Position numbers and translations under genes: made by a program. Of a stretch of DNA of 64,000 bases, positions 1 through 64,000 are shown piece by piece. The stretch is from Pyxidicoccus parkwaysis (GTDB taxonomy: Bacteria; Myxococcota; Myxococcia; Myxococcales; Myxococcaceae). Below the pieces are notes generated by a model that was not told the DNA's origin, searched no databases, and saw only the letters and a program-made list of their open reading frames with translations. Numbering within the stretch: the stretch's first letter is position 1; each line of letters begins with the position of its first letter. The stretch is from assembly GCF_017301735.1 (NCBI RefSeq), contig NZ_CP071090.1:5198001-5262000 (forward strand), given 5' to 3'.

Positions 1-158
1 TTCTGGGCCTCCATGAACGCGTTCATCGCCGCGCGGTCCACGCCGGGCGTGTTGATGAAGATGCCAATCCGATAGACGGCGAGCAGCACGAGCGAGTACG
101 CGAGCCGGCTGCGCAGCTCCGCGATGCGGAAGACGTTGGCGAAGGCGTTCAGAGCCAC
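1..158 (-). CDS. secY: Protein translocase subunit SecY (N-terminal part, cut by window edge)
   Basis: Core channel subunit of the Sec translocon in the inner membrane. Only about the first 52 codons are in the window. The translation (VALNAFANVFRIAELRSRL, then an LLAVYRIG segment and NTPGVD) matches the start of SecY: an amphipathic N-terminus, the first membrane segment and the conserved PGVD motif. The start is GTG at 158, with an AGAGGA ribosome-binding sequence about 10 bases upstream. An ATG at 169 is in another frame and stops after six codons. SecY follows rplO as in the classical spc operon, but two terminator-like hairpins lie in the 135-base gap. Confidence 0.9.
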   Translation of the reverse strand, partial: MALNAFANVFRIAELRSRLAYSLVLLAVYRIGIFINTPGVDRAAMNAFMEAQ

Positions 159-200
159 GGGGTAGCCATCCTCTTCGTGAGGGTTCTGCCAGGACGACAA

Positions 201-232
201 AACGCCCCTGTTCCACTAACGGGAAAGGGGCG
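201..232 (-). terminator. Terminator-like hairpin upstream of secY (second of a pair)
   Basis: A perfect 7-bp inverted repeat (203-209 with 226-232, arms CGCCCCT/AGGGGCG) is followed on the minus strand by TTTTG. G/C-rich stem plus T-run is the layout of an intrinsic terminator or attenuator. It lies between rplO and secY and is transcribed before secY is reached. Confidence 0.5.
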
Positions 233-250
233 CGGAAGCCTACACAAGCG

Positions 251-284
251 AAAAGGCGCGCACCACCGACAAGTGATGCGCGCC
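251..284 (-). terminator. Terminator-like hairpin after rplO (first of a pair)
   Basis: A perfect 8-bp inverted repeat (255-262 with 277-284, arms GGCGCGCA/TGCGCGCC, 14-base loop) is followed on the minus strand by TTTT. It begins 10 bases after the rplO stop codon. With the next hairpin it forms a tandem pair that could end, or partly end, transcription of the ribosomal-protein genes before secY. Confidence 0.6.
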
Positions 285-293
285 GGACACGCT

Positions 294-821
294 CTAGGCC
301 TTGGGCTGCTTGGGCTGCTTGACGCCCTTGCCGGCGTGCGCCTTGGCAGCAGACTCGGGCTTGTGGGCCATCAGCGGCAGCTCCTCGACGGCGCCACCAG
401 CCTGCTGGACGGCGGACTTCGCCGCCTCGGAGGCCTTGTGCACCCGGACGGTGACCTTCTTGGTCAGCCCGCCCTGGGCCAGCAGCTTCACGCCGTCGTA
501 GCGGCCCTTGACCAGGCCCGCCGCCTTCAGCGTGGCCTCGTCCACCGTGGCGCCAGCGTCGAAGTGCTGCTCCACGTCCGCCAGGTTCACCACCGCGTAG
601 ATGGTGCGGTTGGGCGGGTTGAAGCCGAACTTCGGCAGACGGCGCTGCAGGGGGCTCTGGCCGCCCTCGAAGCCTTCGAACCGCATGTTGCCGGTGCGGG
701 CCTTCTGGCCCTTGCCACCGCGACCGGCCGTCTTGCCCAGGCCGCTACCCTGGCCGCGGCCCACGCGCTTCTTGCGGTGCCACGAGCGCGACGGACGCTT
801 CAGATTGTGCAGAGTGCTCAT
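294..821 (-). CDS. rplO: 50S ribosomal protein L15
   Basis: Large-subunit protein uL15, which binds 23S rRNA late in assembly. The 175-residue product opens with MSTLHNLKRPS and the basic, glycine-rich GRGQGSGLGKTAGRGGKGQ segment diagnostic of L15, followed by the FEGGQSPLQRRLPKFGF block. It is about 30 residues longer than typical L15 because of an Ala/Lys/Pro-rich tail (AKAHAGKGVKQPKQPKA). It lies 20 bases downstream of rpmD and is the last ribosomal-protein gene before secY. Confidence 0.97.
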   Translation of the reverse strand: MSTLHNLKRPSRSWHRKKRVGRGQGSGLGKTAGRGGKGQKARTGNMRFEGFEGGQSPLQRRLPKFGFNPPNRTIYAVVNLADVEQHFDAGATVDEATLKAAGLVKGRYDGVKLLAQGGLTKKVTVRVHKASEAAKSAVQQAGGAVEELPLMAHKPESAAKAHAGKGVKQPKQPKA

Positions 822-841
822 CGTCTCAATCCTCTCGTGAC

Positions 842-1111
842 TCAGGCCTTGCCCTGCTTGGCCTGGTACGCGCGGGCCCGCTCCTTGAGAGCGACCTTGC
901 GCGGCTTGCGGCGCTTGGGCGCCGCCGCCTCAGTGGACACCGTCTCCAGGCTGACCAGGTGCTTCACCTTGAACACCATGCCGCGAACGGACGGGGTGTC
1001 CTTCAGGATGCGCTCCTCGCCGAACTTCTTGAGGCCCAGACCGCGGATGGTGTCCAGCATCTCACCGGACGAACCCGCGAAGCTCTTCACCAGCTTGACC
1101 TTGAGCGCCAT
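842..1111 (-). CDS. rpmD: 50S ribosomal protein L30
   Basis: Large-subunit protein uL30. The 89-residue product begins MALKVKLVKSFAGSS and contains the LGLKKFGEERILKDTPSVRGM core of the bacterial family. Typical bacterial L30 is about 60 residues. Here a basic tail of roughly 30 residues (EAAAPKRRKPRKVALKERA) extends it. The ATG at 1111 lies two bases after the rpsE stop codon, so the two are probably translationally coupled. Confidence 0.95.
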   Translation of the reverse strand: MALKVKLVKSFAGSSGEMLDTIRGLGLKKFGEERILKDTPSVRGMVFKVKHLVSLETVSTEAAAPKRRKPRKVALKERARAYQAKQGKA

Positions 1112-1113
1112 GG

Positions 1114-1635
1114 TTAGGTCCTCTGCTCGCCGGCGAGCTTCGTCGCCTCGACGTCCTTGCCACGCAGACGGGACACCTGCTCCGCGCTGCGCAGCATCTT
1201 CAGGCCCGCCACCGTGGCCTTCAGCACGTTGTGGGGGTTCCGCGAGCCCTGGCTCTTGGTCAGGATGTTGCGGATGCCCGCCGCCTCCAGCACCGCGCGG
1301 ACCGCGCCACCGGCGATGACGCCCGTACCCTGGCTGGCCGGCTTCAGGAGCACCCACCCGGCGCCGAAGTGCCCGAGCACCTCGTGCGGGATGGTGTGAC
1401 CCATCAGCGGAACCCGGAACAGGTTCTTCTTGGCGTTCTCACCACCCTTGCGGATGGCTTCGGGGACCTCGTTGGCCTTGCCCAGGCCGACGCCCACGTG
1501 TCCGGCGCCGTCCCCCACCACCACCAGGGCGGCGAACGAGAAACGACGGCCGCCCTTCACGACCTTGGCCACGCGGTTGATGTTCACCACGCGGTCGGTG
1601 AGGTCCAGATCGTTCGGATTGATCGGAGTTGCCAC
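1114..1635 (-). CDS. rpsE: 30S ribosomal protein S5
   Basis: Small-subunit protein uS5, which shapes decoding fidelity near the mRNA entry. The 173-residue product has the S5 core: [19 protein letters not shown], the [20 protein letters not shown] loop, and C-terminal [20 protein letters not shown]. The start is a GTG (protein MATPINPND). Position rplR-rpsE-rpmD is canonical for the spc operon. Confidence 0.97.
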
Positions 1636-1656
1636 TTGGGGATTCCTTTCGAACTC

Positions 1657-2013
1657 TTAGAACTTCAGCCCGGCCTCGCGCGCGGCGTCGGCCACGGCGG
1701 CGATGCGCCCGTGATAGGGGAAGCCGTTGCGGTCGAACACCACCGCTTCGACGTTGGCAGCCTTGCACTTCTGCGCAATCAGGGTGCCCACGCGCTTCGC
1801 GTCCGCCTTCTTGTCGCCCTCGTCCTGACCCTTCAGGTCCTTGGACAGCGACGAGGCAAACGCCAGCGTGCGGCCCGTGGTGTCGTCCACCACCTGGGCA
1901 TAGATGTGCTTGAGGCTCTTGTACACGGTGAGCCGCGGCCGCTCTGTCGTTCCCGACAGCTTCTTGCGGATGCGGTTCTTCCTCTTGAGGCGCTGATCGA
2001 TCTTCGATGCCAT
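1657..2013 (-). CDS. rplR: 50S ribosomal protein L18
   Basis: 5S-rRNA-binding protein uL18 of the central protuberance. The product is 118 residues and starts [18 protein letters not shown]. The family signatures are [17 protein letters not shown] and the C-terminal [26 protein letters not shown]. The ATG at 2013 was chosen over upstream in-frame codons because it gives the normal family length. Confidence 0.97.
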
Positions 2014-2121
2014 GGCTGCTTCCTTTTCCGTCCGGCGGCGATGCGGCCTTCCGCCGCCGGATGATGCCGCCAGGCCTCCAGGGCCCGGCGGGGTTTGGAA
2101 CACTCAGGACAGACGGGACGA

Positions 2122-2688
2122 CTAGGTCGTACCGGTCTTGCCCTCCTTGCGACGGATGCGCTCCTCGGCGTACTTGATGCCCTTGCCCTTGTACGGCTCG
2201 GGCGGACGCAGCGAGCGGATGTTCACCGCCGTGGCGCCCAGCACTTCCTTGTCCGCGGAGCGCAGCGTCAGGCCCACCGTGGGAAGGCTGTCCTCGGTGC
2301 GCGAGGCCTTGTCGACCTCGGCCGTCACGCCCTCCGGCAGGTTGAACACCACCGGGTGAGAGTAGCCCAGCGAGAGGTGGATGGCCTTGCCTTTCACCTC
2401 GGCGCGGAAACCGACGCCGCGGATGTCCAGCTTCTTCTCGAAGCCCGTGGACACGCCCTTCGCCGCGTTGGCGAGGATGGTGCGCGTCAGACCGTGGAGG
2501 CTGCGGGCCTCGCGAGAGTCGTCCTCGCGCTGCACCGTCACCTCACCGGCCTTGACCTCAACCTTGACCTTGGCGGGCAGCTTCACGGACAGCTTGCCCT
2601 TGGGGCCTTCGAAATTCACCTGCTGGCCGGCGACGGTGGCCTTCGTCTTGTCGCCCAGCTTGATTGCCAGCTTTCCAATCCGACTCAT
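2122..2688 (-). CDS. rplF: 50S ribosomal protein L6
   Basis: Large-subunit protein uL6 near the factor-binding site. The 188-residue product begins [11 protein letters not shown], has two repeated alpha/beta halves, and ends with the conserved [15 protein letters not shown] block. The upstream in-frame extension was rejected because the ATG at 2688 matches the family N-terminus. A gap of about 108 bases to rplR is somewhat loose for this operon, and I see no gene in it. Confidence 0.97.
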
Positions 2689-2752
2689 GGTTGCCTCGTT
2701 CCTGTCTGCCCTGGGGGCGCTCCCTCGCGGGGCGCCGCACCCGGGCGGCTGG

Positions 2753-3151
2753 CTAGTAGACGGTGCAGAGAAGCTCGCCGCCCACCTTCTGCTTGCGGGC
2801 CTCGGAGTCCACCATGATGCCGCGCGAGGTGGAAAGGACGGAGATGCCCAGGCCACCCAGCACCTGCGGAATCTCGCGCGAGTTCACGTACCGGCGCAGA
2901 CCCGGCTTCGACACGCGGCGGATGCCGGTGATGGCGGGCGCACGGTCCGGACCGTACTTCAGCTGAACGGTGATCTCGTTCTGGGGCTTCAGCTCGTGAA
3001 CGGTGAACTCACCGATGTAGCCCTCGTCCTTGAGGACCTTGATGATCTCGAGCTTGAGCTTCGAGTGGGGGATGACGACCTTGTCGTGCCGCGCACGCGA
3101 GGCGTTGCGCAGGCGGGTCAGCATGTCGCCGACGGGATCATTGACCGGCAT
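2753..3151 (-). CDS. rpsH: 30S ribosomal protein S8
   Basis: Small-subunit protein uS8, a primary binder of 16S rRNA helix 21. In E. coli it is also the translational repressor of the spc operon. The 132-residue product starts [17 protein letters not shown] and ends with the signature [20 protein letters not shown]. The leader of 191 bases between rpsN and this gene is unusually long and contains a perfect 9-bp inverted repeat. Confidence 0.97.
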
Positions 3152-3294
3152 GAAGCACCTTCCGAGGCAGGGCCCCTTCCCGGGCACCCCGCGTTCACAG
3201 CCACCGCGCCTGCCGGGCCCATCCCGGGGGTTCGCGACGACTGCCACTTCGTACAGCGGAACTTCGAATGCGAGCTCCTCTCGGAGCACGCTCA

Positions 3295-3331
3295 GGGCGC
3301 CTGCCAGGCCTCACGGCCCCGCCAGGCGCCC
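3295..3331 (-). repeat. Perfect 9-bp inverted repeat between rpsN and rpsH
   Basis: Arms 3295-3303 (GGGCGCCTG) and 3323-3331 (CAGGCGCCC) with a 19-base loop could form a strong hairpin in the spc mRNA just after rpsN. No T-run follows on the minus strand, so it is not a standard intrinsic terminator. It could be an mRNA-processing or protein-binding structure; this is inference. Confidence 0.4.
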
Positions 3332-3342
3332 TGCTCTTCCGG

Positions 3343-3528
3343 CTACCAGGACGACTTGGTGACGCCGGTGATCTCACCGCGCAGGGCGCGGTTGCGCAGG
3401 CAGATGCGGCACATCTTGAACTTGCGCAGGAAGGCGCGAGGACGACCGCACAGCGGGCAGCGGTTGTACTGGCGCACGGCGAACTTCGGCTTGCGCTTTG
3501 CCTGGGCAATCTTGGAGAGCTTGGCCAT
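3343..3528 (-). CDS. rpsN: 30S ribosomal protein S14, zinc-binding short type
   Basis: Small-subunit protein uS14 of the 30S head. The 61-residue length and the two CxxC pairs (CPLC and CRIC around residues 24-43) mark the short, zinc-binding (C+) form rather than the roughly 100-residue zinc-free form. It starts [16 protein letters not shown] and ends GVTKSSW. It lies 26 bases downstream of rplE. Confidence 0.97.
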
Positions 3529-3554
3529 TGTCTTCGGATCCTTGGCTCGAGGGC

Positions 3555-4208
3555 TTACTGACGGAACGGCATGCCGAAGTGACGCATCAGCGCCAGCCCC
3601 TGCTCGTCGTTGTTGGCCGTGGTGACGAAGCTGATGTTGAGCCCCTTCACCTTCTCGATCTGGTCGTAGTTGATTTCGGGGAAGATGATCTGCTCGCGGA
3701 CGCCGAGCGTGTAGTTGCCCTTCCCGTCGAAAGCCTTGGGGGACACGCCCTTGAAGTCACGCACGCGCGGCAGCGCGACGGTGATGAGGCGGTCCATGAA
3801 CTCGTACATGCGGTCGCCGCGCAGCGTGACGGCGGCACCGATGGCCTGGCCCTGGCGCAGCTTGAAGTTCGCGATGGACTTCCGCGCGCGCGTGACGATG
3901 GGCTTCTGGCCGGTGATGGCCGCGAGCTGATCCACCGCCGACTCCAGGATCTTGTTGTTGGCGAGCGCCTCGCCCAGACCCATGTTGACGACGATCTTCT
4001 CCAGCCGCGGAACCTGCATCGGGTTCTTCAGGCTCAGCTCCTTCATGAGAGCGGGGACGCCCTCCTTGAAGAAGCGGACCTTCATACGCGCCGGCTTGGA
4101 CTCGAGGCCTTCCTCGATGTTGGCGGCAAAGCCAACCTTCTTGGCCTCTTCCTTCTTGCCGCGCTTCGCCTTCTTTTCCTTCTGCTCGGCCTTCTTCTCG
4201 TCAGCCAT
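3555..4208 (-). CDS. rplE: 50S ribosomal protein L5 with Lys-rich N-terminal extension
   Basis: 5S-rRNA-binding protein uL5 of the central protuberance. The family core ([53 protein letters not shown]) spans residues from about 42 to 217. Ahead of it lies an extension of about 41 residues, rich in Lys/Glu/Ala ([19 protein letters not shown]). The ATG at 4208 follows an AGAGGAC sequence. No ribosome-binding site is visible at the internal ATG that would remove the extension, so I keep the long form. Confidence 0.93.
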
Positions 4209-4287
4209 CGTCCTGTCCTCTGCTTCGGAGCGCCGTCGTGGACCCAGCGCCTCGATCAGTCCTTCATATGGAACTTGGAAACACCGC

Positions 4288-4315
4288 GAGGGCCCCTGAT
4301 GCTCCACGGGCCCTC
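4288..4315 (-). repeat. Perfect 8-bp inverted repeat between rplX and rplE
   Basis: Arms 4288-4295 (GAGGGCCC) and 4308-4315 (GGGCCCTC) with a 12-base loop sit in the 178-base rplX-rplE gap. A second, shorter hairpin (4336-4341 with 4346-4351) is adjacent. No proper T-run follows on the minus strand, so an mRNA-structure role is more likely than full termination. Confidence 0.4.
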
Positions 4316-4386
4316 CGTGCCTGCACGCCCACCGACCTCCCACCCGGGAGGGCGAAGGGCGCGCATACATGCACCAACACGCTCAC

Positions 4387-4722
4387 CTAGTCAATCAGGG
4401 CGTCGCAGTTCTTGCAGAACCGCTTCTTCTTGCCGTCCTCGCCCTCGGTGCGGAAGCCCACTCGCGTCGGCTTGTCGCACTTGGCGCACACCACCTGGAC
4501 ATTGGCCAGGGCGATGGTGCCGGGCTTCTCGACGATGCCACCCTCGGGGCTCTGCGGCGTCTTCTTCAGGTGCCGCTTCACCAGGCGCAGACCTTCAACG
4601 GTCACGCGCTCCGACTCGCGGTCGATCTTCAGAATCTTGCCGCGCTTGCTCGCCGCGTTCTTCTCGGAGGCCTCGGCCCCGGCCATGACCTGGACCGTGT
4701 CTCCCACCTTCAGCTTCTGCAT
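4387..4722 (-). CDS. rplX: 50S ribosomal protein L24
   Basis: Assembly-initiator protein uL24. The 111-residue product starts [15 protein letters not shown] and carries the KOW motif ([19 protein letters not shown]) that binds 23S rRNA. The C-terminal half contains two CxxC pairs (CAKC and CKNC), suggesting a zinc-binding tail. Canonical position between rplN and rplE. Confidence 0.96.
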
Positions 4723-4765
4723 GGCTTCCTCTCTCTGGCTGCTCGCCGTCCGGCCTGCCGTCCTC

Positions 4766-5134
4766 TCAGAGGACCTCGGGCGCCAGCGAGATGATCTTCA
4801 TGAACTTGCGGGCGCGGAGCTCACGGGCAACAGGCCCGAAGATGCGCGTACCAATGGGCTCCATGTCCTTGTTGATGAGGACGGCGGAGTTGCCATCGAA
4901 CTTGATGTAGCTGCCGTCGGCCCGACCCACCTCGCGCTTGGTGCGGACGATGACGGCCTTGGCCACGTCACCCTTCTTCACCTTCGAGTTGGGCAGCGCC
5001 TCGCGAATCGACACGACGATGACATCGCCGATGGACGCGTACTTGCGCTTCGAGCCGCCGAGCACCTTGATGCAGAACACCTTCTTCGCGCCCGAGTTGT
5101 CGGCAACGTCGAGCACGCTCGTCATCTGAATCAT
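4766..5134 (-). CDS. rplN: 50S ribosomal protein L14
   Basis: Large-subunit protein uL14 at the 30S interface. The 122-residue length is exactly typical. The start [18 protein letters not shown] and the central [20 protein letters not shown] block are highly conserved in the family. Canonical position between rpsQ and rplX. Confidence 0.98.
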
Positions 5135-5164
5135 CTGGAAGTCTCCTTGTCGCCGGGGTGCGTG

Positions 5165-5479
5165 CTAGACGTTCTTGCTCTTCTCCAGCACCTCGACCAC
5201 GCGCCAGCGCTTGTCCTTCGACGCGGGCTTGGTCTCGGCGATCCGGACCCGATCACCCTCGTTGATGGTGATCTTCTTCGGGTAGTCGTGGTCCTCCACG
5301 TGCGCCTTGTACTTCTCGCGCAGGCTCATGATCTTCCCGTACTTCGGGTGGGGAGCACGACGCTGGACGGTGACGACCACCGTCTTCTGCATCTTGTTGG
5401 AGGTGACGATACCCACGCGCGTCTTGGGGCGGCCGCGGGTAGAGGTCTCGGGAGCGGGCGTCTCGGTCGCTTCAGCCAT
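5165..5479 (-). CDS. rpsQ: 30S ribosomal protein S17
   Basis: Small-subunit protein uS17, a primary 16S rRNA binder. The core ([47 protein letters not shown]) follows an N-terminal extension of about 20 residues rich in Thr/Pro/Glu. I use the ATG at 5479 (MAEATETP, 104 residues). A GTG at 5491, four codons upstream and preceded by GAGAG, is an equally possible start. Confidence 0.94.
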
Positions 5480-5571
5480 CTTCGGTCTCACTGTCTCTCA
5501 TGCACCCGGGAGTTCAGTTCCCGGATGGCCGCGCGCGCTCTACCACAGAGCGCGCTTGGAGGTTTGACTTC

Positions 5572-5778
5572 TCAGCCCTGCTTCGCCGTCTTCGCTTTCT
5601 GGGTCATGACGGTGAGCACGCGGGCCAGGTCGCGGCGGTGCTGGGTGCGCTCGGACGGGCTGTCCAGTGAGCCCGTGCGCCGCTTCAGCTGGTCCTGGAA
5701 CAGCGTCTCGCGCAGCTCAGTCGCGCGCCGCTGCAGGTCCTCCGCGGACAGTTCCTTCAGTTCCTTCGCAGTCGCCAT
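5572..5778 (-). CDS. rpmC: 50S ribosomal protein L29
   Basis: Large-subunit protein uL29 at the tunnel exit. The product is a 68-residue, two-helix protein starting MATAKELKELSAEDLQRR, with the family motif LRETLFQDQLKRRTGSLDSP. The ATG at 5778 is preceded by GGAGA with good spacing. An in-frame GTG four codons upstream overlaps that site and was rejected. Confidence 0.95.
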   Translation of the reverse strand: MATAKELKELSAEDLQRRATELRETLFQDQLKRRTGSLDSPSERTQHRRDLARVLTVMTQKAKTAKQG

Positions 5779-5838
5779 TGCAGTCTCCACATGCGTGCGG
5801 GAGCCAGCCCGGAAGGCCGGCCCCCGCCGCTGTATGCC

Positions 5839-6258
5839 TTAGAGGCTCAGGTCCGAGCGCGTCACGATCTTCGTGAGCACCGGCAGCTTGGCCTGGGCCA
5901 GCTTCAGCGCCCCGGTGGCCACCTCGCGCGTCATACCCTCCATCTCATAGAGGATACGGCCGGGCTTCACCACCGCGACGTAGTACTCCACGCCACCCTT
6001 ACCGGTACCCATACGGGTCTCGGCGGGCTTCTTGGTGATGGGCTTGTCCGGGAAGATACGGATCCAGATCTTGCCGCCGCGCTTCACGTGGCGGGTCATC
6101 GCGATACGGGCCGCCTCGATCTGCCGGGAGGTGATCCAACCCGGCTGGAGGCTCACCAGGCCATACTCACCGTAGGTCATGTCGCTGCCACGGTGGGCAG
6201 CGCCCGGGGTGCGGCCCTTGTGCATCTTGCGGTACTTGGTACGAGCAGGCTGAAGCAT
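5839..6258 (-). CDS. rplP: 50S ribosomal protein L16
   Basis: Large-subunit protein uL16, which organises the A-site region. The 139-residue product starts [16 protein letters not shown] and contains [27 protein letters not shown] (written here only as a location, residues about 30-56) and the [19 protein letters not shown] block. Both are near-invariant in L16. Confidence 0.98.
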
Positions 6259-6323
6259 CGTCGCTGTCCTTGGCCGCCCTGCCCCGGACCGCCCTCACGA
6301 GCAGTCCGGCGCGGGTGGGCTGA

Positions 6324-6986
6324 TTACCGGTTGGAGGGCATGGGGGCCTGGCCACCCTTGCCGGGGAGGACCTCGCCCTTGCAGACCCAGACCTTGCAGC
6401 CAATCTTGCCGTAGGTCGTCTTGGCCTCGGCGAAGCCGTAGTCGATGTCCGCGCGCAGGGTGTGCAGGGGCACGCGGCCCTCGCGGTACCACTCGTAGCG
6501 CGCCATCTCCGCGCCACCGAGGCGGCCCGAGCAGGCCACGCGGATGCCCTTGGCGCCGAACTTCATCGCCGTCTGCAGGGCCTTCTTCATGGCGCGGCGG
6601 AACGCGATGCGGCGCTCGAGCTGCGTGGCGATGTTCTCCGCCACGAGCTGCGCGTCAGTCTCGGCCTTGCGGACCTCGACGATGTTGAGGAAGACCTCGT
6701 TCTTCGTGAACTGCTGGAGGTCCTTCTTCACCGTCTCGATGCCCGCGCCGCGCTTGCCGATGACGATGCCCGGACGCGCGGTGTGGACGTTGACCTTCAC
6801 CTTGTTGGCGGCGCGCTCGATCTCCACCTTGGACACGCCCGCGTGGTTCAGCGACTTCTTCACGAACTCGCGGATGCGGATGTCCTCATGGAGCCACTGA
6901 GCGTAGTTCTTGTGCTCGAACCACTTGGAGTCCCAGGTCTTGATGACGCCGAGCCGGAACCCGATCGGATGAACTTTCTGTCCCAA
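6324..6986 (-). CDS. rpsC: 30S ribosomal protein S3 (TTG start)
   Basis: Small-subunit protein uS3 at the mRNA entry. The 220-residue product starts [13 protein letters not shown] and has the KH domain ([19 protein letters not shown]) and the C-terminal domain containing [11 protein letters not shown]. The family-conserved start Met-Gly-Gln-Lys falls on a TTG codon, so translation begins at TTG, which could keep synthesis lower than for ATG-started neighbours. Confidence 0.97.
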
Positions 6987-7030
6987 CGTGAATCTCCTTG
7001 AACGTTCCGGGCGCAGGCCCGACTCGGGTC

Positions 7031-7378
7031 CTACTTCTTCTTCGCCTCGGCCAGCACCACGTGGACGTGGGCCGTCTTCTTCTTGATGGGGGTGGCCCGG
7101 CCCATGGCGCGCGGCATGAACCGGCGCTGGGTGGGCCCCTGGTCCACGGAGATGGTCTTCACGTAGAGCGTGTCCACGTCGACCTGTCCCTTGGACTTGT
7201 CCGTCGCGTTGGCCACCGCGCTCTTGATGAGCGTCTCCACCGGCTTGGCCGCGGCGCGCTTGGTGAACTTCAGGATGTTGAGGGCCGCCTCGACAGGCTT
7301 GCCCCGGACGAGCGCCGCAACGGTGGACAGCTTGCGGGGGCTCATGCGCAGGAAACGCAGATGTGCAGTCGACTCCAT
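7031..7378 (-). CDS. rplV: 50S ribosomal protein L22
   Basis: Large-subunit protein uL22, which lines the exit tunnel. The 115-residue product has [20 protein letters not shown] near the start and the C-terminal hairpin region [20 protein letters not shown], which is the tunnel-lining, macrolide-associated loop. Canonical position between rpsS and rpsC. Confidence 0.97.
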
Positions 7379-7413
7379 GGTCTTCTCCTCAGGCTCTCAG
7401 GCAATGCGCCAGG

Positions 7414-7701
7414 CTACTTGCCCGGGGCCTTGGCGACCTTCTTCTCCGCCGAGTGACCGCCGAACGTACGCGTCGGGGCGAACTCGCCGAGCTTGTGGCC
7501 CACCATGTTCTCCGTGACGAACACCGGGATGAACTTCTTCCCGTTGTGCACCGCGAAGGTGTGGCCGACGAACTCCGGCAGAATCGTGGAGCGGCGCGAC
7601 CACGTCTTTACGACGGTCTTCTTGTTCGTCTTGATCATGTCCTCGATCTTCTTCACGAGGAAATCGTCGACGAACGGACCCTTCTTGATCGAACGAGCCA
7701 T
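7414..7701 (-). CDS. rpsS: 30S ribosomal protein S19
   Basis: Small-subunit protein uS19 of the 30S head. The 95-residue product starts [15 protein letters not shown]. The family blocks [23 protein letters not shown] and [16 protein letters not shown] are clear, and length is typical. It lies 14 bases downstream of rplB. Confidence 0.98.
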
Positions 7702-7715
7702 GACTTGCGATCCTC

Positions 7716-8561
7716 TTACTGGCTGCGCGCGCCCTGGCGGCGGCCGCTCACGATGAACTTGTCAGTGCGCTTGTTGGTGCGCGTGGTGAGACCCTTGGTC
7801 TTCTGGCCCCACGGCGACACCGGGTGCGGGTTACCCTGACCGGACTTACCCTCACCACCGCCGTGCGGGTGGTCGACCGGGTTCATCGCCAGACCGCGGA
7901 CGGTGGGACGGATGCCCAGCCAGCGGCTCTTACCCGCCTTGCCGATGCGGATGATCTCGTGCTCGATGTTGCCCACTTGGCCCACGGTGGCGCGGCACTC
8001 GATGAGGACCTTGCGGACGGTGCCGGAGGGCATACGCACCTGCGCGTAGCGGTCCTCCTTCGCCATCAGCTGGCCGGACGTGCCGGCGGAGCGGATGACC
8101 TGGGCGCCACGGCCCGGCTTCAGCTCCACGTTGTGGATGACCGTACCCACCGGGATGTTCTGCAGCGGGAGGCTGTTGCCCGGACGGATGTCCGCGTTCT
8201 CGCCGGCGAACAGGGTGTCGCCCACGCTCAGCCCCACCGGAGCGAGGATGTAGCGCTTCTCGCCATCCGCGTAGTGCAGCAGCGCGATGTTGGCGGTGCG
8301 GTTCGGGTCGTACTCGATGGAGGCGACCTTGGCCGGCACGCCGTCCTTGTCGCGACGCTTGAAGTCGATGATGCGGTAGCGGCGCTTGTGGCCACCGCCC
8401 TGGTGGCGGCGGGTGATGTGACCGTGGACGTTACGGCCACCCGAGCGCTTCAGCGGAGCGGTGAGGCTCTTCTCGGGCGAGTCCTTGGTGATGTCCGCAA
8501 AGTCGGACACCGTCATCAGACGGCGGGCCGCGCTAGTCGGCTTGTACTTCTTGATGCCCAT
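7716..8561 (-). CDS. rplB: 50S ribosomal protein L2
   Basis: Large-subunit protein uL2, needed for subunit joining and peptidyl transfer. The 281-residue product starts [14 protein letters not shown], has the RNA-binding region [14 protein letters not shown], and ends with the invariant [13 protein letters not shown] segment. Gap to rplW is 33 bases. Confidence 0.98.
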
Positions 8562-8594
8562 GGTGTGTTCCTCGCAGGCAGCGACGCATTAGCG

Positions 8595-8888
8595 TCAGGC
8601 CGCCCCTCCCTCGAAGAGCTCGATCGAGTCGCCCTGCTTCAGGGTGACGACCGCCTTCTTGAAGTTGGGCCGCTTGCCGATGTTCCGGCCCACCCGCTTG
8701 ACCTTGCCGCGGACGACGTTGGTACGCACGCCCTCGACGGTGACCTTGAAGAGCGTCTCCACCGCGCGGGCCACGTCGTGCTTGGTGGCCTTGCGGTCGA
8801 CGATGAACGAGTACTGACGGAACTTCTCGCGGGCCTTGTCCAGCTTCTCGGTGATGAGCGGGCCCTTGATGACGTCGTTGAGATTCAT
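8595..8888 (-). CDS. rplW: 50S ribosomal protein L23
   Basis: Large-subunit protein uL23 at the tunnel exit, the docking site for trigger factor and SRP. The 97-residue product starts MNLNDVIKGPLITEKLDKARE and has the VETLFKVTVEGVRTNVVRGK signature. Its ATG overlaps the rplD stop codon (ATGA, 8885-8888), indicating translational coupling. Confidence 0.97.
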   Translation of the reverse strand: MNLNDVIKGPLITEKLDKAREKFRQYSFIVDRKATKHDVARAVETLFKVTVEGVRTNVVRGKVKRVGRNIGKRPNFKKAVVTLKQGDSIELFEGGAA

Positions 8889-9508
8889 GACAGCGCCCCC
8901 TCGAGGGTCTTCGCGGCCGCGGAGGTGAGGACGATGTGCGTGTGCCGCATGACGGCCTCGAGGTTGAGACCCTCGGGAGGCAGCACGTCGAACTTCGCCA
9001 GGTTGCGCACGCTGCGGTGCAGATTGGTGTTGCCCTTGTCGTCAATCACCAGCGCGTTCTGCAGCTTCAGGCGCTTGGTGAGGACCTCGAAGGCCTGCTT
9101 GCTCTTCGGAGCATCCAGGGAGAAGCCGTTCAGGATGATGAGCGTCTTCTCGCGAGCCCGGAGGGACAGCACGGACTTCAGGGCGCCGCGGCGCACCTTG
9201 CGGGGCGGGCGGTAGAAGTAGTCGCGAGCCTTGGGAGCCATCGCCTTGCCGCCGCCCACCCAGTGGGAAGCGCGGATGGAGCCCTGGCGGGCGCGGCCGG
9301 TGCCCTTCTGCTTCCAGGGCTTCTTGCCGCCGCCGCTGACCAGCGAGGTGTTCTTCACACCCACCGTGCCGCGACGCCGGTTGATCTGCTGCATCTTCGC
9401 CACCTCGTAAAAGAGGTGGGTGTTGGGCTCGGCGCCGAACACGTCGTCGGAGAGCTCGATCTCCGACACCTTCTTCAAATCCAGGTCGACAACGTCAAAC
9501 TTCGCCAT
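8885..9508 (-). CDS. rplD: 50S ribosomal protein L4
   Basis: Large-subunit protein uL4. In E. coli it also represses its own S10 operon. The 207-residue product starts MAKFDVVDLDLKK and contains GGGKKPWKQKGTGRARQGS, the tunnel-lining loop diagnostic of L4. The ATG at 9508 lies only 52 bases after the rpsJ stop codon, leaving no room for rplC (L3), which normally sits here. Confidence 0.97.
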   Translation of the reverse strand: MAKFDVVDLDLKKVSEIELSDDVFGAEPNTHLFYEVAKMQQINRRRGTVGVKNTSLVSGGGKKPWKQKGTGRARQGSIRASHWVGGGKAMAPKARDYFYRPPRKVRRGALKSVLSLRAREKTLIILNGFSLDAPKSKQAFEVLTKRLKLQNALVIDDKGNTNLHRSVRNLAKFDVLPPEGLNLEAVMRHTHIVLTSAAAKTLEGALS

Positions 9509-9560
9509 GGCACTTTCCTCGCGGGGTCGGAGTGAAACCACTCAAACGCCCACCCGCTTC

Positions 9561-9869
9561 CTAGGACTTGATCTCGACGTCAACGCCGGCCGACAGATCC
9601 AGCTTCATGAGCGCATCCAGCGTCTGCTGCGTGGGCTCGAGGATGTCGAGCAGGCGCTTGTGCGTGCGGATCTCGAACTGCTCGCGGCTCTTCTTGTCCA
9701 CGTGCGGAGACCGCAGCACGGTGAACTTGTTGATGCGCGTCGGCAGGGGGATCGGACCGGCTACCTTCGCGCCCGTGCGCTTGGCCGTCTCGACGATCTC
9801 CCCAGCACTCTGGTCCAGGAGCTTCGAGTCGTACGCCTTCAACCGGATGCGGATCTTCTGTGTCGCCAT
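9561..9869 (-). CDS. rpsJ: 30S ribosomal protein S10
   Basis: Small-subunit protein uS10, also the NusE partner of NusB in antitermination. The 102-residue product starts [21 protein letters not shown] and has [29 protein letters not shown] (residues about 40-68), the family signature. An AGAGG sequence lies upstream of the ATG. A structured leader of about 200 bases separates it from tuf. Confidence 0.98.
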
Positions 9870-9966
9870 TCGCAAGAACCTCTTAGAACGAGCCCTGCCT
9901 GTGCCTCGGGCGGCGCTACGACTTACGTCCCCTGGATTTCACAGAGCCGTTTCTTCGGAACGAAGG

Positions 9967-9991
9967 GGCGCGGTGATTACCACTCCGCGCC
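9967..9991 (-). repeat. 7-bp inverted repeat in the rpsJ leader
   Basis: Arms GGCGCGG (9967-9973) and CCGCGCC (9985-9991) with an 11-base loop form a G/C-rich hairpin in the region transcribed between tuf and rpsJ. It lies downstream of the 11-bp tuf-proximal hairpin and may belong to an S10-operon leader structure. Confidence 0.35.
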
Positions 9992-10014
9992 GGGGGTGTG
10001 CAACTGGATTTCCT

Positions 10015-10059
10015 CCGGCTCCCTGAAAATTCCCCGGACGGGGGTCCCCAGGGAGCCGG
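10015..10059 (-). promoter_or_regulatory. Large nested hairpin after tuf, candidate S10-leader attenuator
   Basis: A perfect 11-bp inverted repeat (10015-10025 with 10049-10059, arms CCGGCTCCCTG/CAGGGAGCCGG) encloses, in minus-strand order, a small CCCC-GTCC-GGGG hairpin followed by AATTTT. A terminator-like element nested in a longer stem suggests attenuation between tuf and rpsJ. In E. coli the S10 leader is the target of L4 repression. The regulatory role here is inference. Confidence 0.45.
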
Positions 10060-10069
10060 TGGACTGCTT

Positions 10070-11260
<1,191 letters not shown>

Positions 11261-11403
11261 GGCCTCTCCTCGCGGGGTTGCCGGTCAGTGGACCCGGCGC
11301 GCGTAATCTCGGAAAACAACTGCGAAGGTGCTGCGTCCTGCTCCAAACGTCCCGCAACGTCAACTGAAATCGCCCGGAGAGCAGCCCGCCGGACGTACCG
11401 CGT

Positions 11404-13479
<2,076 letters not shown>

Positions 13480-13559
13480 GACTCAATACCTCTTCGAAAA
13501 GCGGGGCGGGCCTCCACGCCGCGTCACCCACCGACCGGACGATTTCAGAGAACCTGCGC

Positions 13560-13602
13560 CATCTAACAAAACCGCCCGGATGCAGCATCTGCATCCGGGC
13601 GG
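13560..13602 (-). terminator. Strong intrinsic terminator between rpsG and fusA
   Basis: A perfect 13-bp inverted repeat (13572-13584 with 13590-13602, arms CCGCCCGGATGCA/TGCATCCGGGCGG) with a 5-base loop is followed on the minus strand by TTTTGTTAG. This is a textbook Rho-independent terminator, located 22 bases after the rpsG stop codon and 80 bases before fusA. Confidence 0.85.
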
Positions 13603-13623
13603 CAACCGCGAAGCCTCGAGGGC

Positions 13624-14094
13624 CTACCAGCGGTAGTGAGCGAAGGCCTTGTTGGCCTCCGCCATCTTGTGCGTGTCTTCACGCTTCTTCACCGCGTTGC
13701 CGCGGTTGTTGGCGGCGTCCATGATCTCGCCGGCCAGCTTCTCCTGCATGGTCTTCTCGCCACGCGCCTTGGCGTAGCTGATGATCCACCGCATGCCGAG
13801 GGCCACGCGGCGGTCCTGACGGACCTCGACGGGCACCTGGTAGGTGGCGCCACCGACGCGGCGGCTCTTCACCTCGAGCACGGGCTTCACGTTGTCGAGG
13901 GCCTTCTTGAAGGTCTTGAGGGGGTCTTCCTTCGCGCGCTCCTCGATGAGGGCGAAGGCGCCGTAGCACACGCCCTCGGCGATGGACTTCTTCCCCTTCC
14001 GCATCAGGTCGTTGACGAACTTGGTGACCAGGCGGTCCTGGAACTTCGGATCCGGCAGAATCTTGCGCTTGGCGACTACGCGACGACGAGGCAT
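13624..14094 (-). CDS. rpsG: 30S ribosomal protein S7
   Basis: Small-subunit protein uS7, nucleator of 30S head assembly. In E. coli it is the str-operon repressor. The 156-residue product starts [18 protein letters not shown] and has VVTKF-type and [12 protein letters not shown] blocks, ending at AFAHYRW. Typical length. It follows rpsL after 150 bases and is followed by a strong terminator. Confidence 0.98.
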
Positions 14095-14244
14095 CTCTTT
14101 CTCTTCCCTTACGCCCCACTCTCCTGTCGGAGAGAAATCAACGGGGCTTCAAATACCGCTTGTGAGGAACTGCCTGGGACGCTCCCCAGGGTGCGGGGCG
14201 ATGCGTCCGAATCACTGCGAGAAGATGGTCCGCGTTTCGAGCAA

Positions 14245-14616
14245 TCAGCTCGGACGCTTCGCGCCGTACTTGGAACGGCTCTGCTTGCGACCCGCGACGC
14301 CCACGGAGTCCAGCGTTCCACGGATGATGTGGTAGCGGACGCCCGGGAGGTCCTTCACACGGCCGCCGCGAATCATCACCACCGAGTGCTCCTGGAGGTT
14401 GTGACCCACGCCGGGGATGTAGGACGTGACCTCGATCCCGTTGGTCAGACGAACACGGGCCACCTTGCGGAGGGCCGAGTTCGGCTTCTTCGGGGTCGTG
14501 GTGTACACGCGCGTGCAGACGCCACGCTTCTGGGGAGACTCCTTGAGCGCGGGGCTCTTGCCCTTGATGACGAGCTTCTCGCGGCCCTTGCGAACCAGCT
14601 GGCTGATGGTCGGCAA
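14245..14616 (-). CDS. rpsL: 30S ribosomal protein S12 (TTG start)
   Basis: Small-subunit protein uS12 at the decoding centre, the classical streptomycin target. The 123-residue product has [22 protein letters not shown] and [13 protein letters not shown], the two loops carrying the known resistance positions. I place the start at a TTG at 14616, giving [13 protein letters not shown], the near-invariant family N-terminus. It is preceded by AAGAGG with 6-base spacing. An upstream in-frame ATG would add 17 non-family residues and lies over the leader. Confidence 0.95.
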
Positions 14617-14698
14617 CTGATACCTCTTCTTCGGGTTGGCCACCGCCGGACACACCAGGCGGCGCATATCTACCTACAGTGCTACGGAAAGGGCCGCG

Positions 14699-14726
14699 AG
14701 TATAGGAAGGGCCCCCTTCGTGTCAA
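14699..14726 (-). promoter_or_regulatory. Sigma-70-type promoter of the rpsL (str) operon
   Basis: On the minus strand: TTGACA (14726-14721), a 16-base spacer, then TATACT (14704-14699). Both hexamers are near-consensus, which is rare in this G+C-rich sequence. It lies about 80 bases upstream of the rpsL TTG start and downstream of rimI. The spacer contains the palindrome GAAGGG-GG-CCCTTC, a possible operator or simply a structural feature. Confidence 0.85.
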
Positions 14727-14840
14727 GCACGGCCTGGACCCTGCCTATGAACTGGTGAGCCCCCGCAGTCGCATTCCCCGATGCCGGAGCATCGGATCAC
14801 GACGGGCGTACGGCGGGGCGGTCGTCTACTCCGCGTGCAA

Positions 14841-15335
14841 CTAGAAGTCGAGGACCATCACGATGGCGTCCTCGCCCTCGTCCACGTAGTAGTTCGGCCG
14901 GATGCCCACCGCGCGGAAGCCCAGCGACTTGTAGAGCTGGAGCGCGGGCTCGTTGCTGCGGCGCACCTCCAGCGTGGCCAGGGTGCAGCGCCGGGAGCGG
15001 CCCCGCGCGAGCACCTCGTCCATGACGGCCCGGGCCACGCCGCGCCGCCTGTGCTCCGGAGCGGTGGCCACGTTGAGCACGTGCACCTCGTCGTGGACGA
15101 TCCAGAAGATGGCCAGGCCCAACAGCAGCGGCGCGCAGGCCTCCCGCTCCTCCTCCACGAGGAGGATGGTGGACCACTCGTGCTGCAGCTCGCGCTGGAG
15201 CAGCTCCGCGGACCAGGGGTTCTTGAAGGCCTGCTTCTCCAGCGCCATCACCGCCGGCATGTCGGCCACCATCATCTGACGGATGGTGAAGTCCGGCGCC
15301 CCGCGCGGCACGGAGTCATCACGCATCCGCCTCAT
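14841..15335 (-). CDS. rimI: Ribosomal protein S18 alanine N-acetyltransferase RimI
   Basis: GNAT-family enzyme that acetylates the N-terminal alanine of ribosomal protein S18. The 164-residue product has the acetyl-CoA motif (HRRRGVARAVMDEVLARG), the upstream VHVLNVATAPEHR strand, and the RimI-like C-terminus LYKSLGFRAVGIRPNYYV...EDAIVMVLDF. Length is close to the usual 150. Its ATG overlaps the stop codon of the preceding SurA_N gene (ATGA at 15332-15335), so the two are coupled. A broader GNAT role cannot be excluded. Confidence 0.85.
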   Translation of the reverse strand: MRRMRDDSVPRGAPDFTIRQMMVADMPAVMALEKQAFKNPWSAELLQRELQHEWSTILLVEEEREACAPLLLGLAIFWIVHDEVHVLNVATAPEHRRRGVARAVMDEVLARGRSRRCTLATLEVRRSNEPALQLYKSLGFRAVGIRPNYYVDEGEDAIVMVLDF

Positions 15336-16063
15336 CGCCGTGCCTCCCGCGCGAAGGGGGCCACCCGGCGCACCTGCGCCGAGGCCCGAACATGGAGCAA
15401 CTCCTCCGCCGCCAGCACCGCGTACCGCTCACGCACCAGCTTCTCCCGGATGGCGGCACGCACCGCCTCGTAGTCGGCGGGATACTCGCTCGCGTGCTGC
15501 TCGAAGTAGCGGCGGACCTCCGTCTCGCCCACCTGCGCCCGCAGCCGGATGCGGCTGTCCAGGATGCGCTCCGCACGCAAGCCCCGCTCCAGCACCCGCT
15601 CCAGCGCGGTCTGGTCCACGTCATTCGCGGTGAGGAAGCGGCGCAGCGCGGCCTCGCCACCCACGCGGGCCTGGAACGCGGCCAGCCGCGCCTGGACTTC
15701 CGACGGCTCGGCGGGGAAGGCCTGGAGGCGGTCCGCGTTCAGCACCTGGACCCGCTGGTTGATGAGGAACTCCAGGGCCCCCCGGAGCGTGTCCTCGTCG
15801 AGAGGGGCCTCCAGGGCCTGCATGCCCCCTCGCTGGACGAGCGCCACCCGGGCCTCGAAGCGCAGCTCGCTCAGGGTGAGGACCTGGCCCTCGATGATGG
15901 CCACCACCCGGTCGATGACGCGGCCCTCGGGTTCGGAGGGGCGTGAGTCGAGGGCTGGCGGGGGCGCGGCCCGGGCCCCCGCGGCGGGCACGAACAGGAG
16001 CCAGACCACCAGCCACAGGGCTCCCGCTCCAGTCTGGCGCGGCGCTTCCATGGCCTCCCTCAT
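15332..16063 (-). CDS. SurA_N-type periplasmic chaperone-like protein without a PPIase domain
   Basis: The 243-residue product has a signal peptide ([19 protein letters not shown]) followed by [19 protein letters not shown], the typical start of the SurA/parvulin N-terminal chaperone domain, then a helical region with ADRLQAFP and [10 protein letters not shown]. The PpiC isomerase domain expected in SurA is absent and the protein ends soon after the helical domain. It probably helps secreted or outer-membrane proteins in the periplasm. It is co-transcribed with rimI through an ATGA overlap. Confidence 0.7.
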
Positions 16064-16074
16064 CTTCCGGCGAC

Positions 16075-16080
16075 TTTATA
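16075..16080 (-). promoter_or_regulatory. Possible -10 element of the SurA_N-rimI unit
   Basis: TATAAA on the minus strand lies only 12 bases upstream of the ATG at 16063. No good -35 hexamer is visible. If used, it would give a nearly leaderless transcript. Confidence 0.25.
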
Positions 16081-16163
16081 CATCTCGCGCCAACCAGGCA
16101 CTCCGTGCTGGCGCGCTCCCACCGGCTGGTTACGTTCAATCAGGTACATCACGGCGGGAACAA

Positions 16164-17339
16164 ATGGCGGACGACTATTACCAGATTCTCGGTGTGGACC
16201 GGGGGGCTTCGGCGGAGGACGTCAAGAAGGCGTACCGCAAGCTCGCGCGCAAGTACCACCCGGACGTCAACCCGGGCAACAAGGCCGCCGAGGAGAAGTT
16301 CAAGCAGGTCAGCTCCGCCTTCGAGGTGCTGTCGGACGCGAAGAAGCGCAAGCTCTACGACGAGTTCGGCCCGGACGCGGAGAAGATCGGCTTCGACGAG
16401 AAGAAGGCGGAGGCCTACCGCGCCTACAAGTCCGCGGCCTCGAGCGGCGGCGCGGGCGGCATGCCCTTCGGCGCCGAGGGCTTCGACCTGGGCGACCTCT
16501 TCGGAGACCTGTTCGGCGGGCGCGGCGGTGGGGGTGGCGGGGCTGGAGGGGCCGGCTTCGACGTGGGCGACCTCTTCGGCCGGCGCGGGGCCCGGAGCAC
16601 GGGGCCCGAGCGCGGCGAGGACCTCACGGCCCGCGTGCAGCTCTCCCTCAACGACGCCGTCACCGGCACGGAGCGAACCCTGTCCATCACCCGGCCCGGG
16701 CGGTGCTCGGCGTGCAGCGGACGGGGCGACTCGGGGAAGATGGGCACCTGCCCCACCTGCAACGGCACCGGCAAGCCCCGACGGGCCAGCATCTTCGGCG
16801 GGGCGGGCGTGTGTCCCACCTGCCAGGGCACCGGCCGGGCAATGGAGCCCTGCCCCCAGTGCGGCGGCACCGGGGTCAAGGAAGAGTCCACGCGGCTGAC
16901 GGTGAAGATTCCGGCCGGCGTGCAGACGGGCTCCAAGGTCCGGCTGGCCGGCCAGGGCGCCGCCGGCCCGCGGGGCGGCCCACCGGGCGACCTCTACATC
17001 GAGACGGAGGTCACCGAGCATCCCCTGGTGCGCCGCGAGGGCGACGATTTGCACATCGACCTGCCGGTGACGGTGCCCGAGGCGATTCTGGGCGCGGACG
17101 TGCGCGTGCCCACCTTCCAGGGCGAGGTGACGGTGAAGGTGCCCGCGGGCTCGCAGTCCGGCCGGCGCATGCGCCTGAAGGGGCGCGGGGTGCCCTCCCT
17201 CAAGGGCGGGGCCCCCGGGGACCTCTACCTGCACCTCCAGGTGAAGGTGCCCGAGGACGCCAGCGCCGAGGCGCGTGCCGCCGCTGAGACACTTTCCCGC
17301 GCGTACCGCGACGATGTCCGCCGGGAGCTGACGCTCTGA
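16164..17339 (+). CDS. dnaJ: Molecular chaperone DnaJ
   Basis: Hsp40 co-chaperone that stimulates DnaK ATPase and delivers unfolded substrates. The 391-residue product has a J domain ([16 protein letters not shown], with the catalytic HPD near residue 33), a Gly/Phe-rich linker, four zinc-finger repeats of CxxCxGxG type ([32 protein letters not shown]), and the C-terminal substrate-binding domains. It is a full type I DnaJ. The ATG at 16164 was chosen because upstream codons encode nothing J-like. The first 100 bases upstream are shared with the divergent SurA_N gene. dnaK and grpE are not nearby. Confidence 0.93.
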
Positions 17340-17426
17340 ACCTCTTGTCTCTTGTCCCGGGCGCCGGCTCGGCATAGACGGCGCCTCCTACCTCAACGCT
17401 GCCGCGGGAAACGGAGCACACGCGCA

Positions 17427-18155
17427 ATGGGCCTCTTAGACATCTTCACGGGCGGCTCGGGCCCCGACAAAGCCCTCAAGCTCAAGTCCAAGGTGACCCA
17501 GAAGTATGGGGACCCGTCGACACGCCAGAAGGCCATCGAGCAGCTCGGGGAGATGGACATCCCCGAGGCGGTCAGCGTGTTGCTCAGCCGCTTCACCATC
17601 ACCGTGGACCCGCTCACCACCGACGCCGACGAGAAGGAGCGCACCTTCGAGCTCGTCAAGAGCTTCGGGAAGAACGCGGTGCCGCCCATCACCGACTTCC
17701 TCCAGAAGAACGAGTCCGCCACGTCGTGGGCGCTGCGCCTCCTGGGCGAACTCCTCACGGAGGACGAGGTGCTCGGAGCCTGCGTGGACGCGCTCCAGCA
17801 CCTGTCCGCGACCTACACGAAGAACCCGGAAAAGAAGGTCGTCCTCCTCCACCACGTCACGGGCAAGGAGGATGCGCGCATCCCTCCCGTGGTGCTGCCC
17901 TTCCTGGAGGACATGTCGGACGACGTGAAGATTGCCGCGCTCAAGGCGCTCGGCTCCTTCAAGTTCGGTCCGGCGCGCGAGCCCATGCTGAAGCTCCTCA
18001 CCTCCGAGGAGACGGGCCGCCGGGTGCAGACGGCCGCCCTGTCCGCGCTGGCCGAGAGCGGCTTCACCGTGGAGGGCTACCAGACGAAGGTGCAGCCGCT
18101 CCTCGTGGAGCCCTACGCCCTGGGTCAGGACGGCCGCATCCAGCGCCGGGCCTGA
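17427..18155 (+). CDS. HEAT-repeat-like protein
   Basis: The 242-residue product starts MGLLDIFTGGSGPDKALKLK and consists of repeated helical pairs typical of HEAT or PBS-lyase repeats: RQKAIEQLGEMDIPEAVSVL, DDVKIAALKALGSFKFGPA and VQTAALSALAESGF. Such proteins are usually protein-interaction scaffolds. No catalytic motif and no signal peptide are visible, so it is probably cytoplasmic. It sits between dnaJ and a sensor kinase on the same strand, with about 90-100-base gaps on both sides. Specific function is unknown. Confidence 0.7.
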   Translation: MGLLDIFTGGSGPDKALKLKSKVTQKYGDPSTRQKAIEQLGEMDIPEAVSVLLSRFTITVDPLTTDADEKERTFELVKSFGKNAVPPITDFLQKNESATSWALRLLGELLTEDEVLGACVDALQHLSATYTKNPEKKVVLLHHVTGKEDARIPPVVLPFLEDMSDDVKIAALKALGSFKFGPAREPMLKLLTSEETGRRVQTAALSALAESGFTVEGYQTKVQPLLVEPYALGQDGRIQRRA

Positions 18156-18256
18156 GCCCCGGCCTGTCGGACAGCCGACACGGCCACTGTCCTTTGGAAG
18201 GCCCTGCGAGACGGGGCCGTTTCCTCGCGCGCAGGACATGAAGCAGGATTCATCCC

Positions 18257-19954
18257 GTGCGCACCAAGAAGAAGGGGCCGCTGGCGGTAGTCGTCCCGCT
18301 ACGGCCGGTTGCCAAGACTGCCAAGAAGCCCGCCCGCCGTGCCGCGAAGCCGGCCCCGCCGGTGGATGCCGATGCCGCCCAGCGCGCCCTGCTGGAGATG
18401 GCGCGGCACCTGACGGACAACGCGGGGCCCACGGAGGCCCTGCGCTCCCACCTGCAGACCCTCCACGCGCTGCTCAAGCCGAAGGTCTGCTACGTGGCCC
18501 GCCACTTCCCCTCTCGCGAGCAATTGCACGTCGAGCACGTGCGCGGCCGCTACGACGACCGCGTCACCGCCGCCTTCCCGGGCGAGGGCGTGGTGGGGCG
18601 CGCCTTCGCCACGAAGACGCTGCTGCGCGAGGGCGATACTGTCGCTGTCCCGCTGGAGGGCCCCCAGGGCTGTACGGGCGTGCTGGTGGTGCTCGGTGCG
18701 CGGCGCGAGCCCTCGGACACGCTGCTCCAGTCGCTGGCCGCGCAGCTCACCGCCGCCTACGAGGTGGCGCGCCTGCGTGACGACAGCGCCCGCCGCAACA
18801 AGGACCTCCAGACGGCCATCGCCGGCCTCAAGAGCCTGGAGCAGAACCGCGAGGAGTTGCTCGGCAATGTCTCGCACGACTTGAAGAACCCGCTCACCAC
18901 CATCAAGTCCTACCTGGCGATGATGGGGCGCGAGAAGCTGGGGCCGCTGACGGACTCGCAGCGGCGCGCGGTGCAGATTTGCGACCGGAACTCGGACCGC
19001 ATGCTGCGCATGGTGAATGACTTGCTGCTCATGTCCCGGCTCCAGTCCGGGAAGATGCAGCTCAACCAGCGCCCCTTCGGGCTCAAGTCCGTGGCCGAAG
19101 AGGTCGTGCGCGCGCTGGCCGCCCTCGCGGAGCACTGCAAGGTGCGGGTGGTGATTCCGCCCTGCCCCGAAGTTTTTGTGCGCGGGGACCGCGAGCGCAT
19201 CGCCGAGGCCATCCACAACCTCGTGGAGAACGGCATCCACCACAGCGAGGTGGACGACACCGTGGAGGTGCGCGTCTCCACCGAGGACGGGCTGGCCACG
19301 CTCACCGTCAAGGACAGCGGCCCCGGCATGTCTGCCGAGGCGCTGGAGCACGTCTTCGACGCCTTCTACCGCGCGCAGCCGGGCATGCCCCGTCCTCCCG
19401 GCGCGGGCCTGGGCCTTCCGCTGGTGGGCAAGATTGTCGCCCTGCATGGCGGGCGCATGGAGGCCTCCAGCATCCTCGGCGAGGGGAGCACCTTCCAGAT
19501 GGTGCTGCCGATGTTCGCCGGGGCCGTCAGCGCACCGGAGATGAACCAGGCGGCGCCCAAGTCCGGCGGAATCCTCCTGGTGGAGGACGACGCCGACTGC
19601 CGCGAGGTCCTCCAGCAGGTGCTGGAGCAGGAGGGCTACCGGGTGATGGCCACGTCGGGGGCCTCGGAGGCGCGCTCCATCCTGTCCCACATCCGCCCGG
19701 CCATGGTGCTGTTGGATTTGCGCCTGAGTGAAGAGGATGGGCAGTCCGTGCTGCGGTTCATCCGTGGCAACGAGTCGCTGGCGGACATCGTCGTGTACAT
19801 CATCTCGGGAGCCAGCGAGGTGGCCTCCCTCACCTCGGGCCAGGGGCTGGAGCGCATCGACGGCTTCTTCGAGAAGCCCCTGCAGTTGCCCAAGCTGCTG
19901 GACACGGTGTCCGCGGTGGTGCGGCCCAGCCGCCGGGCTCCGGCCGTACCCTGA
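18257..19954 (+). CDS. Hybrid sensor histidine kinase with GAF-like and C-terminal receiver domains
   Basis: Signal-transduction kinase of 565 residues without membrane segments, so likely cytoplasmic. From the N-terminus: a Lys/Arg/Pro-rich tail (1-35), a GAF-like sensor region (about 45-175), a HisKA domain with NVSHDLKNP (phospho-acceptor His207), a HATPase domain (N-box around 321-325, DSGPGM at 353-358, PGAGLGLPL at 381-389), and a receiver domain (acidic pair D444/D445, phospho-acceptor Asp487, Lys540). All catalytic residues are present. Start is GTG. No cognate regulator is adjacent. Output may pass through the built-in receiver to a separate phosphotransfer protein. Orphan kinases of this type are common in myxobacteria. 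Confidence 0.9.
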   Translation: MRTKKKGPLAVVVPLRPVAKTAKKPARRAAKPAPPVDADAAQRALLEMARHLTDNAGPTEALRSHLQTLHALLKPKVCYVARHFPSREQLHVEHVRGRYDDRVTAAFPGEGVVGRAFATKTLLREGDTVAVPLEGPQGCTGVLVVLGARREPSDTLLQSLAAQLTAAYEVARLRDDSARRNKDLQTAIAGLKSLEQNREELLGNVSHDLKNPLTTIKSYLAMMGREKLGPLTDSQRRAVQICDRNSDRMLRMVNDLLLMSRLQSGKMQLNQRPFGLKSVAEEVVRALAALAEHCKVRVVIPPCPEVFVRGDRERIAEAIHNLVENGIHHSEVDDTVEVRVSTEDGLATLTVKDSGPGMSAEALEHVFDAFYRAQPGMPRPPGAGLGLPLVGKIVALHGGRMEASSILGEGSTFQMVLPMFAGAVSAPEMNQAAPKSGGILLVEDDADCREVLQQVLEQEGYRVMATSGASEARSILSHIRPAMVLLDLRLSEEDGQSVLRFIRGNESLADIVVYIISGASEVASLTSGQGLERIDGFFEKPLQLPKLLDTVSAVVRPSRRAPAVP

Positions 19955-20029
19955 GTAACGGAAGGGCCCTGGGCGCGAACAAGAGGTGGCCGTTAGGCGC
20001 CTCGGTTTGTCTAGTATCGCCGCGTTCCC

Positions 20030-21751
20030 ATGAGCAATTCCGTCTACTCCCGATATCGCGCCGCATTCGCCCAGGGCCTCGCCACGGCCCTGGGTGTGCC
20101 GGCGTCCGAGATTGAAGCGCAGATCAAGCCCGCCGAGCCGGCGCACGGCGACCTGAGCTTCGCCACCTTCCCCCTCGCCAAGGCGCAGAAGAAGGCGCCG
20201 CCCGCCATCGCCGCGGGGCTTGCCCAGTCGGTCAGCGTGCCGGGGCTCGACATCAAGGCGGTGGGCCCATACGTCAACGCCCGCTTCGCTCCCCTGCCCT
20301 TCACGGCCGAGGTCATCGATGCCGCCCGCTCCGCGGGGCTGGCCTACGGTGGCGACGCGGACGCGGGGCGCGGGAAGACGGTGGTCATCGACTACTCGTC
20401 GCCCAACATCGCCAAGCCCATCGGCTTCCACCACATCCGCACCACGTTCCTCGGCCACTGCATCGCCAACATCTACCGGGCGCTGGGCTGGAAGGTGGAG
20501 GGCATCAACTACCTGGGTGACTGGGGCAAGCAGTTCGGCCTCGTCGCGGTGGGCTTCCAGGAGTACGGCGACCCGGCGCGCATCGACGACATGGCGCACC
20601 TCGTGGAGGTGTACGTCAAGGCGAACAAGCGCGCGGAGGCCGAGCCGGAGTTCGATGCGAAGGCCCGCGAGTTCTTCCGCCGCATGGAGGCCGGTGACGC
20701 CGAGGCGCTCAAGCTCTGGAACCAGTTCCGAGAGACGAGCATCAAGGGCTTCAAGCTCATCTACAAGCGGATGGGCATCGAGTTCGAGCACATCGAGGGA
20801 GAGAGCCGCTACCAGGGGAAGATGGACGCGGTCATCGACCAGATTGCGAAGAAGCCCGGCGTGAAGGAGTCCGAGGGCGCGCTCATCGTGGACCTGCCCT
20901 ATGCGGAGAACGAACCGCCCATCCTGCTGAAGAAGAAGGACGGCAGTACGCTGTACGCAACGCGCGACCTGGCTGCGGCTGAGGACCGGTACGAGCGGTT
21001 CCACTTCGACAAGTCGCTTTACGTGGTGGCACAGGACCAGGCACTGCACTTCCGGCAGGTGTTCCGCACCCTGAAGGAGATGGGCCATCCCTGGGCGGAC
21101 CGCACCGTGCACGTGGCCTTCGGCCGTATCCACGGCATGAGCACGCGCAAGGGCCAGGTGGTCCAGCTCAACGACGTGCTGGACGAGGCTCGGGACCTGG
21201 TCAGCGCCAAGGTGACCGAGAACGTGGAGGCAGGCCGCCTCCAGACGGCCAACGCGGCCCAGCTCGCGGAACAGATCGGCTTGGCCGCCATCGTCTTCGG
21301 CGACCTCAAGCACAAGCGCGCCAGCGACTACACCTTCGACTGGGACGAGGTGCTCAGCTTCGAAGGCCACACCGGTCCCTATCTCCAGTACGCGCACGCG
21401 CGTGTCGTCAACGTGCTGCGCAAGGGTGGCGGAGCCCCAGCCAGCTACGACGCGAGCCTGCTGACGCTTCCCGAAGAGCAGGCGCTGGTGCGCGAAATCA
21501 TGCGCCTGCCCGAGGTGGTGCGCGACGCGGCCGAGCAGTACGAGCCGAGCCTCGTGGCGCGCCTGTTGCTCGACGTGGCCGCGGCCCTCAGTCGCTACTA
21601 CACGCTGGGCAACCAGGACCGCGAGAAGCGCATCATCATCGACGGCAACGACGCGCTGCGCGCGGCGCGGCTCGCCCTGACGGATGCGACGCGGGTTACG
21701 CTGGCCGCGGGCCTGACGCTGCTGGGCATTCCGACGCCGGACAACATGTAG
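20030..21751 (+). CDS. argS: Arginyl-tRNA synthetase
   Basis: Class I synthetase that charges tRNA-Arg. The 573-residue product has the N-terminal additional domain, the YSSPNIAKPIGFHHIRTTFLG active-site region, the GMSTRKGQ (KMSK-type) loop, and a C-terminal anticodon-binding helical domain. The usual HVGH form of the HIGH motif reads GFHH here, so only the last histidine is conserved in place. Length and every other block are normal, so it is probably active. A TAGTAT hexamer lies 12 bases before the ATG. plsB follows after 13 bases. Confidence 0.95.
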   Translation: MSNSVYSRYRAAFAQGLATALGVPASEIEAQIKPAEPAHGDLSFATFPLAKAQKKAPPAIAAGLAQSVSVPGLDIKAVGPYVNARFAPLPFTAEVIDAARSAGLAYGGDADAGRGKTVVIDYSSPNIAKPIGFHHIRTTFLGHCIANIYRALGWKVEGINYLGDWGKQFGLVAVGFQEYGDPARIDDMAHLVEVYVKANKRAEAEPEFDAKAREFFRRMEAGDAEALKLWNQFRETSIKGFKLIYKRMGIEFEHIEGESRYQGKMDAVIDQIAKKPGVKESEGALIVDLPYAENEPPILLKKKDGSTLYATRDLAAAEDRYERFHFDKSLYVVAQDQALHFRQVFRTLKEMGHPWADRTVHVAFGRIHGMSTRKGQVVQLNDVLDEARDLVSAKVTENVEAGRLQTANAAQLAEQIGLAAIVFGDLKHKRASDYTFDWDEVLSFEGHTGPYLQYAHARVVNVLRKGGGAPASYDASLLTLPEEQALVREIMRLPEVVRDAAEQYEPSLVARLLLDVAAALSRYYTLGNQDREKRIIIDGNDALRAARLALTDATRVTLAAGLTLLGIPTPDNM

Positions 21752-21764
21752 CCGGGGGGCTACC

Positions 21765-24320
21765 GTGGACACCGTGCTGACTCAGACTGGGAATCAGGGT
21801 GAGGCCTCGCTGAAGGAAGAGTTCGGCCCCATGGGCCGGGCGCTGGGAGCCCGTTATCTCGACGGGGTCCACTTCTCCGCGGAGACCGAGGACGAGCTGC
21901 GCTCACTCCACGCGAAGGGCTTCGTGGTGCACATCATGCGCTCCACGGCGTGGGTGAACTTCCTCTACCTGACCTGGGCCATGGTCCGCCGGGCCCTGCC
22001 GCCCGTGCGGGCGGTGGCGAACCTGCGGCCGTGGTTCACCCGCCCCTGGCGGCAGACGAAGCACCGCGGCGACTACGCCCAGCGCTTCGAGTACGCACGG
22101 CAGCAGGGCGGCAGCGGGCTCGTGTTCCTGCGCCGCACCGCGCTGCTGGCTCCGTCGGGGAAGGAGACCCGCGAGGACCCCTTCCCCGCCCTCGTGGCCA
22201 TGGCGCGTCAGTCGGACCGTCCGGTGTACCTGGTGCCGGAGCTGTTCATCTGGGAGAAGCGCACCGCGCGCCTCAAGCCCAACTGGGTGGACATCGTGTT
22301 CGGGAGCCCGGAGGCGCCGGGCTTCCTGCACTCGATGCTCGCCTTCTTCCGCAACTACAAGCGCGCGCAGTTCCGCGTGGGCGAGCCCATCGACCTGCGC
22401 CGCTTCGTGGAGCAGAACCCGAAGGACTCGGATGACGTGCTGGCGCGCAAGGTGCGCAGCACGCTCCACGTCCACCTCGCCCGCGAGACGCGCGCCGTGT
22501 TCGGCCCGCCCGTGAAGCCGGCGGCGCGAGTCATCGACGAGACGCTGCGCGACAGGGCGCTGCGCAAGGTGCTGGACGAGCACGCGGCCGCCACGAATCG
22601 CAAGCAGGAGAGTGTGCTGCGCGAGTCCCGCCGCAACCTGGAGGCCATCGCCGCGCGGCCCAGCCCCACCACGCTGGCCTTCATCGCCCCCGTGCTGGAG
22701 TGGGTGTTCAACCGCATCTACGACGGCATCGAGGTGGATGAGGCGGGCCTGCACCGCGCGCTCAAGGCCGCGGGCAAGGCGCCGCTCGTGCTGTGCCCCA
22801 GCCACAAGAGCCACGTCGACTACCTGGTGATGAGCTGGATTCTGTGGAGCCGCGGCTACACGGTGCCGCTGGTGGCCGCGGGCGCCAACCTCTCCTTCTG
22901 GCCGCTGGGCCCCATCTTCCGCCGCTGCGGCGCGTTCTTCCTGCGGCGCTCGTTCAAGGACGACAAGGTCTACGCCGCGTCCTTCAAGGCATACGTGCGC
23001 AAGCTGGTGCACGATGGCACCCACCAGGAGTTCTTCCCCGAGGGCGGCCGCTCGCGCACGGGCAAGCTGCTGCTGCCCAAGCTGGGCATGTTCACCTGGC
23101 AGGTGGAGTCCGTGCTCGAAGGCGCGCGCAACGACCTCATGTTCGTGCCGGTGGCCATCGACTACGAGAAGGTCGTGGAGTCCGGCAGCTACTCGAAGGA
23201 GCTGGCCGGCGGTGAGAAGAAGCCCGAGGACCTCAAGGCGCTCCTCAGCACGCCCAAGGTGCTCGCGGCCCGCTACGGGCGCATCCACCTGAGCTTCGAC
23301 GAGCCCATTTCGCTGCAGGACTTCATGAAGGCTCGCGGGCTCAATCCCGAGGAGCCGGTCAATGACGAGCAGAAGAAGGGCCTAGTGCGCGCGCTCGGCA
23401 ACCGGGTGATGTACGGCATCAGCAAGGTGTCCACCGTGACGCCGCACGCGCTGGTGAGCACGGCTTTGCTGGCGCACCGCCTGCGTGGGCTCGGGCAGCG
23501 CGAGATGACGGACCGCATCAGCGTCCTGCGCCGCATTGCCCTGGAGGACGGCGCGCCGCTGTCCAAGGAGCTGCGCAACGCTCCGAGCAATCCGGAGACG
23601 ATGGGTCCCATCCAGGACGCCATGCGCACGTTCATCAACGACGAGATGGTGCGCACTCAGGAGGCACGCGGCGAGGTCATCTACCAGGTGGAGGACTCGC
23701 GCCGCCCGGAGATGTCCTTCTACAAGAACACGCTGATGAACCTGGTGGCCGCACGCAGCCTCGTGGCCAACGCGCTGCTCGCGGGGGGCTCTCCGGCTTC
23801 GTACGACGACGTGAAGGCGCGGGCGCTGTTCCTGTCGCGCCTCTTCAAGGTGGAGTTCATCTACCGGGTGGGCCTCACCTTCGACACCATCTTCGCGGAG
23901 ACGGTGGAGCGGCTGGTGCGCATGGGCCTGGTATTGCACGAGGGCGACACGCTGAAGCTCGCCCCCGAGCCGCATGCTCGCCCGGAATTGGAGTTCCTGG
24001 CGGACCTGCTGCGCGACTACCTGGAGGCGTACCTCCTGGCGGCGATGACGATGGAGGACGTGGCCAGCGGCGTGGCGACGGACAAGAAGACGTTCATCAA
24101 GCTGGCGCTGGAGACGGGCCGCGCGGAGTACCACGCGGGCCGCATCACCGCCGCCGAGTCCCTGGCCAAGGTCACCCTGGAGAACGCGGTGGCCTACCTG
24201 CAGGACCAGAAGCTCCTCGTCGAGAAGGACAAGAAGCTGGAGCTCGGACCGGCGGCGCAGGAAGAGTCGAAGCGGAAGCAGTTCGCCGACAGCATCCGCG
24301 AGTACCTCAAGCGAGCGTAA
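21765..24320 (+). CDS. plsB: Glycerol-3-phosphate 1-O-acyltransferase (PlsB family)
   Basis: Membrane-associated enzyme for the first acylation of glycerol-3-phosphate in phospholipid synthesis. The 851-residue length fits PlsB. The acyltransferase blocks are clear: HKSHVDYL (HX4D catalytic pair, about residue 345), GAFFLRRSF, FPEGGRSRTGK, and VPVAIDYEKVVE. The rest is the PlsB-type helical C-terminus. Start is GTG, 13 bases after the argS stop codon, so the two probably form an operon. Confidence 0.9.
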   Translation: MDTVLTQTGNQGEASLKEEFGPMGRALGARYLDGVHFSAETEDELRSLHAKGFVVHIMRSTAWVNFLYLTWAMVRRALPPVRAVANLRPWFTRPWRQTKHRGDYAQRFEYARQQGGSGLVFLRRTALLAPSGKETREDPFPALVAMARQSDRPVYLVPELFIWEKRTARLKPNWVDIVFGSPEAPGFLHSMLAFFRNYKRAQFRVGEPIDLRRFVEQNPKDSDDVLARKVRSTLHVHLARETRAVFGPPVKPAARVIDETLRDRALRKVLDEHAAATNRKQESVLRESRRNLEAIAARPSPTTLAFIAPVLEWVFNRIYDGIEVDEAGLHRALKAAGKAPLVLCPSHKSHVDYLVMSWILWSRGYTVPLVAAGANLSFWPLGPIFRRCGAFFLRRSFKDDKVYAASFKAYVRKLVHDGTHQEFFPEGGRSRTGKLLLPKLGMFTWQVESVLEGARNDLMFVPVAIDYEKVVESGSYSKELAGGEKKPEDLKALLSTPKVLAARYGRIHLSFDEPISLQDFMKARGLNPEEPVNDEQKKGLVRALGNRVMYGISKVSTVTPHALVSTALLAHRLRGLGQREMTDRISVLRRIALEDGAPLSKELRNAPSNPETMGPIQDAMRTFINDEMVRTQEARGEVIYQVEDSRRPEMSFYKNTLMNLVAARSLVANALLAGGSPASYDDVKARALFLSRLFKVEFIYRVGLTFDTIFAETVERLVRMGLVLHEGDTLKLAPEPHARPELEFLADLLRDYLEAYLLAAMTMEDVASGVATDKKTFIKLALETGRAEYHAGRITAAESLAKVTLENAVAYLQDQKLLVEKDKKLELGPAAQEESKRKQFADSIREYLKRA

Positions 24321-24373
24321 AGCGTTCGCGGATGAAGCGCGGCCCGGGCCGTCAGCGTGCGAGAGTGGTGGAT

Positions 24374-24877
24374 ATGGCTCGTCACCTGCGGCCCGGACTT
24401 CTCGCGTTGCTCTGCTTCATCCTGCAGTCCTCCTGCCGGAGCGCGCCTTCCGTGGCACCGGCAGGCGAAGCTCATGCATGCGGCACGTCGATTGACGACG
24501 TGGCGTGGATGACGGGGAGCTGGCAGGGGCCTTCGGGCGAGGGCACGGTGGAAGAGCACTGGTCCCACGCGGCGGGCGGCTCCATGCTCGGAATGGGTCG
24601 CTACGTCTTGAAGGAGCGGACGGCGTTCTTCGAGTACCTGCGCATCGAGGCGCGGCCCGACGGGCTCTATTACATCGCCCACCCCAAGGCCCGTGCAGGC
24701 GTGGAGTTCAAACTCGTGCGCTGCTCGCAACGCGAGGCGCTGTTCGAGAACCCGCTGCATGATCACCCGAAGCGCATCCTGTACCGGCAGGAGTCGGCGG
24801 ACCGGCTCGCGGCGCACATCGAGGGTGAGGAGAATGGCAAGCCCGTCTCGGAGGACTTCCTCTACACGCGGCGGTAG
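24374..24877 (+). CDS. Lipoprotein with DUF6265-like domain
   Basis: The 167-residue product begins MARHLRPGLLALLCFILQSSC, a signal peptide ending in a lipobox-like LQSSC. The mature part carries VAWMTGSWQGPSGEGTVEEHWS and GLYYIAHPKA, which resemble the DUF6265 family (a small lipocalin-like beta-barrel of unknown function). The ATG at 24374 gives the best signal peptide. An ATG 14 codons earlier would add a charged leader. It lies 53 bases after plsB and could be read through from it. Confidence 0.65.
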   Translation: MARHLRPGLLALLCFILQSSCRSAPSVAPAGEAHACGTSIDDVAWMTGSWQGPSGEGTVEEHWSHAAGGSMLGMGRYVLKERTAFFEYLRIEARPDGLYYIAHPKARAGVEFKLVRCSQREALFENPLHDHPKRILYRQESADRLAAHIEGEENGKPVSEDFLYTRR

Positions 24878-24879
24878 CG

Positions 24880-25105
24880 CGGCCGCTCAGGGCGCCGTCG
24901 TCGCCCAGGCCTGACCGGCTCACGTACCGCAGGCGCAGCCCGTCGAAGACGCGGCAACAACACCGGGTCCTCCGGCGTGGTGCCGCGCCACGCGCGAATC
25001 TGGTACGCCTGCGCTTCGGTGCGCGCCTCCACTTGGAACGCCGCCGCATGCGACGTCGCCGCTCCGAGGCCCAGCCCCAGGAATGCAGTTCGGCTTTTCG
25101 TAACA
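24880..25105 (-). pseudogene. Fragment of a secreted outer-membrane-type protein gene
   Basis: On the minus strand one frame encodes TAFLGLGLGAATSHAAAF, a signal-peptide core, followed by QVEARTEAQAYQIRAWRG and TTPEDPVLLPR. It then turns into Arg-rich nonsense. A second frame continues VFDGLRLRYVSRSGLGDDGAL. From memory these are two separated parts of one myxobacterial secreted or outer-membrane protein family, in which they normally lie many residues apart. No start codon or ribosome-binding site is seen. The likely explanation is an internal deletion with frameshift that left a remnant between two plus-strand genes. Confidence 0.5.
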
Positions 25106-25117
25106 AGGAGACAAAAG

Positions 25118-26305
25118 GTGGAAGATTCAGCTCAAGGCGACTCACAGTCGCCGCAGCCGCCAGAGCCTCCGGTACCGCCCCGGGCTCCGACGAGCCCGCG
25201 CACGCTGGCGGTGGCGGGGACGGCGCTCGCGCTGGCGTTCTTCCTCACCGTGGGCGCCGGGGTGCAGCTCCTCAACACGGCCTTCGGCATCTGGTTCACG
25301 GAGTTCTTCGTCTTCTTCGCCCTGGGCTGGGTGCTGTTGCGCTTCGGCGGATGGAAGCCTCGCGAGTACACCGGCCTGACGCCGGCCCCGCGCGCGCCCA
25401 CCCTCTTCGGCTTCCTGCTGGGCGTGGCCAACTTCTTCGCGCTGGTGATTCCCATCCAGTACGCCGCCCAGAGCATCGCGCCCGAGTGGCTCACGAAGAT
25501 GTTCGACGGCTCGCGCCTCTTCGAGGGCCAGACGTCCGTGGAGCTGGGCCTCATCCTCGCCGGCGTCTCCATCGCCGCGCCGCTATGCGAGGAGTTCTTC
25601 TTCCGCGGCATCCTCCAGCGAGGCCTGACGCCCGCGCCGCCTGAATCCCCCGTGCGCGCGCTGGTGGTGACGGCCGTGATTTTCAGCGCGTTCCACCTGG
25701 ACCCGGTGGGCTTCGCCGCTCGCGCGGAGCTGGGGCTGCTCTTCGGGTGGCTGTACCTGCGCACCGGCTCGCTCTGGCCGGGCATCGCCGCGCACGCGGC
25801 CAACAACATCGTGTCCTCCGTGCTCTTCCTCGCGGCGAAGGCCATGGGCCAGGACGCCACCGACGCGGAGACGGACGTGCGCGCCGTGCTCGCGCTCGCG
25901 GGCCTGGGCTTCATCGGCCTGTCCGCGCTCTTCACCGCCGCGCGCCACTTCCCGGTGCTCCTCGCCGCACCGCCGCGCGCCACCGACGAGGAGGCCCGCG
26001 CGCCAGAGCCCCGCCCGGCTCTCGCGATGCTGCTCCTGCCATGGGTGGTGGGTGCCACGGTGGCGCTGGGAGGATTGGCCACGCTGGACACCCGGGGCCT
26101 CTCCCTCAACCTCTACGACATGCAGCACCCGCTACCGGAGCTCGGAAAGGACGCGCCTCCGGGGCTCCTCGCGGAGCGGAAGGCGCTCATGGTGCTCCGC
26201 ACCTCCGCGCGGCAGGGCAAGACGCCGATGGAGGACTACCGGGAGGAGCGCGAGCGGCAGATGCGCGCGCACCGCCAGGCCCTGGGCGCTCAGAAGAAGC
26301 CCTGA
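25118..26305 (+). CDS. CPBP-family intramembrane metalloprotease
   Basis: Polytopic membrane protein of the CAAX-protease/bacteriocin-processing (CPBP, ABI) family. The 395-residue product has a Pro-rich cytoplasmic N-terminus, about eight hydrophobic segments, and the three family motifs: EEFFFRG (Glu158, Glu159, Arg163), FSAFH (His193) and HAANN (His226, Asn230). The GTG at 25118 is preceded by AAGGAG with good spacing. Longer upstream reading was rejected because it runs over the antisense gene remnant. The substrate is unknown. A charged C-terminal tail follows the last membrane segment. Confidence 0.85.
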   Translation: MEDSAQGDSQSPQPPEPPVPPRAPTSPRTLAVAGTALALAFFLTVGAGVQLLNTAFGIWFTEFFVFFALGWVLLRFGGWKPREYTGLTPAPRAPTLFGFLLGVANFFALVIPIQYAAQSIAPEWLTKMFDGSRLFEGQTSVELGLILAGVSIAAPLCEEFFFRGILQRGLTPAPPESPVRALVVTAVIFSAFHLDPVGFAARAELGLLFGWLYLRTGSLWPGIAAHAANNIVSSVLFLAAKAMGQDATDAETDVRAVLALAGLGFIGLSALFTAARHFPVLLAAPPRATDEEARAPEPRPALAMLLLPWVVGATVALGGLATLDTRGLSLNLYDMQHPLPELGKDAPPGLLAERKALMVLRTSARQGKTPMEDYREERERQMRAHRQALGAQKKP

Positions 26306-26327
26306 CCCGGGGCGGCGGCGCCCGGCT

Positions 26328-26412
26328 CTCAGACGAAGCGGTACGAGCTGAGATGGAGCACCAGGCACCTGCTGCCCGGTGCGCTGCGCTCAGACGAAGC
26401 GGTACGAGCTGA
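26328..26412 (-). repeat. Duplicated gene end: 24-bp direct repeat
   Basis: The 24 bases at 26389-26412, which encode the last residues (VSSYRFV-stop) of the small minus-strand gene, are repeated exactly at 26328-26351, 61 bases downstream. Similarity continues imperfectly beyond the 24 bases (GTGCTCCATC against GTGTTCCACG), so the downstream copy would encode a VLHLSSYRFV-stop tail. It looks like a partial tandem duplication or the scar of a lost paralogue. Confidence 0.75.
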
Positions 26413-26605
26413 CGTGGAACACGGGGCCCACCATGGCGCTGGTGAGCAGGTCCTTGTCCACACGGCCCTCGGCCTCGATTCGCTGGCCGTCCTTCTTGAT
26501 CTTCCGGTCGCCGCCAGCGAGCTGGTACGTGGTGCCGTCGTCACCCTCCAGTACCCATACGCCCGTCTCGATGTCGCGGAAGACGACGCGTCCGGTGAGC
26601 TTCAC
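26390..26605 (-). CDS. Small beta-rich protein of unknown function
   Basis: The 71-residue product starts MKLTGRVVFRDIETGVWVLEGDDG and contains GDRKIKKDGQRIEAEGRVD, ending GPVFHVSSYRFV. Alternating hydrophobic strands and the phrase GxRIEAEGRV suggest a small OB-like barrel. It has no signal peptide. The GTG at 26605 has GGAGG upstream and overlaps the protease stop codon (GTGA), so it is translated with the subtilase gene and may assist it. I do not recognise the family with certainty. Confidence 0.65.
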   Translation of the reverse strand: MKLTGRVVFRDIETGVWVLEGDDGTTYQLAGGDRKIKKDGQRIEAEGRVDKDLLTSAMVGPVFHVSSYRFV

Positions 26606-28407
26606 GCGTCCTCCTTCTTGAGCATCGCGCGGGCGATGATGAGGCACAGCACGGTGTTGAAGCCCAGCCACGGCTTCGCCAGGAAGGTGAAGGGCATCCA
26701 CGCCAGCGCCGGAGCCCCCGCCCACGCGGAGTACGCGAGGAAGCCCGCGAAGCCCAGCGCCAGGCCACCCGTCGCCGCGCGCAGCCCGCGCCACTTGATG
26801 GACGGCAGCGAGATGAGCAGCGGAATCAGCGCGCTGTAGAACAGCGGGTTCACCGTCTTCCCACGGCCGAAGATGATGCGCTCCCAGTCGGGGATGGGCA
26901 GCGAGGCCACATTCACCACGTCACCCGCCGCGCCGTCCGAGCCACCGAACCAGTTCTTCAGGAAGAAGGCGCCCACCGTCGACAGCAGCAGCGGGATGAG
27001 GAACGCGGGCTTGAAGAGCACGTTGAGGTAGCCGGGCCGCGCGCCCCCGCGCAGCGTCAGCAGCACGAAGGCCAGCAGCGCCAGCGCCCAGTACAGCGGG
27101 GGCCACTGGGACATCCCGCCGCGCAGCGACGCCAGCGAGGCCTCCGCGTTGAGCAGGCCGTTTCCGTACTGCTCGCTCCACGCCTGGCCCTCCATCTTCT
27201 TCGCGCCGGCGTACAGCGCCTTCTCCACCTCGTCCGGGCCCTTGGCGCCGGCCGCGTACAGCATGGCGGCCACCGCGGCCACGTGCGGCGTGGCCATGCT
27301 GGTGCCCTGGTAGTAGGCGTAGACGGAGCGCGACGGGTCTCTCGGGTCAATGGTGTTCTGGAGGATGCCGCCCTGGTCGCCACGGCGCTTGTCACCACCC
27401 GGCGCGGCGATGTCCAGCTCCTTGCCGTAGGACGAGTACGGCGCCAGCGTGCCGTCCGGCCCCACCGCCGACACCGCCACCGCGCCCGGATAGGCCGCGG
27501 GGAACTCCACGCGCGCCCGGCCACCGTTGCCGGCCGCCGCCACCACGGTGACGCCCTTCTTGCGCGCGTACTCCACCGCGCTCGCCATCACCTGCGAGTA
27601 CCCGCCGCCGCCCAGGGACATGTTGATGACGTTGGCGCCATGGTCCGCCGCGAAACGGATGGCGTCCGCGATGTCCGCCGTGGTGCCGCCACCGAAGTGG
27701 TTGAGCACCTTCACCGGCATCAGCGTCGCCTCGAAGGCCACGCCCGCCACGCCCTCCTTGTTGTTGGTGGCCTGGGCGATGGTGCCCGCCACGTGCGTGC
27801 CGTGGCCGTGGTCGTCATTGGCGTGCTCGTCGTCGTTCACGAAGTCGTAGCCCTTCACGAACTTCACGCCCTTGAGGTCCGGCACCTGCTTGAACTCGTC
27901 GTAGTCCTCGTACGCGATGCCCGTGTCGAGCACCGCCACCACCACGCCCTTGCCGTGGTTGCGCTCCCACGCCTTGGGCATGTCGATCATCCGCAGGTTC
28001 CACTGCTCGGAGTACTGGGGGTCGTTCGGTACGAAGCTCGCGTGGACCTCCATCAGCGGCTCGGCGGACTCCACGTTGGGGTTCTGCCGGATGCGCGCCA
28101 GGGTGCCCTCGACGTCGTCCACGCCCACCGCCAGGGTGAGGGCCTCTTCGGCGCTCTCCACGGAGTTGAGCTCCAGGTCGATGCCCCAGTCGGCCTCCCA
28201 GGCGTCGAACTGGGCCTTGGTGGTGCCGTCCTTGAAGTCGACGACGATGGCGCCGGGCACCACGTCCGCGGGCTCGAGCGCCTCGGCCGCGGCGGTCTCG
28301 GACTGCGTTGGCGGGGGCGACGCCTGCTCATCCGAGCGGGATGCGCAGGCCGTTGCCAGCGTCAGGGCCAGCACCGCACCACCCAGGGTCCATCGCACCA
28401 TCCGCAT
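26602..28407 (-). CDS. Membrane-anchored subtilisin-like serine protease (S8), probable lipoprotein
   Basis: The 601-residue product has a lipoprotein-like signal peptide (LTLATAC, Cys21), a propeptide-like domain (about 45-125), a complete subtilase domain with catalytic Asp161 (AVLDTGIAY), His205 (GHGTHVAGT), oxyanion Asn293 (AAGNGG) and Ser370 (GTSMATPH), and then about five hydrophobic segments in the C-terminal 150 residues. The multi-span tail is unusual for an S8 protease and would fix it to the inner membrane facing the periplasm. The ATG at 28407 has AAGGAG seven bases upstream. It overlaps the small downstream gene. Confidence 0.9.
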   Translation of the reverse strand: MRMVRWTLGGAVLALTLATACASRSDEQASPPPTQSETAAAEALEPADVVPGAIVVDFKDGTTKAQFDAWEADWGIDLELNSVESAEEALTLAVGVDDVEGTLARIRQNPNVESAEPLMEVHASFVPNDPQYSEQWNLRMIDMPKAWERNHGKGVVVAVLDTGIAYEDYDEFKQVPDLKGVKFVKGYDFVNDDEHANDDHGHGTHVAGTIAQATNNKEGVAGVAFEATLMPVKVLNHFGGGTTADIADAIRFAADHGANVINMSLGGGGYSQVMASAVEYARKKGVTVVAAAGNGGRARVEFPAAYPGAVAVSAVGPDGTLAPYSSYGKELDIAAPGGDKRRGDQGGILQNTIDPRDPSRSVYAYYQGTSMATPHVAAVAAMLYAAGAKGPDEVEKALYAGAKKMEGQAWSEQYGNGLLNAEASLASLRGGMSQWPPLYWALALLAFVLLTLRGGARPGYLNVLFKPAFLIPLLLSTVGAFFLKNWFGGSDGAAGDVVNVASLPIPDWERIIFGRGKTVNPLFYSALIPLLISLPSIKWRGLRAATGGLALGFAGFLAYSAWAGAPALAWMPFTFLAKPWLGFNTVLCLIIARAMLKKEDA

Positions 28408-28568
28408 CGGGCCACTCCTTGAGGAACGAGGCTCTTCCAGAAGACCCCTACGAACGAATGTCGGAACGATTGGGTCTGCACTCACAGTCTGTACGCCCCC
28501 TCTCCCGGCGTGCAAGGGCCCGGGCGTCAAGAAACGTGAAGAAGTCCAAAGGGTTGCATCGGCATCGG

Positions 28569-29201
28569 TCATCCGCCGGAGAGTCGCCGCAGCCAGGCGG
28601 CCACGGCCCGGCCGACCTGGGGGAGATTGCGCTGGAAGGAGGCGCCGGCATCGTCGATGACCTCCAAGTCACCTCCGGCCTGGGCGACAGCGGCCGCCAC
28701 CTTGGCCCGGGACAGGCGGGCGTCCTGCTCGCCCATGACGACCAGGAGCGGACACGCCACCCGGGACAGCACCTCCGGAGCGATGTCCGCCGGGGCCACC
28801 AGGCACAGGCCCCCCACGGACGGGTGCTTCGCCTGGAGCGCCAGCGCCACCTGCGCCCCGCCATGCAGCGCCGCGACGGCCAGCGCGGACGTGCCCGCGT
28901 TCTCCATCAGCATGCGCATGGCGGCCTCGGCGTCCTCCAGCAGCGCGAGGTCCTTCCCTCGCGAGCCCTGGCTGGCGCCCACGCCCCGGTGGTTGAAGCG
29001 CAGCGTGGGGAAGCCCGCGTTGGCGGCGGCCCAGACCAGCTCCGAGGCGATGACATGGTCCATGCCCCCGCCCTCGTCCGGGCGGGGAGGAAGGACGAGC
29101 AGCGGCGGCGCCTTGGCGCCCCGGTGGGCGGTGCCCTCCATCACCTCGCGGCCCACCGGAACCAGCGTGGCACGCTCCAGGAACTGACCTTTCTGGACCA
29201 T
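28569..29201 (-). CDS. Alpha/beta-hydrolase-fold protein lacking the nucleophile serine
   Basis: The 210-residue product follows the dienelactone-hydrolase-like fold: LLVLPPRPDEGGGMDHV, FPTLRFNHRGVGASQG, and CPLLVVMGEQDARLS. The nucleophile elbow, normally GxSxG, reads ALHGGAQ around residue 113, so the serine is replaced by histidine. It may be a non-catalytic or altered member. It is the first gene of a minus-strand pair with the subtilase, separated by 161 bases. Confidence 0.7.
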   Translation of the reverse strand: MVQKGQFLERATLVPVGREVMEGTAHRGAKAPPLLVLPPRPDEGGGMDHVIASELVWAAANAGFPTLRFNHRGVGASQGSRGKDLALLEDAEAAMRMLMENAGTSALAVAALHGGAQVALALQAKHPSVGGLCLVAPADIAPEVLSRVACPLLVVMGEQDARLSRAKVAAAVAQAGGDLEVIDDAGASFQRNLPQVGRAVAAWLRRLSGG

Positions 29202-29369
29202 GCACCCACCTTAACCCTCCCGGTTCTGGACGGCCCTGACGTCGGTGCGTGAGTACATATCCCCACACTCGAATCATCCAGCCTCACGCAACTTCCAGGG
29301 CCACCGAGGGACAATGGAGAGCAGCGCCGTCCCTGTCCTCGTCCCAACACCCCGTCAGGAGCCCCCCGA

Positions 29370-30332
29370 ATGAGCCTCATCGACCGCACCCGGAACCTCA
29401 TCCAGAAGGTCGGCACCGGTACCCAGAACACCGTGGCGAAGGTGCAGACGGGAGTCGCCCAGGCGGCGAACACGGTGAAGGGCGCGGCGGAGAACGTGGG
29501 GCAGAAGCTCAACACCGTCGCGGACGGCTTCGAGAGCAAGGGCGCCAAGGCGCTCAACACCATCTCGGGCGTCTTCACGGCGCCGCCGGGCTCGAAGGAC
29601 AAGGCCTATGACGGCAAGCTGGTGGGCGCGGGCGGCCAGACGTTCGAGCCCGGCACGCCGCTGAGCCAGATTCCCGCCGTCACGCCGCGCAACAACCCCA
29701 ACGCGACGCAGACGGTCATCTACGTGAATGGCATCTCCACGGACAAGAACGGCCAGTCCGCGGAATTGCAGGCCATCGCGGACCAGTCCGGCATGCGCAC
29801 CATCGGCATCCACAACGCCACCGAGGGCGTCGTCTCGGACCTGCTCCAGTGCGTGAAGGACAAGCTGGACAAGGGCAAGAACCCGGCCGTGGACACGCTG
29901 GCGGACACCCTCTACTCGGAGCTGAAGGCGGGCCGCTCGGTGCACCTGATGGGCTACAGCCACGGCGGGCTCATCACCTCGCGGGCGCTGAATGACGTGG
30001 CGCGCCGGCTGCGCATCGAAGATGGGATGTCCAAGGCGCAGGTGGAGCAGACGATGAGCCGCCTCAACGTGGAGACGTTCGGCGCGGCCGCCTGCAAGTA
30101 CCCGGACGGCCCCAACTACGTGCACTACGTCAACGACAAGGACATCGTCCCCACCCTCTTCGGCCTGGGCGGCAGCGGCAAGAGCCCGCTGGACTTCCTG
30201 CGCGACGCGGGCAAGGACGCGAAGGTGCACTACTTCTCCGAGAAGGGCATGTTCAGCGGCGCGCACGCGCTGGCCGATACGTACCTGAAGCACCGCGTGC
30301 CCTTCGAGCAGGGCCGCACCGGCAACTTCTAG
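29370..30332 (+). CDS. Lipase-like alpha/beta hydrolase with Ala/Thr-rich helical N-terminus
   Basis: The 320-residue product has an N-terminal segment of about 70 residues with repeating small residues (VGTGTQNTVAKVQTG...), predicted helical and without a signal peptide, then a hydrolase core: TVIYVNGISTD, GYSHGG with Ser197 as the expected nucleophile, and a late His. The GYSHGG elbow and NGI strand resemble lipase or esterase-like effectors. An AGGAG ribosome-binding site precedes the ATG. A small gene follows 25 bases later, possibly its partner. The substrate is not evident. Confidence 0.7.
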   Translation: MSLIDRTRNLIQKVGTGTQNTVAKVQTGVAQAANTVKGAAENVGQKLNTVADGFESKGAKALNTISGVFTAPPGSKDKAYDGKLVGAGGQTFEPGTPLSQIPAVTPRNNPNATQTVIYVNGISTDKNGQSAELQAIADQSGMRTIGIHNATEGVVSDLLQCVKDKLDKGKNPAVDTLADTLYSELKAGRSVHLMGYSHGGLITSRALNDVARRLRIEDGMSKAQVEQTMSRLNVETFGAAACKYPDGPNYVHYVNDKDIVPTLFGLGGSGKSPLDFLRDAGKDAKVHYFSEKGMFSGAHALADTYLKHRVPFEQGRTGNF

Positions 30333-30357
30333 CGCGCGTCGTGCTAAACAGGCGCAC

Positions 30358-30786
30358 ATGAACATCGAAGAGGCGCAGCGACTGGTTCAGTCCTTCATGC
30401 GGGCCCAGGGCGAGCAGAACAGTCCGGGCCTCAACCCGCAGGGCTTCGGCGGCCTCGCCAAGGGAGCCGCGCAGGTCTATTTCGAGTTCGTCCAGGATTC
30501 GGGCGAGCTGAAGTGCAGCGCGCTCATCTACCGCTTCCGCGACGCTCCCCGCCCCGGCGTCCTCGATGGCTTCCGCGCCGAGGAGAAGGCCGGCACGGAC
30601 ACCGGCGGCGGCGCGGTGGACTACGAGCAGGAGAGCAAGAGCCTCTTCCTGAGCCGCACGTACACGACGGTTCCGCCGGAGCAGTCGTTCGCCATTGGCG
30701 TGCAGAAGTTGATGGACGCGAGCGTCATCTGGGGCGACTCCGTGTTCGAGCGCGTCGCCGCGAAGGTGATTCCCGCGAAGAAGTAG
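30358..30786 (+). CDS. Small cytosolic protein of unknown function next to the lipase-like gene
   Basis: The 142-residue product starts MNIEEAQRLVQSFMRAQGEQN, has beta-rich central segments (VYFEFVQDSGELKCSALIYRF; SKSLFLSRTYTTVPPEQSF) and ends VAAKVIPAKK. The order helix, strands, helix is reminiscent of small secretion-chaperone folds, but I see no diagnostic motif. It has no signal peptide and no membrane segment. Close, same-strand position 25 bases after the hydrolase suggests a chaperone, immunity or accessory role for it; this is inference from context. Confidence 0.55.
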   Translation: MNIEEAQRLVQSFMRAQGEQNSPGLNPQGFGGLAKGAAQVYFEFVQDSGELKCSALIYRFRDAPRPGVLDGFRAEEKAGTDTGGGAVDYEQESKSLFLSRTYTTVPPEQSFAIGVQKLMDASVIWGDSVFERVAAKVIPAKK

Positions 30787-30873
30787 CCGGGTGCACGGCG
30801 CACTTCGAGGAGAGCGGACCGGGCGACGCCATCGTGGGCGACGCCCGGCTCCCTCCGTGTCTTCGGGCCCGCG

Positions 30874-32085
30874 CTACACCGACTGGAGCACGTAGAACTT
30901 GAGGTACTTCCCCTCGGGGAACTGCAGGCGCACGGGGTGGTCCGGCGGCTGGTAGCGCTCCTCGACGAGCGCCAGGTCCACACCAGCCTTGAAGCTCGCC
31001 TCGCGCACCGCGCCAATGAAGTCGAGCGGCGTCACGCGCGCCGAGCAGGACGCCGTGGCCAGCAGCCCACCCGGACGCAGAATGCCCAGCGCCTGCCGGT
31101 TGAGGGACGCATACCCGTCGATGGCCGCCTGCACCGCGCGCTGGCTCTTCGCGAAGGCCGGCGGGTCCAGGATGATGAGGTCGAAGGTGCGGCCCTCGTC
31201 CTTGAAGGACTGGATGATCTTGAAGACGTCCGCCGCGAGGAAGTCGTGCTTCTCCGCGGGCAGCCCGTTGCGCGTGAAGTTCTCACGGGCGAGCGCAATC
31301 GCGTCCGGGTCCAGGTCCACGGAGAACACGCTGTTGGCCCCGCCCAGCGCCGCGTTGACGGAGAAGCCGCCGCTGAAGCTGAAGCAGTTCAGCACGTCCC
31401 GGCCCTTCGCCAGCCGCCGGATGAGGTAGCGGTTCTCCCGCTGGTCCAGGAAGAAGCCCGTCTTCTGTCCGCGCCACGCGTCCACGAGGAACGTCGCGCC
31501 GCGCTCGCGAATGGGAATCTGCTCTGGCGCCTCGTGGCCATAGAGCATCTTCCCGGAGCCGCGTCCCTCGTCCTCGTCCACGTCGTCGCGGCCCACCTCG
31601 TCTCGGCCGATGACGCCCTTCAGGCCGGGCACTCCGGCCTTCAGCGCCTCGAGGATGAGCGGCCGGTAGGGCGTGAGGCCCGCCGAGTAGAGCTTCATCA
31701 CCGCCCAGCCCGCGTAGAGGTCCACCACCACGCCCGGCAGTCCGTCTCCCTCGCCGTGAATCAGGCGGTAGCTGTCCGTGTCGGTCAGGTCGATGAGGGA
31801 CTGGCGCTCGGCCAGCGCCGCCTTCACCCGGCGGGTAATGAAGGCCGCGTCCACCGACTCGCGTGGGTCTCGAGTGAGCACGCGCACGGCGATGGCGGAG
31901 TGCGGGTCGTAGTACCCGCGCGCCACGAACTTCCCATTCTCCGTCAGGTCCACCACGCAGCCGGCCGGAATCCTCGGCACATGCTCCAGCGCCTTGCGGA
32001 ACACCCACGGGTGTCCCGCGCGCAGGTGGCGCCCCAGTCCTCGCGCCAGCTCCAGCTTCACGACATTCACGGTGTCACTCCTCAT
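30874..32085 (-). CDS. SAM-dependent rRNA (cytosine-5) methyltransferase, RlmI-like
   Basis: The 403-residue product has an N-terminal PUA-like domain (GHPWVFRKALEHV), a central region with GEGDGLPGVVVDLY, and a class I methyltransferase domain: LNCFSFSGGFSVNAALGG (SAM loop), VDLDPDAIALARENF, LIILDPPAFAKS, and a catalytic-type SCSARVTP cysteine segment. The order fits the RlmI/YccW family, which makes m5C in 23S rRNA. The ATG at 32085 overlaps the preceding stop codon (ATGA). A GTG at 32070 with AGGAG upstream is an alternative start (398 residues). Confidence 0.85.
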   Translation of the reverse strand: MRSDTVNVVKLELARGLGRHLRAGHPWVFRKALEHVPRIPAGCVVDLTENGKFVARGYYDPHSAIAVRVLTRDPRESVDAAFITRRVKAALAERQSLIDLTDTDSYRLIHGEGDGLPGVVVDLYAGWAVMKLYSAGLTPYRPLILEALKAGVPGLKGVIGRDEVGRDDVDEDEGRGSGKMLYGHEAPEQIPIRERGATFLVDAWRGQKTGFFLDQRENRYLIRRLAKGRDVLNCFSFSGGFSVNAALGGANSVFSVDLDPDAIALARENFTRNGLPAEKHDFLAADVFKIIQSFKDEGRTFDLIILDPPAFAKSQRAVQAAIDGYASLNRQALGILRPGGLLATASCSARVTPLDFIGAVREASFKAGVDLALVEERYQPPDHPVRLQFPEGKYLKFYVLQSV

Positions 32086-32903
32086 GGGCCTCTGCGGGCC
32101 CGGCGGGCGAGGATGGCCCTTGCCAGTTCCTCGAAGCCCCGCCCCTCGGCCGCCCGGGTGATGAAGGCCGGCGGCGCGTCAATCCTGTCCAGGACGGAGC
32201 GGACATTCGCCATGCCCACGCCCAGTGCAAATGCTGCGAACATCGGGGCGTCGTTGAAAGAATCCCCCGCGTACACGTAACGCCCGTCGGCCGGCGCCAG
32301 CCGCTCGCCCCATGCCACCTTCGCGAAGCGCCGCGTGGCGTGCAGCTTGTCGAAGCGCCCCAGCCAGCAGTTGACGTGCACCGACGAGCGCACCGCCGTC
32401 ACGCCCCGCGCGGCCAGCAACGTTTCGATTCGCGAGGCCCCGCCCTCTCCCAGCCGTGCCTCCTCGTTGTAGTCCACGGCGAGGTCCACCTCCGTGTACG
32501 CGCTGTCCAGCGACAGCCGCGCCCCGGGCACCTGCTTCAGCACCCGCGCCACCTCGGACTGCAGGCGCTTTCGGTTGGCCACGCGCTCGGCGGGCGCTTC
32601 CGCGTATACCTTCCGCAGCCGCCCATTCTTTCCCCAGAGGAAGAACAGCCCGCCGTTCTCCACGATGACGCCGTCGACGGGGAGCTGCCGCGCCCACGCC
32701 TCGCCCCACCCCGCCGGCCGGCCGCTCACCAGCACCACGCGCAGGCCCGCGGCGGACAGGCGCTCGAGCGCCCGCACGGTGTCCGAGCGCAGCTTGTGCC
32801 CCGTCGTGAGGGTGCCGTCCACGTCCGTGAAGACGCCCTCCACGCGGGACAGGTCCGCCTCGCGCAGCGGGCGCGGAGAAGCCACCTTGCTGGAGGCCGC
32901 CAT
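32082..32903 (-). CDS. HAD-superfamily (Cof-type) phosphatase
   Basis: The 273-residue product carries the HAD motifs: FTDVDGTLTTG (motif I, two catalytic aspartates), VLVSGRPAGW (motif II), FDKLHATRRF (motif III lysine), and GDSFNDAPMF (motif IV). The long cap insertion marks the Cof or sucrose/mannosyl-phosphate phosphatase class. The substrate cannot be told from sequence. The ATG at 32903 overlaps the upstream stop codon by one base (TGATG). A GTG one codon earlier is also possible. It is the middle gene of a tightly coupled trio. Confidence 0.85.
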   Translation of the reverse strand: MAASSKVASPRPLREADLSRVEGVFTDVDGTLTTGHKLRSDTVRALERLSAAGLRVVLVSGRPAGWGEAWARQLPVDGVIVENGGLFFLWGKNGRLRKVYAEAPAERVANRKRLQSEVARVLKQVPGARLSLDSAYTEVDLAVDYNEEARLGEGGASRIETLLAARGVTAVRSSVHVNCWLGRFDKLHATRRFAKVAWGERLAPADGRYVYAGDSFNDAPMFAAFALGVGMANVRSVLDRIDAPPAFITRAAEGRGFEELARAILARRARRGP

Positions 32904-34090
32904 CACATCACGTCCAGTTGGGCGAGCAGTCCCTGGAAGCTCTCGATGGTGGAGCGCAATTCAGCCTGGGGGAGCTGAGCGATTTGCAGCTTGCGCGCCT
33001 TGCGAAGGAAGGCGTCCAGCTCGGAGTCCCGGCCGTAGAGCGACTGGGCGCTGCCGGCCGCCTCCGCGAGCGCGCGCGCGGCACCGGCCAGGTCCGAGCC
33101 TACCAGCGACAGGGCCCGCTCCAGCCGCACGCCGCAGGAGGCCCAGACCTCGCGGTCATGGATGATGAGCACCTGCCGCTGATTCACGGCGGACAGGCTG
33201 CGCACGAACTCGTCGAGCTGCTCCACCACCGTCACCAGCTCCGGCCTGGACGGGTTGGGGAGGATGGACAGGCGGCCCACCTCCGCGCGCATCTCCACGA
33301 TGTGGCGCTTGTCCTGCGCGCGCAGGTTCCGGTACGCGGCGGTGCGGCCGAAGGCATCCAGCTCCGTCTGGAGCTGCTGCGCGTTCCACTGCACGTCCTC
33401 GGGCTCGGCCTCGCGGACCTTCTTGAGGCGCGCGGCGATGATGCGGGCCAGGTCGGACGTAATCGCGCGCACCGTCACGGCGGCCTTCACCTCGGCCTCG
33501 TAGCCGGGCACCACCTGGGCGCGCGTCACCTCGCCGAAGGTGCTCACCGACTCGAAGACGAGGTTGCTCACCTGTTCGCGGAAGCGGGAGCGGAAGCGCT
33601 GGATTTCCGACAACAGCGTCCACCGGTCGCTCACCACGGACGGGTTGCGCATCGCCTCGCCGAGCTGGGTGACGCCCTGGGCAATCTGGCTCATCGCCTC
33701 CTGGAGCAGGCCGGACGGGTCATTCACGCCGCCCGCCCCCTTGCCGGCCTCGTTGGCCGCGCGGCTCACCGTGTCGGCGATGCCGCCCAGGGGCTGCACG
33801 GGGAACTGCTCGCGGATGACGTTGAGCAGCGCGTTCACGTCCATCACCGTGTCGCGGATGACGGGCGCCATCTCCTCCCACAGCGACAGGTCCGGAGAGG
33901 AGTCCACGACGGGCGTTTCGTACTTCACCAGGTCCATGTCGCTCAGCCGGGTGATGGCCTGGGCCGCGGCGGCGTACACCTTGCGCAGCCGGCCGGCGAA
34001 CGCCCGGTCGGGAATGGACTTCAGGATTTCTTCGAGCCTCGGAGACAGCGAGGCCTGGGGATTCTCAGCGGCTTCGGACACGGGAGTCAC
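32903..34090 (-). CDS. Large helical protein of unknown function
   Basis: The 395-residue product is almost entirely helical, with no signal peptide, no membrane segment and no catalytic motif that I recognise. Segments such as LLSEIQRFRSRFREQVSNLVFES and VEQLDEFVRSLSAVNQRQVLI suggest coiled-coil or helical-bundle structure. It starts with GTG and is translationally coupled to the HAD phosphatase and the methyltransferase. CorA-like gene lies divergently 84 bases away. It may be a myxobacterium-specific protein. Confidence 0.6.
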   Translation of the reverse strand: MTPVSEAAENPQASLSPRLEEILKSIPDRAFAGRLRKVYAAAAQAITRLSDMDLVKYETPVVDSSPDLSLWEEMAPVIRDTVMDVNALLNVIREQFPVQPLGGIADTVSRAANEAGKGAGGVNDPSGLLQEAMSQIAQGVTQLGEAMRNPSVVSDRWTLLSEIQRFRSRFREQVSNLVFESVSTFGEVTRAQVVPGYEAEVKAAVTVRAITSDLARIIAARLKKVREAEPEDVQWNAQQLQTELDAFGRTAAYRNLRAQDKRHIVEMRAEVGRLSILPNPSRPELVTVVEQLDEFVRSLSAVNQRQVLIIHDREVWASCGVRLERALSLVGSDLAGAARALAEAAGSAQSLYGRDSELDAFLRKARKLQIAQLPQAELRSTIESFQGLLAQLDVM

Positions 34091-34174
34091 ACTCTACTAG
34101 CGCTCGACTTCGGCGCGGGGGAGTTCTAGCACTCGCCTCCAGGCACGGCCGTCGAGAATCAGGAGCGCTACGGG

Positions 34175-35119
34175 ATGATCCAGGTCTGTCTGCTGAAGGA
34201 CGGTCACGTGGTGTGCGGGGGGGAAGAGCTGCTCTCGCACGAGGGGCGGAAGTGGATTGACGTGCAGCAGCCCACCGAGGAGGTCATGGCCCGGCTGGCC
34301 GAGCAGTTCGGCCTCCACAAGCTGGCCGTGGAGGACTGCCTCCACCTGGACCAGCGGCCCAAGCTGGAGGAGTACCCCAACCACCTGTTCATCGTCCTCC
34401 AGGGGTTCACCGTCGCGAGCAAGGACGTGTGTGACGTGACGCTGCACGAGCACCACTTCTTCCTCGCCCAGGACTGGCTCATCAGCGTGCACGAGCTGCA
34501 CTTCCCCGGCTTCGACACGGTGCTCAAGCGCGTGAAGGACGACCCCAAGGCGACGATGGGCCGGGGCATGGACTTCATCCTCTACATGCTGGCGGACGGG
34601 CTGGTGGACGCGCAGTTCCCCATCCTGGACTCCTTCAGCGATGAGCTGGAGGACCTGGAGGTCGAAATCTTCGAGAGGGTGGACAAGTCACACCTGCAAC
34701 GCATCTTCGAAATGAAGCGGATGCTGGTGACGGTCCGCCGGGTGCTGTCGCCGCAGCGCGACGTGGTGGGCCTGCTGTCCCGACGGGGCATCCCCCACAT
34801 CCACGAGAAGACGACACTCTACTTCCGCGACGTGTACGACCACCTCGTGCGGCTGTACGAGCAGATCGACGCGGGCCGCGACATCGTGGGCAACGTGATG
34901 GACGGCTACCTGTCGATGGTCGCCAACAAGACGAACGACATCACCAAGCAGCTCACCATCTTCGCCACCCTGTTCCTGCCTCTGTCCTTCATCGTCGGGT
35001 TCTTCGGGCAGAACTTCGAGCAGCTCAACTCTCGCGGCTACTACTACGCCATGTGGGCGACGCTCATCGGGTTCCCGGTGGCGCTCGTCCTGTGGTTCAA
35101 GCACAACCAGTGGCTCTGA
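34175..35119 (+). CDS. corA: CorA-family divalent metal transporter with GQN in place of GMN
   Basis: Inner-membrane pentameric channel for Mg2+ or related divalent ions. The 314-residue product has the acidic N-terminal domain, the long stalk helix (ITKQLTIFATLFLPLSFIVGFFG), two C-terminal membrane segments, and a positive tail (FKHNQWL). The selectivity loop, normally YGMN, reads FFGQN (Gly278-Gln279-Asn280). Ion preference may therefore differ, as it does in ZntB with GIN. AGGAG lies upstream of the ATG. The gene is followed after 19 bases by a hydrolase. Confidence 0.88.
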   Translation: MIQVCLLKDGHVVCGGEELLSHEGRKWIDVQQPTEEVMARLAEQFGLHKLAVEDCLHLDQRPKLEEYPNHLFIVLQGFTVASKDVCDVTLHEHHFFLAQDWLISVHELHFPGFDTVLKRVKDDPKATMGRGMDFILYMLADGLVDAQFPILDSFSDELEDLEVEIFERVDKSHLQRIFEMKRMLVTVRRVLSPQRDVVGLLSRRGIPHIHEKTTLYFRDVYDHLVRLYEQIDAGRDIVGNVMDGYLSMVANKTNDITKQLTIFATLFLPLSFIVGFFGQNFEQLNSRGYYYAMWATLIGFPVALVLWFKHNQWL

Positions 35120-35138
35120 CGTCTCACGGAGGAGAAAC

Positions 35139-35921
35139 ATGCTGACCGTGACGGTGGATGGAATTCCCCTGCACTACCGGGACGTGGGCCAGGGCCCGCC
35201 GGTGCTGCTGCTGCACGCCTTCCCGCTCAATGGCGATTCCTTCGACAAGCAGGTGAAGGCCCTGTCGGGGCGCTACCGCTTCATCATCCCGGACCACCGC
35301 GGCTTCGGGCAGAGCAAGCTTGGCGACGGACCCACGGAGATGTCTCGCATCGCGCGAGATGTGATTTCGCTCCTGGATTCACTGAAGCTCGACTCGGTGG
35401 TGGTGGGTGGCGTGTCCATGGGTGGCTATGCGGCCATGGCGCTCTTGAGAGAGGACGCGGGCCGGGTGGCCGGACTCGTGCTGGTGGACACGCAGGCCTC
35501 CGCGGATGACGAGGCGGGCAAGGCGCGGCGCGAGGCATCCGCGCAGGAAGCGCTGGCGAAGGGCGCGGAGCCGGTCATCCAGTCGCTGCTGCCGAAGCTG
35601 GTGGCCGCGGGGCCAGACTCACCGGTGGGACGCGAGGTGGCGGCGCTGATTCGCACGGCATCACCCGAGGGAATCGCCGCCGCGCAGCGGGGCATGGCGC
35701 TGCGGCCGGACAGCAAGGACATGCTGGCACGGTATGCGGGCCCGGCGCTGGTGGTGGTGGGCGAGCACGACACCATCACCCCGCTCGAAAAGGCGAAGGC
35801 GATGGCGGACCTCGTTTCCGGCGCGAAGCTGGAGGTCATCCCCGGCGCGGCGCACCTGCCCAACCAGGAGCAGCCGGAGAAGTTCAACGCAGTGCTGGAC
35901 GCGTTCCTGTCGTCGCTCTGA
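35139..35921 (+). CDS. Alpha/beta hydrolase (3-oxoadipate enol-lactonase-like)
   Basis: The 260-residue product has the standard order of an alpha/beta hydrolase: VLLLHAFPLNGDSF (oxyanion HAF), IIPDHRGFGQS, GGVSMGGYAAM (nucleophile Ser93), LVVVGEHDTITP (acid Asp) and PGAAHLPNQEQPEKF (catalytic His). The whole triad is present. It resembles PcaD-like esterases or lactonases, but the substrate is unknown. A GGAGGAG ribosome-binding site precedes the ATG. Confidence 0.85.
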   Translation: MLTVTVDGIPLHYRDVGQGPPVLLLHAFPLNGDSFDKQVKALSGRYRFIIPDHRGFGQSKLGDGPTEMSRIARDVISLLDSLKLDSVVVGGVSMGGYAAMALLREDAGRVAGLVLVDTQASADDEAGKARREASAQEALAKGAEPVIQSLLPKLVAAGPDSPVGREVAALIRTASPEGIAAAQRGMALRPDSKDMLARYAGPALVVVGEHDTITPLEKAKAMADLVSGAKLEVIPGAAHLPNQEQPEKFNAVLDAFLSSL

Positions 35922-36000
35922 GGGCCCGCGCTGGCGGCGCGTCCCGTCCGCATGCGAACATCCCGCGCGGAGTGAGCATCTCTCGCGCGGGAGCGTGACA

Positions 36001-36624
36001 GTGGAGCGCATGTTTCTGAAGGACGTGGAGTCACACGAGTCGGACACGCATTACGGCCGGCTCATCCGGAAGATGCGTGAGGCGGGCTCGCCCGTTCCGC
36101 AAATCTGGCACCTGTTTGCCTTCAAGCCGCGGATGACGGAGGCGCTCTCCGTCTTCACCCAGGAGGTGATGCGCGGCCCCTCTCCCCTGTCGCCGGGACT
36201 CCGTGAGCTCATCGCCGCGTATACGTCGCGCGGCAATGAATGTTTGTTTTGAACGGGCTCTCACGCCGCGGTCGCGGCGGAACTGCTGGGCAGCACGGAT
36301 GTGGTGAAGGCGGTGCTGGAGGACGTGGGCTCGGCGCCCATCTCCGACGCTGAGAAGGCGCTGTTTGTCTTTGTCGACAAGCTCAACCTGGAGTCGGCGC
36401 AGGTGCGCCAGGAGGACATCGACCGATTGAAAGCGGTGGGCTGGACGGACGAGGCCATCTACGACGCCATCTCCGTGTGCGCCCTGTTCAACTTCTACAA
36501 CCGCTGGATTGATGGCACCGGCGTCCAGGCGATGCCCGCGGAGATGTATCACCGCAACGGGCACCGGCTGGCGCAGGGCGGCTACGTCGACTCGCCGCTT
36601 CAGCCGGCGAAGGAGAAGAAGTAG
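36001..36624 (+). CDS. Candidate selenoprotein: AhpD-like peroxidase-related enzyme with in-frame TGA
   Basis: One continuous frame of 208 codons is interrupted only by TGA at 36250-36252. The first part (MFLKDVESHESDTHYGRLI, LRELIAAYTSRGNECLF) and the second (TGSHAAVAAELLG, NFYNRWIDGTG) are adjacent halves of an AhpD/carboxymuconolactone-decarboxylase-type protein whose motif is NxCxxCxxxH. The TGA sits exactly where the second, redox-active Cys belongs, giving CLF-U-TGSH. Eleven bases after the TGA a hairpin (36264-36269 with 36274-36279, loop GGTC) fits a bacterial SECIS element. The codons before the TGA (AAT GAA TGT TTG TTT) are unusually A/T-rich for this genome. Start is GTG 36001 (GGGAG upstream) or ATG 36010. 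A nonsense mutation or sequence error is the alternative. Confidence 0.8.
36250..36279 (+). promoter_or_regulatory. In-frame TGA with SECIS-like hairpin
   Basis: TGA (36250-36252) is followed by 11 bases and then the perfect stem CGCCGC/GCGGCG (36264-36269, 36274-36279) with the tetraloop GGTC. Bacterial SECIS elements lie just downstream of the UGA inside the coding region and carry a conserved G early in a small apical loop, about 16-37 bases from the UGA. Here the loop Gs are 18-19 bases away. Confidence 0.7.
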
Positions 36625-36638
36625 CCCGCGCGGAGATG

Positions 36639-37814
36639 TCAGCGTCCGCGCCGTGCCCGGCGGGTGGCCTCCTCGAGGACGTGCTCCTTGAGGAGGTAGC
36701 CGAAGCCGGCGTTCCGTAACCGGACGACGAGGTCATCCCGCGTGGTGGTGAGGCGCTCCGCGGCGCTCTCCAGCTTCCAGTCGGCGTGGGCCAGTTGCTG
36801 GAGGAGGTACGCGCGCCGCGTCTGCGCCGACGAGAGACGGAACGTCTTGAGGTACTCCAGCGTGCCGTCGTCGCGGACGATGGCCTCGCCCAGGTGGTTC
36901 TCCTCCGAGGGCTTGAGGCTCGTGTGGAAGCGCTGGAGGAGGAACGGCCCGGCGTCGTAGATGCGCTCGGACGTCACCGCCGCCCCGAAGAGGCCGCCCG
37001 CCATGAAGGCATGGAAGTCCGCCCAGTCGCCGCGCATGCGCATTACCGCCGCACGCAGGTCCTCCAGGTTGGAGATGCGCGCGTCGTCCAGGTTGAGGCC
37101 GAGCTCCGGCACCGCGCCGAGGAAACCGTACTGGAGCAGCAGTTCGCCGTAGAAGTCCTCCAGCAGCGTGCGGTGCAGCGCTCTGTAGTCGTCCGGGTGC
37201 GAGACGACGAAGGCGGACAACAGCACGTCCGCATTGAAGAGGAGCAGGCCCACCTGCCGCTCGTGGAGCTCGAAGGTGCGCAGCGCGCCGTCCAGCGCGG
37301 AGTTGGCCCAGCCGTTCACCGCAATCTCCATGCGCGGATTCAGACCGTGGGACAGCGCCTCGCGCGAGTACTCCGTCCACGCAATCTCCGGCCCGCCGAA
37401 GTGCATGGCCAGGAAGCCCTCCATGGCCAGGTGCAGCGGAAGCATGCGGAGCTGGTTGCGGTCCTCGCGGTGCACCATGCGGTGCAGGAGGCGCACGGAG
37501 AAGGGCCCCACCTTCACGCGCTTCCCGTCGGGCGCCTGGAGTTGCGTGCCGTGGACGGCTTCCGCCTGACGGTTGCCCCACGTCATCACCAGGCCGTGCG
37601 GAATGTACGTGCAGTACTTGAGGCCGGGCGCCTTCAGCTCGCCCTCCAGCGACACGACGGCGAGGTGGTCGTCGTACGTGCGCCGGGCGAAGCGCAAGTC
37701 ATTGCGCACGGTGTCCCGCAGCACGGGCACCAGCCGGATGCCGCCCCACACCTGCGAGGGCGCCAGCCGCAGCCCCGCGGGCTCCAGCTTCTGCAACAGT
37801 CGCGCGTCCGTCAT
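36639..37814 (-). CDS. ARPP-2-like protein partnered with a vWA protein
   Basis: The 391-residue product begins MTDARLLQKLEPAGLRLAPSQ and has VWGGIRLVPVLRD close to the N-terminus, which I recall from the ARPP-2 family (ARG and rhodanese-phosphatase-superfamily-associated protein). The rest is a mixed alpha/beta region (YIPHGLVMTWGN, LHLAMEGFLAMHFGG) followed by a helical C-terminus. No signal peptide is present. The ATG overlaps the stop codon of the upstream vWA gene (ATGA), so the two act together. Function is unknown. The family name is from memory and should be checked by profile search. Confidence 0.55.
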   Translation of the reverse strand: MTDARLLQKLEPAGLRLAPSQVWGGIRLVPVLRDTVRNDLRFARRTYDDHLAVVSLEGELKAPGLKYCTYIPHGLVMTWGNRQAEAVHGTQLQAPDGKRVKVGPFSVRLLHRMVHREDRNQLRMLPLHLAMEGFLAMHFGGPEIAWTEYSREALSHGLNPRMEIAVNGWANSALDGALRTFELHERQVGLLLFNADVLLSAFVVSHPDDYRALHRTLLEDFYGELLLQYGFLGAVPELGLNLDDARISNLEDLRAAVMRMRGDWADFHAFMAGGLFGAAVTSERIYDAGPFLLQRFHTSLKPSEENHLGEAIVRDDGTLEYLKTFRLSSAQTRRAYLLQQLAHADWKLESAAERLTTTRDDLVVRLRNAGFGYLLKEHVLEEATRRARRGR

Positions 37815-39304
37815 CCCTCGCCCTCCTCTGCCGGGGCCAGCTCCACCGGGGCCGCGTCCCGCTGCCGCCTGCGGGCGTCCCGCTCCAGCAGTCCGCGCAC
37901 GCGCGCGGAGAGGTAGTCCTCCAGCTCCGACAACGGGGCCGCGCCCTCGGCGAAGCGCGCGAAGCCCAGCACGGTGGGCAGGTCCTCCGCGTCGCGCACG
38001 CCCACGGTGGGCACGGCCGTGCCGAAGGAGCGCGGCGCGTATTCCTCCGCATCGAAGACCGGGTTGACGTGCACCAGCGCCGTGCGGCGCACCGGGTCCA
38101 GCTTCGCGCGGAAGACGCGCGTCAGCTCGGCCACGGCCTTCGGCGGGTCGTTGTCGTAGCCGTCGGAGACGATGACCACCAGCTCCGCGCCCCATGCCAG
38201 GGCCTCCAGCAGCGGCGTGGCAATGTCCGTCTGCCCTCGGGCGGAGACCTGCACCGCGTCCTCGACGGGGCACGTCCAGAAGGCGCGGTAGTCGCGCGAC
38301 GCGGCGGACAGCAGGTAGTGCGCGGCGAGCGCCACGCCCAGCGGCCGGCGGCGCTTCTCCAGCGAGCCGGAGGCGGAGTAGCTGTTGTCCAGCACCGCGG
38401 CCACGCGGCCCAGCGGCACCGGAGCCCGGCCCAGCACTCGCGCCGCGGCCTTCTCCAGTGCGGTGTGCAGCACGTCCCGGCGCTCCCGCCGCTCCTCCGG
38501 CTTCAGCGCCAGGACATAGAGGGCCAGCTTCGTCAGCGGCGCCCGCTCCAGGTCCACCGTGGGCGCGCGGCCCGCCTCGCGCGCCGCGGACTCCTGGAGG
38601 CGCAGCCGCTCCGCGGCGGTGAGGCGCGGCTCGATGCGCTGGAGGAACACGTCGCGGGGAATGTTGTGCTTCATGGCCAGGCCCTCGGCCACCGTGTAGG
38701 GCAGCGCGTAGACGGCCTCCTGCGTGAAGTGGGCCTGACGGAAGGCCTCGAGCAGGGGCTGCGTATACGTGCGCTTCTTCCAGCCGTGGATGAGGAACGG
38801 GCCCAGCTCACCGGGCAGCTTCACATGCCCGTGCACCACCGCCGCGCGCAGCTTGGAGCGGTACTTCACCGCGTCGAAGGCGAGGTCCGCGCGCCCCGCG
38901 AGGTACTCACGGACGATGGCCCGGGAACGGCGGTTGTTGATGTGCCGGGCGCGCAGGGACTCCAGCACGCGGAAGGCTCGCGGCGGAGGCAGCGCGCGGA
39001 GCGTGGCGGCGATGAGGGCCCCCTCCTCCACCCTGTCCTCCAGCGACGCGGGGCTGCCGCTGGCCAGGAGGTTGAGGACAATCTGCGCCTGGTTGAAGTG
39101 GTTGATGCCGGCCGCGAGCGTGCGCGCATAGAGGCGGCGGTAGTTGCCCAGGATGTACTGGTGCAGGAACTCGATGGAGACGGACTGGCCGCGCGCGTCG
39201 CCGTAGAACTCCCGCTGACCGGTGCAGGAGAAGCACGCGTTGACGAACATCACCAGGTCCTCGCGGGCGACCTGCTCGCTGCGCACTTCCATCACCGCCG
39301 GCAT
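37811..39304 (-). CDS. vWA-domain protein with TROVE-like helical N-terminus
   Basis: The 497-residue product has an alpha-helical N-terminal half (about 10-245; FRVLESLRARHINNRRSRAIV) and a C-terminal von Willebrand A domain with an intact metal-ion adhesion site: DNSYS (306-310), the Thr/Asp of GQTDI (359-360) and SDGYDN (380-385). This layout, size and pairing with an ARPP-2-like gene resemble bacterial Ro60/TROVE RNA-binding proteins. Ro homologues bind misfolded or Y-type RNAs. The TROVE assignment is inference. GGAGG lies upstream of the ATG at 39304. Confidence 0.6.
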   Translation of the reverse strand: MPAVMEVRSEQVAREDLVMFVNACFSCTGQREFYGDARGQSVSIEFLHQYILGNYRRLYARTLAAGINHFNQAQIVLNLLASGSPASLEDRVEEGALIAATLRALPPPRAFRVLESLRARHINNRRSRAIVREYLAGRADLAFDAVKYRSKLRAAVVHGHVKLPGELGPFLIHGWKKRTYTQPLLEAFRQAHFTQEAVYALPYTVAEGLAMKHNIPRDVFLQRIEPRLTAAERLRLQESAAREAGRAPTVDLERAPLTKLALYVLALKPEERRERRDVLHTALEKAAARVLGRAPVPLGRVAAVLDNSYSASGSLEKRRRPLGVALAAHYLLSAASRDYRAFWTCPVEDAVQVSARGQTDIATPLLEALAWGAELVVIVSDGYDNDPPKAVAELTRVFRAKLDPVRRTALVHVNPVFDAEEYAPRSFGTAVPTVGVRDAEDLPTVLGFARFAEGAAPLSELEDYLSARVRGLLERDARRRQRDAAPVELAPAEEGEG

Positions 39305-39486
39305 TCGCGCACGTCCTCCCCGGGGCTTCCGGCACTGGGACGGAAGCGCCGCTCGGGGAAGAGGGATACGACCAGCGTGTCAGGCTCCAAAGGCTTGATT
39401 CGGAAGTCGCATCGGAGTCCCGCGAGCGGCACGCCCACGCTAGCACACGCCCCCGGCGGGAGAATCCTGACGCCCCGGCCTGGAGC

Positions 39487-39864
39487 TCAGGGCTGGCAGG
39501 TCACCTGGTCGCCCTGGACGGTGCACGAGGAGCAGGTGGCCGTCTCCACCAGCACGCCCTCGCGGCACTCGAGGACGGCGAGCCCGTCCCGGCGGCACAC
39601 GCCCTTGCCCTCGGCGCTGGAGGCGCAGGCGTCGCCCGCCTGGTTGTTGGACGTGTCGCAGCGCACGGCGTCAGCCGACTCGCGGCAGCCCAGCGGCCCG
39701 CGGCAGGGCACCTCGCGCCACGTGCCGCTCCGGCACTCCAGAGCAAGGACGTCTTCCTGACAGATGAAGCCGCTGCCTTCACAGCTATCCCCCGCCTTCT
39801 GGCCACAGCCAGCGAAGAGGAGGGAGCCAACCACGGTCACGGCGACGAGGAGAGAGCGGTTCAT
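39487..39864 (-). CDS. Cysteine-rich lipoprotein with internal duplication
   Basis: The 125-residue product begins MNRSLLVAVTVVGSLLFAGC, a clear lipoprotein signal (LFAGC lipobox). The mature part consists of two similar Cys-rich units: GDSCEGSGFICQEDVLALEC...WREVPC and GDACASSAEGKGVCRRDGLAVLEC...VETATC. Conserved cysteines suggest disulfide-bonded modules exposed at the cell envelope. Such small Cys-rich lipoproteins are frequent in myxobacteria. Function is unknown. It lies 37 bases downstream of the dipeptidase gene and may be co-transcribed with it. Confidence 0.75.
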   Translation of the reverse strand: MNRSLLVAVTVVGSLLFAGCGQKAGDSCEGSGFICQEDVLALECRSGTWREVPCRGPLGCRESADAVRCDTSNNQAGDACASSAEGKGVCRRDGLAVLECREGVLVETATCSSCTVQGDQVTCQP

Positions 39865-39901
39865 GTGCGTGCGGCGAATATTTCGAGCGGACCGCTCACG
39901 G

Positions 39902-40912
39902 TCAACCACCCAGTGTCTCCTGGAAGAAACGCCGGAAGTTTCCACCCACGACACGTTCCACCCAGGACTCTGGATGGCGCTTCAGCAGGGCTTCCGTGAG
40001 CAGGGGCAAATCCGTGACGTCCTTCATCCCTCGGGGAAGCGGCACCATCCCATCATAATCCGAGCCCAGCCCCACCCCTTCCACGCCCATGACGTCCACG
40101 GCGTGCTCGATGTGACGGACCACGTCGTCCACCGAGTCCCCGCCCAGGTACACGGGGGCGAAGATGATGCCCACCACCCCGCCCCGGTCCGCGATTCTCC
40201 GCAGCGACGCGTCGCTGAGGTTGCGCCAGCCGCCACCCGCCGCGCGCACCCCTGTGTGTGAACAGAAGTACCGCACCGAGGGGTGCGCGAAGAGGTCCTC
40301 CAGCGTGCGCTCCGAGGCATGGGCCACGTCCACGCTCAGGCCCAGGCGGGCCATCTCCTCCATCACCTCGAGACCCAGCGGCGTCAGCCCCCGGTTGCCC
40401 ATCATCGGAAAGGAGGAACCGCCCAAATCGTTGTTGGACAGGTGCGTGAGCCCCATGAAGCGCACCCCGCGCCGGTGCAATTCCGCCAGCCGCTCCACGC
40501 GGCCTTCAATGGCATGTCCACCCTCCACGCCCAGCACCGCGGACAGCCGCCCGTGCGCGAGGTTGTCCTCCAGCGCGGCCCCGGTGGTGGTGATGCGCGC
40601 CGAGTCCCCGGAGCGGCGGCAGAACTCCTCCATGCGCTCAATCTGCCAGAGCGCCCGCGTCCACTCGCTCGCGCGCGCCTCGCGGGGCCACCCCTGCCAC
40701 GCGGCGAACACGGGGAAGCCCCCGATGAAGGGGAAGCCCCGGGTGACGATGGTGAAGCACTGCAACTTCACCCCCGCCTCCTGAAGGCGGGGGAAGTCCA
40801 CGTGCCCCTCCTCGGAGCGGACGCACAAATCCCTGTTCCACATGAGGGAGTCCGCGTGCCCGTCCGCGAGGCACCAGCGCTGATGGAGCTCATTCACCTT
40901 CGCGTCAGCCAT
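39902..40912 (-). CDS. Membrane dipeptidase (peptidase family M19)
   Basis: Zinc-dependent dipeptidase resembling renal dipeptidase. The 336-residue product has the metal-ligand set: ADGHADSL (His, Asp), GVEGGHAIEG (bridging Glu), DVAHASERT (His), FCSHTGVRA (His) and GSDYDGM (Asp), together with a TIM-barrel-type strand order. No signal peptide is visible from the ATG at 40912, so it may be cytoplasmic, despite the family name. The ribosome-binding site is weak. A longer in-frame start would add a Gly/Pro-rich leader without support. Confidence 0.88.
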   Translation of the reverse strand: MADAKVNELHQRWCLADGHADSLMWNRDLCVRSEEGHVDFPRLQEAGVKLQCFTIVTRGFPFIGGFPVFAAWQGWPREARASEWTRALWQIERMEEFCRRSGDSARITTTGAALEDNLAHGRLSAVLGVEGGHAIEGRVERLAELHRRGVRFMGLTHLSNNDLGGSSFPMMGNRGLTPLGLEVMEEMARLGLSVDVAHASERTLEDLFAHPSVRYFCSHTGVRAAGGGWRNLSDASLRRIADRGGVVGIIFAPVYLGGDSVDDVVRHIEHAVDVMGVEGVGLGSDYDGMVPLPRGMKDVTDLPLLTEALLKRHPESWVERVVGGNFRRFFQETLGG

Positions 40913-41007
40913 GCGCCCAAGTCTGCCCGGCCCGGCGCGCGTGACAAGCACCACCCGCGCCGGGACGCCGGTGCCCGACGGACCCGCGGGCTCCAACCAC
41001 CACCCGC

Positions 41008-42126
41008 TCACGCGTCACGCGGCAGGTCCTCCCGCCGCGCGGAGTCCTCCCACCGCAGCACGTCCGCGGCCCTGCGCCGGGAGCGGGCGTCGCGGCGCAC
41101 CTGGGAGGCCTCGCGCTCCGCCTCGCGGGGGCCGTAGCTGTAGCCCAGCCCACCCAGCACGCCGCGCAGCGCGTCCCGCAGCTCCAGGCCGGACTGGAAG
41201 CGCTCCGCCGGCTCCCGCCGCAGCAGCCGCGCGAGGATGGCGCGCATGGGCCCGGACAGCCCACGCGTGGCGCGCTCCACGTGCTCCGGCGCGAGGCACG
41301 CCATGCGCGCGGCCATCATGGGCGCCGGCAGCCAGCTTGGCACTTCCGCGCGAAGCGACTCCGCCTCCGGCAGCGGCCCCGTGGCCAGCGCGGCGCGCTC
41401 CACATCCTCCAAATCCAGCAGGTGCAACCCCGTCATCACTTCCAGCAGCACCACGCCGAGGGAGAACAAGTCCGAGCGCCCATCCAGCGGCTGGCGCGCC
41501 AGGGCCTCCGGGGACGCGTAGGCCAGGTCCCCCCGGACGACATGGCCCTCCGTGCCCACGCGCCCCGGCAGCCTCGCCCACGCCATGGCGAAGTCCGCCA
41601 GCTTCACCCGGCCGTGCACGTCCAGCCGCAGCGTGCGCGGGGACACGTCCCGGTGGACGATGCCCAGCGGCTGGCCGCGCGCGTCCTCCAGCGTATGGGC
41701 GTGGTGCAGCGCGTCCGCGACCTCCGCGCCCGCGTAGGCGCCGAAGGCCTCCGAGAAGGGCCGCCGCCGCAGCGCCGCGAAGCTGGTGAGCGTCTCCAGG
41801 CTGTGCCCCTCCACGTACTCCATGACGAGGTGGGGCGAGCCCTCATGGACGCGCACCAGGAACACCTGGGCGATGGCAGGGTGGCTGAGCTGCATGAGCA
41901 GCTTCACCTCTTCACGCAGCCGCGCGCGCCCGTGGGCGTCCCCCGCGTCCTGCAACCGCTTGATGACCACGAGGTCCCCGGGCGTGTCCGCGTAGTGCCG
42001 GCGCGCGAGCAGCATCTCCCCCGGCCCCCGGGGGCCGAGGAAGCGGACCAGCTCATAGGAGGTGGCCCCGGTGGTGAAGAGGATGAACGGCTTCGAAGAG
42101 GGGTGCTCGGGGTGATGGGTGGCCAT
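41008..42126 (-). CDS. Ser/Thr protein kinase-like protein with degenerate catalytic motifs
   Basis: Eukaryote-like kinase domain in a 372-residue protein without membrane segments. Visible motifs: a Gly-rich loop (LGPRGPGEM, about 31-39), VIKRL with Lys56, HRD (158-160), the DFA triplet (178-180) instead of DFG, and APE-like YASPEAL. In the catalytic loop HRDVSPRTLRL the Asn that binds Mg2+ is replaced by Thr165. It may be a weak kinase or a pseudokinase scaffold. An Arg-rich C-terminal tail follows the domain. Myxobacteria have many such kinases. Confidence 0.85.
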   Translation of the reverse strand: MATHHPEHPSSKPFILFTTGATSYELVRFLGPRGPGEMLLARRHYADTPGDLVVIKRLQDAGDAHGRARLREEVKLLMQLSHPAIAQVFLVRVHEGSPHLVMEYVEGHSLETLTSFAALRRRPFSEAFGAYAGAEVADALHHAHTLEDARGQPLGIVHRDVSPRTLRLDVHGRVKLADFAMAWARLPGRVGTEGHVVRGDLAYASPEALARQPLDGRSDLFSLGVVLLEVMTGLHLLDLEDVERAALATGPLPEAESLRAEVPSWLPAPMMAARMACLAPEHVERATRGLSGPMRAILARLLRREPAERFQSGLELRDALRGVLGGLGYSYGPREAEREASQVRRDARSRRRAADVLRWEDSARREDLPRDA

Positions 42127-42240
42127 AGGCTCCTGGGCAGGAAGTCCTCCCCTGGGTTGGGAAGGCGTGAGAAAACCTCACGGGTTCCTCCTACCACCCA
42201 CGTCCGACACACCCTCCCAACCCCCCAGCACGGATTCGCG

Positions 42241-42278
42241 AATAAAAGGGAACGGCCCCCGCCAGAGGCGGGAGCCGT
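42241..42278 (-). terminator. Intrinsic terminator after the repeat lipoprotein gene
   Basis: A 12-bp stem with one mismatch (42252-42263 with 42267-42278) and an AGA-type loop is followed on the minus strand by TCCCTTTTATT. It lies 50 bases after the stop codon of the lipoprotein gene at 42329 and shields the kinase gene downstream. Confidence 0.7.
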
Positions 42279-42328
42279 CCGGGCCGGCCCGTGAGGAAAC
42301 GATACCGGCCACTGCTCCGTGCGTGGGA

Positions 42329-42955
42329 CTAGTGCTTCTTCTGCACCGGCTGGGTGACGGTCAGCTCGCGAGCCACCATGTCCTTGCCGTCCATGACGTA
42401 CGAGGCGCGGACCTGGGTGCCCTCGGTGATGTCGCCCAGCTTCACCGGCGCGTTGTTCTGCAGGATGCGCGTCTGGTCGTTCGTCTTCAGCTTGAGCTGC
42501 TTGTTGTTGCTCGTGTCGACCAGGGTGAGCGTGTCATGCCCCGTGGAGAGCACGCGGCCCTGCACGCTGGTGGCCGCCGCGGCAGTGGTCGCCCCGGCCG
42601 CGCCGGAGCCGCCCTGCGCCAGGTCGTCCTGACGCTCGCGCTGGTCCTGGTTCAGCTCTTCGTTGCGGTTGCGCTCGGCCTCGGCCAGCTCGCCCTGCTC
42701 CTCGCGGACGTCCTGTTGCGCGCTGGCGATGTCCTCATTCGCCTCCTTGTGCGCGCTGGCGATGTCCTCGTTCGCATTCTGCTGCGCGCTGGCGATGTCG
42801 TGCGACTCCTCCTGACGGGCCTGGGCCGTCTCCTTCGAAGCCTCCTGCTGAGCTTCGGCAACGTCGCGGCGCTCCGACTCGACGTTGTCGCGCTTGCAAC
42901 CCGGAATCATCGCCAGACCCGCCACCGCCGTGACCGCCATCATGAGCTTGCGCAT
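42329..42955 (-). CDS. Lipoprotein with 11-residue helical repeats
   Basis: The 208-residue product begins MRKLMMAVTAVAGLAMIPGC (lipobox IPGC). Residues about 25-110 are charged and helical, with 11-residue repeats around EDIASAxxxAN (three close copies, matching a 33-bp DNA repeat), followed by an Ala/Gly-rich linker and a C-terminal beta domain (VQGRVLSTGHDTLTLVDTSN, TRILQNNAPVKLGDI). The repeat may form a coiled coil, as in envelope lipoproteins. The C-terminal domain resembles small OB-like modules. A candidate sigma-54 promoter lies upstream and a terminator downstream, so it is probably monocistronic. Confidence 0.8.
   Translation of the reverse strand: MRKLMMAVTAVAGLAMIPGCKRDNVESERRDVAEAQQEASKETAQARQEESHDIASAQQNANEDIASAHKEANEDIASAQQDVREEQGELAEAERNRNEELNQDQRERQDDLAQGGSGAAGATTAAAATSVQGRVLSTGHDTLTLVDTSNNKQLKLKTNDQTRILQNNAPVKLGDITEGTQVRASYVMDGKDMVARELTVTQPVQKKH
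42720..42818 (-). repeat. 33-bp tandem repeat, about three copies, inside the lipoprotein gene
   Basis: GCGCTGGCGATGTC begins at 42720, 42753 and 42786, an exact 33-base period. It encodes three 11-residue units of the helical repeat. Such in-frame repeats can vary in copy number between strains. Confidence 0.85.
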
Positions 42956-43029
42956 GAGTGCTTTCCTTTCCCTTTGACCGGAGAACCCGTCCCCGGCGTT
43001 GGGCAGAAAGTGAGCGTCGATGCGGCCCT

Positions 43030-43045
43030 TGCACAGGGCTTGCCA
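43030..43045 (-). promoter_or_regulatory. Candidate sigma-54 (-24/-12) promoter of the repeat lipoprotein
   Basis: On the minus strand TGGCAAGCCCTGTGCA keeps GG and GC exactly ten bases apart and matches TGGCA..TGCA of the sigma-54 consensus. It lies about 75 bases upstream of the ATG at 42955, a plausible leader length. Regulation by an enhancer-binding protein would be expected. Confidence 0.5.
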
Positions 43046-43222
43046 CTGGCGATTCCCGAGCACAGGGGAAGCCGCCCGGCCACGCGGCGCCCGGCCGCCC
43101 GGCTGCTCCACGCAGGAACAATGTCGACAGACGCACTTCGGGTGGGAACGGCGCGCCACCTGCCACCTGGAGGGCGATGAGCGCGGGCGTGACGCGCGCC
43201 GACACGTCCATCGGCGAGCGCG

Positions 43223-43251
43223 TTGACAGCGCACAGGGCCCCCTGTAGTGC
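43223..43251 (+). promoter_or_regulatory. Possible promoter of the thiSGE operon
   Basis: TTGACA (43223-43228), 17-base spacer, TAGTGC (43246-43251). The -35 is perfect, the -10 is weak. It lies about 36 bases upstream of the thiS GTG. No TPP-riboswitch sequence is recognisable in this leader. Confidence 0.3.
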
Positions 43252-43286
43252 GTGCCCTGGTCCCCGTCGCAAGGAGCCGTGACGCC

Positions 43287-43487
43287 GTGCAGGTCTGGGT
43301 CAACGGAGAGACACGCGAGGTGCCGGAGGGCACCACCCTCTCGGCGCTGCTGGAGTCGCTCCAGGTGGGCGGTCCCGGTGTGGCCGTGGAGGTGAATACG
43401 GAGGTGGTGCGCCGCGCCCGCCACGCCGAGCATTCCCTCCAGGCGGGAGACCGCGTCGAAATCGTCACCTTCGTCGGCGGCGGCTAG
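43287..43487 (+). CDS. thiS: Sulfur carrier protein ThiS
   Basis: Ubiquitin-like sulfur carrier for thiazole synthesis. The 66-residue product starts MQVWVNGETREVPEGTTLS and ends with VEIVTFVGGG, keeping the essential Gly-Gly end that is thiocarboxylated. The GTG at 43287 is preceded by AAGGAG. It lies nine bases before thiG, the enzyme it serves. Confidence 0.93.
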   Translation: MQVWVNGETREVPEGTTLSALLESLQVGGPGVAVEVNTEVVRRARHAEHSLQAGDRVEIVTFVGGG

Positions 43488-43496
43488 GAGAGTTCC

Positions 43497-44282
<786 letters not shown>

Positions 44283-44288
44283 GCCGCG

Positions 44289-44888
44289 GTGGTCCCCCGG
44301 CTCGTCGTCATCACCGACTGGCGCCTGCCCCCCGAGCGACTGTTGGGCGCCATCGCCCGCGCGCTGGAGGCAGGCCCCGAGGTGGCCGTGCAGCACCGCC
44401 ACCCCGAGGCCTCCGGGCGCCAGTTCCTCGAAGAGGCCCGCCTGCTCGCCGGGCTGTGCGGCTCGCGAGGCAATCCGCTGTTCGTCAACGGCCGCCTGGA
44501 TGTCGCGCTCCTCGTGGGCGCGCACATTCACCTGCCCGCCCACGGCCCCACCCCCGAGGACGTGCGCCCCCACCTGCCCTCCGGGCGGCTCATCAGCGTG
44601 GCCGTCCATGACGAGGCCGAGGCCCGGGCGGCACGAGGCGCCGACCTCGCGCTGGTGAGCCCGGTGTACGCCCCCGGCTCCAAGCCCGGGGACACGCGGG
44701 CGACGCTGGGGCCCGAGGGCTTCGAGGCCCTGGCGGCGCTGCTCCCCTGCCCGGCGCTGGCGCTCGGCGGCATCACCCCCGAGCGGGCACGCGAGGTGCG
44801 CGGCGCCGCGGGCTTCGCGGTCATCTCCTCGGTGCTGGAGGCGGAGGACCCGGCGGAGGCGGCTCGGGCTATGCTGCGCGTCCCGTGA
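44289..44888 (+). CDS. thiE: Thiamine phosphate synthase ThiE
   Basis: Couples HMP pyrophosphate with thiazole phosphate to give thiamine phosphate. The 199-residue product has LVVITDWRLPPERLL, the VQHRHPEASG start of the active site, SVAVHDEAEA, SPVYAPGSKPG (phosphate-binding loop) and ALGGITPERA. It is slightly shorter than typical, but the order of motifs is normal. Start is GTG, six bases after thiG. The stop codon overlaps the next GTG start (GTGA). Confidence 0.88.
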   Translation: MVPRLVVITDWRLPPERLLGAIARALEAGPEVAVQHRHPEASGRQFLEEARLLAGLCGSRGNPLFVNGRLDVALLVGAHIHLPAHGPTPEDVRPHLPSGRLISVAVHDEAEARAARGADLALVSPVYAPGSKPGDTRATLGPEGFEALAALLPCPALALGGITPERAREVRGAAGFAVISSVLEAEDPAEAARAMLRVP

Positions 44889-45910
44889 GCCCCACTCCTG
44901 TTCCCGAGCTGCGTCCCCTCGCCATGGGGGAGATGATTGACCGTGCCGCCACCTTCTGGCGCGCCCACCTCAAGCCGCTCTTCTTGCTGAGCTTCGGCTT
45001 CTCGCTGGTGAACTACATCGCGATGAAGGCCACCATCCTCGCGGGGCGGCAGCTCTCGCCCATGCTCTACGCGAGCGACATGCAGGCGCAGGCGCAGAGA
45101 GACCCCACGGGGATGCTCGGCCAGACGGGCGTGTCGATGGGCCTGTGGATGGTTCTCTTCGGGGTCATCTTCTTCATCTACTGGATGGCCACGCTGGCGA
45201 CGTCCCGCTACGTGGTGTCCGCGCAGCTCGGCGAGCCCGTGAGCCCCGCCGACAGCCTGCGACGCGCCTTCTCCCGCGCGGGCCCGCTGACGGGCGCGTA
45301 CGTGTGCTCCATCGCGTGGGCCATGCTGATTGCGGTGTTGTTGCTGGGCCCGGGCGTCATCCTCGGCGGCATCGCGGCCGTGGTGGCGGGCATGGGCTCC
45401 AACACGCTGGCCCTGGTGCTGGCGGTGATTGCCGTTCCGCTCGCCGTGCTCGGGCTCATCGCCGCGATGCTTTGGTACTTCCTGCGCTTCCTCCTGCTGC
45501 CGCCGGTGATGGCCATGGAGGACCTGGGCGCGTGGGACTCCTTCAAGCGCTCCGGCGAGCTGCTGTCCGGCCGCATCGGCCCGGGCTTCCTCGACCGCGT
45601 GGTGGTGCGGGCCATGATTCTCTACACGGTGATGAGCCTCATCCTCATCTCCGTGCAGCTCGTCTCCAGCATTCCCTCGTGGCTGGTGATGGCGCCCTAT
45701 GGCAGCCCGTTCGACGCGGGGACGATGGCGCGCACGCCGCAGTACCTGCTGGTCCCCGCGGAGCTGGTGCAGGTGGTGGCGCAGTCGTGCTTCACGCCCA
45801 TCTATTACGTCTTCTGCTCGCTCTTCTATCTGGACATGCGCGTGCGCCGGGAGGCGCTGGACCTGGAGCGGCGCATGGACGCGCCGTCCACGACGACGCT
45901 GGCCGTCTGA
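44885..45910 (+). CDS. Multi-span membrane protein of unknown function
   Basis: The 341-residue product has a short N-terminal motif PLAMGEMIDRAATFWRAHLKP, typical of DUF7847/glycerophosphoryl-type membrane proteins, and about six hydrophobic segments (YIAMKATIL; LWMVLFGVIFFIYW; AMLIAVLLLGPGVIL; LALVLAVIAVPLAVL; MILYTVMSLILISVQL). It is coupled to thiE by GTGA overlap and followed by DUF4129- and DUF4350-type genes, with which such proteins are often encoded. Precise role unknown. Confidence 0.65.
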   Translation: MSPTPVPELRPLAMGEMIDRAATFWRAHLKPLFLLSFGFSLVNYIAMKATILAGRQLSPMLYASDMQAQAQRDPTGMLGQTGVSMGLWMVLFGVIFFIYWMATLATSRYVVSAQLGEPVSPADSLRRAFSRAGPLTGAYVCSIAWAMLIAVLLLGPGVILGGIAAVVAGMGSNTLALVLAVIAVPLAVLGLIAAMLWYFLRFLLLPPVMAMEDLGAWDSFKRSGELLSGRIGPGFLDRVVVRAMILYTVMSLILISVQLVSSIPSWLVMAPYGSPFDAGTMARTPQYLLVPAELVQVVAQSCFTPIYYVFCSLFYLDMRVRREALDLERRMDAPSTTTLAV

Positions 45911-45928
45911 CGTCATCCCGAGGCGCCC

Positions 45929-46822
45929 GTGACGCTGACGAGCATTCCCCTGCTGATGCTGCTGACCACCCTGCCCTGCGCGGACCGTGAGCGAACCTCG
46001 CGGCTGCTGGAGGAGACGGCGGCCTCGCGTCCATCAGAGCTGCCCGCGGTGGTGGACGGACTGGCCGCGCGCATGGGTGGAATGCCCCTGCCCGCCGTGG
46101 ACAAGGACGCATCCGCGGTGGAGCGCGCGAAGCAGCTCACGGGCTTCCTGGAGCGGGCGTGCGCGCTGGAAGAGGCGGAGCAGCGCGTGCCGGACAACCT
46201 GCCCGCGAGTGAGCCGGAGCGACTGAAGGCCATCCTGGACCGGCCGGAGTTCTCGCACGCGCGCCAGCGACACGGTGACCTCCTGAAGCGGCTGATGCGC
46301 GAGCTGGAGGCCTGGATGGAGGGTCTCTTCGAGTCGAATGAGGCACAGAGCTTCGCGGTCGCCACGCGCGCGGTGATGCTGGGATTGGCGTTCGCGCTGG
46401 TGCTGTGGGGCGTGCTGCGCTTCGCCGCGCGCCTGGGGAGGAAGGCCGCCACGGTACTCGCGTCGACACAGGCCGAGGTGCCGCTGGTGTTGGACTCGCC
46501 AGGAGAGCACCTGCGAAGGGCTCACGCGGCGCTGAGCTCGGATGCGCGCACGGCGATTCGCGAGGGCCTGCTGGGGATGCTGTCCGCGCTGGAACAGCGA
46601 AGGCTGGCGAGGCCGGACCGGGTGAGGACGAACCGCGAGCTCGCGGCGGAACTGCCCGCGCGCGGCGCACCCGCGACGGTGGTGAGCGAGGTGGAGCGGC
46701 TCGTGCGTTGGTACGACCGGGCCTTCTATTCGCTCGCGCCAGTGCCGGCGGATGAAGCGGCGAGCTTCGTCGCGGCGGTGGAGCATCTCAACGGCTCGCT
46801 GCCGGCGGAGTCCTCCCGGTGA
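45929..46822 (+). CDS. DUF4129-type membrane protein
   Basis: The 297-residue product has a weak signal-like start (SIPLLMLLTTLPCA), a helical periplasmic region, one membrane segment (AVMLGLAFALVLWGVLRFAARLG, residues about 150-172) and a cytoplasmic C-terminus whose YDRAFYSLAPV motif fits DUF4129. Members occur with MoxR-type AAA ATPases, DUF58 proteins and transglutaminases. The following gene overlaps by four bases. Start is a GTG. Confidence 0.65.
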   Translation: MTLTSIPLLMLLTTLPCADRERTSRLLEETAASRPSELPAVVDGLAARMGGMPLPAVDKDASAVERAKQLTGFLERACALEEAEQRVPDNLPASEPERLKAILDRPEFSHARQRHGDLLKRLMRELEAWMEGLFESNEAQSFAVATRAVMLGLAFALVLWGVLRFAARLGRKAATVLASTQAEVPLVLDSPGEHLRRAHAALSSDARTAIREGLLGMLSALEQRRLARPDRVRTNRELAAELPARGAPATVVSEVERLVRWYDRAFYSLAPVPADEAASFVAAVEHLNGSLPAESSR

Positions 46823-48000
46823 AGAACCTCCGCACGGCGGTCATCTTCGGCGTGCTCATCGCCCTGGCGCTCGCCGTGGGCCTGTCCACTCGCGCGGATG
46901 CACCGGAGTCCGTGGTGCCCTCCGTGGAGAACACCGGCGCCCAGGGAGCCCGAGCGCTCTACCTCTACCTGCGCGAGGGCGGGCGCACCGTCGACGCGCA
47001 GACCACCTCGCTCGAATCCCTCTCCTCCAACGCACGCACGCTGGTGATTGCAGCGCCGCAAGGCCGCCCCGTGTCGAAGGAGGAAGTGGCCTCACTGGAG
47101 CGCTTCGTCCGGGCCGGCGGCACGCTCGTCTATCTGTCCCCGCGCGAGCTGGGGAAATACCAGGCGGCGCTGGAGGACTGGCTGCGATTGGACTCCGGCC
47201 CGCTCATGCCCGCGAGCAGCCGCGGACTCGCCTCCACGCTGGCGGACGCGGGCGGCACCACGGTGGACGTGTGGCTCGCCACGGGCCCCCTGCGCGGACT
47301 TGCGAATCTGCGCGTGTCGCAGGACCGGGGCCTGCGCATGCTCCACGATGACGCCGTGCCCCTGGCGGGCCTGGGCGGCGCGGTGGCGGTGTGGCACCGT
47401 GCGCTCGGCTCGGGTGAAATCTACGTGCTCGCGGGCGCGGACCTCGTGGAGAACCGGCGCCTGGAATTACTGGACAACCTGCGCTTCTGGGACGCGCTCG
47501 CCGCACGCGGGCCGCTGGTCTTCGACGAGTATCATCATGAGCTCGCGCCCCCACCGCCGCTGTCACGCGGCATCTGGGTCTTCGTCGCGCAGGTGCTCGT
47601 GGTGGGGCTGCTCTACGCCGTGTCGCGAGGCACGCGCTTCGGCGCGGCCCGGCCCCTGCGCCAGGAGCGGCACCGCTCCGCGCTGGAGTACGTGCGCAGC
47701 ATGGGCTGGCTGATGCGCCGCGCGAAGGTGGAGCGCGAGCTGCTCCCCGAGCTGGACCGCTCGCTGCGGCAGCTCATGCAGGAGCGGCTCGGAATCCCTC
47801 TCACGCTGACCGACGAGGACGCCGCACGCGCCATGGAGCGCGGCGGCAGGGACTACCTCGACGCGAAGGCGGACCTCACGCGCACGCTCGCGCAGCCGGA
47901 CATCCGTCCCTCCGACTACGCGCGCGTGGCCCGTCACTACGCGCACCTGGAGCGCGTGGTGACGGGCCGTGAGTCGGACGCGCTCGACCGCGCGGCCTAG
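46819..48000 (+). CDS. DUF4350-type membrane protein
   Basis: The 393-residue product has an N-terminal membrane anchor (AVIFGVLIALALAVGLS), a periplasmic Rossmann-like domain (ARALYLYLREGGRTVDAQ; EEVASLERFVRAGGTLVYLSP), the DEYHHE motif typical of DUF4350, a second membrane segment (IWVFVAQVLVVGLLYAVSRG) and a cytoplasmic tail. It is usually found with DUF4129, MoxR and DUF58 genes. Here the last two are missing, because a convergent gene follows immediately with a four-base overlap of stop codons. Confidence 0.75.
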   Translation: MKNLRTAVIFGVLIALALAVGLSTRADAPESVVPSVENTGAQGARALYLYLREGGRTVDAQTTSLESLSSNARTLVIAAPQGRPVSKEEVASLERFVRAGGTLVYLSPRELGKYQAALEDWLRLDSGPLMPASSRGLASTLADAGGTTVDVWLATGPLRGLANLRVSQDRGLRMLHDDAVPLAGLGGAVAVWHRALGSGEIYVLAGADLVENRRLELLDNLRFWDALAARGPLVFDEYHHELAPPPPLSRGIWVFVAQVLVVGLLYAVSRGTRFGAARPLRQERHRSALEYVRSMGWLMRRAKVERELLPELDRSLRQLMQERLGIPLTLTDEDAARAMERGGRDYLDAKADLTRTLAQPDIRPSDYARVARHYAHLERVVTGRESDALDRAA

Positions 48001-49199
48001 AGGTCCTTCCCGTCCGCCACGAGGGCGGCGCCCACGTGGTGACGAATCTCATCCACGCGAGCGTCCCAGCTCTCGCTGAAGATTCGGTCCGCGCGCTCAC
48101 GCTTCGGGCCGGGGCCTTCCGCGAGGCACTCGTCCACCTTGCGCACGAAGTCCTCGGTGTTCGAGGCAATCTTGCACAGGCCCACCTTGCGCACCTCCGG
48201 CAGGTCCGTGGACACCACCGGCAGGCCCGCGGCGAGGTACTCGCGCACCTTCAGCGGATTCGCATTCAGCGTCAGCTCGCTGACCTTGAAGGGCATCAGC
48301 GCCACGTCGAAGGCCTTGCTGTAGCCCGGCAGGTCCGCGTACGGCTTGCGGCCCAGCATGTGGATGTTCTTCTCCGCGCGCAGCTTCGAGTCATCACAGT
48401 CCGGCGTCGTCTTGCCGATGATGACCACCGAGCCCTCCGGATGGGCGCGCGCGGTGGCGATGATGGCCTCCTGGTCCACCCAGTCCGCCACCAGGCCGAA
48501 GAAGCCGATGATGGGCCTGGGCAGGTTCGCGATGTCCGCCGGAATGGGCGTGGCCGCGTCGCACGCCTTCACGAAGTGCGTGAAGTCCGTGCCGTGCCGC
48601 ACCAGCACCGTGCGCGGATTGATTTTCGACTTGTTCTCCCGCAGCCGCTCCGCCGAGGTGATGCACAGGTCCGCGCGGCGCAGCAGGCGCTCCTCCAGCT
48701 CCGCGATGTGCTTGCCGTTGGTGTCGCTGAAGGCGGAGAACTCGTCCACGCAGTGGTAGACGACGAACTCCTCGCCCAGCGTGCCGGACACCGGCGCGGA
48801 GGCCGGCAGGAAGCTCCAGGAGATGGGCTTCTTGAACTTCAGCTGCTTCATCGCCCGGAGCACCTGGAGCCGCAAGAGGTGCCGGTTGGCATTGCGCACC
48901 AACTCCGAGCCGTAGAAGGGAATCGCCAGCGGCGACAGGACGAAGAGGTTGGGCTCCACCTCCTTGATGCCCTGGGTGAACTTCTCCAGCTTGTTGAGGA
49001 TGCGCTTCGCATCGTGCGCATTGGCGCGCGGTGCGCGGTTGCCGATGCTGTTCACCCAGAGGACGCGGTTCTCCCGGGAGAGGATCCGCATGATGTGGAC
49101 CTTGGACAGCGGATCCCCATCCCAGTCGTTGGAGAACACCACCAGGTCGCGCCCGCGCAACGCCCTCCGGGCCAGGTCCATGTCATCACTGCGCCGCAT
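47997..49199 (-). CDS. exoO: Glycosyltransferase of the spore-coat polysaccharide cluster
   Basis: The 400-residue product is GT-B fold: VVFSNDWDGDPLSKVHIMRILS at the N-terminus, GFFGLVADWVDQEA in the centre, and the nucleotide-sugar region LNANPLKVREYLAAGLPVVSTD. No membrane segment is seen. It would transfer a sugar to the lipid-linked repeat unit in the cytoplasm. It is the last gene of a five-gene minus-strand operon and overlaps the preceding glycosyltransferase by 14 bases. The symbol follows my memory of M. xanthus exoL-wzxS-exoM-exoN-exoO. Confidence 0.75.
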   Translation of the reverse strand: MRRSDDMDLARRALRGRDLVVFSNDWDGDPLSKVHIMRILSRENRVLWVNSIGNRAPRANAHDAKRILNKLEKFTQGIKEVEPNLFVLSPLAIPFYGSELVRNANRHLLRLQVLRAMKQLKFKKPISWSFLPASAPVSGTLGEEFVVYHCVDEFSAFSDTNGKHIAELEERLLRRADLCITSAERLRENKSKINPRTVLVRHGTDFTHFVKACDAATPIPADIANLPRPIIGFFGLVADWVDQEAIIATARAHPEGSVVIIGKTTPDCDDSKLRAEKNIHMLGRKPYADLPGYSKAFDVALMPFKVSELTLNANPLKVREYLAAGLPVVSTDLPEVRKVGLCKIASNTEDFVRKVDECLAEGPGPKRERADRIFSESWDARVDEIRHHVGAALVADGKDL

Positions 49200-50292
49200 G
49201 CTTCGTCTCCCCCGTATCGATGTCTGTATCGTCTGACTTCGTGAAAGGCATTGCTGCTTCCGCTGGCATCCCGGCCAGCTCGGTGTAGAGCGTGAGCAAC
49301 TCCGGCCCCGCGTCCACCGACGGCTGCACCGCGGGCCCCGCCGCCAGGGCCTCCGTCACCACCCGGGCCAGGTCCTGTGCATCATCCGCCTTGAAGACCC
49401 GCGTGCCCTCGGGACGGGCGCACACGTCGCTGGCCACACAGGGCACGCCCAATGCCAGCGCCTCGCGCACGGAGATGGAGTCCCCGTCATGCGTGGTGGG
49501 CCGGAGGAAGACGTCGCTGCGAGCCATCAGCCCCAGCGCCGCCGAGTGCTCCAGCTCACCCAGCACCTCGAGCCTTCCCGCCACGCCCAGCTCGCGCGCG
49601 TCGCGGATGAAGTCCTCCGCGTCCGTCCCCGGACCGAAGAGGGCGAGGCCCACGTCCGGGTATTCCCTCGCGAGGAGCTTCAGCGCGCGGAACGCCAGCT
49701 TCCGTCCGTACACGGGCGAAGGATGGTGCGCCATGGTGATGAGCGGCCTGCGACGGGCCCGCGCCGCGTCCACCACCGCGGGCACCGGCCCCGGCCGCAC
49801 CTGCGAGGACAGGAAGGCCGGATGAACGACGACCTTCTCCTCGGGCACGCCGCACGCGACGACGGCGTCCTTCACCGCCTGGGACACCGCCACCACGCGC
49901 GCGTAGCCGGCCAGCGCCACGCGAGCGAAGTTGCGCCGCGCACCGGACGCCGCGAGGTAGTCGGGCAAGAGCCCCGAGTGGAGGGTGATGACGCGGGATG
50001 ACCGGAGCCCGGGCATCCCGCCCACCAGTCCCGCCAGCACCCAGGACTTCGGGTTGTTGCCGCTGGTGTGGACGTGCAGCATCCACCCCGCGGAGAGAAA
50101 CCCCGCCAGCCGGAGGGCGAAGTGAGCGGGACTGCGCACCGGGTGGACGTCCGGAGCCGGCCGGCCGCCCTTCCCGATGTCCAGTACCTTCGCTTCGACC
50201 CCACAGGCTCGCAGGTAACCGTGTAGCTGTTGTACGTGGATGGCCACACCGCCGTATGGCGGCGGGTAGTCGCCGATGAGGAGCACCTTCAT
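49186..50292 (-). CDS. exoN: GT4-family glycosyltransferase of the spore-coat polysaccharide cluster
   Basis: The 368-residue product begins MKVLLIGDYPPPYGGVAIHVQ, the typical GT4 acceptor-domain start with the glycine loop, and has the donor-site signature SDVFLRPTTHDGDSISVREALALGVPCVASD. It should add a sugar to the polysaccharide repeat unit. I use the ATG at 50292. Another ATG at 50301 would add three residues but leaves no spacing for a ribosome-binding site. The gene follows the acetyltransferase after about 12 bases. Confidence 0.78.
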   Translation of the reverse strand: MKVLLIGDYPPPYGGVAIHVQQLHGYLRACGVEAKVLDIGKGGRPAPDVHPVRSPAHFALRLAGFLSAGWMLHVHTSGNNPKSWVLAGLVGGMPGLRSSRVITLHSGLLPDYLAASGARRNFARVALAGYARVVAVSQAVKDAVVACGVPEEKVVVHPAFLSSQVRPGPVPAVVDAARARRRPLITMAHHPSPVYGRKLAFRALKLLAREYPDVGLALFGPGTDAEDFIRDARELGVAGRLEVLGELEHSAALGLMARSDVFLRPTTHDGDSISVREALALGVPCVASDVCARPEGTRVFKADDAQDLARVVTEALAAGPAVQPSVDAGPELLTLYTELAGMPAEAAMPFTKSDDTDIDTGETKHAAQ

Positions 50293-50304
50293 GCGAGCCA
50301 TCCC

Positions 50305-50820
50305 CTACTGCCGCATGGAGGCCGGAGGCACCGCCGACAGCGGTGCGCGCTGAGGCAACAGCCCCATCTCCCGCTGGTACGTGGTGAGCGGGTCCGGGTC
50401 CTGGCGAATCACCTTCGCCGGCACACCGGCCACCACCGTGCCCGGAGCCACGTCCTTCAGCACCACCGCGTTGGCGCCAATCACCGCGAAGTCGCCAATG
50501 CGGATGTTGCCCAGAATCTTCGCGCCCGCGCCGATGCGGACGTAGTCACCGATGACGGGCGCGCCCTCGAGACCCGAGCGTCCGCCGAGCGTCACCTGCT
50601 GCGAGATGAGGCAGTTCTTCCCCACCTTCGCGGCGCGGTGGATGACCACCCCAATCCCGCCGTAGCCGAGCTGCGTCCCCTCGCCAATCTCGGCATCCTC
50701 GGGGATGTACGAGCTGTGCAGATAGTAGATGGCCTTGCGCAGCACGGCCGGAAGCAGGGGAACGCCCCGCTTCTTCAGACCACGTGCCACCCGGTACAGC
50801 GTCATCGCGTCGACACCCAT
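50305..50820 (-). CDS. exoM: Hexapeptide-repeat acetyltransferase (serine acetyltransferase-like)
   Basis: The 171-residue product has a helical N-terminus and a left-handed beta-helix of hexapeptide repeats (IGEGTQLGYGGIGVVIHRAAKVGKNCLI located at about 45-72; GDYVRIGAGAKILGNIRIGD; PGTVVAGVPAKVI), with the catalytic-type His in VIHRAA. It resembles CysE, but in this sugar cluster it more likely acetylates a sugar or an amino-acid substituent. GGGAGG precedes the ATG at 50820. From memory it corresponds to M. xanthus ExoM. Confidence 0.8.
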   Translation of the reverse strand: MGVDAMTLYRVARGLKKRGVPLLPAVLRKAIYYLHSSYIPEDAEIGEGTQLGYGGIGVVIHRAAKVGKNCLISQQVTLGGRSGLEGAPVIGDYVRIGAGAKILGNIRIGDFAVIGANAVVLKDVAPGTVVAGVPAKVIRQDPDPLTTYQREMGLLPQRAPLSAVPPASMRQ

Positions 50821-50912
50821 CACGCCTCCCTCACCCGGTATCTCGACGGCACGGAAAGTAGGTACCCACCCGTGAGGAGGGAAGTGCCCTCCCCGCGTCT
50901 CCCTCCCGACGA

Positions 50913-52433
50913 TCACCCTGCCCTGCGCGCACGCATTCCCGCGAGGACGCTCAGCGGACGCACCCCCGCTGCATACAGCACACCCAGGTAGCCCATGACG
51001 AAGAGCACCCCCGCGAACGCCAGCGGCAGCACGCGCCACACGAAGCCCGCCGGCAGGTGGCTGTAGGCCCCTCGCGCCATGGCCCTCAGCACGAAGACGC
51101 CCAGCGCGGCCGCCGCCGCGGACAGCGACGCCTTGCCCAATTCCCGCCAGGGAATGACGTCCATGACACGCAGCTCGAGTCGGGGGGTGGACAGTGCCGC
51201 CGGCACGCGCGCCAGCAACATCCCCTTGCCCACCACCTCCGCCACCGCCCACGAGCCGATGCCGCCCATGAGCCCCAGGTGCCGCACACCCAGCCACACC
51301 ATGGGCACCGTCACCGCCGCCTTCACCGCGTACGACGCGAAGATGGCGCGCGTCTGCCCCCGGGCGCGCAGCGTGCCGTCCATGGGCAGAATCGACAGCA
51401 CCACGCCCAGCACGCTCACCCGGAACACGGGCACGGCCGGCAGGAACTTCTCGCCGAACATCGCCCCGATGAACTCCGGCGCCGCCGCGAAGAGGAACGC
51501 GGCGAAGGGCAGGAAGACATAGGCCAGCTTCCCCGCCGCCTCGCGGAACGCCACCACGCCCTCCTCCAGCCGGCCCTCGCGCTCCAGTTCGCCCAGCCGC
51601 ACCATCAGCACCTCGCTGGTGGGCGTGTAGAGCAGGTCCACCACGGGCAGTTGGAAGCAGCCCACGCGGTACAGCGCGTACACGGCCGGCGCCACCGCGC
51701 CCGCCACCATGTACAGGTGCGCGTTCTGTTGAGGAATCGCCAGCAGCATCGCCGCGCCGAAGGGCGCCGCGTAGACGAATTGCTCGCGGAAGAGCTTCCG
51801 GTCCACCAGCGGCCCGGTGACTCCGCGCAGCGACACCACCCACGTCGCCACGTAGCGCAGGGCCGCGAAGCAGGCCACCGCCACCATCATCCCGTGCAGC
51901 GACGCACCCAGGAGCGGCGGCACCACCATGACGCCCGCGCGCACCGCGTCGGACACCAGGTAGGCGACGGCCGAGGCCTTCGTGCGCCCTTGCGAGGTGA
52001 GCGACACCTCCAGCGGGAAGCTGCCCAGCAGGAAGGCCGTATACGCGGCCAGCGGCAGCCGGTACTGCGCCAGCGCCGGGTTGGAGAACCAGCCCGCCAC
52101 GTACCCCAACAGCCCATACACACCCAGCGCGCCCACGAGTCCGGCGGCGGACATGAAGAGGAGCGTCTGCCCCAGGTACGGCCGCTTCGCCTCCGCACGC
52201 GGCAGGAAGTAGTACAGGCTCTGCACCACGCCGAACGGCAGCACGTAGTAGAGCGTCGTGGCGATGAGGAAGAGCTGGTAGTACGTGCCGTACTCGTCCA
52301 GGTGCAGCACCCGGGCGAGCACGAGAGGAATGGACAGCGTCAGCCCGGCCGTGAAGAGCCGGGCCAACACGAGGGGGCCGGCGCGGCCGAGGAAACTTCC
52401 CCCGGACGCCGCCGGCGTGGAACTGCCGCTCAC
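50913..52433 (-). CDS. wzxS: Wzx-type polysaccharide repeat-unit flippase
   Basis: Polytopic membrane protein of 506 residues in the MOP/PST superfamily, with about 12-14 hydrophobic segments (e.g. LVLARLFTAGLTLSIPLVLARVL, YVLPFGVVQSLYYFLPR, VFLPFAAFLFAAAPEFIGAMFG). It should flip undecaprenyl-linked repeat units across the inner membrane. The GTG at 52433 has AAGGAGG upstream and overlaps the deacetylase stop codon (GTGA), so both are coupled. From memory this is the spore-coat flippase WzxS in M. xanthus. Confidence 0.85.
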   Translation of the reverse strand: MSGSSTPAASGGSFLGRAGPLVLARLFTAGLTLSIPLVLARVLHLDEYGTYYQLFLIATTLYYVLPFGVVQSLYYFLPRAEAKRPYLGQTLLFMSAAGLVGALGVYGLLGYVAGWFSNPALAQYRLPLAAYTAFLLGSFPLEVSLTSQGRTKASAVAYLVSDAVRAGVMVVPPLLGASLHGMMVAVACFAALRYVATWVVSLRGVTGPLVDRKLFREQFVYAAPFGAAMLLAIPQQNAHLYMVAGAVAPAVYALYRVGCFQLPVVDLLYTPTSEVLMVRLGELEREGRLEEGVVAFREAAGKLAYVFLPFAAFLFAAAPEFIGAMFGEKFLPAVPVFRVSVLGVVLSILPMDGTLRARGQTRAIFASYAVKAAVTVPMVWLGVRHLGLMGGIGSWAVAEVVGKGMLLARVPAALSTPRLELRVMDVIPWRELGKASLSAAAAALGVFVLRAMARGAYSHLPAGFVWRVLPLAFAGVLFVMGYLGVLYAAGVRPLSVLAGMRARRAG

Positions 52434-53617
52434 GGAACCTCCTTCACCGGCGACGCCGCCGCCTCCGAGCCGAGGATGCTGTTTGCCATTGCTGAAGAGA
52501 TGATGTGGTGCGGGCGCCTGCCCGGCACGGGATGACTCATTCCCAACACGCCGAAGCAGTCGTCGAACTGGCACGCCGTCAGCGACGACGAGTAGTCCCC
52601 CGTCATGCCCAGGCTGAAGTTCTCCCACAGCACCTTGCGCTTGAGGGTGAATGGGTCTCCCCCAATCCGGTTGGGGAAGTCCTCCGTGGTGACGCCCGAG
52701 CGGAAGCCGTTGGCCGACAGCACGCGGATGACCTCGTCCGAGTACCAGCCGTTGCAGTAGGCGAAGTCGCGCACGGTGATGCCCACCTCGCGCTCAATCG
52801 TGCGCTTGGACTCCAGAATCTCGCGCTCCACCACCTCCTGCGGCTCCAGGGTGAGCACGGTGTGGCCCAGCGTGTGCGCGCCGAACTCGAAGCCGTCCTG
52901 CGCCATGCGGCGCACCTCGTCCCAGTTCATGACGTCGCCCTGCTCCGGCACCAGGTCCGCCCCACCGCCGAGCTGCTTCTCCAGCGCGTCGATGATGTCC
53001 GTGAGCACGCGCGTGGGGTGCTCGCCGATGAAGTCGTCCAGCGCGGCCGACACCGTCTTCTGCCCGGAGAGAATGGGCCCGAGCAGCTCCAGCGACGCCG
53101 CGGGCAGCGCGTCGTACAGCGGACGGAAGCGGCGCTCCTGCACGCGGCGCAGCAGATGGAACAGCCGGTCATGATTGAAGCGCTTGTCCGTGCCGATGAA
53201 GGCCGTGGGCAGATAGGTGATGGCCGGAACGCCCATCTGCTTCAGCACCGGATACGCGTACCGGTACACGTCGCGGTAGCCGTCGTCGAAGGTGACGACG
53301 CACAGGTCCTTCCTCGCCGTGCGCCGGCCCGCCATGACGTCCACCGCGTCACCGATGGAGGTCAGCTCGTAGCCCGCGGCGTGCGCCTCCTCCAGGTGCT
53401 TGCGGAACGTCTCCTGCGAGATGAGCAGCCCGGGGATGGAGCGCTGGAGCTCCCCGGTGAAGTCGCTCACCACGCGGTGGTAGCTGACGATGAGGATGCG
53501 CCGCCCGCCAGACTGGGCGCGACGCCAGGCCGCCATCGCCTTGCGCAGTCCGCTGTAGTGCATCACTCCCGCCGCCGCCGCCTTGACTGCCCTGCGTGCC
53601 ACCATTCCCGTACCCAT
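52430..53617 (-). CDS. exoL: Polysaccharide deacetylase-family protein
   Basis: The 395-residue product contains a NodB-type domain: ILIVSYHRVV, VVTFDDGYRDVYRYAYP (catalytic Asp and metal Asp) and FGAHTLGHTVLT (metal-binding His pair), with a large insertion between. A basic N-terminus (MVARRAVKAAAAG) lacks a clear signal peptide. It would remove N-acetyl groups from the polysaccharide or its precursor. It is the first gene of the operon, with GGAGGG ahead of the ATG and a candidate sigma-54 promoter about 76 bases upstream. Confidence 0.82.
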   Translation of the reverse strand: MGTGMVARRAVKAAAAGVMHYSGLRKAMAAWRRAQSGGRRILIVSYHRVVSDFTGELQRSIPGLLISQETFRKHLEEAHAAGYELTSIGDAVDVMAGRRTARKDLCVVTFDDGYRDVYRYAYPVLKQMGVPAITYLPTAFIGTDKRFNHDRLFHLLRRVQERRFRPLYDALPAASLELLGPILSGQKTVSAALDDFIGEHPTRVLTDIIDALEKQLGGGADLVPEQGDVMNWDEVRRMAQDGFEFGAHTLGHTVLTLEPQEVVEREILESKRTIEREVGITVRDFAYCNGWYSDEVIRVLSANGFRSGVTTEDFPNRIGGDPFTLKRKVLWENFSLGMTGDYSSSLTACQFDDCFGVLGMSHPVPGRRPHHIISSAMANSILGSEAAASPVKEVP

Positions 53618-53940
53618 CACGCCCTCCGCGCGGAGAAACTTCCTCCCGCCCGACTCCTCCCTTTCTCGGGAAGAGAACCCACGCCGCGCCTGTGCAGGGG
53701 GGATGCCATGCCAAAGGTAGGCACCACGACGGCCCCGGCAGAGGAGAAGCCCGGGAGCGCAGGGAAGCTGCCGGGCGGTGGACACGCCCTCCGGTGGAAA
53801 CCCGACGGAACGCACGGGCACCTCTCACCACATGAGGGGGAAAAGGTTTCCCGCCCGGGGGCCCGCTCCTTCACTGACCGGCCGTCCCTCCGGGTTTCAC
53901 TGGAGGACATTTCCATTTCCGGATACGAACGACGGCGCCA
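53618..53940. other. Divergent intergenic region between the polysaccharide and ccm operons
   Basis: About 320 bases separating the minus-strand exoL operon and the plus-strand ccmA operon. It contains one candidate sigma-54 promoter (minus strand) and several short G/C-rich inverted sequences. I find no convincing gene. Short reading frames here lack ribosome-binding sites and family resemblance. Confidence 0.6.
53693..53708 (-). promoter_or_regulatory. Candidate sigma-54 (-24/-12) promoter of the exoL operon
   Basis: On the minus strand TGGCATCCCCCCTGCA has GG and GC exactly ten bases apart and matches TGGCA and TGCA of the consensus. It is about 76 bases upstream of the exoL ATG. In M. 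xanthus many developmental genes use sigma-54 and enhancer-binding proteins, which makes this plausible. It is not proven. Confidence 0.45.
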
Positions 53941-54597
53941 ATGCCCTCCCCTTCCGCCCCCGCGCTCGCGCTGCACGACGTGAGCAAGCGCTATGGGCGC
54001 CGCTGGGCCCTGGCGCGTCTCACCTACGCGCTCCCCGCCGGCCGCTCCCTGCTGCTCACCGGACACAATGGCTCCGGGAAGACGACCCTCCTGCGCCTCG
54101 TGGCCACCGCGCTCAGCCCCACCGCGGGCCGCGTGGAAGTCCTGGGCCGCGACGCGGTGACGGACAGGGAAGGGGTGCGCCGCGACGTGGCGCTCCTGTC
54201 ACACGCCAGCTTCCTCTACGAGGACCTCACCGCGCTCCAGAACCTCACCATCCTGGCGCGGCTGCTCGGCATCCCCTCCCCGGAGGACGCCGCGGGCGCG
54301 CTGCTCACCCGCGTGGGCCTCACCCGCCGCACGGACAGCCCGGTGCGCGGCTTCAGCGCCGGCATGCGCAAGCGGCTCGCCATCGCCCGGCTCCTCATGA
54401 AGACGCCGGCCATCGCCCTGTTGGACGAGCCCTTCGGTGAGCTGGACCCGCAGGGCATCCGCGACATGGAGGGCATCATCGCGGAGCTCAAGGCCAGCGG
54501 TGCCACCGTCGTCCTCGCCACGCACCTCGTCGAACAGGGCATGACACTCTGCGAGGAGCGCCTGCACCTCCAGGACGGACGGGCGGTGGCCGCATGA
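53941..54597 (+). CDS. ccmA: Heme exporter ATP-binding protein CcmA
   Basis: ABC ATPase of the cytochrome c maturation (System I) complex. The 218-residue product has Walker A (GHNGSGKTT), signature (FSAGMRKRL), Walker B (IALLDEPFGELDP) and switch His (LATHLVEQ). It drives release of heme-loaded CcmE together with CcmB and CcmC. Its stop codon overlaps the ccmB ATG (ATGA). It is the first gene of the ccm operon. Confidence 0.9.
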   Translation: MPSPSAPALALHDVSKRYGRRWALARLTYALPAGRSLLLTGHNGSGKTTLLRLVATALSPTAGRVEVLGRDAVTDREGVRRDVALLSHASFLYEDLTALQNLTILARLLGIPSPEDAAGALLTRVGLTRRTDSPVRGFSAGMRKRLAIARLLMKTPAIALLDEPFGELDPQGIRDMEGIIAELKASGATVVLATHLVEQGMTLCEERLHLQDGRAVAA

Positions 54598-55298
54598 GCA
54601 CGCCTCCCCGCCCCCGGCCCATCGGCCTCGTCGCCGCCACGGTGGCGCTGCTGCGCAAGGACCTGCTCATCGAGTGGCGCACCCGCGCGCGCCTCAACGC
54701 CATCATCTTCTTCGCGCTGGCCACGCTGCTGATGTTCTCCTTCGCGCTCGGGCCGGACACGAAGCTCCTGGAGAAGAACGCGGGGGGCTACTACTGGCTG
54801 GCCATCCTGTTCGCCAGCGTGCTCTCGCTGGGCGAGTCCTTCCGCGTCGAGGCGGAGAACGCGTGCCTGGACGGCGTGCGGCTCGCGCCCGCGGACGCCC
54901 GCGCCATCTTCCTGTCCAAGGCCCTGGGCAACACCCTGCTCCTCACGGCCCTGGGCGCCCTCATCTTCCCCGTCATGGTGGCCCTGTTCGGCGTGCGCAT
55001 CGCCACCAGCGCCGGGGACTGGGCCCTCATCCTCCTGCTCGGCTGTCTGGCCCTCAGTGCGCCGGGCACTGTCTACGCCGCGATTTCCAGCAACGCCCGG
55101 GCACGGGACGTGTTGCTGCCTCTGCTATTGTTCCCGCTCGTCATTCCGGCCCTCCTCTCCGCAGCCAAGGCGACGACCCTCGTCCTGCAGGGTGACCCCA
55201 TGAATCAGTTAAGCTCATGGCTGGGGCTTCTGGGCGGGTTCAATCTGATTTACTGGGGCGTAGGCTTCCTGCTGTTCCCGCGCATCATCGAGGACTGA
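54594..55298 (+). CDS. ccmB: Heme exporter membrane protein CcmB
   Basis: Membrane partner of CcmA. The 234-residue product has about six hydrophobic segments. Motifs include LLRKDLLIEWRTRARLN near the N-terminus and LLLGCLALSAPGTVYAAISSNARARDVLLPLLLFPL (located at about 140-175), typical of CcmB. Start overlaps ccmA. Ends three bases before ccmC. Confidence 0.9.
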   Translation: MSTPPRPRPIGLVAATVALLRKDLLIEWRTRARLNAIIFFALATLLMFSFALGPDTKLLEKNAGGYYWLAILFASVLSLGESFRVEAENACLDGVRLAPADARAIFLSKALGNTLLLTALGALIFPVMVALFGVRIATSAGDWALILLLGCLALSAPGTVYAAISSNARARDVLLPLLLFPLVIPALLSAAKATTLVLQGDPMNQLSSWLGLLGGFNLIYWGVGFLLFPRIIED

Positions 55299-55301
55299 GC
55301 G

Positions 55302-56021
55302 ATGAACAAGTTCGTCAAGTTTGGCCTGCCGCTGCTGGCCCTGGGCCTGCTCGGCGCGGGCTGGTGGCTGGGCCTGGCCTGGGCGCCGCCGGACCGGGAG
55401 ATGGGTGACGTCCAGCGCATCATGTACGTCCACGTGCCGCTCCAGTGGATGGCCATGGTGATGATGCTCGTCAACTTCATTGCAGCAGTCACCTACCTGC
55501 TGAAGAGCCAGGCGAGCTGGGCGCTGGACTCCACGGCGGAGGCAGCCGCGGAAGTGGGCCTGCTCCTGGGCACCGCGGGCATGATTACCGGTGCCATCTG
55601 GGGCCGGCCGACGTGGGGCGTCTACTGGTCCTGGGACCCGCGCCTGACGTCCGAGGCCATCATGCTGGTGACGTACGCCGGCTACCTCGTGCTGCGGCGC
55701 TTCGTGGAGGACCCGGACAAGCGCGCCACGTGGAGCGCGGTGGTGGCCATCATCGGCGCCATCAACCTGCCGATTGTGTGGTTCTCCGTGCGCTGGTGGC
55801 GCAGCCTGCACCAGGTGCAGTCCAGCCCGAAGACGGTGGACCCGCAGATGGTGATTCCGCTGCGCGTGGCCGCCTTCGGCATGCTGGCCCTCACCCTCTT
55901 CTTCCTCATCATCCGCTACCGCCAGGCCCTGGCCGAGCGCCGCGCCGAGGTGGCCCTCCCGGACGCGCTGCCCGGCGACCCGTCCTCGCCCCTGGCCCAC
56001 AACCCCTCGAAGGTGGCCTGA
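55302..56021 (+). CDS. ccmC: Heme lyase/exporter protein CcmC
   Basis: Integral membrane protein that delivers heme to CcmE. The 239-residue product has six membrane segments and the tryptophan-rich WWD-type motif GRPTWGVYWSWDPRLTSE (about 102-119), with flanking histidines (YVHVPLQWMA; RWWRSLHQVQ). All are CcmC signatures. Lies between ccmB and the small ccmD. Confidence 0.94.
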   Translation: MNKFVKFGLPLLALGLLGAGWWLGLAWAPPDREMGDVQRIMYVHVPLQWMAMVMMLVNFIAAVTYLLKSQASWALDSTAEAAAEVGLLLGTAGMITGAIWGRPTWGVYWSWDPRLTSEAIMLVTYAGYLVLRRFVEDPDKRATWSAVVAIIGAINLPIVWFSVRWWRSLHQVQSSPKTVDPQMVIPLRVAAFGMLALTLFFLIIRYRQALAERRAEVALPDALPGDPSSPLAHNPSKVA

Positions 56022-56023
56022 AC

Positions 56024-56209
56024 ATGGCAACGCTCTCGTCTCTCATGGTCCTGGCGCAGCTGGCCCCGGGACAGGTGGGCAGCGGCCGCATCCAGGGTGG
56101 GTGGGGCTATGTCTGGGCCTGCTACGGAATTACGCTCGGCCTGCTGGCCCTCTACGCACTGTCGCTCTGGGTTCGCCGGCCCGGTGCCTCGCCCGACGCG
56201 AAGGAGTAA
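56024..56209 (+). CDS. ccmD: Small heme exporter subunit CcmD-like
   Basis: A 61-residue product with one membrane segment: GYVWACYGITLGLLALYALS (about 28-47) followed by a positive tail (WVRRPGAS). Position between ccmC and ccmE, size, single span and the YVW-YGIT start of the helix match CcmD, which tethers CcmE to the ABC complex. It is easy to miss because a longer reading frame covers it. Confidence 0.8.
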   Translation: MATLSSLMVLAQLAPGQVGSGRIQGGWGYVWACYGITLGLLALYALSLWVRRPGASPDAKE

Positions 56210-56213
56210 TGCC

Positions 56214-56699
56214 ATGACGCCCGTCGCCCGCAACCGCCTCATCGCCCTCGGGGCCCTGCTCGTGGCCGGTGCCGGCCTGGCCTTCGTGGCCTTTGGCGGC
56301 ATCGGAGAGAACCTCGTCTACTACTGGAGCCCCTCGGAGATGCTGGGCCAGGGAGAGAAGGCCTACACGGCCACCATCCGCCTGGGCGGCGTGGTGCAGC
56401 CGGGCAGCATCCAGTGGAACGCGGAGCACACCACGCTCCACTTCCGCGTGGCGGACAACAACAAGGAGGGCGCGGCCAGCGTGCTGGTGCGCTCCACCGA
56501 GACGCCCCCGCAGATGTTCCGCGACAAGATTGGCGTCGTCGTGGAGGGCACCTATGACGCGTCCGGCGTCTTCAGCTCCAACCGGCTGATGGTGAACCAC
56601 TCCAACGAGTACCGCGCCCCCAAGGAGGGCGAGGACCCGAACAAGTGGCGGGAGACGCTGTCCGACGCCACGACGGCCACCACGGGGGCGCCGCGGTGA
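56214..56699 (+). CDS. ccmE: Heme chaperone CcmE
   Basis: Periplasmic, membrane-anchored heme chaperone. The 161-residue product has an N-terminal anchor (LIALGALLVAGAGLAFVAFGG), an OB fold (YYWSPSEML, RLGGVVQPGSIQW, FRVADN) and the heme-binding motif LMVNHSNEYRAP, with the histidine that covalently binds heme and the following tyrosine. AAGGAG precedes the ATG. Its stop codon overlaps the ccmF GTG (GTGA). Confidence 0.94.
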   Translation: MTPVARNRLIALGALLVAGAGLAFVAFGGIGENLVYYWSPSEMLGQGEKAYTATIRLGGVVQPGSIQWNAEHTTLHFRVADNNKEGAASVLVRSTETPPQMFRDKIGVVVEGTYDASGVFSSNRLMVNHSNEYRAPKEGEDPNKWRETLSDATTATTGAPR

Positions 56700-58720
56700 A
56701 CGGCACGATTGGAAACGGCCTGGTGCTGGGCGGGCTCGCCTTCGCCGCCTTCGGCGCGATTGTGGGCCTGGCGAGCGGGCTGCGCCGCAGCGAGACGGGC
56801 TACCCGTGGGTGCTGCGCGCGGTGTGGGGCTTCGCCGCCTGCATGATTGGCGCGAACCTCACCATGGTGCACGCGCTCGTCACCAACGACTTCAGCGTGA
56901 AGTACGTGACGCAGGTGGGCAGCCTCGACACGCCGCTGCTCTACAAGGTGGTGTCGCTGTGGAGCGCCCTGGAGGGGTCCATCCTCTTCTGGGGCCTCAT
57001 CATGGGCAGCTACATCGCCGCCTTCGCGCTCATCCACCGGCGCGAGCACGCGCGGTACATGCAACTGGCGCTGGGAACCATGCTGGCGGTGGGCGTCTTC
57101 TTCGCCTTCCTCATCGCCGGCCCGGCCAACCCCTGGGGCGCCGTGTTCCCCGTCCCCGCGGACGGCCCCGGCCCCAACCCGCTGCTGCAGAACCACATCC
57201 TCATGGTCATCCACCCCCCCATGCTCTACATGGGCTACGTGGGCATGACGGTGCCCTTCGGCGTCGCGGTGGCGGGCCTGCTTCGCGGCGAGATTGGCGA
57301 GGCGTGGATGGCGCCCTTGCGTCGCTGGACGCTGGTGGCGTGGATCTTCCTCTCCGTCGGCATCATCCTCGGCGCGTGGTGGGCCTATGCCGTCCTCGGC
57401 TGGGGCGGCTACTGGGCGTGGGACCCGGTGGAGAACGCGTCCTTCCTGCCGTGGCTGACCGCGACGGCGTTCATGCACTCCACCATGGTGCAGGAGCGCA
57501 AGCGGATGCTGAAGCTGTGGACGCTCAGCCTCGCGCTCGCGTCCTTCGTGCTCACGATTCTGGGCACGTTCATGACCCGCTCCGGCATCTTCAACTCGGT
57601 GCACTCCTTCACCCAGTCGGACATCGGGCCCACGTTCCTGGTGTTCCTCGGCATCCTGCTGGTGACGTGCATCGGCCTCTTGGCCTCGCGCGGCCACCTG
57701 CTGGTGCCGGAGGGCCGGCTGAGCTCGGCGCTGTCGCGTGAGACGAGCATCCTGGTGAACAACCTGGTGTTCGTGGCCATCACCTTCACGGTGCTCCTGG
57801 GCACGGTGTACCCGCTGGTGTCGGAAGCGGTGCGCGGTGTCCGCGTCAGCGTGGGTGAGCCGTACTTCAACAAGATGGCGGTGCCCGGCGGCATCGCCGT
57901 GCTCTTCCTGATGGGCGTGGGCCCCATGCTTCCTTGGGGCACGCCGGACAAGGCCACGCTGCGGCGCCAGTTCATCATCCCCGCGGTGGTGGGGCTGGTG
58001 GTGACGGCGGCCTGCTACGCGGCGGGGCTGCGCGGCGTGTACCCGCTCCTGACGTTCGGCCTCGCGGGCTTCGTCACCGTCATCACCCTGCGCGAGTTGG
58101 TGGCGCCGGTGCGGGTGCGCATGTCCGAGCGCAAGGAGGGCCTCGTCACCGCGGTGGTGACGAGCGCCACCAAGGCGCAGCGCCGCTTCGGCGGCTACGT
58201 GGTGCACCTGGGCATCGTGCTCATCATCGTCGCGGTGGCCGCGTCGTCGTCGTACGTGAAGCACACGTCCGGCACGGTGCGGAAGGGCGAGAACCTGGAA
58301 TTGGGCGGCTACCAGATGAAGTACCTGGGGCTGGTCAGCGGCGAGGAGCCGCACCGCACCTTCGTGGCGGCGCGGCTGCAAGTCACGGCGCCCAACGGCA
58401 AGGAGTCCGAGCAGCGCCCGCGCCTCAACTACTACGAGCGCAGCACGGACCCCATCGGCACCCCGGCGGTGCGCGAGACGCCGGCCGAGGACCTCTACAT
58501 CTCCATGATGGCCTTCTCCGAGCAGGCCGGCACGGCGAGCTTCAACGTCTGGGTCTTCCCGCTGGTGGGGTGGATCTGGTGGAGCATCCCCCTGCTGGTG
58601 CTGGGCACGCTCATCGCCATCTGGCCGCGCCGCAAGGCGGCGGTGGCGGTGTCGCCCGCGGCGGACCTGGGCGCGTCGCCTCCGCTGGCCGGTGGTGGCG
58701 CGGAGCGGGGGGCGGCCTGA
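56696..58720 (+). CDS. ccmF: Cytochrome c heme lyase subunit CcmF
   Basis: Large membrane protein that ligates heme to apocytochrome c. The 674-residue product has about 14 membrane segments and the WWD motif WGGYWAWDPVENASFLPWL (about 237-255), with HPPMLYMGYVG and FMTRSGIFNSVHSF, all diagnostic of CcmF. Its start is a GTG overlapping the ccmE stop codon. No ccmH gene follows, which is unusual for a System I operon. Confidence 0.95.
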   Translation: MNGTIGNGLVLGGLAFAAFGAIVGLASGLRRSETGYPWVLRAVWGFAACMIGANLTMVHALVTNDFSVKYVTQVGSLDTPLLYKVVSLWSALEGSILFWGLIMGSYIAAFALIHRREHARYMQLALGTMLAVGVFFAFLIAGPANPWGAVFPVPADGPGPNPLLQNHILMVIHPPMLYMGYVGMTVPFGVAVAGLLRGEIGEAWMAPLRRWTLVAWIFLSVGIILGAWWAYAVLGWGGYWAWDPVENASFLPWLTATAFMHSTMVQERKRMLKLWTLSLALASFVLTILGTFMTRSGIFNSVHSFTQSDIGPTFLVFLGILLVTCIGLLASRGHLLVPEGRLSSALSRETSILVNNLVFVAITFTVLLGTVYPLVSEAVRGVRVSVGEPYFNKMAVPGGIAVLFLMGVGPMLPWGTPDKATLRRQFIIPAVVGLVVTAACYAAGLRGVYPLLTFGLAGFVTVITLRELVAPVRVRMSERKEGLVTAVVTSATKAQRRFGGYVVHLGIVLIIVAVAASSSYVKHTSGTVRKGENLELGGYQMKYLGLVSGEEPHRTFVAARLQVTAPNGKESEQRPRLNYYERSTDPIGTPAVRETPAEDLYISMMAFSEQAGTASFNVWVFPLVGWIWWSIPLLVLGTLIAIWPRRKAAVAVSPAADLGASPPLAGGGAERGAA

Positions 58721-58721
58721 C

Positions 58722-59276
58722 ATGGGACGCTGGCGCTATACCCTGGGCTTCGTGGCCCTGAGCGTGGCCCTCCTGGTGGTCCTCTACAAGGGCTTCGGGA
58801 GAGACCCGCACGAGGTGCCCTTCATGCTGAAGGGCAAGCCCGCTCCGGCCTTCGCGCTGCGTGCGCTGGACAGCGGCGAGCGCGTCAGCCTGGCGGACCT
58901 CAAGGGCCGCCCGGTGGTCATCAACTTCTGGGCGTCCTGGTGCGGCCCGTGCCAGATGGAGCACCCGGTGCTCGACTGGGGCGCGCGCGAGTTCGGCTCC
59001 AAGGCCGTCTTCCTCGGCGTCGTCTTCGAGGACACCGAGGACAACGCGCGCGGCTTCCTCCAGCGGCACGGGGCCAGCTTCCCGCAGTTGATGGACCCGC
59101 GCTCGCGCATGGCGGTGGACTACGGCGTGGCGGGCGTGCCGGAGACGTACTTCATCGACCCGAGCGGCATCATCCGGGGCAAGCACGTGGGGCCCATCGA
59201 CCCGCAGACGCTGGCCCTGCGCATCCGCGAGCTGACGGGAGAGGCCCCCGCCGCTCCCGCCGAGGCGACGCGCTAG
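58722..59276 (+). CDS. ccmG: Thiol:disulfide interchange protein CcmG/DsbE (TlpA-like)
   Basis: Membrane-anchored thioredoxin that keeps apocytochrome c cysteines reduced. The 184-residue product has an N-terminal anchor ([17 protein letters not shown]), the active-site [13 protein letters not shown], and the [14 protein letters not shown] cis-Pro region typical of DsbE. The ATG is one base after the ccmF stop codon, so they are coupled. Confidence 0.92.
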
Positions 59277-59303
59277 CAACCCCGATTCGACGAGGTGGGA
59301 CGC

Positions 59304-60506
59304 ATGCGGTGCCCGGAGTGCGGCGAAGCCTCGGATGCGCGGCTGAAGTACTGCGAGCACTGCGGCGCGAAGATGCCGGAGCGGCCCCAGGCCACCGGCG
59401 CGCGCCCCGCGGTGCGCCCCCAGCGCCCCAGCCGTGCGGCGTCGGAGCCGGCCTACGCGAAGGAAATCCTCGACGAGGTGGAGGAGCACTCGCGGCCCTA
59501 CGCCGTCAACGAGGAGGCGCCCGAGCTGCCGCCGGAGGACCAGACGGACCCCGGGCGCTCCCGCCCGCCGTATGACGGCCCGAAGTGGCTGGAGCACGTG
59601 CCCGCGCACTCGCCCACGGTGGCGGGCGTGGGGCTCTTGGCGCTGGCGCTGGTGCTGTCCGTGCTCCCCTTCTTCGCCGACGCGGGCGTGCCGGGCTCGC
59701 TGCTGGCGCTGGTGGCCGGCGCAGTGCTGGTGGCGCGCGAGCTGCGCGAGGCCGGCCAGGCGCACGACTTCACCGAGCGCGTGCCGGAGGTGCTGCTGCG
59801 CCCCGAGTCCGCGGCGGCCGCCATGGCGGTGCTCGCGGCCATCGCCGTGCGGATGCTGGGCTTCGGCCTCATGCCGCTGTTGTGGCTTTCGGGCGTGGGG
59901 CTCATCGCGTGGGACCAGTGGCCCAAGGTGGTGGCGCGCGAGGACGGCGTGGCCCCGTACTTCGAGCCGCGCCGGCTGCTGAGGATGCCGCGGGTGGTGG
60001 CGCTGGGCGGCGCGGCGTTGTGCCTGCTGTGCCTCTTCGCGCCGTGGGCGACGGTGCGCTCGGAGCTGGGGCCGCTGCCCGGCAATGCGCCGGTGCCCCA
60101 GGGCCCTCCGGAGCTGCGCGTCGTCCACACGGTGCGCCCGTCGGATGACGTGCTCTACGCGCGGGGCGCCGACGCCACGCTGATGTCCGGATGGGATTTG
60201 CCGGGGGCGGTGCTGGTGGAGCTGGCGCTGCTCGTGGTGCTGGCGATGCTGGCGCTGCGCCCCGAGGTGGAGCGCCCGTCGTGGGCGCGCTTCGTGCCCG
60301 CGGGCGCGGTGGGCTTCTGCCTTCTCTGGGTGGTGCTGAACATGCGCCTCATGCTCGGCCCCATCGCCTTCATCGTGGGCCTGGGCGCGGTGGGCATGCT
60401 CGCCGCCCGCGCGTGGAGCGGCGTGGAGGAAGAGGAGCCACCGCCGCCCACCGACTTCGACTCCGACTCCGACTCCCCGGACTTCGACGAGTCGGAGGCG
60501 GGGTAG
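59304..60506 (+). CDS. Membrane protein with N-terminal zinc ribbon
   Basis: The 400-residue product begins MRCPECGEASDARLKYCEHCGAK, a zinc-ribbon with two CxxC pairs, followed by a disordered acidic/proline-rich stretch and about eight hydrophobic segments (e.g. VGLLALALVLSVLPFFADAG, VVALGGAALCLLCLFAPWATV). The tail is very acidic (DFDSDSDSPDFDES). It lies 27 bases after ccmG and may belong to the operon, but no known ccm protein has this layout. Function unknown. Confidence 0.65.
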   Translation: MRCPECGEASDARLKYCEHCGAKMPERPQATGARPAVRPQRPSRAASEPAYAKEILDEVEEHSRPYAVNEEAPELPPEDQTDPGRSRPPYDGPKWLEHVPAHSPTVAGVGLLALALVLSVLPFFADAGVPGSLLALVAGAVLVARELREAGQAHDFTERVPEVLLRPESAAAAMAVLAAIAVRMLGFGLMPLLWLSGVGLIAWDQWPKVVAREDGVAPYFEPRRLLRMPRVVALGGAALCLLCLFAPWATVRSELGPLPGNAPVPQGPPELRVVHTVRPSDDVLYARGADATLMSGWDLPGAVLVELALLVVLAMLALRPEVERPSWARFVPAGAVGFCLLWVVLNMRLMLGPIAFIVGLGAVGMLAARAWSGVEEEEPPPPTDFDSDSDSPDFDESEAG

Positions 60507-60531
60507 CTCTCGCATCACATCCCGCGCCGGA

Positions 60532-61410
60532 CTACGGCGTGGTGAACTGCGTCAGCCAGTTGAGGTTGGTGCGCAGCGACCACGGGGCGGTGCCGCTGCG
60601 CCAAGTGGAGTCCAGCGCGAGGCCCACGCAGGAGCCGTAGCGCATGTAGCAGTGGTCCGCCTGGAGGTCGGCGACCTGCAGGTCGTCGATGATGTACCAG
60701 CCGCTGCCGTTGCTCTGGAGGCACGACGTGCCGAGCGGGCACGAGTAGCCCGTCATCTGCGTGCTCTGGCTGCGCACCGCGGACTCGGTGGGGCCGACGA
60801 AGACGTCCTGCTCGCCGTTGATGATGCGCAGGCGGTTGCTGGGCAGGGTGCGGTTGCCGTTCGCCACGCAGGAGCTCAAGTCGTAGATGGAGTACTGGAC
60901 GCCGCAGCCCAGGCCGTAGGCGGCGCGAACGCGCGAGTCGTAGTTGTTGGCCAGCACCGCCATGATGGAGCCCTGGCTGAAGCCCGCCACGACGATTCCC
61001 TTGGAGCAGTCCGCCTTGGCGCGCGAGCACAGGCGGCCCACGGCGCTGCTGGCGCGGCTGCCGTCGTAGATGCACTTCGCGCGGCTCTCGAGCGTGGAGC
61101 AGGAGCCGAAGGTGGCGTTGTCATATTCGACGGTGGCCGCGACGTAGCCACGGGCCGCCATCTCCGACACGGCCGCCAGCGCGGACTCATGCGCATACGG
61201 CTCCGTGGTGCCCACCGTGTAGATGAACACCGGGTACTTGCCCGACGCCGCCGGCTCCTGGCCGCGGAGGTTGTACGTCGTCCCGCAAATCAGGCCGCTG
61301 CCGCCGGAGTACGTCGCCGTGAAGCTGCTCAGCGACTGTGCGCCAGCAGAAGACGACCACACCAGGGCCAGGCACACGCCAAGAAGGAAGCTCGGACCAA
61401 CCGTCTTCAT
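60532..61410 (-). CDS. Secreted alpha/beta-hydrolase-like protein rich in cysteine
   Basis: The 292-residue product has a signal peptide (PSFLLGVCLALVWSSSAGAQ), a hydrolase core with YPVFIYTVGTTEP, VAATVEYDN and GFSQGS (Ser145 as the expected nucleophile), and about ten cysteines, suggesting disulfide bonds outside the cytoplasm. It resembles PHB-depolymerase- or dienelactone-hydrolase-like secreted esterases. The start ATG at 61410 has GAGGAG about five bases upstream. It converges with the zinc-ribbon gene. Confidence 0.75.
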   Translation of the reverse strand: MKTVGPSFLLGVCLALVWSSSAGAQSLSSFTATYSGGSGLICGTTYNLRGQEPAASGKYPVFIYTVGTTEPYAHESALAAVSEMAARGYVAATVEYDNATFGSCSTLESRAKCIYDGSRASSAVGRLCSRAKADCSKGIVVAGFSQGSIMAVLANNYDSRVRAAYGLGCGVQYSIYDLSSCVANGNRTLPSNRLRIINGEQDVFVGPTESAVRSQSTQMTGYSCPLGTSCLQSNGSGWYIIDDLQVADLQADHCYMRYGSCVGLALDSTWRSGTAPWSLRTNLNWLTQFTTP

Positions 61411-62022
61411 GACTGCTCCTCGTTTGTTGGGGGTTCACCGCCGCACGCTACTGAAACAGCTGTAAACCCATGTGGCGATGTTTGTCTATACAATTTAATT
61501 AGGGAAGGCGGCTTTTTCTCGTTTGGTTCCGCAATGCGAAACATTGCTGACGCCCCGGTTCTGCGAGGCGAAACCTCGCCACTCCGGGGTTCTGCAATGC
61601 GAAACAACGACGCGGCGGATTCCGCGAGGCGAAACATTCAAATGTGAAAGTCATTGAGCACCCGGGGCGAGGAACGGGTCTGCGAGACGCGTCGTCCGTT
61701 CACGGGTTGCAGCCGACCTCACCCGGTCGCTCCATGAGCGCGCGCCCCCAGTCCCTCCGCCAACTGGCCGTCTTGAAGAATTCGACCTGAGACTGAGCGC
61801 TCACGGGCTACGCGCGTCCGCCAGCGATCAATCCCGTGGGACGACTGGCCGGCCCGGCGTCGCCTCAGCGACCCGGGAGGTTGAGTTTCGTCAACCCAAC
61901 CAACACTCCGCGCACTTTGCAGAATTTTGACTGCACGGGCGCCCGCGGGCTTCGCGTACCTTGGCGCCGCTCATCACCACGGTACAGGCACCATCGCGAG
62001 TCCAGGCACGGGGGAGCGCGGC
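61411..62022. other. 612-base intergenic region with an A+T-rich stretch and a short repeat array
   Basis: It holds the upstream region of the secreted hydrolase, an A+T-rich stretch at about 61470-61515 that contrasts with the surrounding sequence, the four-copy hairpin repeat at 61527-61635, and 390 further bases in which I see no gene. Short open frames here lack family resemblance and ribosome-binding sites. Confidence 0.6.
61527..61635. repeat. Four-copy 16-bp repeat with about 31-bp spacing
   Basis: Copies of TTCYGCRAKGCGAAAC start at 61527, 61559, 61590 and 61620 (spacings 32, 31, 30). They alternate in sequence: copies 1 and 3 have GCAATG, copies 2 and 4 have GCGAGG. In copies 1 and 2 the arms pair perfectly around the same loop (GCAATG-CGAAA-CATTGC and GCGAGG-CGAAA-CCTCGC), so the stem changes while pairing is kept. 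Copies 3 and 4 have lost the right arm. Confidence 0.75.
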
Positions 62023-62616
62023 ATGGTTGGCCCGAGGACGGCACCCATACGGACGGGTAGCACCAGCACATTCACGCTGAAGCAGAAGCGCCTGCACCTC
62101 GTCCTGTTGGACCCACGAGAGGCGCCCTACGCCGGCCAGGAGTACGTACTAACCGTAGGGAGAACAGAACATCGTGGCCGCACCGCCGCGGACGGCTCGC
62201 TCTCGCACGAAGTGCCGGGCCTGCCGTCGGGTGAGCTGGTGCTGACGCTGCCACCCTCCAAGGTGTCCGCCGTGCCCGAGGAGCCCGCGCCAGTGGCTCC
62301 ACCTGGAGCGCCACCGCCCTACCCGCCTCCGGTCCGCGACGCGGACTTCGCGGACGGAACCCCGGCCCTCGCGTCCGAGCCGCTGACACTGTGCTGGACA
62401 CTCCACCTCCAGCCGCTGCCGAGCTTCGACGCGGACGCGGTGCGCGCCGCGCAGGAGCGGCTGCACAACCTCGGTTTCTCCACGGACGGTGAGCGAGGCC
62501 TTCTCGGCCCTCGCACCCGCGCCGCCGTGCGCGCCTTCCAACACAGCCTCGGACTGCCAGAAACAGGTCAGCTCGCGGACGTGCAGCAGGAGCTCATCCG
62601 GCAACACGACGCCTGA
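62023..62616 (+). CDS. Peptidoglycan-binding-domain protein, possibly secretion-associated
   Basis: The 197-residue product has an N-terminal beta domain (KRLHLVLLDPREAPYAGQEYV, TEHRGRTAADGSLSHEVPG), a proline-rich linker (PPGAPPPYPPPV) and a C-terminal PG-binding domain (AAQERLHNLGFSTDGERG, GPRTRAAVRAFQHSLGLPETG). The first domain resembles polymorphic repeat domains seen in type VI or contractile-injection gene clusters. GGGGAG precedes the ATG at 62023. It lies nine bases before the next gene, with which it probably functions. Confidence 0.7.
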   Translation: MVGPRTAPIRTGSTSTFTLKQKRLHLVLLDPREAPYAGQEYVLTVGRTEHRGRTAADGSLSHEVPGLPSGELVLTLPPSKVSAVPEEPAPVAPPGAPPPYPPPVRDADFADGTPALASEPLTLCWTLHLQPLPSFDADAVRAAQERLHNLGFSTDGERGLLGPRTRAAVRAFQHSLGLPETGQLADVQQELIRQHDA

Positions 62617-62625
62617 CGCACGCCC

Positions 62626-64000
62626 ATGCCCCACATTTCGTTTACGGCCTGTGTCGCCCTCACCCCCGCGGGAGGGCGCAACCGGAACCGCCTGCGCCCC
62701 GCCAGCTTCGGCGTGGCGGACTTGCGGCTCACCACCCCCGGCGGCATGTCGTCCCGCTGCCACCTGCCTCCGCCCTTTCGCGCTCCAGGAGGCGGCGAGG
62801 ACGGCTTCTACTTCGCGCCCGAGGTGGAGCCGGTGGAGCTCGTGTACCGGCTCGGCAATGACGCGGGCCTGGCGCGCTCCGGGAAGCTGGAACTCTTCAC
62901 GCGCTACCGGAAGGCGCCCCTGTGGTCTCGCGAGCTGTCCGCCGAGGAGGTCGCCGAGGGCGAGCACCGCGTGCGCTGGGACGGACGCGTGTCGAAATGC
63001 GACGCGTTCCCGGACGGCGTCGTCACCGTGGAGCATTCGCCCTACAAGCTGAAGCTCACGCTGGAAGGCAGCGGCTGGGGGGAGTGCCCGGTGGCGTGGA
63101 CGTACTTCCACGTGCTGGTGGACGGGCTGGAGCTGGAGTTGGGGGACGCGCGCGCGCTGGCGCAGAAGAAGGACCGCGAGGTGACGGAGGCGTTGAAGAA
63201 GCTGCCCGCGCCCGGGGAGAAGGCCGAGGTGCGGCTCGTAAGCAACGTCTTCAAGACGGTCACCAGCGAGATGGGAAACGACACTGACTTTCGTCAGTAC
63301 CGGGCCACCTGGGGCAACGGGCCAGGCATCCCCATCTTCGCGCGCGCCTGGGTGAAGGACTCGGCGGGACGGCGTGTGGATGCACCAAAGGCCCTGGGCC
63401 GCGTGCGATTCCTCTGGGACTGGGAGGACGTCACTGAAGACCTCTCGGTCCACACTCCTCACGCGCGAGCCTTCCTGGAGCAAGCACTCAACCGCCAGTG
63501 CTCGGCTTCGCGCCCCACGGGGGACAACGCGCACCGTGACGTCGGTGGAAAACGTGGCCTGCCCTCCTCCGCCGTGTTTCCGAAGCAGACGGGGTACGCA
63601 CCGCAGGGAACACCGCGCGACAGCGTCTTTCCCTTTCGTGTCGTTCCCTGCAACCAGCGCAAGTGGGCGGCCTTCAGCGAGGCGTGGACCTCCGGTGCCT
63701 ATGCGGGACGGACGGGCGTGCTGTTCCAGCCCTCACGCATCGCGGGGGACGCGTGGCGCGTGACGGTGCAGCTCGCGTACGAGCGGCGAAAGGACGGCGC
63801 CGTGGCGCTGGACATCGAGGACGCGGCGCCGCTGCCAGCGGCGGTGCGCGCCACCACTGGCGTCTTCGAGACTTGGCGTGAGGTCCACATCTCCCGAGCC
63901 ATTCGCAAGCACGCGGGCATCGCCGGCTTCTCGCTCGCGGGCGTGCAGGCGCACTTCGAGTGCGCCTTCCTGCGGCTGGTGGACCGAAGCGGTGGAGTCA
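62626..64000 (+). CDS. Large protein of unknown function, 3' end outside the window
   Basis: Open frame of at least 458 codons from an ATG at 62626 to the window edge without a stop codon. It begins MPHISFTACVALTPAGGRNRN, has beta-rich segments with VEPVELVYRLGNDAGLARSG, LELFTRYRKAPLWSREL, RVRWDGRVSKCDAFPDG and WTYFHVLVDGLELELGD, and a later region with PFRVVPCNQRKWAAFSEAW. No signal peptide is seen. The RWDG-CDAFPDG segment looks like a FlgD-like beta module. Its neighbour carries a PG-binding domain, so a secretion-system effector or tail role is possible. I do not recognise the family. Confidence 0.65.
   Translation, partial: MPHISFTACVALTPAGGRNRNRLRPASFGVADLRLTTPGGMSSRCHLPPPFRAPGGGEDGFYFAPEVEPVELVYRLGNDAGLARSGKLELFTRYRKAPLWSRELSAEEVAEGEHRVRWDGRVSKCDAFPDGVVTVEHSPYKLKLTLEGSGWGECPVAWTYFHVLVDGLELELGDARALAQKKDREVTEALKKLPAPGEKAEVRLVSNVFKTVTSEMGNDTDFRQYRATWGNGPGIPIFARAWVKDSAGRRVDAPKALGRVRFLWDWEDVTEDLSVHTPHARAFLEQALNRQCSASRPTGDNAHRDVGGKRGLPSSAVFPKQTGYAPQGTPRDSVFPFRVVPCNQRKWAAFSEAWTSGAYAGRTGVLFQPSRIAGDAWRVTVQLAYERRKDGAVALDIEDAAPLPAAVRATTGVFETWREVHISRAIRKHAGIAGFSLAGVQAHFECAFLRLVDRSGGV

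Follow-up and report, generated by a model that had tools for sequence, protein, structure and literature searches.

A gene in Pyxidicoccus parkwaysis almost certainly encodes a full-length AhpD-like selenoprotein. The UGA codon at position 36250 would be read as selenocysteine (Sec) by means of SelB, tRNA-Sec and a hairpin at 36264-36279, giving a protein with a Sec84 centre whose likely activity is the reduction of hydroperoxides. Positions refer to the window, i.e. the whole stretch of 64,000 nucleotides that was analysed. An earlier note made from these letters proposed a selenoprotein with a CxxU motif rather than a pseudogene, and this is now supported by a conserved TGA, a covarying hairpin and a full set of genes for Sec incorporation. 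The analysis supports the signal for recoding, the Sec machinery, the conservation across relatives and the fold. The coordinates of the features are summarized in Table 1.

Table 1. Coordinates of the predicted selenoprotein gene, its recoding elements and an upstream neighbor.
Feature	Position	Strand	Basis
AhpD-like (TIGR01926 type) selenoprotein gene, predicted	36001..36624	+	GTG start 36001, TAG stop 36622-36624; 207 aa with Sec84
Predicted Sec codon TGA, motif C-x-x-U-x-x-x-H	36250..36252	+	Read-through translation and ortholog alignment
Cys81 codon TGT, putative resolving Cys	36241..36243	+	
Conserved, rare Phe codon TTT immediately preceding the Sec codon	36247..36249	+	Codon counts
Predicted SECIS hairpin, 6-bp stem, loop GGTC 36270-36273	36264..36279	+	Comparative pairing and published bacterial SECIS rules
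GAA codon directly after the hairpin, conserved	36280..36282	+	Codon counts
Alpha/beta hydrolase gene, upstream	35139..35921	+	Similar gene upstream in 22 of 103 loci

The gene comprises two reading frames in the same phase that are parted solely by the TGA, as had been noticed earlier, and it behaves as a single gene with one internal stop. The only in-frame stop codons are this TGA and the terminal TAG. GC3 in the frame of the gene is high on both sides, with 0.82 upstream of the TGA and 0.90 downstream, compared with 0.61 and 0.67 in one of the other frames and 0.45 and 0.39 in the third. The GTG start is preceded by GGGAG (35989-35993). An alternative start is the ATG at 36010, and two orthologs (L015 and L016) have ATG in the place of the GTG. 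Read-through translation gives the core NECLF-U-TGSH, which puts the TGA at the second Cys of an AhpD-type CxxCxxxH motif, just where it had been proposed to lie. A gene finder that takes TGA solely as a stop would annotate a truncated or split protein.

The TGA is strongly conserved. Close orthologs with 59-100% identity were found in 20 of 100 related genomes (its own included). All 20 have TGA at the motif, and no other internal stop occurs in any of them. Neither a relative with TGC or TGT in this position nor random stops elsewhere in the gene, either of which the earlier note took as grounds for abandoning the idea, was found among these 20. Four more distant homologs (L030, L031, L032 and L039) have TGA at the same place. 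Searching 195 genomes of the phylum gave one TGA in each of the top 48 rows, the lowest of which scores 155.5 bits; the position of that TGA was checked just in those loci retrieved by other searches. Among named genomes, the best 80 of 510 confirmed relatives comprise 78 with TGA, one with Cys (L134) and one with T-x-x-C (L094). These 80 include Myxococcota, Acidobacteriota and Planctomycetota, with strains of Myxococcus, Corallococcus, Archangium and Hyalangium together with many acidobacterial and some planctomycete bins. The matches in G060 and G066 from the 100-genome search, and in G159, G190 and G143 from the 195-genome search, each with one TGA, were left out of the inspected set; that in G066 is a weak TGA-containing match in the former search and has no stop in the latter, and SelA was not found in this genome.

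Some individual loci call for comment. The acidobacterial L094 (3588-4184) has T-x-x-C in place of C-x-x-U. Four loci (L081, L109, L113 and L128) come from bins that carry the labels Cyanobacteria, Gemmatimonadetes, Chthoniobacterales and Proteobacteria, and their copies branch among acidobacterial rows in the tree. These bins may be mislabelled or mis-binned, or the gene may have been transferred. Within the genus (G000-G026), SelA is found in all 27 genomes, and a close ortholog was not found in 13 of them. The gene is therefore dispensable in the genus, and Sec is presumably retained for other proteins in those 13.

We examined the hairpin that follows the TGA. An uninterrupted stem is formed by CGCCGC (36264-36269) and GCGGCG (36274-36279), starting 11 bases past the TGA, with 17 bases between the TGA and the loop. 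The perfect 6-bp stem with its GGTC loop had been described before at this spacing, and the coordinates agree. Rules published for bacterial SECIS elements include an apical loop of 3-9 nt, a stem of 4-16 bp, a G in the first two loop positions, a UGA-to-loop distance of 16-37 nt and a minimum free energy of -7.5 kcal/mol or lower (PMC13188914). The window hairpin satisfies these, with values of 4 nt, 6 bp, GG, 17 nt and -13.2 kcal/mol (36250-36282). Yet the stability of the fold is unremarkable relative to shuffled sequence (z = -0.48 for 51 nt and -0.98 for 33 nt), and the equivalent stretch of the Cys-containing relative L134 folds equally well into another shape. Folding energy as sole evidence is not discriminating in this GC-rich DNA and was set aside; the case for a SECIS element rests on comparison between species. 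A search of Rfam over 35900-36700 gave four matches up to E = 10, all under their gathering scores and none relevant.

The stem overlies the codons for His-Ala-Ala-Val-Ala-Ala, and third codon positions pair mutually (36264 with 36279, 36267 with 36276, and 36270 with 36273). Covariation was analysed in an alignment (A3) of the 93 TGA loci, out of 101, that were left once exact copies had been removed; 89 of the aligned sequences are distinct. Paired cells amount to 98.6% compared with a mean of 93.6% on shuffling, both partners have changed in 39 cells compared with a mean of 11.0, and covariation scores 0.210 compared with 0.114; none of 500 shuffles reached any of these values. Less sharp measures were the four pairs with double changes and the eight further pair types, each reached by 4 of 500 shuffles. 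Sliding the partner strand by +3 gives the same four and eight, but with just 57.8% paired and 9 double-change cells, and no shift of the partner pairs more than 80.1% of cells or yields more than 9 double-change cells. At loop positions 1 and 4, G-C (57) alternates with A-U (29), matching the N1/N2 loop pair expected in the published SECIS model (PMC13188914).

Across all 30 myxobacterial loci compared, a set that omits the distant L030-L032, none of the six hairpin codons changes at its third position, and most other conserved codons vary, with invariant exceptions that include Glu +10 and Lys +35. On the best tree the two loop positions require 12 and 14 changes. Branch support is weak, and the supported branches leave four independent pairs with a mean concordance of 3.9 (sign test p = 0.125), too few to give a significant result on their own, in a test that omits loop states beyond G/A and C/T and from which L168-L175 and L187 were also filtered out. 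Five or six of the six stem pairs are formed in 105 of 105 TGA loci, compared with 4 of 13 Cys loci; here L168-L175 and L187 are counted, the 13 Cys loci represent 12 genes (L134 = L168), and some TGA loci are near or exact copies. Judged from these alignments, hairpin covariation at silent third codon positions provides clean evidence for a putative SECIS element.

The codons flanking the TGA and the hairpin are also biased. The codons TGT TTG TTT that precede the TGA had been described as rare-looking. In eight neighboring genes of the window TTT accounts for 2 of 115 Phe codons and TTG for 13 of 336 Leu codons, which bears out the description for these two; for TGT, at 3 of 18 Cys codons, the sample is too small to decide. 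Of 101 loci, 98 have Phe before the TGA, and its codon is TTT in 88, compared with 154 of the 747 Phe codons at other places in these genes. Where the codon after the hairpin encodes Glu it is GAA in 75 of 78 cases, compared with 367 of 1057 GAA/GAG codons elsewhere in the same genes. These counts come from related rows, so that p-values are far too small, and the trend is strong. In the eight Cys homologs scoring at least 195 bits, the preceding Phe codon is TTT in two and TTC in six. It is conceivable, though we hold this tentatively, that in this subfamily TTT and GAA are also parts of a Sec insertion signal larger than the textbook hairpin. They might for example set the P-site tRNA, or leave the flanks of the hairpin unpaired. 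Extension of the stem by pairing of TTT with GAA was not adopted as the reason for their conservation, because TTC would pair better.

The earlier note also held that a genome lacking selA, selB, selC and selD would speak against the proposal. All four are present in the host genome, which is a single contig of 13.2 Mb. A profile search located SelA with 472.6 bits (G000:C1:5161831-5162907). SelB scores 289.9 bits, or 313.6 bits including a C-terminal piece, against a cut-off of 242.25, and SelD scores 380.2 bits. A tRNA-Sec was found with 69.8 bits (gathering score 47), and its anticodon is tca according to ARAGORN. In control genomes, SelA, SelB and SelD each exceeded the cut-off in 2 of 14, and the tRNA-Sec model in 5 of 14. 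The latter is therefore the least specific of the four markers. The gene for SelD (G000:C1:7740389-7741318, L052) carries an in-frame TGA of its own at the catalytic place, in HCAGUAAK with TGA read as U.

Sec and Cys forms can be compared within one acidobacterial family, that of G195, which was reached via L134 and from which 120 genomes were sampled and 17 of 30 loci inspected. An alignment of homologs at this position had been suggested as a check, and it reveals exchange of Cys and TGA among the acidobacterial relatives. Full-length homologs scoring at least 195 bits were found in 11 of the 120 genomes, three with TGA and eight with Cys. SelA is present in all three TGA genomes (418-457 bits) and absent in seven of the eight Cys genomes. 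The exception is G255, with 379 bits. G254 has a match of 23.7 bits that we take to be a paralog, and none of the remaining six belongs to the 84 genomes where SelA was matched. A Fisher exact test of SelA against the TGA or Cys form gives p = 0.024, ignoring relatedness and completeness; this overstates the case, because the genomes are related and few, and their completeness is not stated. The one TGA of L188 and of L189 serves as the terminal stop, and L183 has Cys in the motif with one TGA in the match. A single supported clade unites nine Cys rows, which represent eight genes, inside a larger set with 43 TGA rows, in a quick tree with SH-aLRT support only and without an inferred root. This clade would fit a replacement of Sec by Cys at that point. 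The presence of both forms within one family offers a natural experiment for studying the exchange of Sec and Cys in relation to SelA.

Co-occurrence with SelA was informative just in this acidobacterial sample. Among the myxobacterial relatives it is uninformative, since SelA is found in 87 of 100 genomes, many of which lack the gene. In the named genomes SelA was checked for 25 of the 80 loci, comprising 23 that bear TGA plus L094 and L134. It was not found in two of the 23 (L113 and L128); both are metagenome bins, and it is perhaps missing through incompleteness. SelA is present in the L094 genome and absent from that of L134.

The protein scores 114.1 bits with TIGR01926 ('peroxidase-related enzyme'), over the curated cut-off of 81.8, and 33.7 bits with the Pfam CMD family PF02627 (cut-off 23). 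With the AhpD core domain TIGR00778 it falls just under the cut-off (26.3 against 27.8). Two related families of AhpD-type proteins named (seleno)protein by NCBI, NF041238 (AhpD_rel_CFYUT; 46.1 against 175) and NF053654 (YciW-related; 30.3 against 310), do not include it. No variation is seen across 19 aligned rows at E69, S76, N79, C81, position 84 or H88, so that an E...NxCxx(C/U)xxxH core is present; C81 is not invariant in an alignment of 35 rows that includes L094. An AlphaFold model based on an alignment of 35 locus sequences has a mean pLDDT of 94.3. The best solved matches in Foldseek are 3c1l, 6k40, 2prr, 2pfx and 2oyo, with identities of about 26-28%, and the same five are the best relatives by sequence using phmmer (in the order 6k40, 2pfx, 3c1l, 2oyo, 2prr). 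All have the AhpD fold, to which the modeled protein is accordingly predicted to belong. AhpD of M. tuberculosis is far weaker in Foldseek, with a best E of 0.099. When aligned by sequence, 6k40, 2pfx and 3c1l have NxCxxCxxxH, i.e. Cys at the second position where the window protein would have Sec.

In AhpD-type chemistry the second Cys attacks the peroxide and the first resolves, and this serves as a template for the roles of Sec84 and Cys81. The product would be a thiol/selenol oxidoreductase with the carboxymuconolactone-decarboxylase fold. Decoding of the UGA as Sec by SelB and tRNA-Sec would be directed by the hairpin, and in a Cys81-x-x-Sec84-x-x-x-His88 centre the attack would come from Sec84. 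The enzyme would most likely reduce organic hydroperoxides, or a related electrophile, forming a selenenyl-sulfide with Cys81 that could then be re-reduced by a cellular dithiol. We infer the physical presence of Sec in the protein, its chemistry, its substrate and its reductant.

An in-frame stop usually raises the suspicion of a pseudogene or a sequencing error, and as a single position is affected here, a recent nonsense mutation or a miscalled TGC or TGT might be considered. However, the same TGA occurs in every one of the 20 close orthologs and 78 of the best 80 loci of named genomes, the alignment of relatives continues through a downstream half with a GC3 of 0.90 in frame, and the hairpin covaries at silent positions. 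The chance of such an origin is negligible, and conservation of the TGA between phyla has already refuted it. It might alternatively be supposed that the TGA is read through without Sec, by near-cognate suppression with Trp or Cys, or that it is a programmed stop generating a regulatory product of 83 aa. UGA is the leakiest stop codon. Yet the position is that of a catalytic-type Cys in homologs, the stem is formed in every TGA locus compared with a minority of Cys loci, the genome has the full Sec machinery, and the Cys forms are mostly in genomes without SelA. This makes either possibility very improbable.

There is more room for doubt about the reaction. The protein could contain Sec and act other than as a peroxidase, e.g. 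as a disulfide reductase, an isomerase, or a reductive dehalogenase like Bmp8. This debrominase (6ohi) is among the solved relatives (E = 0.00027 in phmmer and 5.8e-4 in Foldseek), TIGR01926 is named just 'peroxidase-related', and a peroxide substrate is assigned by analogy. On the other hand, the closer matches 3c1l, 6k40 and 2prr are titled alkylhydroperoxidase, alkyl hydroperoxide reductase or antioxidant-defence proteins, although such titles are often annotations and not assays. We consider a non-peroxidase activity unlikely, if well short of improbable, and prefer a selenoprotein that reduces hydroperoxides.

The neighborhood was explored as a clue to function, and no clear function follows from it. 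Genes for a CorA-type transporter and the alpha/beta hydrolase (34175-35921) lie upstream in the same 22 of 103 loci (L010-L023, L025, L055-L060 and L095), part of the 103 having been examined with flanks of 1.5 kb only. All 22 are from Myxococcus, Corallococcus or their near kin. In 17 of the 80 named loci there is a nearby reading frame of one cluster, the representative of which, in L075, is an MFS transporter. Other clusters occur in fewer loci, among them a kinase and response regulator in L091.

The SECIS element of E. coli fdhF is a SelB-type hairpin just downstream of the UGA, with a GGUC apical loop and a bulged U in the stem. Taking that element as generally described, the window hairpin has the same loop, but its 6-bp stem is uninterrupted.

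The protein belongs to a family of AhpD-like selenoproteins that is already known. CxxU members were described from Sargasso Sea data (PMC1088965), the GOS data set includes the 'AhpD-like 1' selenoprotein family (PMC2398784), and members occur in a few genomes such as that of Alkaliphilus metalliredigenes (PMC1794560). AhpD-like CxxU selenoproteins also appear under COG2128 (PMC9312934), and TIGR01926 is listed as a CxxU selenoprotein family with MCB9421940.1 as the example (PMC13188914). Selenoprotein genes are known in Acidobacteriota, with three given for Occallatibacter riparius (PMC12013277). Searching the titles and opening parts of abstracts of open-licence papers, we found no description of the gene for Myxococcus, myxobacteria, Myxococcales or soil Acidobacteria. 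The window gene shares with the known family, as set out in the passages cited, the TIGR01926 assignment, the CxxU motif and a SECIS with G in a small apical loop. It differs in its source. The members named in those passages are from marine metagenomes and a few genomes, together with MCB9421940.1, to which the likeness is at the level of the family, whereas the window gene is myxobacterial. Cultivable soil bacteria of Myxococcus, Corallococcus, Archangium and Hyalangium thus give access to a Sec enzyme that can be tested, from a family that these sources describe mainly from marine metagenomes.
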